Below are positions 1-48,751 of a stretch of 48,751 nt of DNA, piece by piece (within the stretch, counting starts at the first letter, position 1; every line of letters starts with the position of its first letter). This DNA comes from a virus. The position numbers were made by a program, and so were the translations under genes. The stretch is from positions 1 through 48,751 of IMG/VR virus record IMGVR_UViG_3300036820_000628. One strand, given 5' to 3'. The notes beneath the pieces are model-generated. The model saw only the letters and a list, made by a program, of their open reading frames with translations, was not told where the DNA came from and searched no databases.

Positions 1-210
1 CTCTATTCGCAGCTCTATTCGCAGCTCCGTTTGCAGCTCTATTCGCAGCTCGATTCGCAGCTCCATTCGCAGCTCGATTCGCAGCTCGATTCGCAGCTCT
101 ATTCGCAGCTCGATTCGCAGCTCCGTTCGCAGCTCTATTCGCGGCTCCGTTCGCAGCTCCGTTCGCAGCTCGATTCGCAGCTCCGTTCGCAGCTCGCTTC
201 GCAGCTCGCA
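1..210 (+). repeat. 12-bp tandem repeat array coding for SQLX tetrapeptides
   Basis: About seventeen copies of a 12-bp unit (TCG CAG CTC plus one variable codon) run from the window edge to about 210. Only one codon of each unit varies, switching among TAT, CGT, GAT, CAT and GCT, so the protein reads Ser-Gln-Leu-X with X = Y, R, D, H or A. The array starts before position 1, so its full length is unknown. A low-complexity array at the sequence edge may also mark where an assembly broke. Confidence 0.9.
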
Positions 211-834
211 AACTATTTTGCCGCTCAGCACTGGTGTGCCTGGCAAGTCTTCTATGCTTTCTGTGGTGAAATTGGTGTCCGATTTACACCCGACCTGCAA
301 GCCTTGCTTGATCTGTGGCTTCGCCAGTCTCGCGAAATGCACTGGTGGTTTCCCTTCGACGGCATTGTTCTCGCAAGCGAACGGCACACTCAGCTCCACG
401 TCGACGAAGAAGGCCGTCTTCACTCAGGAGAGAGCCTCGCCTGCGGCTACGGCGATGGGTGGGGCGTCTATGCGTGGCACGGCACGGTTGTTTCGGAGCG
501 CGTAATTCTGCAGCCCGATAAGCTCACGCCGCGCGAGATTCTCGACGAGCGCAATTCCGAAGTGCGACGCGTGATGATCGAGCGGTTCGGTCAGGATCGT
601 TTCATGAGCGACGCCGGCGCCAAGGTCCTAGATAAAGGCAATGACGGCGAACTGCTCGCGATCGATCTGCCCGGCGATCCAGACGGCCGCATGGTGGCTC
701 TCCGGCTGCGTTGCCCGTCGACGTCCGCAGTCTATGTGGTCCGCGTGCCGCCCGATCAGCGCGATTACGTTGCGGCGAAGGCGTGGACGTTTGGGCTCAC
801 GAAGAGCGAATACGTCTTTGCGAGTGAATCGTGA
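1..834 (+). CDS. DUF6745-like protein with N-terminal SQLX repeats (5' end off the window)
   Basis: The frame is open from position 1 to the stop at 832-834. A TTG at 31 is the first possible start inside the window, but the reading frame and the repeats run through the left edge, so the gene is probably truncated. The first 65 or so residues are SQLX tetrapeptides. The rest resembles DUF6745: a DGWGVYAWHG segment, an EVRRVMIERFG segment, and a C-terminal VVRVPPDQRDY then AWTFGL segment. The family has no known biochemical function. A tetrapeptide-repeat N-terminus preceding this domain is familiar from other members, from memory. The next gene starts inside its stop codon, which places it in the early operon. 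Confidence 0.75.
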   Translation, partial: LYSQLYSQLRLQLYSQLDSQLHSQLDSQLDSQLYSQLDSQLRSQLYSRLRSQLRSQLDSQLRSQLASQLANYFAAQHWCAWQVFYAFCGEIGVRFTPDLQALLDLWLRQSREMHWWFPFDGIVLASERHTQLHVDEEGRLHSGESLACGYGDGWGVYAWHGTVVSERVILQPDKLTPREILDERNSEVRRVMIERFGQDRFMSDAGAKVLDKGNDGELLAIDLPGDPDGRMVALRLRCPSTSAVYVVRVPPDQRDYVAAKAWTFGLTKSEYVFASES

Positions 835-953
835 CGCCGGAAGAAATATCGGAGAAGTTCGCCGCGCATGCGAACAGTACGAAAGCTCTGCTGCTAAAAA
901 TAGCGAGCGAGGCGCGCGCAGTTGTGCCCGTCTTACTGGATGCACAGCCATGA
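831..953 (+). CDS. Small hypothetical protein, 40 aa
   Basis: GTG start at 831 overlaps the stop of the preceding gene (GTGA), and its own stop at 951-953 overlaps the ATG of the next (ATGATG). The product begins VTPEEISEKFAAHANSTKA and looks like one or two amphipathic helices. I do not recognise it. Support is purely positional: it fills a gap in an otherwise gapless chain of overlapping genes. Confidence 0.45.
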   Translation: MTPEEISEKFAAHANSTKALLLKIASEARAVVPVLLDAQP

Positions 954-1099
954 TGGCAGCCGGTATCGAAGGGCGAATATCGGCGCTCACGGCGTCCGCG
1001 CTCCAGCTCGGGCGTAAGCGCGTCACGGCAATCACCGCCTCAAAGGTAGAGCGAATGTTCCGTCTGATCGAGGACGGGCGCCTCTGGAGGACAGCGTGA
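950..1099 (+). CDS. Small hypothetical basic protein, 49 aa
   Basis: ATG at 950 (or 953) overlaps the stop of the upstream mini-gene, and the stop at 1097-1099 overlaps the GTG of the next gene. The product has a basic helix (LQLGRKRV) followed by a second helix (KVERMFRLIEDGRLW). It could bind nucleic acid, but no family is recognised. A longer in-frame reading upstream to 641 lies inside the DUF6745 gene and is not credible. Confidence 0.45.
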   Translation: MMAAGIEGRISALTASALQLGRKRVTAITASKVERMFRLIEDGRLWRTA

Positions 1100-1617
1100 T
1101 CGGTGCGCTCAGCCCGAAACCGTCAGCGGCGAGCCATATTCACCTGCCGAGCGTACACATTCGCGCGACAGATGGCACGGGGTTCGACTATGAAGAGGAT
1201 CTTTATATTCAAGATCGCGAGGGGGATCTTCGCGTCGAGCGTGTAATCCGGTTCGCCTTTGTCGAAGGTGAAGAGCCTGTGTTAGTCCGCCAGACGCGCG
1301 ACGAATTGTGCGCGGAAGAGCTTACGGAGGTCGAGGATAGGCTGCCCGTTCTCATGAATGAGGGAAGCCCGGCAGCGGCAGCATTGATGCAGGAATCCGC
1401 GAGCAGGGAATTTGAACGGCAGATTCGTATCACTGCAGCCGAGGAGCAAGTCTGTTCCGGATGTGGATGTTCGGAAACGCGTGCTTGTTCGGGCGGTTGC
1501 TCATGGGCAACTGAAACGCTTTGCTCGAAATGCGCCGATATTGACGCGCCGCTGGTCGAAGTCGTGAGCGATGCAGAGGCGACGCGCTTCCTGCGGGCGC
1601 GGAGGGCGGCCGTGTAA
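1096..1617 (+). CDS. Zinc-knuckle phage protein, 173 aa
   Basis: GTG start at 1096 overlaps the previous stop. The N-terminal two thirds are unrecognised. Near the C-terminus a compact cysteine cluster (CSGCGCSETRACSGGC followed by LCSKC) matches the four-to-six Cys knuckle common in small early proteins of siphoviruses, so structural zinc binding is expected. The function is unknown. The stop TAA shares its last base with the next ATG (TAATG), so translation is coupled to the following winged-helix gene. Confidence 0.75.
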   Translation: MIGALSPKPSAASHIHLPSVHIRATDGTGFDYEEDLYIQDREGDLRVERVIRFAFVEGEEPVLVRQTRDELCAEELTEVEDRLPVLMNEGSPAAAALMQESASREFERQIRITAAEEQVCSGCGCSETRACSGGCSWATETLCSKCADIDAPLVEVVSDAEATRFLRARRAAV

Positions 1618-1853
1618 TGCCGCGAGTGTCTGAGCCGCAACGACAACTGGACAGCGTTCTCGACGCGCTGAATTCCGGCGCCCGGACCGCGGGCGAGATC
1701 GCCCTGCGAACCAGACCCCACGTGAATGTCGTCTGCACCTACCTGAACGCGCTTGTTACTGGCGGGGCGGCCGAGTATATAGGGAAATTGCAGCATGCCG
1801 GGCGTGGGCCGAAGCCGCTGCCTGAGGGCGCGGGATCGGAGTTCCGGGACTGA
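1617..1853 (+). CDS. Winged-helix-like DNA-binding protein, 78 aa
   Basis: Residues 5-60 have a winged-helix pattern: a helix (LDSVLDALNSG), a turn and second helix (RTAGEIALRT), a recognition-like helix (HVNVVCTYLNALVTGG), then a short wing (AAEYIGK). Such small MarR/ArsR-like folds are common in phage early regions. Its target is unknown. Both ends overlap neighbouring genes by one base or more, so it belongs to the same operon. It may regulate this operon or pair with the HNH nuclease that follows. Confidence 0.55.
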   Translation: MPRVSEPQRQLDSVLDALNSGARTAGEIALRTRPHVNVVCTYLNALVTGGAAEYIGKLQHAGRGPKPLPEGAGSEFRD

Positions 1854-2296
1854 TGCCGATCCGAGCCGATCTGCGGCACTTCTATCGCGGCCTGGCGTGG
1901 CGCGCGAGGCGCGAGCGCATCCTCGCGCGCGCGGGCGATTGCTGTGAACAGTGCGGAAAACCCAACCATGCCACGGTCGAAACGCACACAGGGACCTCAA
2001 TCCTCGGGGGCAACGTAATGTTCTGGCGCGAGACGTGCGGAGCCTGGATACGGGATGACGGCACTCGCGGTTCCATCTCGCCGCGATTCAGCGTAACCGT
2101 GCGCGTCGGGCCAGCCCGCACAATCCACGTCGTTCTCACGATTGCCCACCTGAACCATGTTGCCGGCGACGATCGCGATGAAAACCTGAAGGCGCTTTGC
2201 CAGTGGTGCCATCTCAACTACGACAAGCTGCATCATCGCAATACGCGCGCCGAGCGCAAGGACCGTAACCGCCCGCTCCTGGCGGTGGCCGTATGA
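1853..2296 (+). CDS. HNH endonuclease, 147 aa
   Basis: A zinc-finger HNH nuclease of about the usual length. It has a first Cys pair (CEQCGKPN, about residue 28), an insertion rich in aromatic residues, then the core LTIAHLNHVAGDDRDENLKA with the catalytic His region and Asn, and a second Cys pair and His (LCQWCHLNYDKLHH). These are all the metal-binding and catalytic residues expected. HNH proteins in phages nick or cut DNA and sometimes stimulate packaging. This one lies far from the terminase, so a role in early DNA processing is more likely. Start ATG overlaps the upstream stop. Confidence 0.85.
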   Translation: MPIRADLRHFYRGLAWRARRERILARAGDCCEQCGKPNHATVETHTGTSILGGNVMFWRETCGAWIRDDGTRGSISPRFSVTVRVGPARTIHVVLTIAHLNHVAGDDRDENLKALCQWCHLNYDKLHHRNTRAERKDRNRPLLAVAV

Positions 2297-2553
2297 GAAT
2301 CCTCCTTGCGCTCCTCAGTACGGCGACAGCGACCAGCCAGTGGATGCTCGTCGAGCGCTATGCCGGAATGAGGGCCGATTTGGAAAGCAGGTGTGGCGCG
2401 GCGATCGTCGCGCAGATTCAAGTCCCGGAACGACCCCGCAGCGCGATTCCGCTCGCGTGTCTGATGACGCTGATCGCGTTGGCCTCGTGGTGGCTCGCAT
2501 GGATTAGTGTGAAACACTCCGAAGCCGCTGAGCAGCGCGGGGTCGACGTATGA
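2293..2553 (+). CDS. Small membrane protein, 86 aa
   Basis: ATG at 2293 overlaps the HNH stop (ATGA). A short hydrophobic N-terminus (residues 1-14) and a clear transmembrane segment near residues 52-71 (IPLACLMTLIALASWWLAWI) flank a charged loop. The topology suggests an inner-membrane protein. No family is recognised. Confidence 0.6.
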   Translation: MRILLALLSTATATSQWMLVERYAGMRADLESRCGAAIVAQIQVPERPRSAIPLACLMTLIALASWWLAWISVKHSEAAEQRGVDV

Positions 2554-2720
2554 ACCCGGTGCTCGCGATCTTGCTCGTAGCGTTAGGCATAGGCGTATTA
2601 TTCGCCGGATGCATCATAGTGAACTGTTTGGTATTAAAGCCAGGTACATGCGTTTGGTGCGGGGCGAGACGCGGCGAGGCGCACTCTTACGGCTGTCGCA
2701 CAGGAGCGAGTGAATGGTGA
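2550..2720 (+). CDS. Membrane-anchored CxxC mini-protein, 56 aa
   Basis: ATG at 2550 overlaps the previous stop (ATGA), and the gene overlaps the next start by seven bases. Residues 1-29 form one hydrophobic transmembrane helix. The C-terminal part carries CVWCG and a third Cys (HSYGC), a partial zinc-ribbon or redox motif. It fills what would otherwise be the only gap in the operon. No homologue is recognised. Confidence 0.55.
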   Translation: MNPVLAILLVALGIGVLFAGCIIVNCLVLKPGTCVWCGARRGEAHSYGCRTGASEW

Positions 2721-2962
2721 ACTGCCAGTATTGCGAGGAGCCGGTTTCGCCCGGCGAGGTCTTCCCTGACTTTCCGAGCCTGCAGGACGTCCATTGCGAG
2801 TGCGCGATACGGATGTTTCTCGGATCCGCCGCGCATCAACTGCGCGAGTGCGCCTGCTTCGGCGGCATGCGGGGCGATCCGCCGGGAATGACGCGCCGCC
2901 AGGCCGCGATACTCGCTTATGACACGTACCAGATCACCCGCGCTGAAAGGAAGGTCGCGTGA
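2714..2962 (+). CDS. Small zinc-ribbon-like protein, 82 aa
   Basis: Starts at ATG 2714. An N-terminal CQYCEE pair, a central HCEC pair and a CACF pair give six Cys, consistent with structural zinc binding. A helical tail (MTRRQAAILAYDTYQITRAERK) follows. It overlaps the next gene by GTGA. It is one of several tiny Cys-rich proteins in this genome. Function unknown. Confidence 0.65.
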   Translation: MVNCQYCEEPVSPGEVFPDFPSLQDVHCECAIRMFLGSAAHQLRECACFGGMRGDPPGMTRRQAAILAYDTYQITRAERKVA

Positions 2963-3234
2963 TCACGGCCACGATCGGATTCGAAGCGACGCTGGCGAAA
3001 AAGCATTACGAAGTAGTACTGTCCGCAGATATCTTCGGCGACGTCGAGGAGCGCCCACTGTCGTACGAGGCGACGAAAGAGCTGCTGGTGCAGATAGCGG
3101 TCGCGATCACCAATCCGGAATATCTTGAGACGCTCGCCCGCGATCTTTCGGCGCCGGCGCCGCCCGAGAAAGCGCCGCCGGCAGCGCAGCTCTCGCTGCC
3201 GGCGGTTGCCTCGGGACTAAGGCGCGTCAAATGA
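2959..3234 (+). CDS. Hypothetical protein, 91 aa
   Basis: GTG start at 2959 overlaps the previous stop. An alpha/beta domain of about 65 residues (ITATIGFEATLAKKHYEV and a following helix) precedes a Pro/Ala-rich tail (APAPPEKAPPAAQ). No family is recognised. The next ATG overlaps its stop, so it is cotranscribed and translationally coupled. Confidence 0.6.
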   Translation: MITATIGFEATLAKKHYEVVLSADIFGDVEERPLSYEATKELLVQIAVAITNPEYLETLARDLSAPAPPEKAPPAAQLSLPAVASGLRRVK

Positions 3235-3548
3235 GCCCGCGCGCCCCTTCCCCGTCCTGGCCTGACGCGCCGAAATACTGGAACCACGAAACCAGCGGCG
3301 AGCTGGCTGCCGTCGTACTCACGTATCTGAGTGAACCGCATCTCATGACGGTGCGAGGCATTGCGCTGATGCGCGCCTATCTCAGCCACTGGGTCCAATC
3401 GCCCGCCTGGGATCTGAATCCGGAACATACCGACCGAAGCCGCGCTGCGCTCGCCGATCTGCGCGCCGGCGTGGGGGCGATTGCGAGCGCGGCAGATATC
3501 CGGGCGTGGCTGCGTGCTGCCTTAGAAGAAGGGATCGATCCGCTATGA
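3231..3548 (+). CDS. Conserved-looking hypothetical phage protein, 105 aa
   Basis: ATG start at 3231 overlaps the upstream stop. The protein is largely helical, with a central segment (LMTVRGIALMRAYLSHWV) followed by aspartate/asparagine residues and a C-terminus ending in GIDPL. I have an impression of similar short proteins in other phage early regions, but cannot name a family. Its position just upstream of the ATPase suggests a shared DNA-related task, which is an inference. Confidence 0.6.
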   Translation: MSPRAPSPSWPDAPKYWNHETSGELAAVVLTYLSEPHLMTVRGIALMRAYLSHWVQSPAWDLNPEHTDRSRAALADLRAGVGAIASAADIRAWLRAALEEGIDPL

Positions 3549-3577
3549 AAGCGCCAATCGACGAAATGTGTATATGA
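3545..3577 (+). CDS. Possible 10-codon bridging mini-cistron
   Basis: An ATG at 3545 overlaps the stop of the previous gene (ATGA), reads ten codons, and stops at 3575-3577 in another ATGA that contains the candidate ATG of the ATPase gene. It would hand terminating ribosomes from one gene to the next. The peptide itself is unlikely to have a function. Confidence 0.3.
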   Translation: MKAPIDEMCI

Positions 3578-5379
3578 GTATTCATCTGGGCTCGCCCGGT
3601 CTAAAGTTACCGCCGGATACGGTCACATCGACGCTGATCGTCTACGGCGGCAAAGGAATGGGTAAGACGACGTTCGGCTCGGTGCTCTGCGAGGAGTTGT
3701 ATACCAATAAGCAGCGGTTCTCCGTCATCGACCCAATGGGCGTCTGGTGGGGTCTGCGCCACTCGGCCGACGGCAAGGGCGCCGGCATCGAAGTTCTGAT
3801 TCTCGGTGGCAGGCACGGCGACATGCCGATCGAGCCGACTGGCGGCGCGGTCATTGCGGACCTGGTAGCGGATGAGTCTATCAGCGTCATCATCGATATC
3901 TCGCGCAAGCCGGACGGGAAAATGTGGGCGCGCGGTGAACGTGTCAAATTCGTCGCGGATTACTGTACGCGTCTCTATGAACGCCAGGGCGAACGGCGCC
4001 GCCCGCTGATGCAGATCATCGATGAAGCCGGCCGCTACGTCCCGGAAGTGATTCGCAAAGAAGAAGCCGACGTCGCCCGCTGCGTCGGCGCCGTGGCGTC
4101 GCTCGTCGAAGAAGCCCGCAACGTCGGCGTGGGCGTAACGCTGATTACGCAGCGATCGGCGCGCATGAATAAGGCAGTCTCAGAACTGGCTGATGCGATG
4201 TTCGCGTTCCGGACGCTTGGCCCGCGATCGGTGGAATCGATTCTGGACTGGTTCGGGGAGCATGTTCCCAAGGACCGTTGGAAAGAGCTGACAGAGCAGC
4301 TACGATCGCTTCCGCGCGGCACGGCGCTGGTCGTTTCACCAGGCTGGCTTGAATTCGAAGGTCGGTCGGCGATCCGGATGCGTCACACATTCGATTCTTC
4401 GGCGACCCCGAAAGCCGGCAAGGAACAGCACGCGTCAGGTCCTGGCGCCAAGCCGGATCTGGCGCGTTATCGCGAACGTATGGCTGAGACCATCCAGCGC
4501 GCCGAGCAGGACGATCCTGCGTCCCTGCGCCGGAAGATTGCCGAGCTTACGAAGGAGCTTGCGAAACGCGTGCCAACGCCCGCGGCCGGGAACACCAGCA
4601 TCGATGCTCAGGCGATCGCTAAGGCGCGCGCAGAAGGAGCCCAGGGCGCCAAGCTCGGCATTCGCCGAGCATTAAGCCAATACGAACGGGCGATGGGCGC
4701 CAGGATTGAGGGCATCAGGAGCGCCATCACGGCGCTGACGAAACGGACCGAAGAGCTACCGGCCTTCCGTGCCCTCGAGGAGACCGCGGGGCTGCCATTC
4801 CCCGCGCCGCAGGCGAGCCACGCGCCCCTTCCTCTGGTTCCACGCCCTGTAACCCGAATGCCGCCGGAAGGACCGGGCGCGCAGACTAGCGACGGGTCGC
4901 TTTCGCCTGCGGAACGGCGGCTGCTGATCGCGCTCGCGCAATACCCGCGCGGGCTGACGAAAGAGCGTCTCGCGATTCTGAGCAATCACACGCTGAACGG
5001 GACGTTCTATAACCGGCTTGGCGCTCTGCGCACGCGCGGCGCCATAAGCGGGGCCAAGGTCGAGCCGATCACAATCCGTGATGAAGGCCTGCGCATTCTC
5101 GGATCGTTCGAAGAGCTTCCCGTCGGTGAGAATCTTCGTAATTACTGGCTGCGAAAAGTGCCGACCGGCGAAGCCAAAATACTGGCGGCGCTTATCGATG
5201 TTTATCCCGGAGAGCTTTCGCAGGACATGCTCGCCGAAGCCTCCGGCCACACACTGAATGGCACTTTTTACAATCGGCTCGGCGCGCTTCGCACCAAGGG
5301 GCTTGTAACACCGGCGAAGACTACGCCGCGGGCGGCTCATGAGCTTTTCGATGAACACGAAAGGGCGGCTGGCGCATGA
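3574..5379 (+). CDS. HerA/FtsK-like P-loop ATPase with duplicated C-terminal winged-helix modules, 601 aa
   Basis: Walker A GGKGMGKT lies at residues 25-32, Walker B LMQIIDEA at 145-152, and a downstream LITQRSARMNKAV segment looks like the sensor region of HerA/FtsK/DUF87 hexameric pumps. Residues about 300-400 are charged and helical (coiled coil). The C-terminus holds two similar modules 87 residues apart, each with the identical core HTLNGTFYNRLGALRT (from residues 472 and 559), probably winged helices that contact DNA. These ATPases translocate along duplex DNA. With no recognisable replicative helicase here, it may serve DNA processing or segregation. ATG 3574 is chosen for its ATGA coupling; GTG 3568 is two codons upstream. 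Confidence 0.8.
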   Translation: MSIHLGSPGLKLPPDTVTSTLIVYGGKGMGKTTFGSVLCEELYTNKQRFSVIDPMGVWWGLRHSADGKGAGIEVLILGGRHGDMPIEPTGGAVIADLVADESISVIIDISRKPDGKMWARGERVKFVADYCTRLYERQGERRRPLMQIIDEAGRYVPEVIRKEEADVARCVGAVASLVEEARNVGVGVTLITQRSARMNKAVSELADAMFAFRTLGPRSVESILDWFGEHVPKDRWKELTEQLRSLPRGTALVVSPGWLEFEGRSAIRMRHTFDSSATPKAGKEQHASGPGAKPDLARYRERMAETIQRAEQDDPASLRRKIAELTKELAKRVPTPAAGNTSIDAQAIAKARAEGAQGAKLGIRRALSQYERAMGARIEGIRSAITALTKRTEELPAFRALEETAGLPFPAPQASHAPLPLVPRPVTRMPPEGPGAQTSDGSLSPAERRLLIALAQYPRGLTKERLAILSNHTLNGTFYNRLGALRTRGAISGAKVEPITIRDEGLRILGSFEELPVGENLRNYWLRKVPTGEAKILAALIDVYPGELSQDMLAEASGHTLNGTFYNRLGALRTKGLVTPAKTTPRAAHELFDEHERAAGA

Positions 5380-5594
5380 GAACTGCAAAGACGAAACGGA
5401 GTATGAGATCGATTGCAGCTTTGTGTTTTACGGGTGCTGGGTTATTTCTGACCGGCTGTGATCCAGGTCAAATAAGGCCGTCAGCGTCGACGGTAGTCGA
5501 GACTGCAAAGCAGATTCGCTACTTTCACGATCCGAGAACTGACCAGTGTTTCGCCGGAGTTGGACAGCTCGGGAAGACAGCTTGGGCGGAGTAA
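5376..5594 (+). CDS. Small lipoprotein, 72 aa
   Basis: ATG overlaps the ATPase stop (ATGA). A basic N-terminus (TKRSMR) and hydrophobic core lead to a lipobox LTGC with the lipidated Cys at residue 28. The mature part contains RYFHDPRTDQCFAGVG, similar to a motif I remember from short phage and plasmid lipoproteins. It should be exported and membrane-anchored. A role in surface exclusion, or as the outer spanin partner, is possible, but no inner spanin is adjacent. It ends the first operon. Confidence 0.65.
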   Translation: MRTAKTKRSMRSIAALCFTGAGLFLTGCDPGQIRPSASTVVETAKQIRYFHDPRTDQCFAGVGQLGKTAWAE

Positions 5595-5787
5595 TTTCCC
5601 GTTGATTTTTCGGGCGGCGGACCTCGGGGGAGGTGGGCCGCCGGGAACCGGGGCGCGGCGGATCCGCGAAAGCGCGGGATCGAGTCAAGCGATCCCGCGC
5701 AAAAAAAATGGGTCGTTACGCGCGTAACCGAAGAGGAAAAGATGCTCTCAATAACATTCCCCTCCCGGATGGCTAACTGAATAGCTG
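5595..5787. other. Non-coding gap with two hairpins at the end of the first operon
   Basis: No credible ORF. A GC-rich inverted repeat (GGCGG...ACCT / AGGT...CCGCC) lies at about 5610-5643, followed by a perfect hairpin at 5672-5700. Near the right end a pair of ATGCAT hexamers (5788-5793 and 5800-5805) flanks a TTGACA. The gap separates the first operon from the HTH gene at 5788 and is the likely place for termination and a new promoter. Confidence 0.5.
5672..5700 (+). terminator. Perfect 11-bp stem followed by eight As
   Basis: Left arm GCGCGGGATCG (5672-5682), 7-nt loop, right arm CGATCCCGCGC (5690-5700), then A8 at 5701-5708. The stem is as strong as an intrinsic terminator, but a tract of A rather than T follows on the + strand, so classical intrinsic termination is not expected in this direction. 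It could be a processing or pausing hairpin, or a protein-binding palindrome. Confidence 0.45.
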
Positions 5788-6351
5788 ATGCATATTGACA
5801 TGCATTCGGACGTGCGGCATGCTGCCCGTATGTCCTCCCCTTCACCCTCTCTCGACACTTCAAACTGGCCCACTTTGACTGAAGCCGCAGTGGTCCTCGG
5901 CACCAACGAGCGCACGATCCGCCGCTGGATCGAAGCGAAACGACTGCAGGCCGGGACGCGCCCCGTCGTTGGCCGCAAGCCGCTCACAATCATCGAGCCC
6001 GAAGGCGTCGAGCGTATGCGCTTCGAACGAATGCCGCCGGTCCTGCTGCGGGACGAAGGCCGCGCGGCATCAAATGATGCTGCCCATCCGGACAGTATGG
6101 CGCTCGCGCCGCATGTGCCCGAAAATGCGGGGCACCTCCAGCATTTTCTCGCCGGCGTTCTGCAGGGCTATCCCGTTCAGCGGCCGAAGCCTTGGCTTAA
6201 TCTGGATGAAGCGGCCGAGTTCAGCGGACTGCCGCGAGGGTGGCTGCTGGCCCGAGCCCGTCTTGGTGCCCAAGGCGCTGTCATAGCGATCAACGTAGGC
6301 ACCGAAAAGCAACCGCGCTGGCGCTTTAACCGCGAGGCGCTGGCGAAGTGA
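5788..6351 (+). CDS. Two-domain MerR/excisionase-type HTH protein, about 187 aa
   Basis: An N-terminal HTH (LTEAAVVLGTNERTIRRWIEAKRL) is followed by a beta wing (GRKPLTIIEPEGV), the pattern of MerR/Xis-type helix-turn-helix proteins. A second module of the same kind is at the C-terminus (LNLDEAAEFSGLPRGWLLARARLG then WRFNREALAK). The start is uncertain: ATG 5788 gives an unsupported N-terminus, and ATG 5830 places the start just before the first HTH. Neither has a good ribosome-binding site. A TTGACA at 5796-5801 would put transcription initiation close to 5830. Likely a transcription regulator or recombination directionality factor, although it is far from the integrase. Confidence 0.65.
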   Translation: MHIDMHSDVRHAARMSSPSPSLDTSNWPTLTEAAVVLGTNERTIRRWIEAKRLQAGTRPVVGRKPLTIIEPEGVERMRFERMPPVLLRDEGRAASNDAAHPDSMALAPHVPENAGHLQHFLAGVLQGYPVQRPKPWLNLDEAAEFSGLPRGWLLARARLGAQGAVIAINVGTEKQPRWRFNREALAK

Positions 6352-6531
6352 TCCGGGCTCGTCATCAGGACTCGTCCGGACTCGACGCCGCATGCGCCCA
6401 CGTGCCGCGCCCATGCCGTCCGTATTTCGCTTACCCGGCAGGCCATTCGGCTCCTCCACGAGTTCGATGCGAAGCAAACGGCCCGAGGGCTCGCGGCCGA
6501 CCGCGCGCGGGTCCTTAGCCGTCTACGGGGG
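6352..6531 (+). other. Open frame upstream of 6532 without a canonical start codon
   Basis: The frame of the gene at 6532 is open back to the stop of the previous gene and encodes a plausible helix (RQAIRLLHEFDAKQTARGLA then ARVLSRLRGM) that joins smoothly to the downstream coiled coil. There is no ATG, GTG or TTG in frame in this stretch. Either the gene starts at 6532 and this is remnant sequence, or it uses a rare start such as ATT, or it is entered by frameshifting from the GTG at 6348. Confidence 0.35.
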
Positions 6532-6843
6532 ATGCTCGACGATTACCTTATCGAGGAGCAACGCAAAGAGCGGCTCATGGCGGATCTCGAAAAGGCCCGG
6601 CGGGAAGCGCCCGCGCGAAAGGTCAGGATCCCTGCGGCTCACGGCGTTGCGTATCGAACGGTGGAGACCTTGCCGCCGGCAATCCATCTTCGGCCAGGGG
6701 AACTTCTTCGGATAGTCTTCTTCGGGGCGCAGGACCTCGCCGCGCAACTCTATGAGTTGAGCCAGGCGATGGGGAACGACTGGGCTGCGTTCGAAGCCGC
6801 AGTCGAAGAACCGGAGAAGACAAAGGCGGCGGGATCAAAATAA
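6532..6843 (+). CDS. Coiled-coil hypothetical protein, 103 aa
   Basis: ATG at 6532 follows a short G-rich stretch that could act as a weak ribosome-binding site. The N-terminal third is a charged helix (LIEEQRKERLMADLEKARRE), followed by an alpha/beta part and an acidic/basic tail ending in GSK. The true N-terminus may lie further upstream, because the open frame continues to 6352. No family is recognised. Confidence 0.55.
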   Translation: MLDDYLIEEQRKERLMADLEKARREAPARKVRIPAAHGVAYRTVETLPPAIHLRPGELLRIVFFGAQDLAAQLYELSQAMGNDWAAFEAAVEEPEKTKAAGSK

Positions 6844-6892
6844 ATCCGGTCGAGGCCGCTCCGTTTCTCTTCCATATCCCGACTCACATAAC

Positions 6893-7366
6893 TTGGGGAA
6901 ACTTCTCCATCTCAAAACCGCGCCGGCGAATCGCGCCGCGCTGATCGATGAGTATGGCGACATCGAGCGGCTGCGTCGCGAGTTTGCGCCGACCGAAAAA
7001 CGCTACGAGCAGCTTCGCGAGGAAATCAAGTCCTGGTTTGAGGCTTCGCCGGCTGACAAGGAGTTCATCGAGAAGGGCGCTCGATACCAGCTCACCGTAT
7101 CGATGCGCGCCAACGCGAGGATTGTCGACATCGCGGCGGTCTACAAGAAACTGGGCCTGAAGAAATTCCTCCGCGCCTGCTCGGTCACACTTAAAGCGCT
7201 CGCCGAGTTTCTGACTGAACCCGAGATCGATGCGTTGGCGTCATCCGGCCGCACCGGCGCGAGATCCTATGTCTCGACGCCGCTCGGCCTTCCGGCAGTA
7301 CCGGCATTGGGGCGGCTACCGGGCAATGCGGCTTCAGGTCCGGATAAAGTGCCGGAGGCAGCGTGA
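6893..7366 (+). CDS. Conserved-type hypothetical phage protein, 157 aa
   Basis: TTG at 6893 is the only plausible start and is poorly supported by a ribosome-binding site. The protein has a charged helical N-terminus (IERLRREFAPTEKRYEQLRE), a beta-rich centre (YQLTVSMRANARIVDI) and a helical C-terminus (VYKKLGLKKFLRACSVTLKA). It resembles hypothetical proteins of other siphoviruses that sit among recombination or nuclease-inhibitor genes, but I cannot assign a function. It couples to the next gene by GTGA. Confidence 0.6.
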   Translation: MGKLLHLKTAPANRAALIDEYGDIERLRREFAPTEKRYEQLREEIKSWFEASPADKEFIEKGARYQLTVSMRANARIVDIAAVYKKLGLKKFLRACSVTLKALAEFLTEPEIDALASSGRTGARSYVSTPLGLPAVPALGRLPGNAASGPDKVPEAA

Positions 7367-7575
7367 GGGCCCCCAAACAGCGCTGCGATAACTGCCCGGC
7401 GCGGAATAGCCGCGTCCGCAGGTACACCATTCCCCCCCTAAGAGGGAATTCGACCGAACACAAGCTCCTCTGCCGGGAATGCGCGGAGATACTTGCGCAG
7501 ATCCTCAGCGAGGAAGCTTCGCGCAACGCTCCTGCTAACCGTGCCCGGGCTGCGGAGCCGCCCGAGGCCGCGTGA
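7363..7575 (+). CDS. Small zinc-ribbon protein, 70 aa
   Basis: GTG at 7363 overlaps the previous stop. Two Cys pairs (CDNC near residue 8 and CREC near residue 37) with the spacing of a zinc ribbon, followed by an alanine-rich helix. It lies immediately upstream of, and is coupled by GTGA to, the sigma-factor gene. Small zinc proteins beside sigma factors can be anti-sigma factors or cofactors, but nothing in the sequence proves this. Confidence 0.6.
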   Translation: MRAPKQRCDNCPARNSRVRRYTIPPLRGNSTEHKLLCRECAEILAQILSEEASRNAPANRARAAEPPEAA

Positions 7576-8222
7576 CGCGGGCGACGCGCCGAAGACGCGA
7601 CGCCATCGCGTCGGATCCAAAGAACCTCGCTCTTGTAGTGTCGATCGCCCGCGGTGTCCACCGGCGTCTTCCGCCCAGCTTCGATCTGGGGGATTTGATC
7701 GGAGTCGGGAACGCCGCGCTCGTCCGTAAGGCGTCGGTCTACGATCCGAGAGCCCACGGCGGAACGCCGTTCTCCGCTTTCGCCCGGCAGGGAATCCGCG
7801 GCGCGATCGTCGAAAGCGTTCGCCGAAATAAATATATAGAAAATACCCGCGACTCGATCGACAATCCCGCATCTGCCATCGCGCAGACGCATGCCGATAG
7901 TCCAGGCGGCGATCTGAGGTTCGAAACCGACACGGCCCGCGCATTGGCCAGAATGGCCACGCCTCCTCACGTCGAGACCTCGATCGACAGAACGCGCCTG
8001 CTGCGCAGCATCTCTCGCGCGATCGCGTATTTGCCTCCGCAGCATCGCGCCCTCCTGTGCATCTGGTACGGCAGAGACGAGCCGGGGACGCAGGAGGTAG
8101 CCCGACGCATGGGACTCGCGCTTACGGATGTAAAGGCTCTCCATGGGCTGGCGATCGCGGAACTGCGAGCACTCGTGAATCAGACCGCGCGCCCGCGCGC
8201 TGAACAGCCGAAAGCGGCATAA
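7572..8222 (+). CDS. Phage sigma-70 family factor (FliA-like), 216 aa
   Basis: Region 2 is recognisable at about residues 20-90: FDLGDLIGVGNAALVRKA, then YDP, then FSAFARQGIRGAIVESVRR, the signature of group 3 sigma factors such as FliA. Region 4 lies at about 145-200: AIAYLPPQHRALLCIWYG, then TQEVARRMGLALTDVKALHG as the HTH that reads the -35 box. The linker carries no clear region 3. The product should direct host RNA polymerase to phage promoters. The first GCCGACTA motif begins 11 bases after its stop codon, and such motifs recur before later operons. GTG start overlaps the upstream stop. Confidence 0.8.
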   Translation: MTRATRRRRDAIASDPKNLALVVSIARGVHRRLPPSFDLGDLIGVGNAALVRKASVYDPRAHGGTPFSAFARQGIRGAIVESVRRNKYIENTRDSIDNPASAIAQTHADSPGGDLRFETDTARALARMATPPHVETSIDRTRLLRSISRAIAYLPPQHRALLCIWYGRDEPGTQEVARRMGLALTDVKALHGLAIAELRALVNQTARPRAEQPKAA

Positions 8223-8232
8223 ACCGGCATCC

Positions 8233-8240
8233 GCCGACTA
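8233..8240 (+). promoter_or_regulatory. GCCGACTA intergenic motif, copy A
   Basis: GCCGACTA followed by AC, 22 bases before the ATG of the glycosyltransferase gene. TAAA lies 13 bases upstream (8220-8223). The octamer resembles the sigma28 -10 element GCCGATAA. Copies elsewhere lie at 9753, 12704, 35362 and 41749, with a variant at 24515. Confidence 0.45.
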
Positions 8241-8261
8241 ACTCACTAGAACAGCCCTCAC

Positions 8262-9287
8262 ATGATCGTTATTGCATACAAGAATCCGCAGGCGGAGACG
8301 CCAACTGCCTGTCATGCCGGGCTTGGCGTCACGGCGGCGAATGCCGTCGAGATGCTCATCGAAAACGGAATCGCCGCGGAAATCGCGGCCGTAACGGACG
8401 GCTATCTGCTCCGCTCGAAACTACGCGCGAACACATGGCCTGCAATCACGCACTTGGTGCTCTGCGCGCCTTTCTTCGACACGCCGTTTCTGGAATCGCT
8501 CTGTCGCGAATTCCCGCGGATCGAGTTCGCCTGCGTCTTTCACTCGAATGTGGGTTTTCTCGGCGTGGATAATTGGTCTACCCAGGTGCTGGGCGAGCAG
8601 ATCGCGCTCGAAAGCCGTATCAGAAACTTCCGCGTCGCGGCGAACAGCGCAAAGTTCTGCGCAGCGGTAAACCGGGCGCATCAGGCGCCCTGTGCGCTGC
8701 TGCCGAATCTCTACTTCCTTCCAGGCCCGATAGAGCGCGTGCGCGCGCCGTGGACGCCGGCCGACGGCGTCCTCCGGATCGGCTCCTTTGGCGCCACGCG
8801 GATTCTGAAGAATCTACCCACCGCGGCTTGGGCGGCGAAGATTCTCGGCAACGACCTCGGATGCGCCGTCGAGTTCTGGGTCTCGGGCGGCCGCGAAGAA
8901 GGCTCGGGAGCGACTTCGGTAATTGCCAATGCGCGAAAACTCTTCGCCGGATCTGCATCGATTCGGCTGATCGAGGCGCCGTGGGCGCCGTGGCTCGACT
9001 TCAGGCGCAATGTAGTACGAAAGATGCACCTTCACCTGCAGGCGTCCTTCACAGAAAGTTTCAACGGATGTGTTGCGGACTCGATCGCGGAAGGCATCCC
9101 GTCTGTCGTCAGCCCGGCGATCGACTGGGTACCGGACTCCTGGCGGGCAAACCCGGACGACGCCGTCGAAATCGCTCAGGTCGGAAGATCCCTTCTGCGC
9201 GATAAGCGAGCGCCGCGCGACGGCTACAACGCGCTCTCCGGACACAATCGCGAGGCGATCGCATCCTGGAAGGAATTTCTCGCGTGA
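8262..9287 (+). CDS. GT-B fold glycosyltransferase (GT4-like), 341 aa
   Basis: The second Rossmann domain is recognisable: LRIGSFGATRILKNLPTAAW starts the domain, and FTESFNGCVADSIAEGIPSVVS matches the donor-binding E-x7-E-like loop of GT4 enzymes. The N-terminal domain ends with a CVFHSNVGFLG strand-loop. Length is typical. It should transfer a sugar from a nucleotide-sugar donor. In a phage the acceptor may be DNA, a virion protein or a host surface glycan; nothing shows which. It is the first gene after motif A and overlaps the next gene by four bases. Confidence 0.75.
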   Translation: MIVIAYKNPQAETPTACHAGLGVTAANAVEMLIENGIAAEIAAVTDGYLLRSKLRANTWPAITHLVLCAPFFDTPFLESLCREFPRIEFACVFHSNVGFLGVDNWSTQVLGEQIALESRIRNFRVAANSAKFCAAVNRAHQAPCALLPNLYFLPGPIERVRAPWTPADGVLRIGSFGATRILKNLPTAAWAAKILGNDLGCAVEFWVSGGREEGSGATSVIANARKLFAGSASIRLIEAPWAPWLDFRRNVVRKMHLHLQASFTESFNGCVADSIAEGIPSVVSPAIDWVPDSWRANPDDAVEIAQVGRSLLRDKRAPRDGYNALSGHNREAIASWKEFLA

Positions 9288-9556
9288 GTATTTTTACGTC
9301 ACCGCAATTCGTCGCCTTCATCACGTTTGTCATTACGATGACCGTGTCCTGGTTTATCCGGCGCGACGAATCTATTCGGCAAACGGCCTCGGAATCGGCG
9401 CGAATCGCCGAACACGAAAGGCGCATCATCGCCCTCGAAAGGAGCGCTGTAACGCGCCACGAGTTCGATGCGCTCTCAGAACGCCTCGACCATATTCAGA
9501 CGGACCTGCGCGAGATTCGCTCCTGGATCGAGGGGAGCGCGCGGATCGGCAAATGA
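9284..9556 (+). CDS. Single-pass membrane protein with coiled coil (holin-like), 90 aa
   Basis: GTG at 9284 overlaps the glycosyltransferase stop. A hydrophobic segment at residues 6-24 (SPQFVAFITFVITMTVSWFI) is followed by a long charged coiled coil. Architecture matches small phage membrane proteins annotated as holins, DUF2730 or spanin-like. It lies about 2 kb before the endolysin, so a lysis role is plausible but unproven. Confidence 0.55.
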   Translation: MSIFTSPQFVAFITFVITMTVSWFIRRDESIRQTASESARIAEHERRIIALERSAVTRHEFDALSERLDHIQTDLREIRSWIEGSARIGK

Positions 9557-9744
9557 TCGGTCCCGCGGTAGGCCTGATGGCGTTCCATGATGGAAGTCCC
9601 GTTGAGTGTCTATTTAGAGTACGCTTCTCCGATCAGGGCGAGATCTGGCGTGTGAAACCGCTATTCGTTAAAAGCCAGACCGAGCGCGAGGAATTATTTC
9701 GCCGCGGCGATCGGCTTACGCCGCTGCATACGCAGAGCCGCTGA
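9553..9744 (+). CDS. Hypothetical protein, 63 aa
   Basis: ATG at 9553 overlaps the previous stop (ATGA). A longer frame extends upstream to 9070 but lies antiphase within two real genes and is discarded. The product looks like a small beta barrel (VGLMAFHDGSPVECLFRVRF then IWRVKPLFVKS). No family is recognised. Confidence 0.55.
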   Translation: MIGPAVGLMAFHDGSPVECLFRVRFSDQGEIWRVKPLFVKSQTEREELFRRGDRLTPLHTQSR

Positions 9745-9750
9745 AATCCC

Positions 9751-10353
9751 GTGCCGACTATCTCTACGCCGGAGCAATTTCGTCGTCCAACCGCGGCGCC
9801 CGCCGCGACCGGAGGGCGAAAAGCGTACCGCCCCGCGGCTTCTGACGCCTCCCCGGCTTCGTCGTCGCGCTGGTACGCGCTCCGGACGCGAAGCCGCTTC
9901 GAATGGAGGGTGCGCAACGCCCTGCGGGAATCGGGCATCGAAGAATTTCTGCCGTCGTACGTCGAAGTCGTGCGCTGGACGGATCGCGTAAAGAATACGC
10001 CGCGCGTTCTGTTTCCGAGCTATCTTTTCGCGCGCTTCGCGAGAACGACCGAAGGCGCGGCGGTTTTGTCGATCACCGGAGTGGTCCAGATTTTGGGAAG
10101 AGACGAATCAGATTCCATATCGGCCGGCGAGATTGCAAACCTTCGCCGTGCGGCGTCGCTATCGGTTTCACCGTGTCCATATGCGGCAGCTGGTGAAATC
10201 GTCACCATCACATCCGGACCCCTTACGGGCATGTCCGGTGTGGTGGTCCGGACCGATGCCGCGTTGAGGCTCGTGATCTCAGTCGAGATGTTTGGTAAGG
10301 CCTGTTCGGTCCGGATCGATGCGGCCGATGTCGAGAAGGCGACAGCGAGCTAA
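9751..10353 (+). CDS. NusG/RfaH-family transcription elongation factor, 200 aa
   Basis: After a disordered N-terminus of about 40 residues, an NGN domain is clear: WYALRTRSRFEWRVRNALRE, FLPSYVEV, then PRVLFPSYLFARFA. A KOW motif follows at the C-terminus (GEIVTITSGPLTGMSGVVVR). This is the full NusG architecture and is closer to specialised paralogues (RfaH, LoaP, UpxY) in length. Such proteins bind paused RNA polymerase and suppress termination in long operons. The genome has a structural operon of more than 25 kb, so antitermination there is an attractive inference. The GTG start is part of motif B and has no ribosome-binding site. Confidence 0.85.
   Translation: MPTISTPEQFRRPTAAPAATGGRKAYRPAASDASPASSSRWYALRTRSRFEWRVRNALRESGIEEFLPSYVEVVRWTDRVKNTPRVLFPSYLFARFARTTEGAAVLSITGVVQILGRDESDSISAGEIANLRRAASLSVSPCPYAAAGEIVTITSGPLTGMSGVVVRTDAALRLVISVEMFGKACSVRIDAADVEKATAS
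9753..9760 (+). promoter_or_regulatory. GCCGACTA motif, copy B
   Basis: The octamer overlaps the GTG start codon of the NusG-like gene (GTGCCGACTA at 9751-9760). If it is a -10 element, transcription would begin inside the annotated coding sequence. If it is an RNA signal, it lies at the very 5' end of the message. Either way the start of the NusG-like gene deserves checking. Confidence 0.4.
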
Positions 10354-10593
10354 ATGCCTGAGTCCGAGCGCAATCTCGCAAAAAGACACAGACGCACCCG
10401 GGTGTCGAACGAATCCCGGCGACTACAGCAGCGAGAGTTGATGCGGCGCCTACGCGCGGAACGCCTACGCGCGGAACGTGCCCACGTTCCGTTCTGCACC
10501 ACACTCGATGTCGAATGCATTTTCTTTGAGGCTTCGCGCATACCGGCGCAACCGGCCAATCCGTCACGCTTCTATATGTGGGATGCCGAATGA
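10354..10593 (+). CDS. Hypothetical basic protein with internal pentapeptide duplication, 79 aa
   Basis: ATG directly follows the NusG-like stop codon. The N-terminal half is a very basic helix that includes a perfect 15-bp tandem duplication (RLRAE twice, 10447-10476). The C-terminal half is neutral (FCTTLDVECIFFEASRI). No family is recognised; RNA or DNA binding through the basic helix is possible. Confidence 0.55.
   Translation: MPESERNLAKRHRRTRVSNESRRLQQRELMRRLRAERLRAERAHVPFCTTLDVECIFFEASRIPAQPANPSRFYMWDAE
10447..10476 (+). repeat. Perfect 15-bp tandem duplication
   Basis: Two exact consecutive copies of a 15-bp unit (CGCCTACGCGCGGAA) inside the coding sequence, adding five residues (RLRAE) without changing the frame. 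The perfect identity indicates a recent slippage event. Confidence 0.9.
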
Positions 10594-10823
10594 TAACCCT
10601 GCTGGAAATTCTGACTTCCAAGATAACGGCTGGGCTCGGAAGCACGGCGATCGTCGGGCTCTTCGCGTCCGCTGAAGTGAATACGGCGCCTGACTCGCTG
10701 CCGGCGCTCCGGGACTTTCCGCAATGGCTGTACGGATGGCAACTCCACGCCGCGCGCGTGTTCCTGAATCTGCGCAACCCGGCGCCCCCGGTCTCAACCC
10801 GGTTCGAAAGAGGAAATCGATGA
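10590..10823 (+). CDS. Hypothetical small membrane-associated protein, 77 aa
   Basis: ATG 10590 overlaps the previous stop (ATGA) and is preferred to ATG 10578 in the same frame. A moderately hydrophobic helix near the N-terminus (ITAGLGSTAIVGLFASAE) and a C-terminal aromatic motif (FPQWLYGWQLHAARVF) are visible. Its position just upstream of an exported protein and the endolysin suggests envelope or lysis function. No family is recognised. Confidence 0.5.
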   Translation: MITLLEILTSKITAGLGSTAIVGLFASAEVNTAPDSLPALRDFPQWLYGWQLHAARVFLNLRNPAPPVSTRFERGNR

Positions 10824-11446
10824 AAAACTTATTTATCCTGTTAGTTACCTGCGTTTCCGCGTTCGCCCAGGGCGGCTCCTCGGTTGCGGTTAACGCCAAC
10901 GTCCAGATTCTGTCGGCGGCCGCCGTGAAGGCCAAGTACGGGCTTGCGTTGCCGAAGGGGATGTGGGCCGGATCCGTCGTCGCGGAAAATATCTCCTCCG
11001 GCGCGGTTGTCGTGGGCCAGGGCACCATCCTGAAAGCACTTCGCGATCAGAACTATCCGGCGCTCTCGAGAGCCGATGCCGCGGCAGTCATCCTGCATGC
11101 CTCTCACGCCGGCGTGTTCGGATTCATCGTGAACAACGCAGCATTTGGATCCAAGCTGCTGAACGACCTTGAAGGGCTCGTCGTCTCCGGAGCGCTTCAT
11201 GTTACGCCCGGCGTCGGCGTCATAATCGCCGGCGCGTCGACGGTCGCGGCAAAGCTTTCGCCCGACCTGGTTTCCCAGCTTCAGCAGTTTCAGCAAACCT
11301 ATGACGCGGATGGCCTTCAAAATCTGCTGCAGCTTTCGCCAGGACAATCGGCGGTCGGCACTGTGATCTTCGACTCGCCTGGCGCGGGCGTGAAATCCAT
11401 ACCGGCTTCGTTCTCCGTTCCGGTATTTGTGGCGGCCGTTCACTGA
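10820..11446 (+). CDS. Secreted protein with Sec signal peptide, 208 aa
   Basis: ATG 10820 follows an AGAGGAA ribosome-binding site. The longer frame from 10724 is not needed. The N-terminus MKNLFILLVTCVSAFA then QGG is a typical signal peptide with an AxA cleavage site before Gln. The mature protein is Ala/Gly/Val-rich (beta rich) with a Gln-rich helix (LVSQLQQFQQTYDADG). No enzymatic motif is seen. It should be exported to the periplasm or surface. Linked to the endolysin by one shared base. Confidence 0.65.
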   Translation: MKNLFILLVTCVSAFAQGGSSVAVNANVQILSAAAVKAKYGLALPKGMWAGSVVAENISSGAVVVGQGTILKALRDQNYPALSRADAAAVILHASHAGVFGFIVNNAAFGSKLLNDLEGLVVSGALHVTPGVGVIIAGASTVAAKLSPDLVSQLQQFQQTYDADGLQNLLQLSPGQSAVGTVIFDSPGAGVKSIPASFSVPVFVAAVH

Positions 11447-11916
11447 TGCCGCCCATTGACGATCACGATCTACATCGCGCAAGCGATGACGGAATGTCAC
11501 TTCCGCCGGGACTTGCCGTGAAGCCGACCATCGCCCAGCTCGCCGCCGCGCTCATTGCCGTTTTCGAAGGTCCGGAATGCCTGCAGGCATTTCAGGATGG
11601 CGGCGGCATCTGGACAATCGGCCGCGGACACACGCGCGGCGTCGTCGCCGGCATGACGTGCACTCACGCCCAAGCTCTTGCCTGGTTCGCCCAGGATCAA
11701 ATGCGACTGCTCGCGATGGTCGAAGGCCTGCCGCTATTAGCGGCCGCAGCCTATGTGTCGTTCGGCTATAACTGCGGCTTCGGAGCGCTTCACTTGGTCC
11801 TCGATCAACACGACACGATTTCCAACCCGGTGCACACTACAGACCGGCACGGGAACATCGAGAACGGTCTTGTCTCGCGGCGACTACTGGAAAGACTGTT
11901 GATCGACGCCGCGTGA
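11446..11916 (+). CDS. GH24 (T4-lysozyme-type) endolysin, 156 aa
   Basis: The catalytic core is intact: FEGPE (Glu41), an Asp ten residues later (FQDGG, Asp51) and WTIGRGHT (Thr57), matching the Glu-Asp-Thr triad of phage lysozymes. The C-terminal SFGYNCGFGAL segment is the usual structural motif. The enzyme cleaves the N-acetylmuramic acid to N-acetylglucosamine bond of peptidoglycan at the end of the lytic cycle. No signal peptide or SAR sequence is visible, so it would need a holin. It follows a secreted protein and precedes the methyltransferase. Confidence 0.85.
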   Translation: MPPIDDHDLHRASDDGMSLPPGLAVKPTIAQLAAALIAVFEGPECLQAFQDGGGIWTIGRGHTRGVVAGMTCTHAQALAWFAQDQMRLLAMVEGLPLLAAAAYVSFGYNCGFGALHLVLDQHDTISNPVHTTDRHGNIENGLVSRRLLERLLIDAA

Positions 11917-11934
11917 AGAAGTTCGCAAAAGTCG

Positions 11935-12684
11935 TTGGGGGGGGGGCAATTCAATGGCCATTTATCCCTACTCCGCGGTGACTCGATCAAGCTGCTCGCG
12001 GATAATGCTCGGTTCGCAAGCGCCTCCGTCGATCTGATCCTCACCGATCCGCCGTGGAATATAACCGAATGCGTTTGGGAGCGTCCGCTCGATCTGGCTG
12101 CGATGTTCGCTGGCTTTACGCGCGTTCTCAAGAAGAACGGCGTGCTTCTGATCTTCTCGCAGCTCCCGTTCACTATATCGCTCGCGAATGCCGCAAAAAC
12201 CGCAGGCATTCCGCTCCGCTATGAGTGGGTCTGGGACAAGAGAAAAGTAACAGGCTATCTAAACGCGAATCGGATACCGCTTCGGCGCCACGAGAGCATT
12301 CTCGTCTTCTATCGAGCACTTCCGACCTACAATCCCCAGGGTTTAATCGATTCAGTTCCGAAACGAAGAAGCTCCGACTCCGCCGTCTATCACCGGGTGC
12401 GCGCTGGTGCCCAAGGATCGAAGTCCAGATTCCCGACGTCCATCCTTCCCTATCCTCCCGCGCATGGCGCAAAGGCCTGTCAGAAGCCCGTCGAGCTTCT
12501 CGAGTATCTGATCCGCACCTATACGCACGAAGGCGAAACCGTGCTTGATGCCTTTCTCGGCACCGGCCAAACTGCCGTCGCAGCATATGCCGCGGGGCGC
12601 CGTTTCATCGGCATCGAAATCAACCGCGAGCGCTTTGACGCCGCGTGGGACTTGGCTGCGGATGCGCGCAAAGTCGCCGCGTAA
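11935..12684 (+). CDS. Beta-class DNA methyltransferase (N6-adenine or N4-cytosine), about 249 aa, 5' end over a poly-G tract
   Basis: Motif IV (LILTDPPWNI, near residue 37) precedes a target-recognition region, and motif I (DAFLGTGQTAVA) followed by FIGIEINRERF lies near the C-terminus, the beta-class order. It should use S-adenosylmethionine to methylate a specific DNA site, as protection or regulation. No restriction enzyme is adjacent. The only start in frame is TTG 11935, directly before ten Gs. A better GTG at 11913, overlapping the endolysin stop, is one base out of frame because of that run: with nine Gs it would read straight into the methylase. Confidence 0.8.
   Translation: MGGGQFNGHLSLLRGDSIKLLADNARFASASVDLILTDPPWNITECVWERPLDLAAMFAGFTRVLKKNGVLLIFSQLPFTISLANAAKTAGIPLRYEWVWDKRKVTGYLNANRIPLRRHESILVFYRALPTYNPQGLIDSVPKRRSSDSAVYHRVRAGAQGSKSRFPTSILPYPPAHGAKACQKPVELLEYLIRTYTHEGETVLDAFLGTGQTAVAAYAAGRRFIGIEINRERFDAAWDLAADARKVAA
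11937..11946 (+). repeat. Homopolymer of ten G at the methyltransferase 5' end
   Basis: G10 lies between the GTG at 11913 and the conserved part of the methyltransferase. With ten Gs the GTG frame ends at 11979-11981; with nine (or twelve) it enters the methylase frame. Such tracts slip in replication and switch genes on and off in phase-variable bacteria. They are also sites of sequencing error. Confidence 0.9.
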
Positions 12685-12783
12685 AGCCGGCGTTTTGCGC
12701 CGTGCCGACTAATCCTGTGACGGGCGCGTTTTCGCTACCGGAATGTTCCCGGTTATGGGACTCAGACGCGCGTAGCGCATCTG
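12685..12783 (+). promoter_or_regulatory. Gap before the late operon with GCCGACTA motif, copy C
   Basis: GCCGACTA lies at 12704-12711, after a small GC hairpin (CGGCG/CGCCG around 12688-12702). A GTG overlapping the motif (12702) opens a 34-codon frame ending at 12806 inside the terminase gene, possibly a leader peptide. A second small inverted repeat (ACCGG...CCGGT) is at about 12736-12754. This is the only gap before the structural genes, so a late promoter is expected here. A cos or pac site could also lie here but none is identifiable. Confidence 0.45.
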
Positions 12784-13380
12784 ATGAAACCAAGGCGAAA
12801 AAATAAACGGGCGGTCAATAAGAAACCCGCCTTTCTCGCGGCGTTCGCCGCTTGCGGATCGATCACCGAGGCCTCTCTCGCGGTGAAGATCGATCGCGGG
12901 CTGCATTACAAGTGGCTCAAAGAAGACCCTAAATATTCCCCGCTTTATCAGGCTGCGCTCGAAATGGCTGCTGGGATGCTCAAGGACAGCGCCGTCGATT
13001 GGGCGATAAAAGGGATTTTCGAGCCGCTCGTATATCAGGGCGGATTTTGCTACGCCCAGCGCGAGCGGATCCTCTGCACCCTGCCTGATGGGCGTGAGGT
13101 CTTCGAAGAGGACCTTCCGCAGCCGATCGGCGACGTGAGAGTGCAAAGCCGGCGCACGATCATCGAATCGTACGGACCACCCCTCGGGATTCACCGTCGA
13201 TCCGAAGGACTGCTCGGCAAACTCCTGGCGGCATGGGCTCCCGAATTCGGCCCCCGCGTCCAGATAGAGGGCGAAATCGCGATTACCGAACCCGATGACG
13301 CCAAACGCGAACTTCTCCGCCTCCTGGCTGGCATCGCTGCCGACCAAGCTGCGCGAAGCGGCGATCGCAAGCCTGAGTAA
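12784..13380 (+). CDS. terS: Terminase small subunit, 198 aa
   Basis: N-terminal HTH-like region (FAACGSITEASLAVKIDRGLHYKWLKED) as in small terminase subunits that recognise the packaging site, followed by a segment with FEPLVYQGGFCYAQRERIL and a C-terminal oligomerisation or large-subunit interaction part (DAKRELLRLLAGIAADQ). Length is typical. It lies directly before, and overlaps by 86 bases, the large subunit. ATG 12784 has no evident ribosome-binding site. Confidence 0.8.
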   Translation: MKPRRKNKRAVNKKPAFLAAFAACGSITEASLAVKIDRGLHYKWLKEDPKYSPLYQAALEMAAGMLKDSAVDWAIKGIFEPLVYQGGFCYAQRERILCTLPDGREVFEEDLPQPIGDVRVQSRRTIIESYGPPLGIHRRSEGLLGKLLAAWAPEFGPRVQIEGEIAITEPDDAKRELLRLLAGIAADQAARSGDRKPE

Positions 13381-14599
13381 TTCAGCCGCCGAAGCTCTGC
13401 GGCGCGACTGGGCAACCTGGGAGCGCCCGAATCAGCGCGCCCCTGAAGGTGACTGGGCAACCTGGCTCATCCTTGCGGGCCGGGGTTTTGGTAAAACCCG
13501 CGTGGGCGCTGAAAAGGTGCGCCAGTGGGTCAGGAACTTTTCGCTGGTTAATATCATCGGCGCGACCGCCGATGATGCACGCGACATCATGGTCGAAGGC
13601 GAGAGTGGAATTCTCGCAGTTTGCCCGCGGCATGAGCGGCCCCGTTACGTGCCGTCCAAGCGTCGGCTCGAATGGCCCAATGGCGCGCGCTCTCTTATCT
13701 TCACGGCCGACGAACCGGAGCGGCTGAGAGGGAAACAGAGTCAAAAACTCTGGCTCGACGAGATCGGGTCATGGCGGAAGCCGGAGGCTTTCGACCAGGC
13801 GATGTTTGGCCTGCGACTCGGGGCGCTCCCGCAAGCGATCGTCACGACTACTCCGAAGCCGATTAAGATGATCCGCGAGCTGATCGCGGATCCCGGCACA
13901 ATCGTCACGCGCGGATCGACTTATGACAATCGCGCAAATCTCGCTCCGGGCTTCTTCGCGCGCATCATCAAGCGCTATGAGGGGACACGACTAGGCCGCC
14001 AGGAGCTGAATGCCGAGCTGCTCGACGACGTCGAAGGGGCGCTCTGGTCCGGAAAGCTGATCGAGGATGGCCGTGTCACGAAGGCGCCAGATATGGCGCG
14101 AATCGTCGTGGCGATCGACCCCGCGGTAACTACCGGTGAAGATGCCGATGAGACCGGCATAATCGTCGCCGGCAAGGGCGTCGACGGCGACGCATATATC
14201 TTCCGTGATCTGAGTTGCCGCCTTACGTCGAACGGCTGGGGAAACCGGGCAGTCAACGCGTATCGGGAGTTTAGCGCGGACCGCATCGTCGCAGAAGTAA
14301 ACAACGGCGGAGATCTCGTCGAAGACGTAATTCGCCTTATCGACAAGAACGTCTCCTATAAAGCCGTTCATGCCTCGCGCGGCAAAGTTATCCGGGCCGA
14401 GCCTATTTCATCGCTCTACGAACAGAAACGCGTTCATCATGTCGGCCTCTTTGGCGAACTGGAAGCGCAGATGTGCACGTTCGCGCCGGATCACCTGGAT
14501 GGTTCGCCGGACCGCGTCGACGCGCTCGTCTGGGCGCTGACTGAGCTGATGCTCGACAGCGATCCCATTCCGAACGTTCGTTTCTTCAAAATCAGATGA
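13295..14599 (+). CDS. terL: Terminase large subunit, 434 aa
   Basis: Walker A-like LILAGRGFGKTRVGAEKVR near residue 60 and Walker B LWLDEIGSWRKPE near residue 150 mark the ATPase. The nuclease domain shows VVAIDPAVTTGEDADETGI (metal-binding Asp), FSADRIVAEVNNGG and a C-terminal DGSPDRVDALVWAL. This is the DNA-packaging motor and headful or cos nuclease of HK97-like phages. The N-terminus (SWLASLPTKLREAAIAS) is characteristic of this family and supports the start inside the small-subunit gene. It overlaps the portal gene by ATGA. Confidence 0.9.
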   Translation: MTPNANFSASWLASLPTKLREAAIASLSNSAAEALRRDWATWERPNQRAPEGDWATWLILAGRGFGKTRVGAEKVRQWVRNFSLVNIIGATADDARDIMVEGESGILAVCPRHERPRYVPSKRRLEWPNGARSLIFTADEPERLRGKQSQKLWLDEIGSWRKPEAFDQAMFGLRLGALPQAIVTTTPKPIKMIRELIADPGTIVTRGSTYDNRANLAPGFFARIIKRYEGTRLGRQELNAELLDDVEGALWSGKLIEDGRVTKAPDMARIVVAIDPAVTTGEDADETGIIVAGKGVDGDAYIFRDLSCRLTSNGWGNRAVNAYREFSADRIVAEVNNGGDLVEDVIRLIDKNVSYKAVHASRGKVIRAEPISSLYEQKRVHHVGLFGELEAQMCTFAPDHLDGSPDRVDALVWALTELMLDSDPIPNVRFFKIR

Positions 14600-15963
14600 A
14601 TCTCTTCAACGAAGCGCGCAAGTGGATCGCGACAAAAGCGAATCCGGCAAATCGCGCGCTCATCGTTATGGGGCTTTCAGGCCCCATTTTTACGCAGGCG
14701 AACTACGCGGCGATGGCGCGCGAGGGATATGTCCTCAACGCCGACGTCTATGCCTGCATCAACGAGATCACGCGCGCGGCCAAGGGAATCAAATGGCAGC
14801 TGTTGTCCGGCGCCGGCGATCGCCGCAAGCCTGTCGAAGATCATGAGCTGCTCGATCTGATCGAGCGACCGAACCCGAAAACGGGGTGGGGAGCGTTCTT
14901 CGAGCAGTACATCGGCTATCTCATGATGTCGGGCAACACTTACGTCGTGCGCAACGGCCCGACGAACAAGGCGCCCACGGAATTATGGACGCTGCGCCCT
15001 GACCGCATGAAGGTCGATAAGGGCACGGTTCTCGACCCGATCGCGGGATACACGTACAGCGCGGGCGGCACCATGGTCCGGATGCTGCCCGACAATCTCG
15101 GCCAGACAGTTCTCCACACGAAGCTCTTTCACCCGCTGGACGATTGGTATGGGCTCTCGCCCCTCGAGGCGGCCTGTCGCAACGTCGACCAATCCAACGA
15201 AATCCAGAAGTGGAACGTCGCGCTTATGCAGAACGCCGCGCGGCCATCCGGCGCCCTCGCCACGGACAAAGATCTCAGCCCCGAACAATTCAACCGCCTC
15301 GAAGGCGTGCTCAGAGAGAAATTCACCGGAAGCCAGAACGCCGGCATTCCCCTCCTGCTTGAAGGCGGTCTCACATGGCAAAAAATGTCGCTCACGCCGG
15401 CGGAGCTGGACTGGCTCGCCGGCGACGAGCGCACCACGCGCAAAATCTGTTCCGCGTTCGGCGTGCCGCCCGAGATGATCGGCGTCAACTCCGGGGGCGC
15501 CCTCAACGATTCGAGCTTCATCCAGGCCAGGAAGAAGATGTATCTGGAAACGATTCTTCCGCTGATGGATTTCGTGCGGGATGAATTTAATAACTGGCTC
15601 ACGCCCCTTTTCGACGACGGGCTGTACCTCGACTACGATCGCGACGATATCGAGGCGATTCAGGAGAACCGCGACATTATCTGGACTCGCGCGTGTACCG
15701 CCGTTAAGTCCTCGATTCCGACCGTAAACGAAGGCCGCAAGATGGTCGGGCTCCAGGCTCTCCCCGGGTGGGACGTGATTCTCGTGCCGGCGACAGTGCA
15801 GCTGGTCGATGAGAGCGGCAAGGTCGTTCTCGCCGCTTCCGCAGCACCCACCCGAGCGCTGCCGGCGGCCGCGCCTCCGGCAAAGCCAACAGACGGCAAT
15901 AAATCCCTGCCTATGGATCGGCTCCTCGATGGCGCCGGACACATCGCCGGGTTGCTCAAGTAA
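14596..15963 (+). CDS. Portal protein, HK97 family, 455 aa
   Basis: Typical features are all present: VYACINEITRAAKGIKW near residue 50, a LRPDRMKV segment, the conserved LSPLEAACRNV, and the GVPPEMIGVNSGG then SFIQARKKMYLETILPL stretch that precedes the wing. Twelve copies form the dodecameric ring through which DNA enters the prohead. A Pro/Ala-rich linker and short C-terminus end the protein. It overlaps the terminase gene by four bases. Confidence 0.95.
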   Translation: MNLFNEARKWIATKANPANRALIVMGLSGPIFTQANYAAMAREGYVLNADVYACINEITRAAKGIKWQLLSGAGDRRKPVEDHELLDLIERPNPKTGWGAFFEQYIGYLMMSGNTYVVRNGPTNKAPTELWTLRPDRMKVDKGTVLDPIAGYTYSAGGTMVRMLPDNLGQTVLHTKLFHPLDDWYGLSPLEAACRNVDQSNEIQKWNVALMQNAARPSGALATDKDLSPEQFNRLEGVLREKFTGSQNAGIPLLLEGGLTWQKMSLTPAELDWLAGDERTTRKICSAFGVPPEMIGVNSGGALNDSSFIQARKKMYLETILPLMDFVRDEFNNWLTPLFDDGLYLDYDRDDIEAIQENRDIIWTRACTAVKSSIPTVNEGRKMVGLQALPGWDVILVPATVQLVDESGKVVLAASAAPTRALPAAAPPAKPTDGNKSLPMDRLLDGAGHIAGLLK

Positions 15964-15981
15964 ATCCGCCCCGGAGATCCC

Positions 15982-17217
15982 TTGGAATATAAATCGCTTC
16001 TCGAAATCAAACACGTCGACGACGCCACCGGCGAGTTTACCGGCTATCTCGCGGTGTTCGGCAACGTCGATTCCGATTCCGACATCCTTGTAAAAGGCGC
16101 GTTCAAGGTCTCGCTCGCCAGCGGCCGCACGATCCCCATCCTCTGGCAGCACATCCAGACAGAGCCTATCGGCCTCTTCGTATCGCTGAAGGAAGACGAT
16201 CATGGGCTGCTCGTTACCGGCAAGCTGGCCATCGACACCGCGCTCGGCGCGCGGGCTTATTCGCTGCTCAAAATGCGGGCGATCAATGGCCTGTCGATCG
16301 GCTACAAGGCCATCCAGCAGGAGCGCCTGAAGGGCATCCGCTATCTCCGGGAAGTAAAGCTGTTCGAAGGCTCAATCGTCACTTTCGAAGCAAATACGGA
16401 GGCAATCGTGACAGACGTTAAGGCGTCGAAGACGAAGCGCGTCGACGACGAGGACCTGCATTCTTCCGCGTTCGCCTATGTCGGCGATCCCGCGAAGCCC
16501 GAGACCTGGAAGCTGCCAATCCATTTCTCGACTCCGGAGCTGAGCGCCGCGCATATTCGGGACGCGCTTGCCCGCTTCGATCAGACCGAAGGCATTCCGG
16601 AAGACGAAAAGCCGAAAGTACTCGCGAAGATCCGCGCCGCCGCGGACTCCCACGGAATAAAGGCGGCGCCGTGCGTCGCGGAGACCAAAATGAAGACCTT
16701 CAAAGAGACGCTCGCCGCCCACGAACTGCGCAAGGATCTGTCGAACCAGCACTGGATCAACGAGGACGCCAAAGACGACTCGATGGACAGCATTATGTCC
16801 GACGCGTCCATGGATAAGGTTGCGAAGAAGGCGGCTATTCGTAAAACGCTTCACGAAGCGGCCGACGCCCATGCGGACCTGATGGATCAGCGCATCGACG
16901 CGACTCCTGAAATCGATCCCGACGAAGTGGACGGCGGCAAACACGCCAACGACACCATCGAAGTAAAAGCGGCCCGAAAGAACATGACCGCGGCGATCGC
17001 GGCGCACGTCGAAGGCGAGCGCAAGTGCATGAAGGCGATGGACCTGATCCATCAGGCCTCGGAGCTACATACCAAGGGCATCGTGCTCGCTCGGCAGCTT
17101 TCCTATGCCGGCATCACGGCGAACGATGACAAGAATGCCGCCGCGGCAGCCGGCGCCAAAGCGGCGACCGCGCTCCTCGAGTCAATCCGCAATACCATCA
17201 CGAAGCTCGCGGCTTAG
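15982..17217 (+). CDS. HK97-type prohead protease fused to a DUF6582-like and coiled-coil C-terminal region, 411 aa
   Basis: Residues 1-145 are a U35 prohead protease: FTGYLAVFGNVDSDSDI, catalytic His57 (ILWQHIQTEPIG) and Ser105 (AINGLSIGYKAI), then an FEGSIVTFEAN strand. Residues about 150-230 (FAYVGDPAKPETWKLPI then AALARFDQT-like helix and HGIKAA) resemble DUF6582, which often accompanies phage structural proteins. Residues 235-411 are helical and charged and may act as a scaffold released when the protease self-cleaves. No separate scaffold gene is seen. Start is TTG 15982 behind a CGGAG site. Confidence 0.85.
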   Translation: MEYKSLLEIKHVDDATGEFTGYLAVFGNVDSDSDILVKGAFKVSLASGRTIPILWQHIQTEPIGLFVSLKEDDHGLLVTGKLAIDTALGARAYSLLKMRAINGLSIGYKAIQQERLKGIRYLREVKLFEGSIVTFEANTEAIVTDVKASKTKRVDDEDLHSSAFAYVGDPAKPETWKLPIHFSTPELSAAHIRDALARFDQTEGIPEDEKPKVLAKIRAAADSHGIKAAPCVAETKMKTFKETLAAHELRKDLSNQHWINEDAKDDSMDSIMSDASMDKVAKKAAIRKTLHEAADAHADLMDQRIDATPEIDPDEVDGGKHANDTIEVKAARKNMTAAIAAHVEGERKCMKAMDLIHQASELHTKGIVLARQLSYAGITANDDKNAAAAAGAKAATALLESIRNTITKLAA

Positions 17218-17354
17218 AGCTTCTTAAAACTTTTCCCTGCGACCCGGAGATCTCCAGTCGCTTCTCGGCGCGCCCGCGCAGGACGCATCAGCTCAGTAGG
17301 TTTCGCACCCACCCGAGCGGCAGCACCACAAATCACCTATTGGAGGTTTTCGAA
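17218..17354 (+). promoter_or_regulatory. 137-nt leader of the major capsid gene
   Basis: Non-coding leader ending in a strong GGAGG ribosome-binding site. It contains short GC-rich inverted repeats and a stretch near 17291-17315 that superficially resembles a tRNA D-arm. No -35/-10 pair is convincing. Its length suggests independent control of capsid expression. Confidence 0.4.
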
Positions 17355-18608
17355 ATGGATTTAAACGTCGAACTACGAACCGCGATCGAGGCTCTCGGCC
17401 GCAACTGGGAGGAATTCAAGGCTGCCGACGCGCAGAACAAGAAAGAGCGCGACGGCGCCCTTGAGGCCAAAATCGCCAAGCTGACCGAAGAAATCAGTAA
17501 GCAGCATGAAGCGCTGACGGCGATCGAAACGAAACAGAACCGGCCTGCGCTCTCGGGCGATCCCGAAGAGGCAAAGCTTGAGGTCAAGGCTCACGCGCAG
17601 TTTTCCCTGGAAATGTCCGGCCGTTCCGCCGGGCGAAGGACGCTGACGACCGACGAATATAAGTCGTTCCGCGAAGTGTTCCCGATCTATCTGCGGCACG
17701 ACAAAGACGTGATGGATCAGATTCAGGTCAAGGCGCTGTCGCTCGGAGGCGATCCGGAAGGCGGCTATTTCCTGACGCCGCCCGAGATCTCGAACCGCAT
17801 CACGAAACGCGTGTTCGAAACCACCCCGATGCGCGACATCGCGACCGTGCAGCCGATCGGCGCGCACGAGTTCAAGATTCCGCAGGATCCGAACACAGCC
17901 CTCAGCGGCGGCTGGACCGGGGAAACCACCACGCGGACAAACACCGGCACCGCCAACGTCGCGATGAAAACCATCACGGCCTTCGAGCAGTATGCAATGC
18001 CGGTCTGCAGCCAACAGCTCCTTGAGGACAGTTTCGTCGACATTGAAGCCTGGTATGCCGACAAAACCGCCGACATCATCGCGCGCACCGAGAACACCGC
18101 GTTCGTGAACGGCACCGGGGCCTCCCAGCCGCGTGGTTTCATGACCTATCCCTCGGGCACTAACTGGGGGCAGATCCAGCAGATAGGGTCCGGGACGTCC
18201 GGCGAGTTCACATATGCCGGGCTCCTGAATCTGATCACCTCGCTCAAAGAGCCCTACCAGCCGAACGCCAGCTTCGTGACCAAGCGCGCCAACATCGCGA
18301 GCGTCATGCTGATTCAGGATGGTAACGGCCGTTACATCTTCCAGCCGATCGTCGGCGGAAACTTCAACAACACGGCGCTGCTCGGATACAACCTGCGTTA
18401 CGGTAACGATATTCCTGCCGTTGGCGCAGGCACCCTCGCCATGGCGTTCGGCGATTTCAAGCGCGGATATGTGATCGTCGACCGCATCGGGATCAGCGTG
18501 CTTCGGGACGCCTACACGGCAAAACCGAACATCCTGTATTACACCCGCAAGCGGACCGGCGGCGACGTCGACGACTTCGACGCGATCAAGCTTCTGGTGC
18601 TCACGTAA
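17355..18608 (+). CDS. Major capsid protein, HK97 fold, 417 aa
   Basis: ATG 17355 follows a strong GGAGG site at 17342-17346; the in-frame TTG at 17340 is not needed. Residues 1-65 are a coiled coil (delta/scaffolding domain, removed by the prohead protease in HK97-like phages). The fold then shows GGYFLTPPEISNRI, the E-loop region, a TAFEQYAMPVCSQQLLEDS segment, AFVNGTGASQPRG and a C-terminal YVIVDRIGISVLRD. A 37-bp part of this gene (17985-18021) reappears in antisense at 43040-43076. A 137-bp leader precedes it. Confidence 0.95.
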   Translation: MDLNVELRTAIEALGRNWEEFKAADAQNKKERDGALEAKIAKLTEEISKQHEALTAIETKQNRPALSGDPEEAKLEVKAHAQFSLEMSGRSAGRRTLTTDEYKSFREVFPIYLRHDKDVMDQIQVKALSLGGDPEGGYFLTPPEISNRITKRVFETTPMRDIATVQPIGAHEFKIPQDPNTALSGGWTGETTTRTNTGTANVAMKTITAFEQYAMPVCSQQLLEDSFVDIEAWYADKTADIIARTENTAFVNGTGASQPRGFMTYPSGTNWGQIQQIGSGTSGEFTYAGLLNLITSLKEPYQPNASFVTKRANIASVMLIQDGNGRYIFQPIVGGNFNNTALLGYNLRYGNDIPAVGAGTLAMAFGDFKRGYVIVDRIGISVLRDAYTAKPNILYYTRKRTGGDVDDFDAIKLLVLT

Positions 18609-18627
18609 GCGAAGAGCTTCCCGCGGC

Positions 18628-18659
18628 GTGCGGGCGTGGCATCACTGCCGAGCCCGCAC
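18628..18659 (+). other. Hairpin after the capsid gene
   Basis: GTGCGGGC (18628-18635) pairs with GCCCGCAC (18652-18659), with an inner GGCA/TGCC stem and a TCAC loop. It lies 20 bases after the capsid stop and is not followed by a T tract, so it is more likely a message-stabilising or processing hairpin than an intrinsic terminator. Confidence 0.55.
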
Positions 18660-18702
18660 AAACCCGTTAAACGAACAAGTATTCAAAAAAAAGGAGATCC
18701 CA

Positions 18703-19212
18703 ATGGATCGCGATTTAGTCGATATTCTCAAAACGGGACGCGTGCCGAGTGCCGGCGCCGCGTCGCCGACGGCCAATCTGGCGCCCGCCGTTCGCACGGC
18801 GACCGTAGCCAGCGCATCGATCAACACAGCCGGCTTCCATGGCTTTCTGGGCGCGTTCTACATCGGAGCGTACGGCGACGCCGCAAGCGGCTCGGTATAT
18901 GTCGAGGCGGAGCTGCAGGTGAGCGCCGATAACGCCACCTGGATCCCGGCCGCCGACGCGGACATTCTCATGCCTCCGGGCGACGCCGTCCGGACTGCCT
19001 TTGGCACGACCGCGGCATCGGGCTGCTTCTTCCAGTCGAAGACGACCGGCGCCGCCGACGTTGCCGGCCTCTATACAGTCGGCTATCTGGGCGCCTATCA
19101 ATACCTTCGGGTCAACGTGAGATTCACGGCGGCCACGACTGGATGCCCGTGTGCAGTTCTGCTCACGGCCGGCTTCCCGGACTACTCCCCGGTTTCCGGA
19201 AACCCGTCCTAG
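18703..19212 (+). CDS. Probable head decoration or other virion protein, 169 aa
   Basis: ATG 18703 follows an excellent AAGGAGAT site; the longer frame from 18628 runs through the hairpin and is rejected. The sequence is beta-rich and poor in charge (SINTAGFHGFLGAFYIGAYG, then a VYVEAELQVSADNATWIPA strand pair and YQYLRVNVRFTAATTG). This is the composition of capsid decoration or head-stabilising proteins, and it lies directly after the capsid gene. The family is not named. It is bracketed by two hairpins. Confidence 0.6.
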   Translation: MDRDLVDILKTGRVPSAGAASPTANLAPAVRTATVASASINTAGFHGFLGAFYIGAYGDAASGSVYVEAELQVSADNATWIPAADADILMPPGDAVRTAFGTTAASGCFFQSKTTGAADVAGLYTVGYLGAYQYLRVNVRFTAATTGCPCAVLLTAGFPDYSPVSGNPS

Positions 19213-19226
19213 GCGGGTTGAATCGA

Positions 19227-19249
19227 GAGGGCCGTTTAACGCGGCCCTC
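19227..19249 (+). other. Hairpin after the decoration gene
   Basis: GAGGGCCG (19227-19234) and CGGCCCTC (19242-19249) form a perfect 8-bp stem with a 7-nt loop. No T tract follows. With the hairpin at 18628 it brackets the decoration gene, a layout seen where structural messages are processed or attenuated. Confidence 0.6.
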
Positions 19250-19263
19250 CGTTCCAACATCCC

Positions 19264-19542
19264 ATGAGATCTCTGATCATGCTTTCGAGCCGCCAGGGTT
19301 CGCCGGACGGCCGGCGGGTCCAGTGGTATATCGAGGGCCGCACGTATGAAGTGACCGAGTCCCTCGCAGCCATCTTTCTGAAAGAAGGCTGGGCGCAGGA
19401 CGCCGATCTTCCCAGACTCGAACAGTCGAAAGCGGAAATGGCGGCGGCGCACAAACAGGAGTACTCCATCGCTTCCGGAAACGCTCACGACAACCGCCGC
19501 AACGGCCGCCGCGCGGATAGAAGCCCGCAAAAGTCGAGCTGA
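19264..19542 (+). CDS. Hypothetical small head protein, 92 aa
   Basis: ATG at 19264; the stop overlaps the next ATG by one base. The N-terminal half looks like a small beta domain (SPDGRRVQWYIEGRTYEVTE), and the C-terminal half is polar and basic. It lies between decoration protein and connector, as short head accessory proteins do. No family is recognised. Confidence 0.55.
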   Translation: MRSLIMLSSRQGSPDGRRVQWYIEGRTYEVTESLAAIFLKEGWAQDADLPRLEQSKAEMAAAHKQEYSIASGNAHDNRRNGRRADRSPQKSS

Positions 19543-20438
19543 TGCTGTCACCGATCCCTTATCGAAAGCTCTCGAAGCAACTCCGCACCGTGCGCCTGCA
19601 GGACGCCGCGGCGGAGCCGGTTTCCCTGGCGGATTATCAGCAGTACGTTCGGCAGGCCAATCTCGCCATCCCGCAGGCGGCGTTCGACGTCAAGATCCGC
19701 GCGGCCCGGCGCCTATGCGAGAAGCATCTCGGCCAAGCGCTGGTGTCGCAGTGCTTCAACGCCATTATGGATCTGCCGCCCGGGATCATGTCGTCGATCG
19801 GATCCGTTCTGGCGCGGTTCGAGGGTTATATCCCGACGGCGATCGAACTACTCTATGCCCCTCTGCGTCAGGTCAGCAGCATCTCTGTCGTGGACGATAC
19901 CGGGTTCTTGAACGAGTGTCCCTCCTCGATCTACTGGGTCGGGCAGCAGCGCGTTTCCCTGCTCGATACGCAGGTGTGGCCGGATACGCTCGGCAGAGCG
20001 TTCGAAACCTTCAACGTCCAATACACTTCCGGCTACGCGATCCCGTTTGTCGCGACCGCATCAAGCGCGGTACTGACGACGGCGCAGCCGCACGGCCTCT
20101 CAAACGGATCCACCCAGCGGGCATGGACTACCTCGGACGGAGCGCTCCCCGGGGGCCTTAACCTGGGCGTCGATTATTTCGTGGTCAATGCGACGACATT
20201 CACACTGGGACTTTCCGCGACCCTTAACGGGTCGGCGATCAACACAACCAACAAAGGCACCGGGAATGCCTTCCTCGGTGCTATTCCGGAGAACTTTATC
20301 CGGGCGATCCTGGCTACCGCTGCCGTCGATTTCTATCCGGAGAAGAAAAAGACGACCCGGTTCGACGTGGCGCAGGCCGGAGCGCTTCCGGATCTCGCCA
20401 AGGAACTGCTCAGCCTCGATCGGTGGCTGAATCTGTGA
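19542..20438 (+). CDS. Head-tail connector protein (gp6/phiE125 gp8-like) with inserted beta domain, 298 aa
   Basis: The N-terminal helical part (PVSLADYQQYVRQANL then AARRLCEKHLGQAL) and the C-terminal helical part (ENFIRAILATAAVDFYPEKK) together match the head-completion adaptors of HK97-like phages, including the VQYTSGYA strand. Between them, residues about 168-248 hold an extra beta domain (GVDYFVVNATTFTLGLSATL then GTGNAF) of a type that recurs in virion proteins. The protein is thus longer than usual adaptors. It forms the ring that joins portal and tail. Confidence 0.75.
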   Translation: MLSPIPYRKLSKQLRTVRLQDAAAEPVSLADYQQYVRQANLAIPQAAFDVKIRAARRLCEKHLGQALVSQCFNAIMDLPPGIMSSIGSVLARFEGYIPTAIELLYAPLRQVSSISVVDDTGFLNECPSSIYWVGQQRVSLLDTQVWPDTLGRAFETFNVQYTSGYAIPFVATASSAVLTTAQPHGLSNGSTQRAWTTSDGALPGGLNLGVDYFVVNATTFTLGLSATLNGSAINTTNKGTGNAFLGAIPENFIRAILATAAVDFYPEKKKTTRFDVAQAGALPDLAKELLSLDRWLNL

Positions 20439-20602
20439 TCCAAAAATGTCCGAAGTGCGGCGTCGAATATCTCGGCGCGCCGTCCGATCACGACTGTGAA
20501 CGGCACGCATGGGCGCGGTCGAAGCCGCAACCGCCGAATACGAACGGCAGGGATGGGCCGCCGATTCTCACCCAGCTCGAGAGGGATGCCATTGGAGGCT
20601 AA
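20435..20602 (+). CDS. Zinc-finger mini-protein, 55 aa
   Basis: GTG at 20435 overlaps the connector stop (GTGA). CPKCGVEYLG followed by DHDCERHAW gives a C2HC/C2H2-type zinc site. The C-terminal half is proline-rich. It overlaps the next gene by 17 bases. Tiny zinc proteins at this position are common in phage head operons but have no known role. Confidence 0.55.
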   Translation: MIQKCPKCGVEYLGAPSDHDCERHAWARSKPQPPNTNGRDGPPILTQLERDAIGG

Positions 20603-21518
20603 CCAGGGCGTCCCTGACGCGTGGTCTTCGGCTTGGGATGGCGCATGGTCTCCGGAGGCGGACGCCGTGTCCGTCCCGGCGATCGCGCGCAAGGCTGGGC
20701 CGCCTGAAGACCCAAAGCTCGCCGACATCTTCGCGAGGCACCAGGATTGGACCGACACGCTCATCGCTCAATTCGAGCGCGCGCTCAAGCCCATGGTGGA
20801 CGCCGCCACCGAAGGTACACTGGCGAAACTCAAAGCCGCGCTTGCAACGACAGAAGGCGCGATCGATCCGACGGCTGCGAACGATAAGGTTCTCGCCGGC
20901 GCGAACGCCCTGTTCATGGATGAACTGAACGCGCAGGGCTATCAGAATCTGCTGTCCGGCTATACGGGTAAATTTTCCGACCAGCTCCCTTACCTGCAGG
21001 AGATGCTGAACGCGATCGGCGAGTCACTCGGCCGGGAGCTTCCGGCAATCGACTTCAGCGCCGGAGATCTGAAGATCCTCGGGCGCATCGAAAGCATGAC
21101 GATCGGCAAGCTCGATCAGATATTCGCCGGCGCGGCCGCCGCCGCCATGAATCGGGCGATGTTTTCGGTTGCGGGACTGCCCTTCGAGCAACTCGTCTCG
21201 ACCGTGGCGGATCAGATGGGCAAGACGCTCGCCGGCGCACGAACGTGGGCGGATACCGCGGTAAGTACCTGGTATCGAACTGCCGGCAGTCTGGTCTTCG
21301 AAGAGATCCAGCAGGACACGCCAGGCGGCGCGCCGCTGAAGTTTCGCTTTTCGGGGCCGTTCGACATCAAGACGCGGGAATTCTGCGCCGAGCTGCTCGC
21401 CGAAGGAAAGTCCTACACGCGGGACGAAATCGATCTCATGGATAACGGACAGCTACCTAATGCCTTCGTCAGCGGCGGCGGGTATAACTGCCGGCATCTC
21501 TGGATTTTGACCCTGTGA
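20586..21518 (+). CDS. MuF-like phage head morphogenesis protein, 310 aa
   Basis: ATG 20586 is chosen because the longer frame from 20496 lies entirely in the previous gene. The protein is helical for about 230 residues. The C-terminus carries the MuF/SPP1-gp7 signature: FDIKTREFCAELLAEGKSYT, DNGQLPNAF and GGGYNCRHLWIL, with the conserved Cys and CRH. Such minor head proteins sit inside the capsid near the portal and may be ejected with DNA. Its 3' end overlaps an antisense gene. Confidence 0.75.
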   Translation: MPLEANQGVPDAWSSAWDGAWSPEADAVSVPAIARKAGPPEDPKLADIFARHQDWTDTLIAQFERALKPMVDAATEGTLAKLKAALATTEGAIDPTAANDKVLAGANALFMDELNAQGYQNLLSGYTGKFSDQLPYLQEMLNAIGESLGRELPAIDFSAGDLKILGRIESMTIGKLDQIFAGAAAAAMNRAMFSVAGLPFEQLVSTVADQMGKTLAGARTWADTAVSTWYRTAGSLVFEEIQQDTPGGAPLKFRFSGPFDIKTREFCAELLAEGKSYTRDEIDLMDNGQLPNAFVSGGGYNCRHLWILTL

Positions 21519-21734
21519 CGCCGGGGGCGTTTTCGGCGCTGCCGGCATCTCGATCACTTCGGCCGGGCGACGCGCGACCTCGCGCGCCTCGATGCGGTGC
21601 GTCAGTTCGTATCGCCTTCCGCCGATCCTCAGGATCGACCGGCTGAGCTGAATCCCGTCCGGAGGATCAAAGCGCGGCCTTAGGGGCGTGGGCCCGGTTT
21701 CGTCGATCGCGCTCAATTCTTCCTCTTTGGGCAC
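21453..21734 (-). CDS. Antisense small protein, 93 aa
   Basis: GTG at 21734. It overlaps the 3' end of the MuF-like gene by 66 bases on the opposite strand, and overlaps the upstream antisense zinc-finger gene by 22 bases. The product has a short beta domain (DGIQLSRSILRIGGRRYELT) and a Pro/Ala-rich C-terminus. No plus-strand ORF competes in most of this span, which supports it. No family is recognised. Confidence 0.5.
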   Translation of the reverse strand: MPKEEELSAIDETGPTPLRPRFDPPDGIQLSRSILRIGGRRYELTHRIEAREVARRPAEVIEMPAAPKTPPASQGQNPEMPAVIPAAADEGIR

Positions 21735-21826
21735 TGCGGCAGATGGGCCTGGAGTTCCCGCGCGCCGAACTTAATCCGGCAAAACGGGCAGGGAGCCAGG
21801 CGCTTCGGCCGACCAGTTCTGGGCAT
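21713..21826 (-). CDS. Antisense zinc-finger mini-protein, 37 aa
   Basis: ATG at 21826. The product, MPRTGRPKRLAPCPFC then a helix LQAHLPQC, is a single C2HC finger with a basic GRPK hook. It resembles in layout the C-terminal finger of the protein at 42677-42904 (GRPRKLIACPRGC then MRTHLRDC). A promoter-like TTGAGG-16-TATACA sits just upstream, making this a self-contained antisense cassette in the head-tail operon. Confidence 0.6.
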   Translation of the reverse strand: MPRTGRPKRLAPCPFCRIKFGARELQAHLPQCPKRKN

Positions 21827-21834
21827 ACCGACAT

Positions 21835-21862
21835 TGTATAACAAAGTCGCCTAACTCCTCAA
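21835..21862 (-). promoter_or_regulatory. Candidate promoter for the antisense cassette
   Basis: Read on the minus strand: TTGAGG (21862-21857), a 16-bp spacer, TATACA (21840-21835). The start codon at 21826 is about where transcription would begin, so the message would be nearly leaderless. On the plus strand the same bases lie directly upstream of the ATG at 21864. Confidence 0.4.
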
Positions 21863-21863
21863 A

Positions 21864-22403
21864 ATGGATGCAACATTCACCGGCGACGGCGGCGGCGATC
21901 CGATCGCCCAGTTTCATCTGGTGATTCGCGAGGCTGCGCCTACGCGCGCCGATCTGCTTTTCGGCGGTAGTTTGCTGATCGCCGGGATCCGCGATCGCAC
22001 CGTTGCCGGTGTCGATGTCGACGGCAGTCCGTTCGCGCCCTATTCCGAGGATTATGCGAAGCGGAAATCGGGCGCCCTCGGACACGGCCGGGTTGACCTC
22101 TTCGGCGCGGATCATCACACGCACATGCTGAATGCGCTTCAGACGGTCGTTGACGGCGACGACTCATTTGGAGTGGGAATTTATGCGAATGACGAGCTCG
22201 AGGAGCGGGCGCGGGTGCACAACGAAGGGCTGACGATCCGCACGCGCCTCGGAAGCGGACGCCACAAGCCTAAAAAGGAGGGCAAGGCCAGCTTCGATAT
22301 GCCTCAGCGGCGATGGCTCGACGCGAATATGTCCGAGGTCCAGAGTGTTAACCAGGCTATCGGCGAACGTATCGACGACCGGCTCAGGCTGCTACTCCAA
22401 TGA
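21864..22403 (+). CDS. Virion morphogenesis / tail completion protein (gpG/gp10-like), 179 aa
   Basis: The segment IRDRTVAGVDVDGSPFAPYS followed by VDLFGADHHTHMLNALQT is characteristic of phage virion-morphogenesis (neck) proteins that join head and tail. A loop of basic residues and a helical C-terminus (VNQAIGERIDDRLRLLLQ) follow. Position between connector and tail terminator fits. It overlaps the next gene by ATGA. Confidence 0.7.
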   Translation: MDATFTGDGGGDPIAQFHLVIREAAPTRADLLFGGSLLIAGIRDRTVAGVDVDGSPFAPYSEDYAKRKSGALGHGRVDLFGADHHTHMLNALQTVVDGDDSFGVGIYANDELEERARVHNEGLTIRTRLGSGRHKPKKEGKASFDMPQRRWLDANMSEVQSVNQAIGERIDDRLRLLLQ

Positions 22404-22951
22404 CCCCCACTCCCACAGTTCCGGCCCAGCGCTGCAGGGCGGCCATGACGGCTCGCCTGTCGAACGCGACCAACGGATTTAACGCGTTTCTGCCGTCATG
22501 TATCGGAGACGCCGAACCGCACCCGTTTGAAATCGATTTCTCGCCGGACTCGCAGAGCTTTCTGAGTGGCAAATATAACATCGTCCAGTTATTCGACGAC
22601 TCGGAAATTACACTCCCCGCGATCGCTATATATCAGGGCTCTTCGGCACCGGCGACGACACGCGATCGGCTGGTGGGTAACGTGTTCTCGGGCTTTATAA
22701 ATTTCGGCCTCGACGTTCACCTGATGTCGGCCGAGGGGCAGAGCCAGACCGATTTCGATCTGATGGTTTCCGCTGTGCACGACACGGTGATCAATACGTT
22801 CAACGTGATCGGCGCGAGCGAGTATGCGGCGCTACAGATCGTCTGGTCGGGCGATATCGCGATGGGGCAACCCTCGCGGGTGCTCGATGAGGAGACCGGG
22901 CAGTATCTGTCGACGCTGCCGTTTCGCCTAAGCTTTTACTGCCCCGTCTGA
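22400..22951 (+). CDS. Tail terminator-like protein, 183 aa
   Basis: A beta-alpha protein with the order expected for a tail terminator (gpU/gp17-like): an N-terminal helix, LPAIAIYQGSSAPATTRDR, a FINFGLDVHLMS strand, a helix (FDLMVSAVHDTVINTF) and a final strand (LPFRLSFYCPV). It caps the tail tube before head joining. The assignment rests on fold pattern and gene order, not a strong motif. Its end overlaps an antisense gene by 24 bases. Confidence 0.6.
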   Translation: MTPTPTVPAQRCRAAMTARLSNATNGFNAFLPSCIGDAEPHPFEIDFSPDSQSFLSGKYNIVQLFDDSEITLPAIAIYQGSSAPATTRDRLVGNVFSGFINFGLDVHLMSAEGQSQTDFDLMVSAVHDTVINTFNVIGASEYAALQIVWSGDIAMGQPSRVLDEETGQYLSTLPFRLSFYCPV

Positions 22952-23401
22952 CTGCGCTTCCGCGGCTGCGGGCTCCGGGACCGGCGCTTCGACGACCGGC
23001 GCGTTGCTGCTCGGCGGTTCGGTAATGGGAGCTGCTGCCGGCGCCTGATGGGCGCCGGATCTGGCGGCCGGAGCGGGCGCCGACCCGGGAGTGGATTCCG
23101 CGGCGGCGGCCTTCAGTAGCCCTTTCCGATAGTCGTGAAACGCCGTTCGCACGGCTACCGTTTTGACTCGGAAGGCCTCCGGCGCGGCTCCATGAATCGA
23201 AACTGACGGAAATTCGGCCAGCTCAGCGGCGGTGATGCCGCATTCGGCCCATAAATTCTCGGGAAGAATCAGCGCCGGCGGGGTCTCGGCGATCAGCTTG
23301 TCGGCCTCTTCGGGCTCCATCTCGACAACCTGCCCGTATTTGGACAGCTCAGCTCCACGCAGAATGATCTGCGATCCGAAAAATCGATATTCGGCCGTCA
23401 T
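22928..23401 (-). CDS. Antisense hypothetical protein with Ala/Pro-rich tail, 157 aa
   Basis: ATG at 23401 on the minus strand. The first 65 residues form a compact domain (EYRFFGSQIILRGAELSKYG then VEMEPEEADKLIAE) similar in feel to short phage proteins of the head-tail region. The last 55 residues are a disordered Ala/Pro tail. There is no plus-strand ORF in 22952-23467, so this is likely a genuine gene inserted against the direction of the tail operon. Function unknown. Confidence 0.6.
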   Translation of the reverse strand: MTAEYRFFGSQIILRGAELSKYGQVVEMEPEEADKLIAETPPALILPENLWAECGITAAELAEFPSVSIHGAAPEAFRVKTVAVRTAFHDYRKGLLKAAAAESTPGSAPAPAARSGAHQAPAAAPITEPPSSNAPVVEAPVPEPAAAEAQSDGAVKA

Positions 23402-23467
23402 ATAGGGCCACTCTAACGCCGCGAGGCAGACGCCCGCAGCACAAAAACGAAAAAAGGATAACTCACA

Positions 23468-24514
23468 ATGCCGGTATTTTCATCGTCTCGCGACAGAACG
23501 CTCTATGCGCAGGCGCTCACAGCTCCGCGCGCGGTACTCAATTCCGCCGGCGTATGGACCTCTACGGGCGTCCAGAAGGTCCGCTTCAACACTTTCACGC
23601 TGAACCCGGCCAACACCGTAAACTCTCCGACTTATAAGACCGGACTGCGCTCGCGTCTTGCCGGCCTTCGCGGGCGCCAGGCCGGCTCGTGGACGCTTCA
23701 GAAGCCCTTCTTTCCTTCGGGATCCGCCGGCACGGCGCCCGACGACGATCCGATCCTGAAGTCGATCTTCGGCGCTACCGCGACGATCGTCGCCTCCGTC
23801 AGCGCGACTTACAATCTCGTCGACACGCTGAGCTACTTATTCCTGCCGACATACAATAAGACGCCCGGCGCGTCGAGTCCCACCAATTCCTATGTCCTGG
23901 GCGGGATCCCTACGGCCTGCAAATTCACCGGCGGTGGGAACTTCCTCGACATGGAGATCACCGGAACGTCGGTCGGCGTCGGCGACTCCGTCAACTTCGC
24001 AAGCTATACCGGCAGTGATGCGATCCTGCAGGGCGGTCTGAGCACATACCCGGCCGAGCCATCGCCGACCGTGAATGGCAACGTCATCCCCGGCTTCGGG
24101 CTGGGGGCCGGCTTTTCGCTGGGCGGATCCGCGCTGGCGGAAGTGCGCGGAACAGCCGAAGTCTCCATGGACCTCGGTATCGAGGCGATCTCCGACGCCC
24201 TCAACGATTCCTACGTCATTGGCTTCATCGGCGGCGAACGCTCGATCGGCTTATCGAACATCACCTGCATCGACTCGGACGGCTCCGTGCTCAACGCGCT
24301 GAAGGCGGCCTCGTTCACGAAGACACCGCAGACGATCGTTCTTCAGTTCGGCAACGTCGCCGGCTCGATCGTCACGATCACCCTCAACGACGTCCAGGTC
24401 GGCAATATGACCTGGCAGGAGTCGGGCGCCGCGCTGAACATCCAGTTCGGGCAGTCCGGCGCCAATGCCACGACGAGCCTGCTGACCAATGAAATGGTTC
24501 TGGCCTGCACATAG
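23468..24514 (+). CDS. Major tail (tube) protein, 348 aa
   Basis: ATG 23468 follows an AAAAAAGGA site. The protein is beta-rich with few charges (VRFNTFTLNPANTV, then GGGNFLDMEITGTSVGVG and VLQFGNVAGSIVTITLNDVQ), as in siphovirus tube proteins, and it lies between tail terminator and tail-assembly chaperone. The central region (VRGTAEVSMDLGIEA) may form an extra surface domain. No specific family signature is seen, so the call rests on gene order and composition. Confidence 0.7.
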   Translation: MPVFSSSRDRTLYAQALTAPRAVLNSAGVWTSTGVQKVRFNTFTLNPANTVNSPTYKTGLRSRLAGLRGRQAGSWTLQKPFFPSGSAGTAPDDDPILKSIFGATATIVASVSATYNLVDTLSYLFLPTYNKTPGASSPTNSYVLGGIPTACKFTGGGNFLDMEITGTSVGVGDSVNFASYTGSDAILQGGLSTYPAEPSPTVNGNVIPGFGLGAGFSLGGSALAEVRGTAEVSMDLGIEAISDALNDSYVIGFIGGERSIGLSNITCIDSDGSVLNALKAASFTKTPQTIVLQFGNVAGSIVTITLNDVQVGNMTWQESGAALNIQFGQSGANATTSLLTNEMVLACT

Positions 24515-24533
24515 GCCGACCTATCCCACAGAG
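24515..24533 (+). promoter_or_regulatory. Variant GCCGAC-N7-ACAGA motif before the tail chaperone
   Basis: GCCGAC then CTATCCC then ACAGAGG. The same GCCGAC-N7-ACAGA layout occurs at 35362 and 41749, each close to a start codon. The AGAGG part can serve as a ribosome-binding site for ATG 24541. Confidence 0.4.
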
Positions 24534-24540
24534 GCATCCT

Positions 24541-25131
24541 ATGAACTTTGCAAAGACTTACTCGTTTGAATCGGTCTCCTATCCCGGCGTCGTCATCACG
24601 CTCATGCGCATCGGTCCGAAGCGCCGCGCCGAAATCGAGCTTTCCGTGTCGAAGGCGCGCGCCCGGCAGCGCGAGCTTTCGACCTGGCACGAATCGACAA
24701 GACAGACGCTCGTCGCCGTGATCGACGCTTCCCCGAAGGACGCAGAGGGGAAGCCTATTGAGGCGCAGTTACTGCCCGAATCGCTGGCGCTCGCAATGGA
24801 GCTGCAGGCGATCGTCGATGAGGCGGAAGCGCTCGTTTGTGCGCAGATTCACCCGGCGTTCGTAAGAGCCGCGCTGAAAGCCTTCGGCGGTCCGGAGGCG
24901 CTGACCTATGAAGGCAAACCGGCTACGGCGGAGTTACTCTGCGAGTACGGGCCCGATGAGCTTTTCAATGAAGTCGTTGCGGCCATCACCGGCAACGGCT
25001 ACATAAACGCCGAGGCCGCGCGAAATTTATCCTCGCCTTCCACTTCCGACGGGCAGGGGGATGGAGAGGCGACGAATACGACTGCGCCCGCTGCGAGTCC
25101 CGACGCGAATATCTTACCCGCGGCTGCCTAG
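24541..25131 (+). CDS. Tail assembly chaperone, short form (G-like), 196 aa
   Basis: It lies between tail tube and tape measure, the invariant place of this chaperone. The protein is helical: IGPKRRAEIELSVSKARARQ, LAMELQAIVDEAEALVC, FVRAALKAFGG. It ends in a low-complexity Thr/Ala/Pro tail. A slippery heptamer at 25023-25029 near its end would divert a fraction of ribosomes into the -1 frame to make the long form. It binds the tape measure protein and guides tube assembly, and is absent from the virion. Confidence 0.75.
   Translation: MNFAKTYSFESVSYPGVVITLMRIGPKRRAEIELSVSKARARQRELSTWHESTRQTLVAVIDASPKDAEGKPIEAQLLPESLALAMELQAIVDEAEALVCAQIHPAFVRAALKAFGGPEALTYEGKPATAELLCEYGPDELFNEVVAAITGNGYINAEAARNLSSPSTSDGQGDGEATNTTAPAASPDANILPAAA
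25023..25029 (+). promoter_or_regulatory. A-AAT-TTA slippery heptamer for -1 frameshifting
   Basis: AAATTTA lies in the correct register of the chaperone frame (codons AAT at 25024 and TTA at 25027), matching X-XXY-YYZ with X=A, Y=T. After slipping, translation continues at 25029 in an open frame to 25508. Confidence 0.65.
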
Positions 25132-25508
25132 CGAAACATCCGGACGAGACGCCGCGGCGCAAGCGGGTTTTCTTGCGCGTGTTGGGCTTTTGGTACGACT
25201 ACGGGCCCGAACTGCGCGAGTGGTGGCAGGCCGGATATCCGATCCAACTCGAAACAGATAAGGGTCCAAAAACCGCGCACGTCGAAATCGACGGCGTCCG
25301 CTCGGCCGAATGCCCGAAATCGGTCATGTTGCGCGATCCGCGCGCGGACGATCTTGTGCAGATATTCGTGCACGCGGAAGGCGTTGGCGCGTCAGCGCTG
25401 GGACCCCCCGCAGCGTGGCCTGGCTGGTATTACGACACAGTGAAAATCCTCAAAGATCAGACGGTGCGGGACGAAGCGGCGATCGAGCGCGCGGTCCGCA
25501 GAGCTTAA
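25029..25508 (+). CDS. Frameshift extension of the tail assembly chaperone (T-like part), 159 aa
   Basis: This -1 frame is open from the slippery site to 25508. It begins ILAFHFRRAGGWRGDEYDCA and holds Cys pairs (DCARCESRREYLTRGC), then a FWYDYGPELREWWQAG motif and a beta domain. Shared Cys-rich extensions are typical of the long chaperone form. It carries no good start of its own; the TTG at 25173 would lose the Cys part. Together with the short form it would give a protein of about 321 residues that recruits tube subunits to the tape measure. Confidence 0.65.
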   Translation: MLAFHFRRAGGWRGDEYDCARCESRREYLTRGCLAKHPDETPRRKRVFLRVLGFWYDYGPELREWWQAGYPIQLETDKGPKTAHVEIDGVRSAECPKSVMLRDPRADDLVQIFVHAEGVGASALGPPAAWPGWYYDTVKILKDQTVRDEAAIERAVRRA

Positions 25509-25512
25509 ACGG

Positions 25513-28320
25513 ATGGCGTACGACATTAGATTTGATGTAACACAAACCGGCGCGGGAACCATCGACCAGATCACCTCCAAGATGGCGGTGATGAAGGCGC
25601 AGATCACCGCTACTGCGCTCGAAATCCGGCAGTCGGCGGCCCGCGTCGCGGATGCACAAAAACAGGTAGAGGCGGGAACGACGGCGCTTTCCGGCGTCCT
25701 CGCGAAGGAATGCGCCGAACTGGAAGCGCTGACAGCTAAGCAGCGCGAACAAAAGTCGGCGCTCGACGCGATGAAGGCCGCGACGGACAGCGCGGCAGCA
25801 TCTGCCAAAAAGCACCAGGCCGCAATCGCGGAACTCGGGGATGCCCACGCGAAGATGGTTCCGCAGGTCGCGGCCGCGAGCGGCGCGATTCGCGTACTCG
25901 AAGGCGCGATGCCGATCCGGGCCGTTGAGCGTTTCGCAGTCAATATCCTTGGTCTCGGCCCAATCCTGCAGGCTGCATTTCCGATCATTGGACTGGTCGC
26001 ATTTGGTGAAATTCTTTCGAGCACGTTCGGAAAATTCGATCCATTCATCCAGGCGGAGAAGAAGCTCGAAGAATCAAATAAAGCTCTCGACAAGTCCTTC
26101 GAAGATCTGGGCAAACGAATCGACCGCCTGAATGTAAAGCGGGCGACAGAGCAACTTGGTGCGGCCGCAGGGGCGCAGCTCGCCGCTTACTATGCAGGCC
26201 TCTCGGCTGATGAAAAGAACGCCGCAGCCGACGCGAAGCAGCCGCAAGTCGATAAGGCCCGAAAGGACGCAGCTGGATACACAGCTATCGCCAACCTTTT
26301 GGCCAAGGCGGCCCCCGGATCGGGTATCTCCGAAATCTACAGGCGCTATGCCGCGGCAAGCGACGACGACGCGCGCCGTCTGAGCGATCAGCAATCCTAT
26401 CTAAGACAGGAATCGAAAGTTGACGTCACCGAAGCCCAAACGGAGGCCGATACTGCAAAGAAAGAGCAGCAGAAAAGGGCTGCGGAGCAAACCTACGAAC
26501 GCGTTTCAAAAGCGAATCGCGATTTTGAGGAAAAGCGCCGTACTATCAACTCATTCGGGCTCAGAGCACTGAGTCCCGTCGAGCAGATTTATGCGCGACG
26601 CGATGAAGCTGCGCAGAATCTCGGGATCAGAGGATCGGACCGCGACGAGTTGGACGCGAATGCCAACGCGGAGGTCCAGACCGAACTAAAAAAGCAAACC
26701 GAAGAGCAGCGTAAATACCCGCTAACGCTGAGTGGTTCCAGACTCCCGGCCACCGGCTATCAATACAAGTCAAAGGCCAATACGCTGGGTCCCGAAGGCG
26801 AGAACGATCTCAAGCGGGCTGGGGAAATCGTTCGCTCAAATCTGAAGGACTATAACACCCAGCACAACAAGCAGGTCAGCGAATCGGGTACCGAGGCCGT
26901 TCGCGCCAATGCGTCGCAGGGCGCCTTCGCAGATCGCATGACCGGCCTGAACCCGGCACTCAGCGATGCGCAGAAGATCGTCGCGTTAGGACAGCAGGAT
27001 CTCGCGACAGCGCAGGAAAAATATCGGATCGAACTGGAATCGGCATCGGCGTTGGCGACTGCCGCGGAGCGTGAAGACGCTACGCATAAAGCCGACCTCT
27101 CGAACGAGCAGGAACTTCAGAAGATTAAGGAAGAAAATCTCGAACGAATCGCAGAGCTTGAGAATAAGCACATTGAAGAGTTCCGCAGCGTGATCGGCGG
27201 TCTCTTCGATGCCGTGACGAGCCGAGCGCCGAACGCGATTACGAACTTCGCGAAGAGTCAGGTCCTGGGCGTCGGGAAAACCATCGTCGAGAACGCGGCT
27301 ACTACTTATCTGCTGCCGACGCTCACGAAGCTTATTCCTCACGCCTCCGGAGTTCTGAAGAATACCCCCTTCGGCGCGGATCCGCTCAAGACTTCGGCTG
27401 CGCCCGCGCTTGTGACGGCTGCACAGCAACTTATGGGCGCGGCGCGCGCTCTTGCGATGTCGCGCTCCGGAGGCGGCGGGGGTTTCGCTGGTGGCGCAGC
27501 GGCCTCCGGATCTGCGGGCGTCGATTCTGACGGAAATCCGTTGCCAGGTGGCGATATCGGCGATGGTCTCCCAATGGCGTCCGGGCAGTGGGGATCGACC
27601 GGTTCGCCAATCGTTCCTTCGAATGTGAGCGCATCCCCGGCCGGCTTCGGATTCAATACCGGAACGATCGCATCGATCGCCGGTGCGGCTGCCGGGGGCG
27701 TCGTTGCTGCGAAGGATTTCGCCACCGGCGGCGTTGGCAAGGACCTGCAGGGCGCTGGCGCCGTCGCCGGTGCGGCCGCCGGCCTCATCCCGCTGTTGGC
27801 GACCGTCGTTCCCGCGCTCGCCGGACCCCTGGCTCCTGCGGTAGCCGCCGTCGCTGCGTTTGCGCTTCCAATGATCGGAAGCTTATTCGATGGTCCCCAG
27901 CGCCGCGCGAATGCGATCTCGACGGAGCTGGGCGCAGCGCAGTATGTTGCGCCGCAGGCGCTCAACGCGACGCAGGATTCAAGCGGCAATTTCGCCGACT
28001 TCGACGTCCGCGGGAATCTCCGGACTTCGAACTTCAGCGCCATTCCGCAGGTGCGCGAGGGATCCACATGGGAGCAGACGCATGGGCTTTTCGGCGGTCC
28101 TCCGACCTTCTACAACGTGCCGGGCGGTCAATCGTCCCAATTTGGCGCGACGAAGCCCGCGACGCCATCCATCACGCTCAACGTGAACGCCATCGACACG
28201 CAGAGCGGGCTCGATTTTCTCGATAAGAATCACGTCGCCGTGGGCAGGGCGGCCGCCAAGTCCATGCAGAACATTCACGGGGCGTTGACTACCGAAGTGC
28301 AGCGCGCGGCGGCCGGGTAA
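25513..28320 (+). CDS. Tape measure protein, 935 aa
   Basis: ATG 25513 lies four bases after the chaperone frame. Residues 1-120 are a coiled coil, 130-165 hydrophobic (NILGLGPILQAAFPIIGLVA), 170-560 mostly charged coiled coil, and 560-800 Gly/Ala-rich with hydrophobic stretches (LIPLLATVVPALAGPLAPAV). The C-terminus is a small globular part. This is the standard composition of a siphovirus tape measure, which sets tail length and may help DNA cross the membrane. Using the common ratio of about 0.15 nm per residue the tail would be roughly 140 nm. Confidence 0.9.
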   Translation: MAYDIRFDVTQTGAGTIDQITSKMAVMKAQITATALEIRQSAARVADAQKQVEAGTTALSGVLAKECAELEALTAKQREQKSALDAMKAATDSAAASAKKHQAAIAELGDAHAKMVPQVAAASGAIRVLEGAMPIRAVERFAVNILGLGPILQAAFPIIGLVAFGEILSSTFGKFDPFIQAEKKLEESNKALDKSFEDLGKRIDRLNVKRATEQLGAAAGAQLAAYYAGLSADEKNAAADAKQPQVDKARKDAAGYTAIANLLAKAAPGSGISEIYRRYAAASDDDARRLSDQQSYLRQESKVDVTEAQTEADTAKKEQQKRAAEQTYERVSKANRDFEEKRRTINSFGLRALSPVEQIYARRDEAAQNLGIRGSDRDELDANANAEVQTELKKQTEEQRKYPLTLSGSRLPATGYQYKSKANTLGPEGENDLKRAGEIVRSNLKDYNTQHNKQVSESGTEAVRANASQGAFADRMTGLNPALSDAQKIVALGQQDLATAQEKYRIELESASALATAAEREDATHKADLSNEQELQKIKEENLERIAELENKHIEEFRSVIGGLFDAVTSRAPNAITNFAKSQVLGVGKTIVENAATTYLLPTLTKLIPHASGVLKNTPFGADPLKTSAAPALVTAAQQLMGAARALAMSRSGGGGGFAGGAAASGSAGVDSDGNPLPGGDIGDGLPMASGQWGSTGSPIVPSNVSASPAGFGFNTGTIASIAGAAAGGVVAAKDFATGGVGKDLQGAGAVAGAAAGLIPLLATVVPALAGPLAPAVAAVAAFALPMIGSLFDGPQRRANAISTELGAAQYVAPQALNATQDSSGNFADFDVRGNLRTSNFSAIPQVREGSTWEQTHGLFGGPPTFYNVPGGQSSQFGATKPATPSITLNVNAIDTQSGLDFLDKNHVAVGRAAAKSMQNIHGALTTEVQRAAAG

Positions 28321-28325
28321 GCCGC

Positions 28326-29102
28326 ATGTCCGCACTCCCGGTGATCCGGGGCACTTCCGCCCTCCTGCATCCGTACAAGATGACGGTGTTGTTCCGGACC
28401 GTCGTCGGGCGTTTTCAGAACGGCGCCGAGCAGCGCTCCATCGCGGATCCGGGTGGTCTGATTCAGTTCGACATCCCGTATTCCAAGCTCTCGCAGGCGC
28501 AGAAAAATACCCTAAAGAGCTACGTCGCTACGGCGCGGGGCGGTTTCGATACGACCGGCAGTTTGGTACTCGGGGCGATCACCTACACGAACCTTATTCT
28601 CGATTCGGACGAATTCAGCTCGATCGAGTCGAAGCCGGCGCAATATGGGGCATCGCTGAAGCTTTCGCAGGTAGTCACGCAAAACTTCTCGCCCGGAACG
28701 CCCGGCCTCGCCTTCCCTACCCTCGCGAACGGCTCGATAGGGATGCTGCCCTTTAAGCAGCGCCAGATCTGGCAGACGATGGGCGCGAAGGTCGCGGCGG
28801 GCCCGAACTACACAACCCCGGAATTCGGGGGCGGCTTCACCGGGTACCCCTCGACCGGCTTGATGGGCTGGGAAATCGAGGAGCGGATGCTGTCAGATGC
28901 CGACGCAGCGACGCTCCTCGCGCACTTCATCGCGAACTGGGGTCGCGCATATTCGTTTCCGTTCACCGGCGAGGACGCGACGACTTACAGCCATGCGAAC
29001 GGAAACGGGAGCCCGCACTACTCGTCGGATTCGCTGGTTTTCACGCATAACGGGCCGGACGATACGGATGTGAAGATAGCGATCGAACTTACGAATAATT
29101 AG
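28326..29102 (+). CDS. Distal tail / minor tail protein, 258 aa
   Basis: Located directly after the tape measure, as distal tail proteins are. Beta-rich with motifs VLFRTVVGRFQNGAEQRS, TGLMGWEIEERMLSDADA and a C-terminal SLVFTHNGPDDTDVKIAIE strand. It resembles distal tail proteins that adapt the tube to the tip. No catalytic motif. Family assignment is by position. Confidence 0.6.
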   Translation: MSALPVIRGTSALLHPYKMTVLFRTVVGRFQNGAEQRSIADPGGLIQFDIPYSKLSQAQKNTLKSYVATARGGFDTTGSLVLGAITYTNLILDSDEFSSIESKPAQYGASLKLSQVVTQNFSPGTPGLAFPTLANGSIGMLPFKQRQIWQTMGAKVAAGPNYTTPEFGGGFTGYPSTGLMGWEIEERMLSDADAATLLAHFIANWGRAYSFPFTGEDATTYSHANGNGSPHYSSDSLVFTHNGPDDTDVKIAIELTNN

Positions 29103-29268
29103 CGGCCATGAATCGGTTGCTCGCAAATCGTGGCAGCTCGATCAAAGGATTCCGCATCAAGGACATCCGTCCCGAAGTTAGCCAGCAGCCAATCGCGCCA
29201 TTCGTTCTGAAGAAGGCGCTGAAGAATTCGCACCGGATTGTCAGAACTTTCCATCGCCCCAGCATCCC
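29103..29268 (+). other. 166-bp interval between tail genes, coding content unclear
   Basis: An ATG at 29108 opens a frame (MNRLLANRGSSIKGFRIKDI...) that reads about 53 plausible basic residues before running into the next gene out of phase until 29692. The opposite strand is also open. Neither is convincing. The segment may hold a small gene, a decayed gene, or be a leader of the tail-tip gene. Confidence 0.3.
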
Positions 29269-31680
29269 ATGCCCACGATTGAAGCCTGGAAGGAATCCGG
29301 GCTCGTCCAGATCAACGTCGTCCCAAAGCCTCTTGTCCTCTGCCAGATCACGGCCGTCGACGGCGACACCGTTTATCTCACCACCACACCGGAACTGGGA
29401 GGTGCCACTCGCGTCTATAACGGCAACACTTACCAGGCGCGCCTGCAGTCGAATCCGATCTCCCAGATCCAGGCACAATCTCCGGAAGGCTATGACATTC
29501 CCGGCTCGATCAATCTCGCGATCGCGGACGGCGATAACGCGATCTGGTCGTCGCACGCGAACGCGCACGGATGGCGCGGAGGGACGCTCACTGTCACGTT
29601 CGTCCTCTGGGATGCCCCGAGCGACACCTACTCGAGTAACTCCTACGTCTGGACGTTCATTCTCGATAAGCCAAATCTCGACGGTCCGGTAGTCACTGTC
29701 GCCGGCCAAGCGCGGCAGAGCATGACGCGCCTCAACGTCCCGAATACGCCGCGTCAAAACCGCTGCTCGCATTCGTTTCCAATGACCGCCGCGCAGCGGC
29801 TCGACGGGCTGCTCAACCCGACCTCGCCCTATTATGCGTGCGGCTATTGCCCGAACCCCTCAGCCGACTCCGGAGGCGCCTATATCGGACCCGGCGCCGG
29901 CAATCAAGCGACTGCAAATCTGACGAATCCGAACGGCTCGGCCTTAACCGATGCCTCCGGCAACTTCGTTATGTGCGACTTCACGCGCTCATGTGGCTCG
30001 CGCAGCTCCACGTCTACCCAGGGATGTATTCCTCGGATGGGGAATTACGCGGGAAACCCAGCCGGCGCAACCGCGTCCGCAGCGGACGGCGATATCACGC
30101 GAGACACGTCAGGGCGCGCGACCGCGCGTTTCGACGGCGACACGTATCTTGCGCCCCCTGGCTATTCGGGACGGCAATTCGTCAATCCGAGCGCAGGCAA
30201 GATATACGGGTTCAACGTACCGAACCCGCCCACTGGCCAGACCTACTACAACCAGGGTTACGGTGTGCAGTGGGTTGATGCTACAGTCCTCGAGCCCGTC
30301 AGCGATGTCAACTCATATCGCGCCGAATGCATCGTCTGCATCGCGCCGATCGGCCCCGTCACTATTATCAAAGTCCTTGTCAATGGCGTCGAAGTCACGT
30401 TAAACAACTCCGACGCGCTTTTCACCTACTACATCATCTCGGCCGGCGGCCGCAACGGAGCAGTCAGCCTTGATTCTTCCTACTACCAGGGGACGGGCGA
30501 TCCACACGGTTCGCTCTGCTGCATCGAGATTGTGGTCCCGTTCGAGTTACAGGCCTCGGGGTCGATCGCGAGCGTCCAGGTCCTCGTGCAGTTTCCGCAG
30601 TGCCTCCATGCGATGCCGATCTCCACGTCAGCGTCGAGCGGCGGCAGCTCGGCGACAATCGATTTTCCCGGCGGGATACCGAATAACGACTGCGCCGGCA
30701 ATCCGCCCTTTTCTGTCTACGTCACCGGGAACAGTTTCATTCCGGACGGGGCTTACGAGCTTTCCGGCCGGACGTCGAGCTCGATCACGCTGGTTGGCTC
30801 GTTCGCGACCGGGAGTGGCGCGGGGGGATCCTGCTTCTACTACCCGCTGAACGGCGCGGACGCCGCGATGGTCGACGCGGCCGGCGCGGCGGCGGCTAAT
30901 CCCGTTTGGGCGCTCATGGACCTCATGACGTGGGGGCCGTTCACCGTTGCCGATTTCGACACCCTCACCTGGTACAACGCGGCGCAGATCTGCGCCGCGC
31001 AGATTAACTACGTCGACATCAATAACAATCCGGCGTCGCACGCTCGCTATCGCTGCTCGTTCGTTCTGACTACGGATAAGCGCCAGTCGATGGCCAAGGC
31101 GGTGCTGGGCCTGCGAAACTGCGCGGGCATCATTCTGGCGCGGAATCCGATCAACGGCCTGATTCAGTGCTTCATCGAGCAAACTCTCGCCGATCAACAA
31201 CCGGCCGCGATCCCAGGCTCGAACTACAACACGCCGGTAGCTTCCATCACAGCCGCTGGTATCACATCCGGCATAGTCGGCTACCTGGCTTATCTGTTCG
31301 ACGGCGCGGGCTCTATCGAAACAGGCACGTTCAAGTTGGGCGGCCGATCCCTTAACGACACGCCGAACACCGTAGCGTTTCCATTCCAGGACAGCGCCAA
31401 CGTCTGGGTGCAGGACAGCTGCACGACCATCGACCCGAACGGCTATGTCACTTCCGGCAACCAGGAAATTGAGGCGGCGCTGCAGATACTCGGCGTTGAG
31501 AACTTCGACCAGGCGACCCGAATGTCGAATCTCGGGCTCGCCAAGTCGCTCTACGGTAATTCGCGCTTCGACGCCGGCGGCACGGAACTGCCGACGTTTC
31601 GCACGACGGTAAAGGCGGCGCACCTCGCGAGCCGGGTCGGATTCATCTGCGGCATCATCTATGCGCAAAGGAATCTCTGA
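29269..31680 (+). CDS. Tail tip / baseplate hub protein, 803 aa
   Basis: The N-terminal 170 residues look like a hub adaptor (TVYLTTTPELGG, GSINLAIADGDNAIW, VWTFILDKPNLDGPVVTVAG and a RQNRCSHSFP Cys). A long central part has many Cys (FVMCDFTRSCGS, YACGYC) and DGDTYLAPPGYSG, probably a carbohydrate-binding or disulfide-stabilised region, rare for a cytoplasmically assembled protein. The C-terminal half is beta and helical (VGYLAYLFDGAGS). It probably contacts the host first. It overlaps the next gene by one base. Confidence 0.65.
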   Translation: MPTIEAWKESGLVQINVVPKPLVLCQITAVDGDTVYLTTTPELGGATRVYNGNTYQARLQSNPISQIQAQSPEGYDIPGSINLAIADGDNAIWSSHANAHGWRGGTLTVTFVLWDAPSDTYSSNSYVWTFILDKPNLDGPVVTVAGQARQSMTRLNVPNTPRQNRCSHSFPMTAAQRLDGLLNPTSPYYACGYCPNPSADSGGAYIGPGAGNQATANLTNPNGSALTDASGNFVMCDFTRSCGSRSSTSTQGCIPRMGNYAGNPAGATASAADGDITRDTSGRATARFDGDTYLAPPGYSGRQFVNPSAGKIYGFNVPNPPTGQTYYNQGYGVQWVDATVLEPVSDVNSYRAECIVCIAPIGPVTIIKVLVNGVEVTLNNSDALFTYYIISAGGRNGAVSLDSSYYQGTGDPHGSLCCIEIVVPFELQASGSIASVQVLVQFPQCLHAMPISTSASSGGSSATIDFPGGIPNNDCAGNPPFSVYVTGNSFIPDGAYELSGRTSSSITLVGSFATGSGAGGSCFYYPLNGADAAMVDAAGAAAANPVWALMDLMTWGPFTVADFDTLTWYNAAQICAAQINYVDINNNPASHARYRCSFVLTTDKRQSMAKAVLGLRNCAGIILARNPINGLIQCFIEQTLADQQPAAIPGSNYNTPVASITAAGITSGIVGYLAYLFDGAGSIETGTFKLGGRSLNDTPNTVAFPFQDSANVWVQDSCTTIDPNGYVTSGNQEIEAALQILGVENFDQATRMSNLGLAKSLYGNSRFDAGGTELPTFRTTVKAAHLASRVGFICGIIYAQRNL

Positions 31681-33431
31681 TGATCCTTGCGCGGCTGCTT
31701 TCCGCGACGCCTCAGACGGACGGTGAACATTGGGATCTCGCGTTTCGCTGGCACTATGACGCTTGGCACACCGACGCATATGCGCAGAATCCGGCGCCGT
31801 ATCAGCGCAATCCTCAGCTGGGGCCCCCGAATCGACCGCCTTATCCGTGGCGTCCCGGTTTCGGCGACGGCGGCTCGATCGCGGAGCTGCAGGGCAAGTT
31901 CGGATTCAACCTCAAGATCAATACCGCCAATTCGCCGGTCACGCTCGATATCTCAGGCTTCACGCCGGTCAACACGCCGCCGTCTGGCCCCACGCCTCAA
32001 ACGCCGCTGCAGGCCACTGTCTCAACTACCGGCGGATCCATTCCTTCGGGAACTTATTTACTGTCGATCTCGGCCGGACCAGCGGGTCCGGTTTCGCAGT
32101 ATTTCATCACCGCGATCATCCCGGCCGGCACGACGACCGGTTCGATCACCATCTCGGGGGTCGTCTGGCAGGCGGCGGCGGCGGCCGTTACGGTGTTTGC
32201 GGGAACCTGCTCATTCAACGTGCATGAGATCTCGTCGCTTTCATGGACCGGATCGAGCAATGACACCTTCGGAAATCCAACTGTCTTCACGATTACGACT
32301 ATCGATCCGGATGGAGCAGGGCTTCCGGATCCCGCATTCAATTCATTCCTGTTTCAGGTCAAAGACATCGTTCACGGCGGCGTGTGGGGCGCGGCGGCGA
32401 ACTCCGCAGGAATCACAGGCGGCTTCGCTACGGCGACCTTTACCGGAGTGTCTTGGACCACGAATCAGTGGGCCGGATACACGCTTTCGTCCTATGGCGG
32501 CGTTAACGGGGGCTCAGGAGGAGTGGCGCCCTTCGATTGGGTTGTCGCGTCGAATACCGCCAACACGCTGACATTTGTTTCGATCCACGGCCCGACCACC
32601 GGCGTTGTGGTCGTGATGCGCGCCAAGGCCGCCAGTATCAGCGCGAATACGATCGGCGATCCGAACTTCGTGAACTCCTTCGGACCGTCGGGCCTGACGG
32701 TCAACGCGGAAGCAGGCAACCTGATCCGGATCATCGCCGGCAAGGGCGCTAATCAACCGCCGATCCCGATTCTTTCGAATACAGCGACGGTGTTCACGCT
32801 GGCATCGAATTGGGCGATCACGCCCGATTCGACCAGCCAATACATCGTCGAGGCGCCCGCGTGGCGATACTCGATTGCGGGCGACACGATCGTAAACAGC
32901 GGCAGCGGCGCGTCTCCTGTGATCGGATCGATTCCGGTCGTTAACTTCGCGTATGGCGCCCTGCTGGTCGAGGTGATCACCGTCGACGCCGGCGGCCGCT
33001 GGTCCGCTGAGCGTTACGCGCCAATCCGCGAGGTCTGGGTTCCTCCGACGAACAACTCGGCTGTCAATCCCGGCTATATCCCGGTAACTCCCGTCGCCGG
33101 CGTCGTCACAATCGATCTTTCGCTCGGAAAAAACTTCGGGCTGCAGCTGACGTCGGGATCGGCGCCCACGATCGCGCCGCCGATCTTCACCGGCGCGGCC
33201 GGCAACGCCACGCAGGACGGCCAGGACTTTTCGCTCTACCTTTTTCAGGACTCCTCCGGCGACCGCGCCGGGCCGCATTTCTCAAACGCCGCGGGCGGCT
33301 TCGTCAGTAATACCGAAGCCCAAATTACGGTAGATGGCACGCCGTCGACCGAGACTGCCGTCAACTTCACGCGAAAGAACGGGCTGTTCTCGCTCGACTG
33401 GCCCGCACAAACGGCCAAATCAATCACATGA
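31680..33431 (+). CDS. Tail tip-associated structural protein, 583 aa
   Basis: The first 75 residues are aromatic and proline-rich (HWDLAFRWHYDAWHTDAYAQ then PYPWRPGFGDGG). The rest is long beta-strand repeats of Ig or fibronectin type (GTYLLSISAGPAGPVSQYFI, ITISGVVWQAAAAAVTVFAG, ITTIDPDGAGLP), ending with a VQLTSG-type and FSLYLF strand. It seems to be a virion protein at the tail tip, and a candidate receptor binder. It has no signal peptide, unlike the seven downstream genes. It overlaps the next gene by ATGA. Confidence 0.6.
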   Translation: MILARLLSATPQTDGEHWDLAFRWHYDAWHTDAYAQNPAPYQRNPQLGPPNRPPYPWRPGFGDGGSIAELQGKFGFNLKINTANSPVTLDISGFTPVNTPPSGPTPQTPLQATVSTTGGSIPSGTYLLSISAGPAGPVSQYFITAIIPAGTTTGSITISGVVWQAAAAAVTVFAGTCSFNVHEISSLSWTGSSNDTFGNPTVFTITTIDPDGAGLPDPAFNSFLFQVKDIVHGGVWGAAANSAGITGGFATATFTGVSWTTNQWAGYTLSSYGGVNGGSGGVAPFDWVVASNTANTLTFVSIHGPTTGVVVVMRAKAASISANTIGDPNFVNSFGPSGLTVNAEAGNLIRIIAGKGANQPPIPILSNTATVFTLASNWAITPDSTSQYIVEAPAWRYSIAGDTIVNSGSGASPVIGSIPVVNFAYGALLVEVITVDAGGRWSAERYAPIREVWVPPTNNSAVNPGYIPVTPVAGVVTIDLSLGKNFGLQLTSGSAPTIAPPIFTGAAGNATQDGQDFSLYLFQDSSGDRAGPHFSNAAGGFVSNTEAQITVDGTPSTETAVNFTRKNGLFSLDWPAQTAKSIT

Positions 33432-35290
33432 TCAAACGACTCGCAACGATCGCTCTGTCTCTTTGCGCCGCGATCTCCGCGCAAACCGGAACGCCGATCA
33501 ACACGCTGAACATCATCCCGAATGCGACGCACACGGCGGTTGGAAGCGCGCGCTTTTACAACCAGACGCAGACGAACTACAGCGCGCATCAAGCTCCCGC
33601 CAGTCTCAGCGCCACGCAGACGATAACCGACTACGTGGTAGGCACAGCCGGATGCGTACAGGATAACGGCTTCGGTTTACAATCGGTCGCCGCGTGCGGT
33701 GGTGGCGGCAGCACGGCATTTTCAGCACTCGCCAGCGGCATCAACACGTCCGCAGCCATGATTGTAGGAAGCGGCGCCAGTCTGTCCGCAAGCGGCGCTG
33801 GAACGATCGCGGCAACGTCGCTGGTCGCTCCCGCAACAATCTCCGGAACTTCGTCGAGCCCGATTCTTACCCTGACGCAGTCCGGGTCCGGACCCGCGCT
33901 TCAGACGAGCGGCGGAAACGTCGGCATCGGAGGAACGCCCTCGTTTTTGCTGGACGTGTTCGGAGCAGAGAACCTGCGCGGCAATTTATCGCTGAGCGCG
34001 GATAACGCCTATAACATGTTCGGGCCGTCCCTCGCCCCGGCGGCTCTTTATACGCATCAGATCACCGAGCTTGGTCTGGGCGGTCTGTTCACTGGCACTC
34101 TCACTGATCCAGCCGGGAAGTGGTACCTGGCGGGCGACAATTCGACTTATCCGGGTTTGCATTTTGGGCAAGCCGGACTGTTCCGTTATGTGATCAATTC
34201 GCAAGGAGATATCCCGCAGACCGGTACGATCAATATAAGTGCCGGAGGTGTGGTCACAACCTCGACCGGTTTTGATCCGTCGTGGGCCGGCGGAAACCTG
34301 CTTATCTGCTCTACATCATGCAGCACTTCAAATGGAGCTTTGTACCGAGTATCCAACAGCCCGCTTCCCACCAGCACGACGCTCACCATTGTCGGGTGGG
34401 CTGGTGGAGGGGTGTCCGGCTACTCGTACTCCTATACCGCGAACGCCTTTCAGACCAGCACTGGAACGATGGGAGGAACCGGGGCCGGTTATTGGCACGC
34501 CCAGGGCTATGAGGCGGCGGGTGGATACTTGGCGAATGTCGGCACGCTTACCGGCTCGGTCACCTGCTCGGGGTCAAACGCGATCTGGAACTCCGGTGTT
34601 CAGTTCGACCAGTCGTGGGTTGGCGGCATTATAAGTATAAGCTCCGTAAATCGCCTGATCCTGGCCTTCCTCACGACTACCGAGATCACACTGGACGCGC
34701 CCTGCACCTCCGGATCCTACATTTTTGTGCAGTACGGGTTCAGTAATGCAAACCGCTCATTCCACGTGGACAGCGTCGGGGATGCTTTTGCCACTACCCT
34801 GACGGCGGGGACCGGGGCTTTGGGCGGGGTGTTGACTTTCAGCTCCGGTGAGCTACTGATCAACAGTTTGACGAGCAGCGTCCCCGCGATGGAAATTATT
34901 CAAGGCGGAGTGGGGAGCGGACTGGTAATCAGTGGGGGTTTCGGTCCCGCACTATCGGTTTCGGGAGGTGCCACTAATACATTAGTTGTTACGGGAAATT
35001 CCACTTTTTCTGGCTCAATCAGCGTCGGTAGTTGCGCCGGTTGCGGTGGCGGCGTGTCAGCGGGAATCGGCATAACGGTTTCAGGCAGCACGGTTACCCT
35101 GAATCAGACGCCGGCCTACGGCACGGCAGCCCTGAACTATTTCACTGGCTCTAATGGTGGGCTGAAGCTGTTCACGAGCGATTTCCAGGGACCGGGTACG
35201 ACCACACCCACGCCCGGAACGTACGGCGGTAATCAGATTCCGGTGTACAATTCTTCGGGTGGTTATATGGGCTTTATTGCCCTATTCTGA
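33428..35290 (+). CDS. Tail fibre-like protein with Sec signal peptide, 620 aa
   Basis: MIKRLATIALSLCAAISA then QTG is a clean signal peptide with AxA cleavage site. The mature part is repeats of Gly/Ser/Thr-rich beta strands (GAGTIAATSLVAPATISGTS, LTLTQSGSGPALQTSGGNVG, LLDVFGAENLRGNLSLSA) as in phage fibres and adhesin stalks. The C-terminus has two CxxC-type Cys (GSCAGCGGG). Fibres are normally made and assembled in the cytoplasm, so an export signal is unexpected. It starts inside the stop of the previous tail gene. Confidence 0.7.
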   Translation: MIKRLATIALSLCAAISAQTGTPINTLNIIPNATHTAVGSARFYNQTQTNYSAHQAPASLSATQTITDYVVGTAGCVQDNGFGLQSVAACGGGGSTAFSALASGINTSAAMIVGSGASLSASGAGTIAATSLVAPATISGTSSSPILTLTQSGSGPALQTSGGNVGIGGTPSFLLDVFGAENLRGNLSLSADNAYNMFGPSLAPAALYTHQITELGLGGLFTGTLTDPAGKWYLAGDNSTYPGLHFGQAGLFRYVINSQGDIPQTGTINISAGGVVTTSTGFDPSWAGGNLLICSTSCSTSNGALYRVSNSPLPTSTTLTIVGWAGGGVSGYSYSYTANAFQTSTGTMGGTGAGYWHAQGYEAAGGYLANVGTLTGSVTCSGSNAIWNSGVQFDQSWVGGIISISSVNRLILAFLTTTEITLDAPCTSGSYIFVQYGFSNANRSFHVDSVGDAFATTLTAGTGALGGVLTFSSGELLINSLTSSVPAMEIIQGGVGSGLVISGGFGPALSVSGGATNTLVVTGNSTFSGSISVGSCAGCGGGVSAGIGITVSGSTVTLNQTPAYGTAALNYFTGSNGGLKLFTSDFQGPGTTTPTPGTYGGNQIPVYNSSGGYMGFIALF

Positions 35291-35381
35291 GTAACCCTCA
35301 ACCCAAAGGCGCACGTCGGCGGCGCCACTCCCCGGCACCGGGCGCGCATATAAAGCCCCGCGCCGACTAACACGACAGAAG
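35291..35381 (+). promoter_or_regulatory. Gap with GCCGACTA motif, copy D
   Basis: GCCGACTA lies at 35362-35369, eleven bases after TAAA (35351-35354) and thirteen before the ATG at 35382. GCCGAC-N7-ACAGA layout is complete. Upstream a GTCGGCG (35315-35321) could pair with the motif. This is the boundary between the tail genes and the small secreted-protein genes. Confidence 0.4.
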
Positions 35382-35789
35382 ATGAAAACACTCACTCTGT
35401 CCCTAATTCTTGCCGTCTGCGCGTTCGCGCAGACGAAACCCGCAGCGCCCGCAACGGTTTCTGCGCCGGCTGCGAAATCGGCGTCCGAAAAACCGCACGC
35501 GACGACCGATAAACAGCGCGGCGACTTCTTCCTTGAACAATTCAGGTTCTCGCAGACCGAGCTGGCGATCGCGAAAAGCAGAATCGACGCCCTCGAAAAG
35601 CTACTGCTCGATCCGCATGTCCAAGCCAGGGAGCGGGCCGGGCAAGCCATCGTGCATGCCTGCCCCGACGCGAAGCTGACCGACGCGGGCGATATTGAAT
35701 GCCCTCTACCCAAGCCGACAGACGCCAAGGCCGCGGATAAGACTGCAGCGCCGGAAGCGAAAGAGCCGAAATCGGCTCCCCCCAAGTAG
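35382..35789 (+). CDS. Secreted coiled-coil protein, 135 aa
   Basis: MKTLTLSLILAVCAFA then QTK is a signal peptide. The mature protein is Pro/Ala-rich at both ends with a central charged helix (FSQTELAIAKSRIDALEKLL). A single Cys pair (VHACPDAKL and IECPLP) may form a disulfide. No family is recognised. It follows motif D and is 34 bases before the next secreted gene. Confidence 0.6.
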   Translation: MKTLTLSLILAVCAFAQTKPAAPATVSAPAAKSASEKPHATTDKQRGDFFLEQFRFSQTELAIAKSRIDALEKLLLDPHVQARERAGQAIVHACPDAKLTDAGDIECPLPKPTDAKAADKTAAPEAKEPKSAPPK

Positions 35790-35822
35790 CATCTTCGAAC
35801 AGTTCAAAAGGACCTCAGGTCG

Positions 35823-37676
35823 ATGAAACAAATCATTGGCGCGCTGGCGATCGCGTGCGCGTGCCTCATTGCTCCGCTCCGCGCGCAATCGCCGCCCCCG
35901 TGCACCACCCTCAGCGACACGCTGTACAGCATCACGTCCGCGTCGCCCGGTCCGATGACCGGCACGATCGACGTTTCGCAGACCTACAGCAATCCGATCG
36001 GCGCGCTGCTCGTCGTTCCGATCACGGCGCGGATCACGGTAGTGGCGGGCGTCGTGAGCTGGTGCGGACCCCCCGGTAATTACGCGGCTTTCTATACGGT
36101 TCGGAAGGCGGCTCCGTTGACGGGCAATACGACCTTTACCCGCTACTGGACGATGCCCGGCAGCGGGCCGGTCACCGTGCAGACGATCGAGACCGCGACG
36201 CCGCCCACGCCTCCGATTTACACGCTGTCGGTCAGCGCGCCGATTACATATGTTGCGGGCGTCATCGGGATCCCGCCGGCGACCACGGCGCAGTCCGGCT
36301 ATCTCGCATTCGCCGACTGGAATACTTTCAACGGCAAACAGCCGGCGCTCGGATTCAGCCCCGAGAATGCGGCCAACAAGAGCATTGCGAACGGCTATGC
36401 GCCACTTAACGCATCGAGCGACGTTCCGTTGGCGAATCTGCCGACTATTCCGTCCACGCAGACCAGCGGGTTCGCGGCGGTGGCCACCAGTGGCTCGGCT
36501 TCCGATCTTCTGGGCGGCACGTTGCCTCACGCCAGGCTACCCGCGCTTTTGTCGGCCGACATTCCCGATAACACCGCAAACACGAGCGGCAACGCCGCGA
36601 CGGCCACGGCGCTGGCGGTTGCGCCGACGAACTGCGGATCGGGCCTCTACGCCGACGCCATCGCGGCGAACGGAAATCTGACCTGCGCCCCAGTTCAATA
36701 CGCCCAGCTCGGCGGGAGCGTTCCTGCTATAACGGGCCTTTCGGGCGACGTCAGCGCAACGGGGCCGGGAACTGCCGGCGCAACGGTTAACTTTATCGAC
36801 GGATCGACCTCGGCGCTGGTTCACGCGGCCGAACTGGACGCCAATGCCGTTCTCGCCGCCGCCGGTGCAACGTCCACGCTGCTGACCGTAGGCGTCGGTG
36901 CGTCCAATACCGGAACAGATAAAGCGACAGCCATTGGACCCGGTGCCAATACCGTTTACGCAGGTGGCGTGAATTGCAGCGGAGCCGGTTACGGAAATAC
37001 AGGCGCGATTGCGATTGGCTATAACGCCAAGGCTGGCTGTAGGAACAGCATCGCAATCAGCGGCGAGGGGTTTGGCCCATCCTTTCCGACTGTCGTGGAC
37101 GGCGCTGACTCTATAGGCATTGGCTCAGGCAATACGGTCCACAGTATTGATACTGTTATGCTTGCGACCCAGGGAACGGACGCGCCTTTCGGGACGCCGT
37201 TCCCGTGTTCTCTCATCGGGAATCATCCCTACTGTACAGCGGCCGGCCAAATCGTCTTTGGTGGTGACCAACCTCAGATTTACGGAGGGTACACCGATCT
37301 GTTTCTTGGCCCTCCGGTAACCAACCGGAGCATTGCCGACAGCGTAGTGTCGAACAGCCTCACTGACATGAGCATCAACGCCACCGGAGGCGGTCTGGGG
37401 CCGTTCGATGCAGGGAACGCCAATAACGTGTTCGGGAGCAACCTGCACGTTAATGCAGGGAAGAGCACCGGGAATGCCAACGGGGGAACTCTCTTTTTTG
37501 CGACCTCTCCGGCCGGGACCTCCGGCTCTACGCCGAATGCACTGGTTAACAGGCTAAGTATCGATTCGTCCGGCATCATCACATTTCTCGGATTCACCGG
37601 CAGCGGCAAGGTACCAGTGTGCTCCAACAGCGGCGTAATCTACGCCGGCAGCAACAGCGGGACGCCGTGCCCATAG
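35823..37676 (+). CDS. Large tail fibre/adhesin-like protein with signal peptide, 617 aa
   Basis: Signal peptide MKQIIGALAIACACLIAPLRA then QSP. The mature protein starts with beta domains, then the typical phage-fibre stretch YAPLNASSDVPLANLPTIP and LPALLSADIPDNTANTSGN, where the aspartate and asparagine repeats resemble triple-beta-helix fibres. The C-terminal third has YadA-like head repeats (GPGANTVYAGGVNCSGAG, YNAKAGCRNSIAISG, SIGIGSGNTVHS) typical of trimeric adhesins. Export would put an adhesin at the cell surface, which is unusual for a virion fibre. Ribosome-binding site AAAAGGA precedes ATG. Confidence 0.7.
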   Translation: MKQIIGALAIACACLIAPLRAQSPPPCTTLSDTLYSITSASPGPMTGTIDVSQTYSNPIGALLVVPITARITVVAGVVSWCGPPGNYAAFYTVRKAAPLTGNTTFTRYWTMPGSGPVTVQTIETATPPTPPIYTLSVSAPITYVAGVIGIPPATTAQSGYLAFADWNTFNGKQPALGFSPENAANKSIANGYAPLNASSDVPLANLPTIPSTQTSGFAAVATSGSASDLLGGTLPHARLPALLSADIPDNTANTSGNAATATALAVAPTNCGSGLYADAIAANGNLTCAPVQYAQLGGSVPAITGLSGDVSATGPGTAGATVNFIDGSTSALVHAAELDANAVLAAAGATSTLLTVGVGASNTGTDKATAIGPGANTVYAGGVNCSGAGYGNTGAIAIGYNAKAGCRNSIAISGEGFGPSFPTVVDGADSIGIGSGNTVHSIDTVMLATQGTDAPFGTPFPCSLIGNHPYCTAAGQIVFGGDQPQIYGGYTDLFLGPPVTNRSIADSVVSNSLTDMSINATGGGLGPFDAGNANNVFGSNLHVNAGKSTGNANGGTLFFATSPAGTSGSTPNALVNRLSIDSSGIITFLGFTGSGKVPVCSNSGVIYAGSNSGTPCP

Positions 37677-37718
37677 CAACTCAAGCTATCCCGACCTCAT
37701 CTTTAGGAGCTTCTCAAA

Positions 37719-38120
37719 ATGAAACTTTACGCAGTCTTGGTGGCCGCGTGCCTTTTCGCGGCAGTTCCGGCGCTGGCTCAGCAAACAGCGAAGCCCGACG
37801 CTTTCAGTTCGCACCAGCACGTCCCGCTCGCCGCAGTCCCGACCAGCGCGACGCCCGCGATCGCGCCGAGTTCCGGAGCGGCCGGCGTCACTATCACCTC
37901 GATGTATTTCGTCAACACGAATGCGTCAGCGGTCGTGACAGTCACCGTAAGCTGCACAACCGGGGGCGCCGTTCTCGTCGAAGCTGCGATTCCGGGCGTT
38001 ACGGCCGGCGGCAATAACATTCCCGTTCAGCTACCGGCCGACGGGATCTGGTGCGCCGGCGGCGTCACATGGGTCGCATCGGCGAGCGGCGTGAACGGCA
38101 CGATCGCGGCGAGGTACTGA
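37719..38120 (+). CDS. Small secreted protein, 133 aa
   Basis: Signal peptide MKLYAVLVAACLFAAVPALA then QQT. The mature 110 residues look like one beta-sandwich domain (AAGVTITSMYFVNTNASAVV, TVSCTTGGAVLVEAAIPGVT) with two Cys that may pair. Ribosome-binding site TAGGAG lies upstream, 7 bases after a degenerate CCGAC. It overlaps none of its neighbours but is only two bases before the next gene. Confidence 0.6.
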   Translation: MKLYAVLVAACLFAAVPALAQQTAKPDAFSSHQHVPLAAVPTSATPAIAPSSGAAGVTITSMYFVNTNASAVVTVTVSCTTGGAVLVEAAIPGVTAGGNNIPVQLPADGIWCAGGVTWVASASGVNGTIAARY

Positions 38121-38122
38121 CA

Positions 38123-39847
38123 ATGAAAAGATTCCTGCCGGCTTTCCTCGCGTTTGCCGCGCTCGCGCTCGGCCAAGGTGGTTCGTTCCCGGCCCCGAGC
38201 GGCGGAGGCCTCGGCCCCGTCGTTCTCAGTGGGACGCCTTCCACGGGCCAGGTGCCTACAGCGACAAGCCCCACAGCAGCGACGTGGCAAAGCGTTGGTG
38301 GCGCCAGTGTCACTGAATCCACTATCGCCAATTCCGAATACATTGCCGTATCCGGCACGAACACGCTGACGGGCTCGACCACAACCACCTACGCCAGCTT
38401 GTCGCCCGGATTTGCGGTCCGCGTTCTCATCGCCAATACGAATACCGGTGCTGTCACGTTCGCGCCTAACTCCATCACGGCGGCCGCAGTCACAAAAGAT
38501 GGGACTGCGGCGCTCTCCGGAGGCGAGCTCGTCGCCGGGCACATGTATCTATTGCAATGGGATGGCGCCGAGTGGCAGATCACGGCGTACTACCCAAGCG
38601 CTGTCGCCGTCACCCAGGGAATATTGGCAGGCACTTACACCAGCGGCATTACCGCCGTAGGGACCTCGACCCAGACCTGCAATCTTGCGCTGGGCGGCGG
38701 AGCGACCGCCACGATCGCGCTCACGGGGACCAACGCCATCGCGGCAGGAACGTCGCTCGTCATCAGCGCGGCGGGCAGCAACGTCACGGTGCCCGCCTCC
38801 GCCACGGTTACCAGCGGAACGGCCGTATGTTCCGGGACTGCAGTCGTGGCGATCACGAGCGTGTCGAACACATATGGCTCGGTTGCGGGCGCGAACGTCG
38901 TAACGCTGACGCTGGGCTCAACCGTCTCATCCGCATCCAACCCGACGGGAGCGGTGACGAACCAGATTTACACCGTGGTCGAAACGCAGGACGCCAACGG
39001 TGGGCACACGGCACTTCAGCCATCGGCGTTTTCACACTTCCCGCCCATCTGCCCGGACGCCGCTTCGCTCAACATCATTACCGCCCTGTTCACCGGCGCG
39101 ACCTATCAGCCTCTTTCCGCCATAAATACCAGCGGGCATGGATGCGTGTCACTGGGCTCCCCGCCTGCCGCTGCGCCGCTGGTCACTACGATGGGATATC
39201 CGTTCTATTCGTTCGCCGATCAGGACTTCGAAATGGAGATCAACGGCGGCGGCATAATGAAAGGCTTCCTCGCGGGAGTAGACGTGAATCCGGTAACGGG
39301 GCAGCTCACGCTTTCACCTGTCACCTGCGTAAATCAATTCGTCAGCATCATAAGTGCGCGTGGAGTCGGAACATGCAGCTCGATCGGGACGGCCGCATTG
39401 CCGGTTTCTCAAATCCGGCGCACCTGCATCTTTGATAACGACACCCAATCTTCAACCGCGCTGACCGCGCCGCAATTCTCCGGGCATTGTCCCATCCCGG
39501 CAGCAGCCACCATTGTCGAAGTGGATGTGAGTGGAGGGACTCAGACGCTCTCGGGTACGGCGACTGCTCCAACGTTTACCGGCACAAGTTCCGTTCAGAT
39601 AGGTAAGCATGGTGGCACCAACAGCACCGGACTTCTCTCGGCCGTACTTGCTACGGTTGCCGGTGTGGCGTGCGCACTTCCTGCGACCTCGGGAACATGT
39701 CTCTTCAATAACGCCATGACGAGCAGCTCGACCGTTACCGTTTCCACTACCTCGCTCTCTGCAGGCGACGAGCTGTATGTGTCCGCGGCAAATCCCGACA
39801 CGGCGCAGACCTGGTACAACGTCACTATCGTCTACACGGTCAACTAA
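38123..39847 (+). CDS. Tail fibre-like protein with signal peptide, 574 aa
   Basis: ATG 38123 is chosen over the upstream frame because it begins with a signal peptide (MKRFLPAFLAFAALALG then QGG). The mature protein is Gly/Ser/Thr-rich with phage-fibre phrases (GTPSTGQVPTATSPTAATWQ, NEYIAVSG-like and LSPGFAVRVLIANTNTGAVT). The latter half has Cys-containing domains (TCNLALGGGATATIALTGTN) and a final YVSAANPDTAQTWYNVTIVY strand pair. It overlaps the next gene by one base. Confidence 0.65.
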   Translation: MKRFLPAFLAFAALALGQGGSFPAPSGGGLGPVVLSGTPSTGQVPTATSPTAATWQSVGGASVTESTIANSEYIAVSGTNTLTGSTTTTYASLSPGFAVRVLIANTNTGAVTFAPNSITAAAVTKDGTAALSGGELVAGHMYLLQWDGAEWQITAYYPSAVAVTQGILAGTYTSGITAVGTSTQTCNLALGGGATATIALTGTNAIAAGTSLVISAAGSNVTVPASATVTSGTAVCSGTAVVAITSVSNTYGSVAGANVVTLTLGSTVSSASNPTGAVTNQIYTVVETQDANGGHTALQPSAFSHFPPICPDAASLNIITALFTGATYQPLSAINTSGHGCVSLGSPPAAAPLVTTMGYPFYSFADQDFEMEINGGGIMKGFLAGVDVNPVTGQLTLSPVTCVNQFVSIISARGVGTCSSIGTAALPVSQIRRTCIFDNDTQSSTALTAPQFSGHCPIPAAATIVEVDVSGGTQTLSGTATAPTFTGTSSVQIGKHGGTNSTGLLSAVLATVAGVACALPATSGTCLFNNAMTSSSTVTVSTTSLSAGDELYVSAANPDTAQTWYNVTIVYTVN

Positions 39848-40584
39848 TGCTCAAACGCCTGCTTTTTGCGATTATCTGCGTCGTTTTTCCGGCGTGTGCG
39901 ACCAACACGTTCGGCTCGTTCGTGACGAACGCCTCCGCGTGTTTTCAATCTACGCCCTGTACGGTGACTTTCCCGTCCCTTCCCTCTCAGGCCCAAATTT
40001 TCGTCGTTGGTTACATAGGCACCGGAAGCTATACCGGCTTCACAGTTTCGGATAACGTCAACGGCTCTTATACCTGCAACCCTTCGGTGACCACGAGCGG
40101 TCGGCTTGCATCAGGCTGTCATCTGCTGAACAGTTCGGCAAGCGGATCTACCGTAACGGTATCGCTGACCCCGACGGGGGGAAGTGGAAATGTCGGCATG
40201 GACCTCGGGGTCTGGTATTACACATCGACCTCTGCGATGCGGTTGGATGTATCGGTGCCGGCAAATACCGGAATCGCTTCCGGCAACAGCTTTATCACGC
40301 CCTCGATCACTACGTTGGGGTCCGCCGATCTTGTCGTGGCATGGGTTTGGGCGACGGACGGGGCTTCGACCGCCCACCCATTCGCGATTGATTCGTCTTT
40401 CACCGTACATCCGACTTCGGGCACTACCAGCGAGGGCGCCGGTGAAATTATGGGCGCCTCGCCCGGCACGTACCAGCCGACGTTTACGAACGCGGGGATC
40501 GCCGCCGGCGTTGGCGTTACCGGCATAATCGCCCTCACAAATGTAACCGCGGCATCGATGTCGCATCACGTCAGGTCAAACTGA
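39847..40584 (+). CDS. Secreted beta-rich protein, 245 aa
   Basis: The N-terminus MLKRLLFAIICVVFPACA is a signal peptide. The mature part has a jelly-roll-like pattern of strands (IFVVGYIGTGSYTGFTVSDN, GSTVTVSLTPTGGSGNVGMD, ADLVVAWVWATDGASTAHPF) and two or three Cys pairs. The pattern resembles proteins annotated as fibre-associated or hypothetical in phages. One base overlaps each neighbour. Confidence 0.6.
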   Translation: MLKRLLFAIICVVFPACATNTFGSFVTNASACFQSTPCTVTFPSLPSQAQIFVVGYIGTGSYTGFTVSDNVNGSYTCNPSVTTSGRLASGCHLLNSSASGSTVTVSLTPTGGSGNVGMDLGVWYYTSTSAMRLDVSVPANTGIASGNSFITPSITTLGSADLVVAWVWATDGASTAHPFAIDSSFTVHPTSGTTSEGAGEIMGASPGTYQPTFTNAGIAAGVGVTGIIALTNVTAASMSHHVRSN

Positions 40585-41654
40585 TGAAACTCTGGCTTGC
40601 AGTTTTCGCCGCCGCGCCGCTCTTTGCGGTTCCGTGTTCGCCGGCGGGCCCCGACTCCAATTGTCCGGCCGTCATCACCACCACCGGAAACGTGGCCGGT
40701 ACGGTTCCGCTTGTTTACGCGGCGGCGAACGTCAGCTACTCCAGTATGGGAAACAGCGCGGCCCGCTTGGCGAATTATTCGTATCTTGCCGGAGACACAG
40801 TCACCGCGACGGATGGAACAATCTGTCTCGGAGGGCCTGGGGGGGGCGACAACAGCGGAGACAGTGATGGAGATTTTTTGTTCAGCGCGAACGGCGGCGC
40901 ATCGCTCATCTACCCGCTGCAGCAAGGAATCTGCCGCACAATCATCAGCTATGACTACACAAAATATTCCGGCGGCTTCGGAACGAATGCCCCGTACCCG
41001 GCTCCTTTGAGCGATGATGGTTGCCTCCTGCATTGGATCGCGCATGACGCCGGGGTGCTTTTCCCTGGCAATAAGTACGACATCAGGCGCTTCGCGTTTT
41101 CGTGGGGCACTCACCTGGCGATGGATAATTCATTTGCAAATTTCTCCTCGACGTGCGAATGGTCGGATCCTTACGCCGTCCGCCTGATGGTCCTGCTGTC
41201 GCCGGTATACTGCATCAGTTGCCAGTGGAACGGCACTTACGGGTCCGGTGGTTCTACTCTCGACAGCACTTTCGCTCCAGCCATCAGAGGGGCATTCAGT
41301 TGCGCCACAAGCCCGCAGGCATCATGCGTAACAGCGTCGGCGCCTTATGACGCCCGCACCCTTTGGGCCGCAGCCGCAAATCCTGTCCGGATCGCGATGG
41401 TGGTAGACGGTTCGACCGACACCGTAACCAATCCGATTTATCAAGGCGCCATGATGACGGCGGATATGGGGGTTCTGAATCTGCCGTACGTGCTGGAACC
41501 CGGCGTGCCCCACGGCGGCACTTGCCACACATCGACCACCGTTGCAGTTACCGAGTGCTGGATAGAGCTATGGCGCGGCCTTGCCGACAACGGCACTAAC
41601 AGCGTCGCCGGCTCCGGATCGGGAATGGGCGGCTCAAGCGGCGGAATCTTTTAG
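40584..41654 (+). CDS. Secreted alpha/beta-hydrolase-like protein, 356 aa
   Basis: Signal peptide MKLWLAVFAAAPLFA then VPC. A catalytic triad of an alpha/beta hydrolase is suggested: a nucleophile elbow in RRFAFSWGTHLAMDN, an acid in VVDGSTDTVTN, and a histidine in EPGVPHGGTCH. The order and distances fit the fold. Many Cys (at least eight) suggest disulfides, consistent with export. The enzyme may be an esterase, depolymerase or deacetylase acting on surface polysaccharide. It ends the secreted cluster. The substrate is unknown. Confidence 0.6.
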   Translation: MKLWLAVFAAAPLFAVPCSPAGPDSNCPAVITTTGNVAGTVPLVYAAANVSYSSMGNSAARLANYSYLAGDTVTATDGTICLGGPGGGDNSGDSDGDFLFSANGGASLIYPLQQGICRTIISYDYTKYSGGFGTNAPYPAPLSDDGCLLHWIAHDAGVLFPGNKYDIRRFAFSWGTHLAMDNSFANFSSTCEWSDPYAVRLMVLLSPVYCISCQWNGTYGSGGSTLDSTFAPAIRGAFSCATSPQASCVTASAPYDARTLWAAAANPVRIAMVVDGSTDTVTNPIYQGAMMTADMGVLNLPYVLEPGVPHGGTCHTSTTVAVTECWIELWRGLADNGTNSVAGSGSGMGGSSGGIF

Positions 41655-41765
41655 ATCGACGTTGTAGCTCCATTCGGCCTGCGCCCCGCGTTCGAAGACG
41701 GCTTCAAATGCGGATCGCGGGCCATTTTTGCGTTTAGCGACGCAGCGCGCCGACTATTACAACAG
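41655..41765 (+). promoter_or_regulatory. Gap with GCCGACTA motif, copy E, before the integrase
   Basis: GCCGACTA at 41749-41756 then TTACA and ACAGATG, so the ATG of the integrase is part of the extended motif. No gene is seen in the rest of the gap. This is a candidate promoter or leader for the integrase. Confidence 0.4.
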
Positions 41766-42350
41766 ATGGCCGCGAGACGCCGAAAGAAGACTGTTCCCGA
41801 ATATCTCACCGAAGAGGAAGTCGCGCGCCTCTTCGTCGCGATCGGCAAGGATGTGCGCTCGCAGGCGATTTTCCACGTGATGTATTACCGCGGGCTGCGC
41901 GCCTCGGAGATCGGCAAGCTCCGGCTTGAGGACTACCGGGCAGCGGTCGGTCGGCTCTTCGTCAGACGCCTCAAGGGTTCGAACTCCGGAGAGTTTCATC
42001 TCACCGAGAGCGAACGCACGGCGCTCAATCGCTGGGTGCGCAAGCGAGGCAAAGACCCGGGCCCGCTTTTCATTTCCCGCAACGGGAAGCCGCTTTCGCG
42101 CTGGCCGGTGTTCGCGCTGATGAAGCGTTACTGCGCCGCCGCGGGCATCGCTCCAGAGAAGGCACACCCGCACGCGCTGAAGCACTCCTGCGGCACTCAT
42201 TTGAGTGCCCGTGCGAACGATGTCGCCGTAATCCAGGATCACTTGGGCCACGTGAATATCCAGAACACGATGATCTACGTGCAGATCACCAACAAGCGCC
42301 GCGATCAGTTCGCCGAATCGCTGACCAAAGACGGCTGGGGTTCGCGCTGA
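41766..42350 (+). CDS. int: Tyrosine integrase, catalytic domain only, 194 aa
   Basis: Box I arginine in MYYRGLRASEIGKLR (about residue 44), the catalytic lysine in RRLKGSNSG, box II HALKHSCGTHLS, HLGHVNIQNTMIY with the nucleophilic Tyr. The usual second Arg in the HxxR box reads Lys (HALKH), a variant I recall from other short integrases. It lacks the N-terminal core-binding domain and so is about half the usual length. It would insert and excise the phage genome. Motif E lies directly before it. Confidence 0.85.
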   Translation: MAARRRKKTVPEYLTEEEVARLFVAIGKDVRSQAIFHVMYYRGLRASEIGKLRLEDYRAAVGRLFVRRLKGSNSGEFHLTESERTALNRWVRKRGKDPGPLFISRNGKPLSRWPVFALMKRYCAAAGIAPEKAHPHALKHSCGTHLSARANDVAVIQDHLGHVNIQNTMIYVQITNKRRDQFAESLTKDGWGSR

Positions 42351-42676
42351 CCGGCCGCTATTTCCTTCTACTCCGATTCCTTTTGCTCTCTTCCGTGCGC
42401 CGTCGCTCGATCCGCGGACGCGGTTGCCGCGACGGCCGGAGGTCATGCTGACCGACGCGTTCAAACGCGGAGCGATGCGGCACATCCAGACGTATCTGGT
42501 CGCCGATGCAGAGCGCGGGGTTGAGTGCACGATCCGGAGGCGGTGCGGGTATTCCGCCGCATCGGTCGCTGGAGAGCCGGGTGCGGAATCGGGATCACGC
42601 GGAACACGAACGGCTGCGGGTGCGGCGGTGATGATTACCCGTGTACGATGCATGCCCCGCGCGCGCTGGCGCCGCA
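42351..42676. other. 326-bp interval after the integrase, possible attP
   Basis: I see no convincing gene. It begins with a pyrimidine-rich stretch (42360-42400) and contains a CGCGG-TTG-CCGCG hairpin (about 42420-42432). A frame from ATG 42445 is open but its composition does not argue for coding. Being next to the integrase it is the expected place for the phage attachment site, which cannot be named without the host sequence. Confidence 0.35.
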
Positions 42677-42904
42677 CTAACAATTTGGCATTACTCCGCA
42701 GTCGCGCAAATGAGTACGCATGGCGACAACTCCACACCGATAGCCACATCCACGCGGGCAGGCGATCAGTTTACGCGGACGGCCTGCGCCGGGCTGAGCG
42801 CCGCCTGTCGGCGTTGAACGCCTTGCGCTCGATATCTGTGCGGCGCGGGACATCAGCCACTCCTCGGATATGTGGTGCCCGCACGGAAGCTGGATACGCG
42901 TCAT
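42677..42904 (-). CDS. Zinc-finger protein with GRPRK hook, 75 aa
   Basis: ATG at 42904 overlaps the stop of the upstream gene (ATGA). Residues 1-30 are like a Cys/His start (LPCGHHISEEWLMSRAAQIS) then GAGRPRKLIACPRGCGYRCG and MRTHLRDCGVM, giving a C2HC finger next to an AT-hook-like GRPRK. A similar finger occurs in the 37-residue protein at 21713. Probably nucleic-acid binding. It ends the reverse-strand operon. Confidence 0.65.
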   Translation of the reverse strand: MTRIQLPCGHHISEEWLMSRAAQISSARRSTPTGGAQPGAGRPRKLIACPRGCGYRCGVVAMRTHLRDCGVMPNC

Positions 42905-43173
42905 TGTGCCTCGCGCCTCCGGCGCTCCTGATTAGCGACACGCCGCTCGTGACAGGAGGCCGGCCCGTGCTGCGATCGCAGGCCACCGGGCGTCCCGTCA
43001 ACCCGGATACACGGATAGCCAATCCGCGCTCCGCATTTGGAGCAGTATGCAATGCCGGTCTGCAGCCAACAGCTCCGGATACACGGATAGCCAATCCGCG
43101 CTCCGCATTTGGGGCAGTCGATTTCGGCGACCGCCCGCTGCTCTCTATTCCGGCTGGGTCCTACTCCCGGCAT
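42901..43173 (-). CDS. Zinc-knuckle protein with a duplicated motif, 90 aa
   Basis: ATG at 43173 follows the stop of the upstream gene immediately. The sequence holds two copies of KCGARIGYPCIR (about residues 22-33 and 46-57), separated by SCWLQTGIAYCS. A 72-bp insertion adds 24 residues and keeps the frame. The segment between the repeats is antisense of the major capsid gene. Without the insertion the protein is a usual CPxCGA-type zinc knuckle with an RSQHGPASCHERR tail, known in phages. Its role is unknown. Confidence 0.65.
   Translation of the reverse strand: MPGVGPSRNREQRAVAEIDCPKCGARIGYPCIRSCWLQTGIAYCSKCGARIGYPCIRVDGTPGGLRSQHGPASCHERRVANQERRRREAQ
43003..43112. repeat. 38-bp direct repeats flanking a 34-bp segment of capsid-gene origin
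   Basis: Copies at 43003-43040 and 43075-43112 are identical over 38 bp, at a 72-bp period. The sequence in between (43041-43074, match extends from 43040 to 43076) is identical over 37 bp to the major capsid gene at 17985-18021. Read from the reverse-strand gene it is capsid antisense. The repeat has an internal CGGAT-N5-ATCCG inverted repeat. Five bases (ACTGC on the minus strand) are shared by the original gene and the capsid antisense at one junction. Confidence 0.9.
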
Positions 43174-43530
43174 TTACACGGCCTCCGAAGGGAAGGTCCG
43201 GGCCAATTCTGCATGGACGAAGTCCAGTTCGCGCTGCAACCAAGACCGACCCTCAGCGATAAGAGCGGGCAACTCTGCGGCTCGCGCCATCAGTCTGCGG
43301 ATAGCCTCTTTGCGCCCACCCAACCGATGAGCGCAGCCCAGTATTTCCGCATCCGACTCGTGTGCCTCTCGGATGATGTCGATGAGGCGCCACCAGCGTT
43401 GGTCAGTGTCGCCAGACAAGGCATCGGCAGACCATTGCAGCACGCTGATATGCCCCAGACTATTGCGGTCATTGGCATCAGGCGCGTGGTAGAGATAGGC
43501 GATACGGGGTTCTTCGTGTTCGGTTTTCAT
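43174..43530 (-). CDS. Hypothetical early protein, about 118 aa
   Basis: ATG 43530 is chosen since GGAGAG lies seven bases upstream on the minus strand; ATG 43545 in the same frame lacks a site. The protein is helical and acidic (RWWRLIDIIREAHESDAEIL, then RKEAIRRLMARAAELPALIA). No family is recognised. It heads the reverse operon with the two zinc proteins. The region upstream has the operator-like palindrome at 43719. Confidence 0.55.
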   Translation of the reverse strand: MKTEHEEPRIAYLYHAPDANDRNSLGHISVLQWSADALSGDTDQRWWRLIDIIREAHESDAEILGCAHRLGGRKEAIRRLMARAAELPALIAEGRSWLQRELDFVHAELARTFPSEAV

Positions 43531-43774
43531 TATATTGCTCTCCATGACTTAATAATAAATCAATCAGACAGAATAATACAAGAGGAAAAATCAGATTATT
43601 TTGGGGTCGCCGCCTGATGTCGCAACTGTCCCGCGGAATGTGCGAACGCAACAGTACGTTGAAAAGCCGCGTTCGAAAGCCGCCCCTAAGTCTTTTGTTT
43701 GAATACTTTCGCTTTCTGGAACGCAACAGAATAACTATTCTGTAGCGTTCGAGGCTCTAAGCGTTTTCAATCAC
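43531..43774 (-). promoter_or_regulatory. Control region with palindromic operator, upstream of the reverse operon
   Basis: AT-rich for this genome. It holds a 32-bp near-perfect palindrome at 43719-43750, a related half-site pair near 43645-43680 (GAACGCAACAG ... GCGTTC), and an ACAGAATAA near 43568. On the minus strand a TTGTAT-17-TTATTA pair near the start of the 43530 gene is a promoter candidate. Frames across it (for example 43478-43726 minus) do not look coding. Confidence 0.5.
43719..43750. promoter_or_regulatory. 32-bp palindrome, probable repressor operator
   Basis: GAACGC-N-ACAGAATA-N2-TATTCTGT-N-GCGTTC, symmetric at 28 of 32 positions (14 bp each arm). It lies between the LuxR-type gene and the reverse early operon. 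A dimeric HTH protein, such as the XRE repressor or the LuxR-like protein next door, is the probable ligand. Confidence 0.65.
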
Positions 43775-44080
43775 TTACGGCGATTGAATATACTCAATCG
43801 AGTCAGGAGGCGCGCTTTCCGGGCGATCCGCTCCACGTAATTCCACACTTCCGACCCCCGAAAATTCTTCGCCCCGCGCGGCGCGCGCCAGCGCGAGTGT
43901 CAGCCGGACCCGTGGGTTTCCCCAGGATGGTACGAGGCCGAGCTTCACGTAACAGGTCCGGAGCTGCGATTCGGTGGTTCGCTGGTTTTTCCCCAGCAGC
44001 TCGGCGATCTCGCCGTCCGTGTAGCCCTGGCTCGCCAGTTGCGCCACGCTCCGCTCGCATGGGGTGAGGTTCACGTTCAT
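43775..44080 (-). CDS. LuxR/GerE-type HTH protein, 101 aa
   Basis: The first 65 residues form a GerE HTH: LTPCERSVAQLASQGYTDGE, IAELLGKNQRTTESQLRTCY, VKLGLV. It lacks any receiver or autoinducer domain, so the protein is a stand-alone DNA-binding domain with an unstructured tail. It is 16 bases downstream of the repressor gene on the same strand, suggesting one transcript. It may regulate the palindrome next to it. Confidence 0.7.
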   Translation of the reverse strand: MNVNLTPCERSVAQLASQGYTDGEIAELLGKNQRTTESQLRTCYVKLGLVPSWGNPRVRLTLALARAARGEEFSGVGSVELRGADRPESAPPDSIEYIQSP

Positions 44081-44096
44081 TCCGGATCCGAATCCA

Positions 44097-44627
44097 TCAG
44101 AACTTCCGGCGCCTCCGCGTTTCGTGCTCCTCGCTGAGCACCAGGCGAACTGCGCTCGTGCTCAATCCAAATACGGCGCCGATCCGTTCCTCCGACGCGC
44201 CATCGTTGAACAGTTCTACCATGCAGTCGCCCGGCAGATGAAGAGCGCGCGCGGCCACGTTTTTCCCGCACGTGTTGCAGATGTATGCGGCGCTGAAACC
44301 GTCGGCGGTCTGCTGCAGCCCACGCAGCGCCGGATTTCGGATCAGCAGCGCAGTATCGTAGCCGAGCAGCGCGTCGCCGCTGACGCCGAGCGCAAGGCAT
44401 AGCCGCTCGAGCGTCGAGACTCTCATATCCTGGGCCAAACCGCCTTCGATCACGTTCAGCGTCGACCGGGATATGCCGGCGGCCGCGGCGAGCTCCGTCT
44501 GGTTCACCCCGCGCAACTCGCGAAACCTGACGATCCGGCGCGGCAAAACGGCCAGAAATGTAGCACCGACGCGTCTCGCGACCGGTGGGACGGACTGCGC
44601 TATTGGCTTTCGAGGCTCCGCGTCCAT
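44097..44627 (-). CDS. XRE-family repressor with C-terminal zinc and HTH-like region, 176 aa
   Basis: XRE HTH at about residues 28-95: RFRELRGVNQTELAAAAGIS, STLNVIEGGL, TLERLCLALGVSGDALLG. A C-terminal part has YICNTCGKN, a Cys pair with a GDC Cys, and a further HTH-like helix (ASEERIGAVFGLSTSAVRLV). It lacks a LexA/CI-type cleavage domain, so induction would not be through RecA cleavage. It faces a sigma-like gene across only 11 bases: both promoters must lie inside the neighbour's coding region. Probably the lysogeny repressor. Confidence 0.7.
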   Translation of the reverse strand: MDAEPRKPIAQSVPPVARRVGATFLAVLPRRIVRFRELRGVNQTELAAAAGISRSTLNVIEGGLAQDMRVSTLERLCLALGVSGDALLGYDTALLIRNPALRGLQQTADGFSAAYICNTCGKNVAARALHLPGDCMVELFNDGASEERIGAVFGLSTSAVRLVLSEEHETRRRRKF

Positions 44628-44638
44628 ACCTTCAATGT

Positions 44639-45184
44639 ATGCTTCTTCACAAACAAAACGAGGTTACGGTTCTCGATGCGCCCCGTACCCTGCCGGAGGA
44701 AATTTACAGTGCCCTTTCTCACAGTATTCCCGCAATCGCGCGGCGCGTCAAACGACGTTGTCCCATGACGGTCGAGACGGAGGATCTCGAACAGGTCGGG
44801 CGCGGCGCTTTATGGCAGGTATGCGCGGCCCTGGAATCTTACGCGAAGATGCGGATCCGCGGCGCCATGCTCGATTCGATTCGCGGCACCGAGTTCCGCG
44901 AGGCCGCGCGCGAGCGCGACGCAGTCCGGACCGACGAGCTGCACAGCGATCCGCCCAGCGGATCCGGCTCCGCCACCAGCTGGCGACCGGAGGCCGCGGA
45001 CCCGTTTCTTACGCGCGCGATCGCGCGGCTCGGCGGCCGCCAGGCAGATGTGATCGAACTGCGTTTTCGGATGGGATGCTCACGGCCGGAGGCTGGAGAA
45101 CGCATCGGGATCTCGCCGCACGCCGTCGGGCGCGCGGAGCGGGCGGCAATTAAGGCGCTGCGGGGAGTGCTGAAGGCGGCGTGA
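44639..45184 (+). CDS. Second sigma-70-like protein, 181 aa
   Basis: ATG 44639 is preferred because the longer frame overlaps the divergent repressor start. Region 2 is seen as IPAIARRVKRRCPMTVETED, LEQVGRGALWQVCAALESYA, KMRIRGAMLDSIRG, and region 4 as AIARLGGRQADVIELRFRMG, CSRPEAGERIGISPHAVGRA. Thus this is a small two-domain sigma factor, similar in type to that at 7572-8222. Its place beside the repressor suggests a switch gene that turns on lytic transcription. It converges with a reverse gene six bases away. Confidence 0.75.
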   Translation: MLLHKQNEVTVLDAPRTLPEEIYSALSHSIPAIARRVKRRCPMTVETEDLEQVGRGALWQVCAALESYAKMRIRGAMLDSIRGTEFREAARERDAVRTDELHSDPPSGSGSATSWRPEAADPFLTRAIARLGGRQADVIELRFRMGCSRPEAGERIGISPHAVGRAERAAIKALRGVLKAA

Positions 45185-45189
45185 ACACG

Positions 45190-45756
45190 TTATCGCGGTG
45201 TTGTTCCGCCAAGCGTCGCGTTTGGATCCGGCGCAATGACTGGCGGAGGAGGCCCAAGCGATGCCGGGTTTTCGGTATATAGCTCCAAGGCGTTGCAGCC
45301 TTTTACTCCCTCCGTCTCCCGAACAGTCAGGTCACTGGCTTTTTTATCTATGGTGGTAAAAAACAAGGCGTGGCATGCGGGCGCGGCTGCCACCATTTTT
45401 CTCAGCAGGGTCATTCTGTCGAGCTCCAATCTCAGCGACTTTTCCTGATCCAGCAAGCTCTGTTGTTTCTGCATGAGCACGGAAATCGCCTTCGCATCGT
45501 TGGCATTTCGTTCGGCCGCTATAGCCTTAATTACGAGTTGATTTTCTGCTTTGAAGGCGCGGTTGATGTCATCGATCTGCCAGCCGATCCGTTGGATATA
45601 CATATCGATGGCCCCGATGCGATCCGCCATTCTGAATTTCTGCTCCCACTCGGTCTGGGCCTCTTGTGTCGGCATGTTCTGCGCGGAGGTCGATGAGGCG
45701 GACGCCGTGACTATAAGGATCGCGAGCCAGAACTCCTTCATGGGCGACCGATTCAT
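45190..45756 (-). CDS. Secreted coiled-coil protein, about 188 aa
   Basis: Signal peptide MKEFWLAILIVTASASSTSA then QNM follows five extra residues from ATG 45756; ATG 45741 could be the true start. The mature part is a long charged helix (IGWQIDDINRAFKAENQLVI, LMQKQQSLLDQEKSLRLELD) and a C-terminal part with two Cys and a proline-rich tail. It is in the lysogeny region on the reverse strand with an upstream small gene (overlap ATGA), so it may be expressed in the prophage state, as a surface-modifying conversion gene. Inference. Confidence 0.55.
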   Translation of the reverse strand: MNRSPMKEFWLAILIVTASASSTSAQNMPTQEAQTEWEQKFRMADRIGAIDMYIQRIGWQIDDINRAFKAENQLVIKAIAAERNANDAKAISVLMQKQQSLLDQEKSLRLELDRMTLLRKMVAAAPACHALFFTTIDKKASDLTVRETEGVKGCNALELYTENPASLGPPPPVIAPDPNATLGGTTPR

Positions 45757-45944
45757 TTCAGCCGTTCAGCTGCTTTCGCGCTACGGACCTTAGCGCTTGC
45801 CGCTGCAGCTTTGCGGGCAATCGCAGATCGCTCCTCAGCTGTCAGCTTCTGCATGCGCGCAGCTGCTCCCTTCCTACCGCCGCGTGCGCCTTGCTCGCGG
45901 AAGTACTGGAGGGCCGCCTCTGGGATCCGGGACTTGGTAGCCAT
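45753..45944 (-). CDS. Small basic Ala/Lys/Arg-rich protein, 63 aa
   Basis: ATG 45944 is preferred to the TTG two codons upstream. The body, ARGGRKGAAARMQKLTAEER then SAIARKAAAASAKVRSAKAA, is a common type of short basic phage or bacterial protein with a KxxTxEER motif, of unknown function and possibly nucleic-acid binding. Its gene is divergent from the early forward operon and controlled from the operator-rich interval at 45957-46033. It may be the autorepressor of that interval, but this is an inference. Confidence 0.5.
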   Translation of the reverse strand: MATKSRIPEAALQYFREQGARGGRKGAAARMQKLTAEERSAIARKAAAASAKVRSAKAAERLK

Positions 45945-45956
45945 GCCCAATCAGTC

Positions 45957-46033
45957 TAGCTTAACCCCCTCCAATAAAATATTCAACTCATGGGGGTTTA
46001 GCTATTGACAGCCATAGGGGGTTTAGCTAAGAT
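45957..46033 (+). promoter_or_regulatory. Divergent promoter with three repeated operators
   Basis: A strong sigma70 promoter lies at TTGACA (46005-46010), 17-bp spacer, TAAGAT (46028-46033). Two exact 13-bp repeats GGGGGTTTAGCTA lie at 45992-46004 and 46017-46029, the first abutting the -35 box and the second in the spacer and -10. An inverted copy with one mismatch (TAGCTTAACCCCC) lies at 45957-45969. A repressor bound here would block the forward operon and probably its own gene. Confidence 0.75.
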
Positions 46034-46056
46034 CTGTTCAGGAGAGAAGATTCCCA

Positions 46057-46236
46057 ATGACCGAAGCCGAATTTAAAAGAGACGATCACGAATACGAGCG
46101 CCAGCTCGAACGGCGCGAAGAACTGGAGCGGGAAGACATTTCCCTCGCGCACATAGCGAACTTCTGGGCACGGTCCCAGCGGATCGCGGTGCAGAGCGCC
46201 CGCACGCCGCGGGCGATTGAAGAGGGGGTGGCGTAA
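46057..46236 (+). CDS. Hypothetical early protein, 59 aa
   Basis: First gene after the strong promoter, with GGAG 12 bases before ATG 46057. A charged helix (FKRDDHEYERQLERREELER then EDISLAHIANFWARSQRIAV). No family is recognised. Its stop shares one base with the next ATG. Confidence 0.65.
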   Translation: MTEAEFKRDDHEYERQLERREELEREDISLAHIANFWARSQRIAVQSARTPRAIEEGVA

Positions 46237-46772
46237 TGGCGAGCAGCATATTGAGGTTGAGCGGCATCGAAGTCGGCACGTCGCAGGTGATCGCGCTGGT
46301 CAACCCGGCCGGCAGGATCAAGGAATCGCGGCTGCCCGACAAGCCGAACGACGTCGAGTTCACTTTGGCTGACGGGCGCATCGCCTATTTCCCGATCTTC
46401 GTCGCGGATAAGATTCGCGAGGCCGGCGTCCAGGCGCGTGTGCCTTTCGAGCTTACCCGGCTGAGCGCCCACCAGGTGCGAGTCCGCAATATCGGCGTTT
46501 CACGCGACTATAGTCCGGAGCTCGAAGCGTCGATCGCGCAGGCCCCCGCGGCCGCGCCGGCGAACACCAGACCGGCTGCAGCGCAGTCCAATCCAAAGAT
46601 GAGCGCGGCCGCTACCTGCATGATGTCGTCGATGTGCGCCGCCGTCGACGCGGTGATCGAAACCCAGTCATACGCGGCGCGCGTAGGTCTCGGCCTGACG
46701 TTCTCGGAAGAAAGCGTCCGGGCGATCGGCCTCTCGATCTACATCGATTCCTGCCGGAACGGTGCGCGATGA
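46236..46772 (+). CDS. Hypothetical early protein, 178 aa
   Basis: ATG overlaps the previous stop (TAATG). A small beta domain (IALVNPAGRIKESRLPDKPN, DVEFTLADGRIAYFPIFVAD), an Ala-rich linker, and a C-terminal helical domain (LTFSEESVRAIGLSIYID). I do not recognise the family. Translationally coupled to its neighbours on both sides. Confidence 0.6.
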   Translation: MASSILRLSGIEVGTSQVIALVNPAGRIKESRLPDKPNDVEFTLADGRIAYFPIFVADKIREAGVQARVPFELTRLSAHQVRVRNIGVSRDYSPELEASIAQAPAAAPANTRPAAAQSNPKMSAAATCMMSSMCAAVDAVIETQSYAARVGLGLTFSEESVRAIGLSIYIDSCRNGAR

Positions 46773-46999
46773 TCAACCTTTCGATTTCCGTCGCGCCGGT
46801 TCCGCAGGGATCCACGCATCGGGCCGTGATTCAGGTCAGCGTCCACGAAGACCCGAATTTCCCGTCGCCGCGGGAAGTGCGTATGCCTGCCTGCTACACC
46901 GAGGAGGACTCGATGCGGGATGCGCTGAACTATGTCCAGCAGGAATGGAAACGTCGGCAGCACAGTAAGCTGTTCGGCCCCCAAGGCGGTGAGCGATGA
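46769..46999 (+). CDS. Hypothetical early protein, 76 aa
   Basis: ATG 46769 overlaps the previous stop; a longer frame starting at 46634 lies out of phase inside it and is ignored. The sequence looks like two strands (NLSISVAPVPQGSTHRAVIQ) and a helix (TEEDSMRDALNYVQQEWKRR). No family is recognised. It overlaps the Gp157 gene by ATGA. Confidence 0.55.
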   Translation: MINLSISVAPVPQGSTHRAVIQVSVHEDPNFPSPREVRMPACYTEEDSMRDALNYVQQEWKRRQHSKLFGPQGGER

Positions 47000-47574
47000 G
47001 CGCGGCCGCCGTCGCCGGACCCCAGTTGGCTCTCGTCCCGAAACGCTCACTGTTCGCGCACGTTCGCGAGGTCGAAGATATCGCCGATCTGGTCGACCAG
47101 CTCGATCGCGCCGGCGAACTGGATCCGGATACGGCCGAGCTGCTCTCCGCCACTCTCTGCGCCTCGGTCGCCGGCACGAAAGACAAGATCGATCGCAGCT
47201 GCGCTGTCGTCGCGGCTTTCGAAGCCGGCGAAGCGGCCGCAGCCGCCGAGCGGGAGCGCCTGGACGCGCGGGCGAAGCGCTTCGCCCGGCTGCGTGAGCG
47301 CCTCGAGGCGTATCTGCTCGCCGTGCTGGTCGCATCGAACCTCGATCGCATCGACGGGAACACGTCCTCGATCGCGCGGCGCCGCAATCCGCCGAAGATC
47401 GAGATCCTCGACGAGAGCGCGATCCCCTGGGAATTCATGCGGCTGCCGGATCCGCCGCCTCCGCCCGCGGCGGTTCCCGATAAGAGCGCGATCAAAATCG
47501 CGCTGAAAGCCGACGCCGCATGCGTTCCGGGCGCGCGCCTGATGCCCGACAACTACCGGCTGGTGAGGAGCTGA
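46996..47574 (+). CDS. Siphovirus Gp157-like protein, 192 aa
   Basis: Gp157 hallmarks: coiled coil (LRERLEAYLLAVLVASNLDR), IDGNTSSIARRRNPPKIEIL, a DESAIPWEFMR segment and DKSAIKIALKADAACVPGAR near the C-terminus. In other phages this family is encoded in early and recombination operons, and Gp157 of the streptococcal phage Sfi21 was connected with phage resistance. Function is not established. Place in this early operon is consistent. Confidence 0.85.
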   Translation: MSAAAVAGPQLALVPKRSLFAHVREVEDIADLVDQLDRAGELDPDTAELLSATLCASVAGTKDKIDRSCAVVAAFEAGEAAAAAERERLDARAKRFARLRERLEAYLLAVLVASNLDRIDGNTSSIARRRNPPKIEILDESAIPWEFMRLPDPPPPPAAVPDKSAIKIALKADAACVPGARLMPDNYRLVRS

Positions 47575-47576
47575 TT

Positions 47577-47708
47577 ATGGCAGGTCTCTACTTGCCGGAT
47601 GGTTGCACGCAGGCAGACCTCGACCGCTATTCGGGGTCCGATCAGCCCGATCCGCTCGAGGATGATCCTCCGGAGGTCGAGTGGTGGGACGAGGAGTTAA
47701 GACCATGA
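47577..47708 (+). CDS. Acidic mini-protein, 43 aa
   Basis: ATG at 47577 follows the Gp157 gene by two bases and has a GAGGAG site upstream. The protein is very acidic (SDQPDPLEDDPPEVEWWDEE). Short acidic proteins can be DNA mimics, such as inhibitors of nucleases, but there is no direct evidence here. It overlaps the next gene by ATGA. Confidence 0.5.
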   Translation: MAGLYLPDGCTQADLDRYSGSDQPDPLEDDPPEVEWWDEELRP

Positions 47709-48055
47709 CGAAGACCGCAGTTCAGATCGAGATCGAGACATGCGCGGGATTCCGCCGCGCCATCGACGAACTAGCGAACGTCGCCAGTTCGCGGGGGACG
47801 GAAGTACAGAGGTCGGCTAACAGAGCATTCGGGATGCTGGAGGCTACGTTGGAAGCCGAGATCGAGGCATGGAACGCCGAAGACGACAAGACAGAGTTCC
47901 CTATCCTGGCGCTCTGCCCCGGTGCCGATTCCTGGGAGCCATGGGCACAGCGGGATAAGTGCGATGTCTATATGACGGCGGCCCATTCGAACGGCCTATG
48001 TCCGTGCTGCTTGGCGGCGAAGACCAAGTGGAATGAAGACGAGGTGGAGCGCTGA
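47705..48055 (+). CDS. Hypothetical protein with Cys cluster, 116 aa
   Basis: ATG 47705 overlaps the upstream stop. Helical N-terminal half (AFGMLEATLEAEIEAWNAED); C-terminal half with four Cys (LCPGAD, KCDVY, LCPCCLAAK), consistent with zinc binding. No family is recognised. Its stop and the next start overlap (TGATG). Confidence 0.55.
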   Translation: MTKTAVQIEIETCAGFRRAIDELANVASSRGTEVQRSANRAFGMLEATLEAEIEAWNAEDDKTEFPILALCPGADSWEPWAQRDKCDVYMTAAHSNGLCPCCLAAKTKWNEDEVER

Positions 48056-48492
48056 TGCTGCTCGGATTCAAGCGGCAATTCGAACCCTTCGTTATTGAGG
48101 GGTCAAAAACGCATACGATCCGCGCCATCCGCAAATATACCCCCATTCCGGGAGAAATTTGCCATTGTTATGGCGACGTTCGCCAGAAGACCATGCATTT
48201 GCTCGGTCGATGGCCCTGCGTGCGTTTGCAGGAGATCCGGATTCTCCCGCAGCGGCGCGACGCGGGAGCCGCTTGGGATCTCAGTATTGCGGTCGACGGC
48301 GTAAGGCTGAGTCACGACGAAGCTGTGTGGTTCGCGTGGAGGGACGGCTTTCGACCAGACCGCGCGGACGATGCGCTGATCGCGATGGGCTATTGGTGGG
48401 TGGAACTGGGGAGGACGACGGTATTCGACAGACACCTGATCCACTGGGATTATTCCCGGCCGGTGGAAAAGCCGCGGAGGCAGAGTTTATGA
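48055..48492 (+). CDS. ASCH/PUA-like domain protein, 145 aa
   Basis: Starts LLGFKRQFEPFVIEGSKTHT then IRA, with the KTxTIR motif and PGEICHCYGDVRQ loop seen in ASCH (YqfB-like) proteins, a PUA-related RNA-binding or nucleoside-amidohydrolase fold. HLLGRWPCVRLQEIRIL is a beta strand typical of the fold. Later residues (AVWFAWRDGFR) fit its C-terminal helix. The substrate is unknown. It overlaps the next gene by ATGA. Confidence 0.55.
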   Translation: MLLGFKRQFEPFVIEGSKTHTIRAIRKYTPIPGEICHCYGDVRQKTMHLLGRWPCVRLQEIRILPQRRDAGAAWDLSIAVDGVRLSHDEAVWFAWRDGFRPDRADDALIAMGYWWVELGRTTVFDRHLIHWDYSRPVEKPRRQSL

Positions 48493-48635
48493 CCGCGCCG
48501 GCGGCTCTTGGCGCGGGATCGGCTATCGCCTGCGGACTCTGTGGCGCGCTGTTTGCGCTTCGCGGGATACGGGCGGTTCTCGATGCGTGGCGGGAACGAA
48601 GACTGCAGCGGAGGGGGCGATGCGCGGGAAATTGA
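48489..48635 (+). CDS. Small membrane protein, 48 aa
   Basis: ATG 48489 overlaps the previous stop. One hydrophobic helix (AALGAGSAIACGLCGALFAL) then a basic tail (RGIRAVLDAWRERRLQRRGR), the inside-positive layout of a single-pass protein. It overlaps the last gene by 16 bases. Function unknown. Confidence 0.5.
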   Translation: MTAPAALGAGSAIACGLCGALFALRGIRAVLDAWRERRLQRRGRCAGN

Positions 48636-48751
48636 TCGGGTTTCTGGAGCGGTTGGAGCCGAAGCCGCGAATGTTGCTGATCGCGTTCGTGATCGGTAGC
48701 GGCTTCGGCATCCTGGGTTTTTGCCTTGCTTGGCTGAGCTTACGTGGTTGA
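48620..48751 (+). CDS. Small membrane protein, 43 aa, ending at the window edge
   Basis: ATG 48620 follows a GGAGGGGG stretch. A basic N-terminus and a hydrophobic helix (MLLIAFVIGSGFGILGFCLA) predict a single transmembrane segment. The stop TGA is the last three bases of the window, so the gene is complete. Together with its overlapping partner it could form a two-component membrane pair. Confidence 0.5.
   Translation: MRGKLIGFLERLEPKPRMLLIAFVIGSGFGILGFCLAWLSLRG

Follow-up and report, generated by a model that had tools for sequence, protein, structure and literature searches.

The zinc-finger gene at 42901–43173 (minus strand) of this phage genome contains an exact duplication of 38 bp, and the two copies enclose an exact copy of part of the phage's own major capsid gene. 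The reading frame is kept, and the 72 extra bases are absent from a related phage. The sequence suggests that they probably arose in one mutational step, a tandem duplication combined with a templated insertion, when a polymerase switched template twice while the phage genome was being replicated or repaired. The result looks like the trace of one error in DNA copying, a mutational scar that is ordinary in kind, unusually clean and in-frame in its outcome. The initial annotation had proposed a template switch between distant regions of the phage genome, and this was the best-supported reading in our analysis, given the relative without the 72 bp, the phage's own capsid allele as donor and some homology at both junctions.

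The window (the whole stretch of 48,751 nucleotides that was analysed) is an IMG/VR-type virus record classed as linear. The exact-match computation over the whole window showed that 43003–43040 and 43075–43112 are identical in 38 of 38 positions. Both copies lie within the zinc-knuckle coding sequence on the minus strand, the first being the gene-downstream copy and the second the gene-upstream copy, which is followed on the plus strand by the original GGCAGT. The repeat extends to 44 bp with one mismatch (A at 43041, G at 43113). The 34-bp segment between the copies (43041–43074) appears to be capsid-templated. Together with the junction bases, 43040–43076 was identical to 17985–18021 on the same strand (37/37), and BLAST reported the match as 40 bp at 97.5%. 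These coordinates of the repeats, the spacer and the capsid match agreed exactly with the initial annotation on recomputation. Its description of the capsid segment as antisense holds for the zinc-finger gene, since that gene is read from the minus strand and the capsid gene from the plus strand. Donor and recipient are 25 kb apart in the genome. By a rough estimate, the chance of a 37-bp identity in 48.7 kb is about 1e-13.

The 38-bp and 37-bp pairs were the only non-palindromic exact repeats of at least 20 bp in the window, apart from the terminal tandem array. The remaining exact repeats of this length were that array, which has a 12-bp based unit, and two perfect palindromes. The array (1–208) gives a DUF6745 protein (31–834) an initial run of QL.SQL repeats, and this gene may be longer because the array lies at the contig end. 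One palindrome of 22 bp is located at 30978–30999 within the tail gene 29269–31680, with an estimated chance expectation of about 0.01, and the other of 20 bp at 47269–47288 within the Siphovirus Gp157-like gene 46996–47574. In a comparison set of 91 sequences (the window and related phage loci, 1.18 Mb), nine dispersed exact repeats of at least 22 bp were found. The capsid/zinc-finger case was the longest, and all others were at most 31 bp. Only here in this set did a direct repeat enclose an exact copy of a distant sequence while the flanks were clean and unique; the other candidates for such a compound were repeat-rich tracts or short matches. A related phage contig in the set (L005) carried an inverted 22-bp repeat, CGTCCTGAGCCTGTCGAAGGAT, at 1780 and 2873, which resembles a dispersed element common in some bacterial genomes.

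The donor segment (17985–18021, plus strand) lies within the HK97-type major capsid gene (17340–18608, plus strand; PF05065 Phage_capsid, E = 1.4e-65) and codes for EQYAMPVCSQQL, a conserved stretch. Across about 90 related capsid loci, leaving aside the phage's own, no sequence came closer to the 37-mer than 11 mismatches. The 37-mer carries the TGC codon of the phage's own capsid gene, where the nearest relative (L004, capsid 74% identical) has valine. Since the 37-mer matches the phage's own capsid allele and that of no relative, the sequence comparison identifies the capsid gene of this lineage as the donor. The same match indicates that the event is lineage-specific and that no difference has accumulated since. 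The capsid gene as recipient instead of donor was ruled out, because the stretch is conserved in related capsids.

The recipient gene codes for 90 amino acids (66 without the 72-bp insertion) and was annotated as a putative DNA-binding phage zinc finger of PF24623 (Phage_zn_bind_8). The protein scored 33.6 bits against this family as found and 26.0 bits with the 72 bp removed; the curated cut-off of 24 bits is passed by its two half-matches together. The upstream part is a truncated knuckle (profile positions 5–27), and the downstream part covers most of the domain (profile positions 14–52). Thus the protein is a member of the family and differs from it by the second, truncated knuckle made by the insertion. 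The 38-bp repeat codes for CxxCGARIGYPCIR, and the 72 bp adds 24 residues, SCWLQTGIAYCSKCGARIGYPCIR. Translation therefore bears out that 24 residues were gained without a frame shift. The zinc knuckle had been described as duplicated, and a second CxxC knuckle is indeed present in truncated form. Any benefit of the added residues to the phage is hypothetical. The next gene (42677–42904, minus strand, 75 amino acids, no family) and the recipient gene overlap by 4 nt (ATGA), and an out-of-frame insert could therefore disturb the next gene too. In the same part of the window, a sigma-factor-like gene (44585–45184, plus strand) overlaps the start of an HTH regulator gene (44097–44627, minus strand), which may be a regulatory switch region.

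The only detected homologue of the recipient gene was found in L003 (IMG/VR 3300036893_000156). It has one knuckle and lacks the 72-bp segment, which answers the suggestion that relatives be checked for its absence. The L003 protein aligned without gaps to the recipient protein minus the 24 residues (35/56 identical), whereas a 24-residue gap was needed for the protein as found. On the basis of this gap-free alignment with one relative, and of the donor logic, the short form is probably ancestral. Over 54 codons, the two genes had 17, 11 and 32 differences at codon positions 1, 2 and 3. Third positions vary most, indicating that the gene, including the repeat region, evolves as coding sequence. 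No match of the zinc-finger protein was found in genome_contigs or in nine capsid relatives, and neither the protein nor the region had a match in the named phages. The only viral match besides L003, L014, was unrelated.

The junctions were then compared with random joins. At junction 1 donor and target share CC (GG on the minus strand). At junction 2 the exact overlap at the breakpoint is one base (G), located inside a 10-bp stretch TT(C/G)G(A/G)GCAGT in which 8 of 10 positions are alike. The donor reads GAGCAGT and the target GGGCAGT, and the mismatch would be a T:G wobble on the minus strand. Of the shared bases reported in the initial annotation, GG stands as described, whereas ACTGC (GCAGT on the plus strand) is not a contiguous overlap but lies one mismatch away from the breakpoint. 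Random joins in the genome reached the observed scores with P = 0.028 for the 8/10 side and P = 0.20 for the CC side (joint 0.0056; sum 0.022). The claim that junction microhomology fits template switching was supported in part: both sides have some homology, which is weaker than had been stated. This homology gives modest support to copying with short pairing over blind joining, and not overwhelmingly so. The anchors are in opposite order, GRGCAGT...CC in the donor and CC...GRGCAGT in the target. This reversed order implies that the growing strand would re-enter before its exit point, and such backward re-entry may produce both the insertion and the 38-bp duplication at once.

We infer that the event took place in the phage rather than in the tube, and we propose the following strand and polymerase steps. 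A growing minus-strand end would copy the zinc-finger gene to ...TATCCGG and detach. The detached end may pair through its GG with the capsid gene, located elsewhere in the genome or on a second molecule, and copy it for about 34–37 nt. The strand would then return to the zinc-finger gene, re-pair there at ACTGC(T/C)C, about 40–50 nt behind the exit point, and copy the same 38 nt again to give 72 extra bases in frame. In the resulting 90-residue protein, the original domain would be preceded by a second CxxC knuckle. MMBIR has been put forward on the basis of rearrangements in E. coli and humans with 2–15 bp of microhomology and complex junctions (PMC2621351). The present case resembles FoSTeS/MMBIR-type templated insertions in its short exact distant copy beside a local duplication and in the short partial homology at the joins (PMC2621351). 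It differs from them in being phage-borne, very short at 37 bp, directly oriented and placed within a coding gene whose frame is kept. A phage-encoded PolA-family polymerase was rejected as the culprit, with no PF00476 match in the record.

Hairpins are expected to release nascent ends, and the minus strand of the duplicated unit folds into a hairpin (z = -3.38 with RNA energies, -2.55 with DNA energies). It ranked in the top 2.4% of all 38-mers by RNA energies and in the top 8% by DNA energies. In a genome this GC-rich, hairpins of that kind are not unusual, and a nearby 38-mer folds better, so the hairpin as a proven trigger was set aside; as a trigger of the template switch it is only suggestive. 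The L003 stretch that was folded is not the exact counterpart of the repeat and gives no control for the hairpin.

The same structure could have been made in the tube if a whole-genome amplification or library polymerase had jumped from the zinc-finger gene to the capsid gene and back, and the assembler had kept the product. We consider this unlikely. The record is of IMG/VR type and so was probably assembled from environmental reads, and with 37/37 identity the insert could be brand new. Chimeras of MDA arise by the same template-switch chemistry; 85% of them are inverted and 15% direct, and the direct ones mostly join sites more than 10 kb apart (PMC1855051). The join observed here is direct and spans more than 10 kb, as in the direct MDA chimeras, but this is the orientation of the minority (PMC1855051). 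Moreover, assemblers join sequences at shared k-mers and not at 1–2 bp, so chimeric molecules would need to have dominated the coverage. Two successive direct jumps returning to one locus, with the frame kept and no stops, are also unlikely for a random artefact.

Instead of a template switch by a polymerase, a break or gap might have taken up a small piece of single-stranded capsid DNA, either by short-patch double illegitimate recombination or by end joining with filler. Such fragment-capture events leave small ectopic insertions flanked on each side by microhomology, which the insert resembles. Short-patch double illegitimate recombination in Acinetobacter baylyi similarly involves a small intragenomic piece and two microhomologies. 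However, that process replaces target bases, whereas here the anchors are reversed and 38 bp is duplicated. With anchors in opposite order in donor and target, simple annealing would not replace a patch, and the duplication requires a staggered break or a backward jump. This origin is therefore very doubtful.

An equally doubtful origin is off-target integration, in which host Cas1-Cas2 put 34–35 bp of phage DNA at a repeat-like site and staggered cuts duplicated 37–38 bp, giving a 'neo-CRISPR'. The sizes fit repeat and spacer lengths, the same geometry would be expected, and the duplicated unit forms a hairpin. TTC, a type I-C PAM, flanks the donor at 17982–17984. This means little, since many PAMs exist and the other flank offers AAG on the minus strand. 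The junction homology would be a coincidence, and the target is ordinary coding sequence with an L003 homologue that has no insert. A Cas1 search of the 48,751-base record was negative (control positive in 9 of 14 genomes), and the region had no match in Rfam. Non-canonical insertion outside arrays is described with overexpressed Cas1-Cas2 in the work of Nivala 2018 as cited in PMC11788318. It is highly improbable that, in nature, host Cas1-Cas2 placed a spacer taken from the phage itself in one of the phage's coding genes, creating a neo-CRISPR unit with one spacer directed at the phage capsid and extending the protein in frame.

The repeat-spacer-repeat had also been likened to a one-spacer CRISPR unit. 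This reading was rejected, because the repeat is coding and single-copy in L003, no Cas1 was found in the record and Rfam gave no match. As the initial annotation had noted, the repeat encodes part of a protein family: it codes for part of the PF24623 protein and is conserved as protein in L003. Its statement that cas genes are absent was upheld for Cas1, the family searched. No exact match to the 20-base repeat core was found in viral_contigs. Virus-borne mini-CRISPR arrays share with this case the repeat-spacer-repeat form, a phage-matching spacer and no cas genes nearby (PMC6858448). Those arrays are intergenic, have repeats common with host arrays, in several cases have leaders, and target related viruses (PMC6858448). 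In contrast, the repeat here is protein-coding instead of intergenic and single-copy in L003, and the match is to the phage itself; cas genes within the element are not required of mini-arrays, and no Cas1 was found here. Reverse transcription or a diversity-generating retroelement was rejected, as no reverse transcriptase (PF00078) match was found in the window.

The established picture is unchanged by the capsid-to-zinc-finger insertion. If natural, it is a very clean and recent example of new phage protein sequence from the reverse strand of another gene, in which the donor, the recipient and both joins are all readable. It would also show that a short repeat-spacer-repeat whose spacer matches its own genome can arise without CRISPR, which is a trap for array finders.
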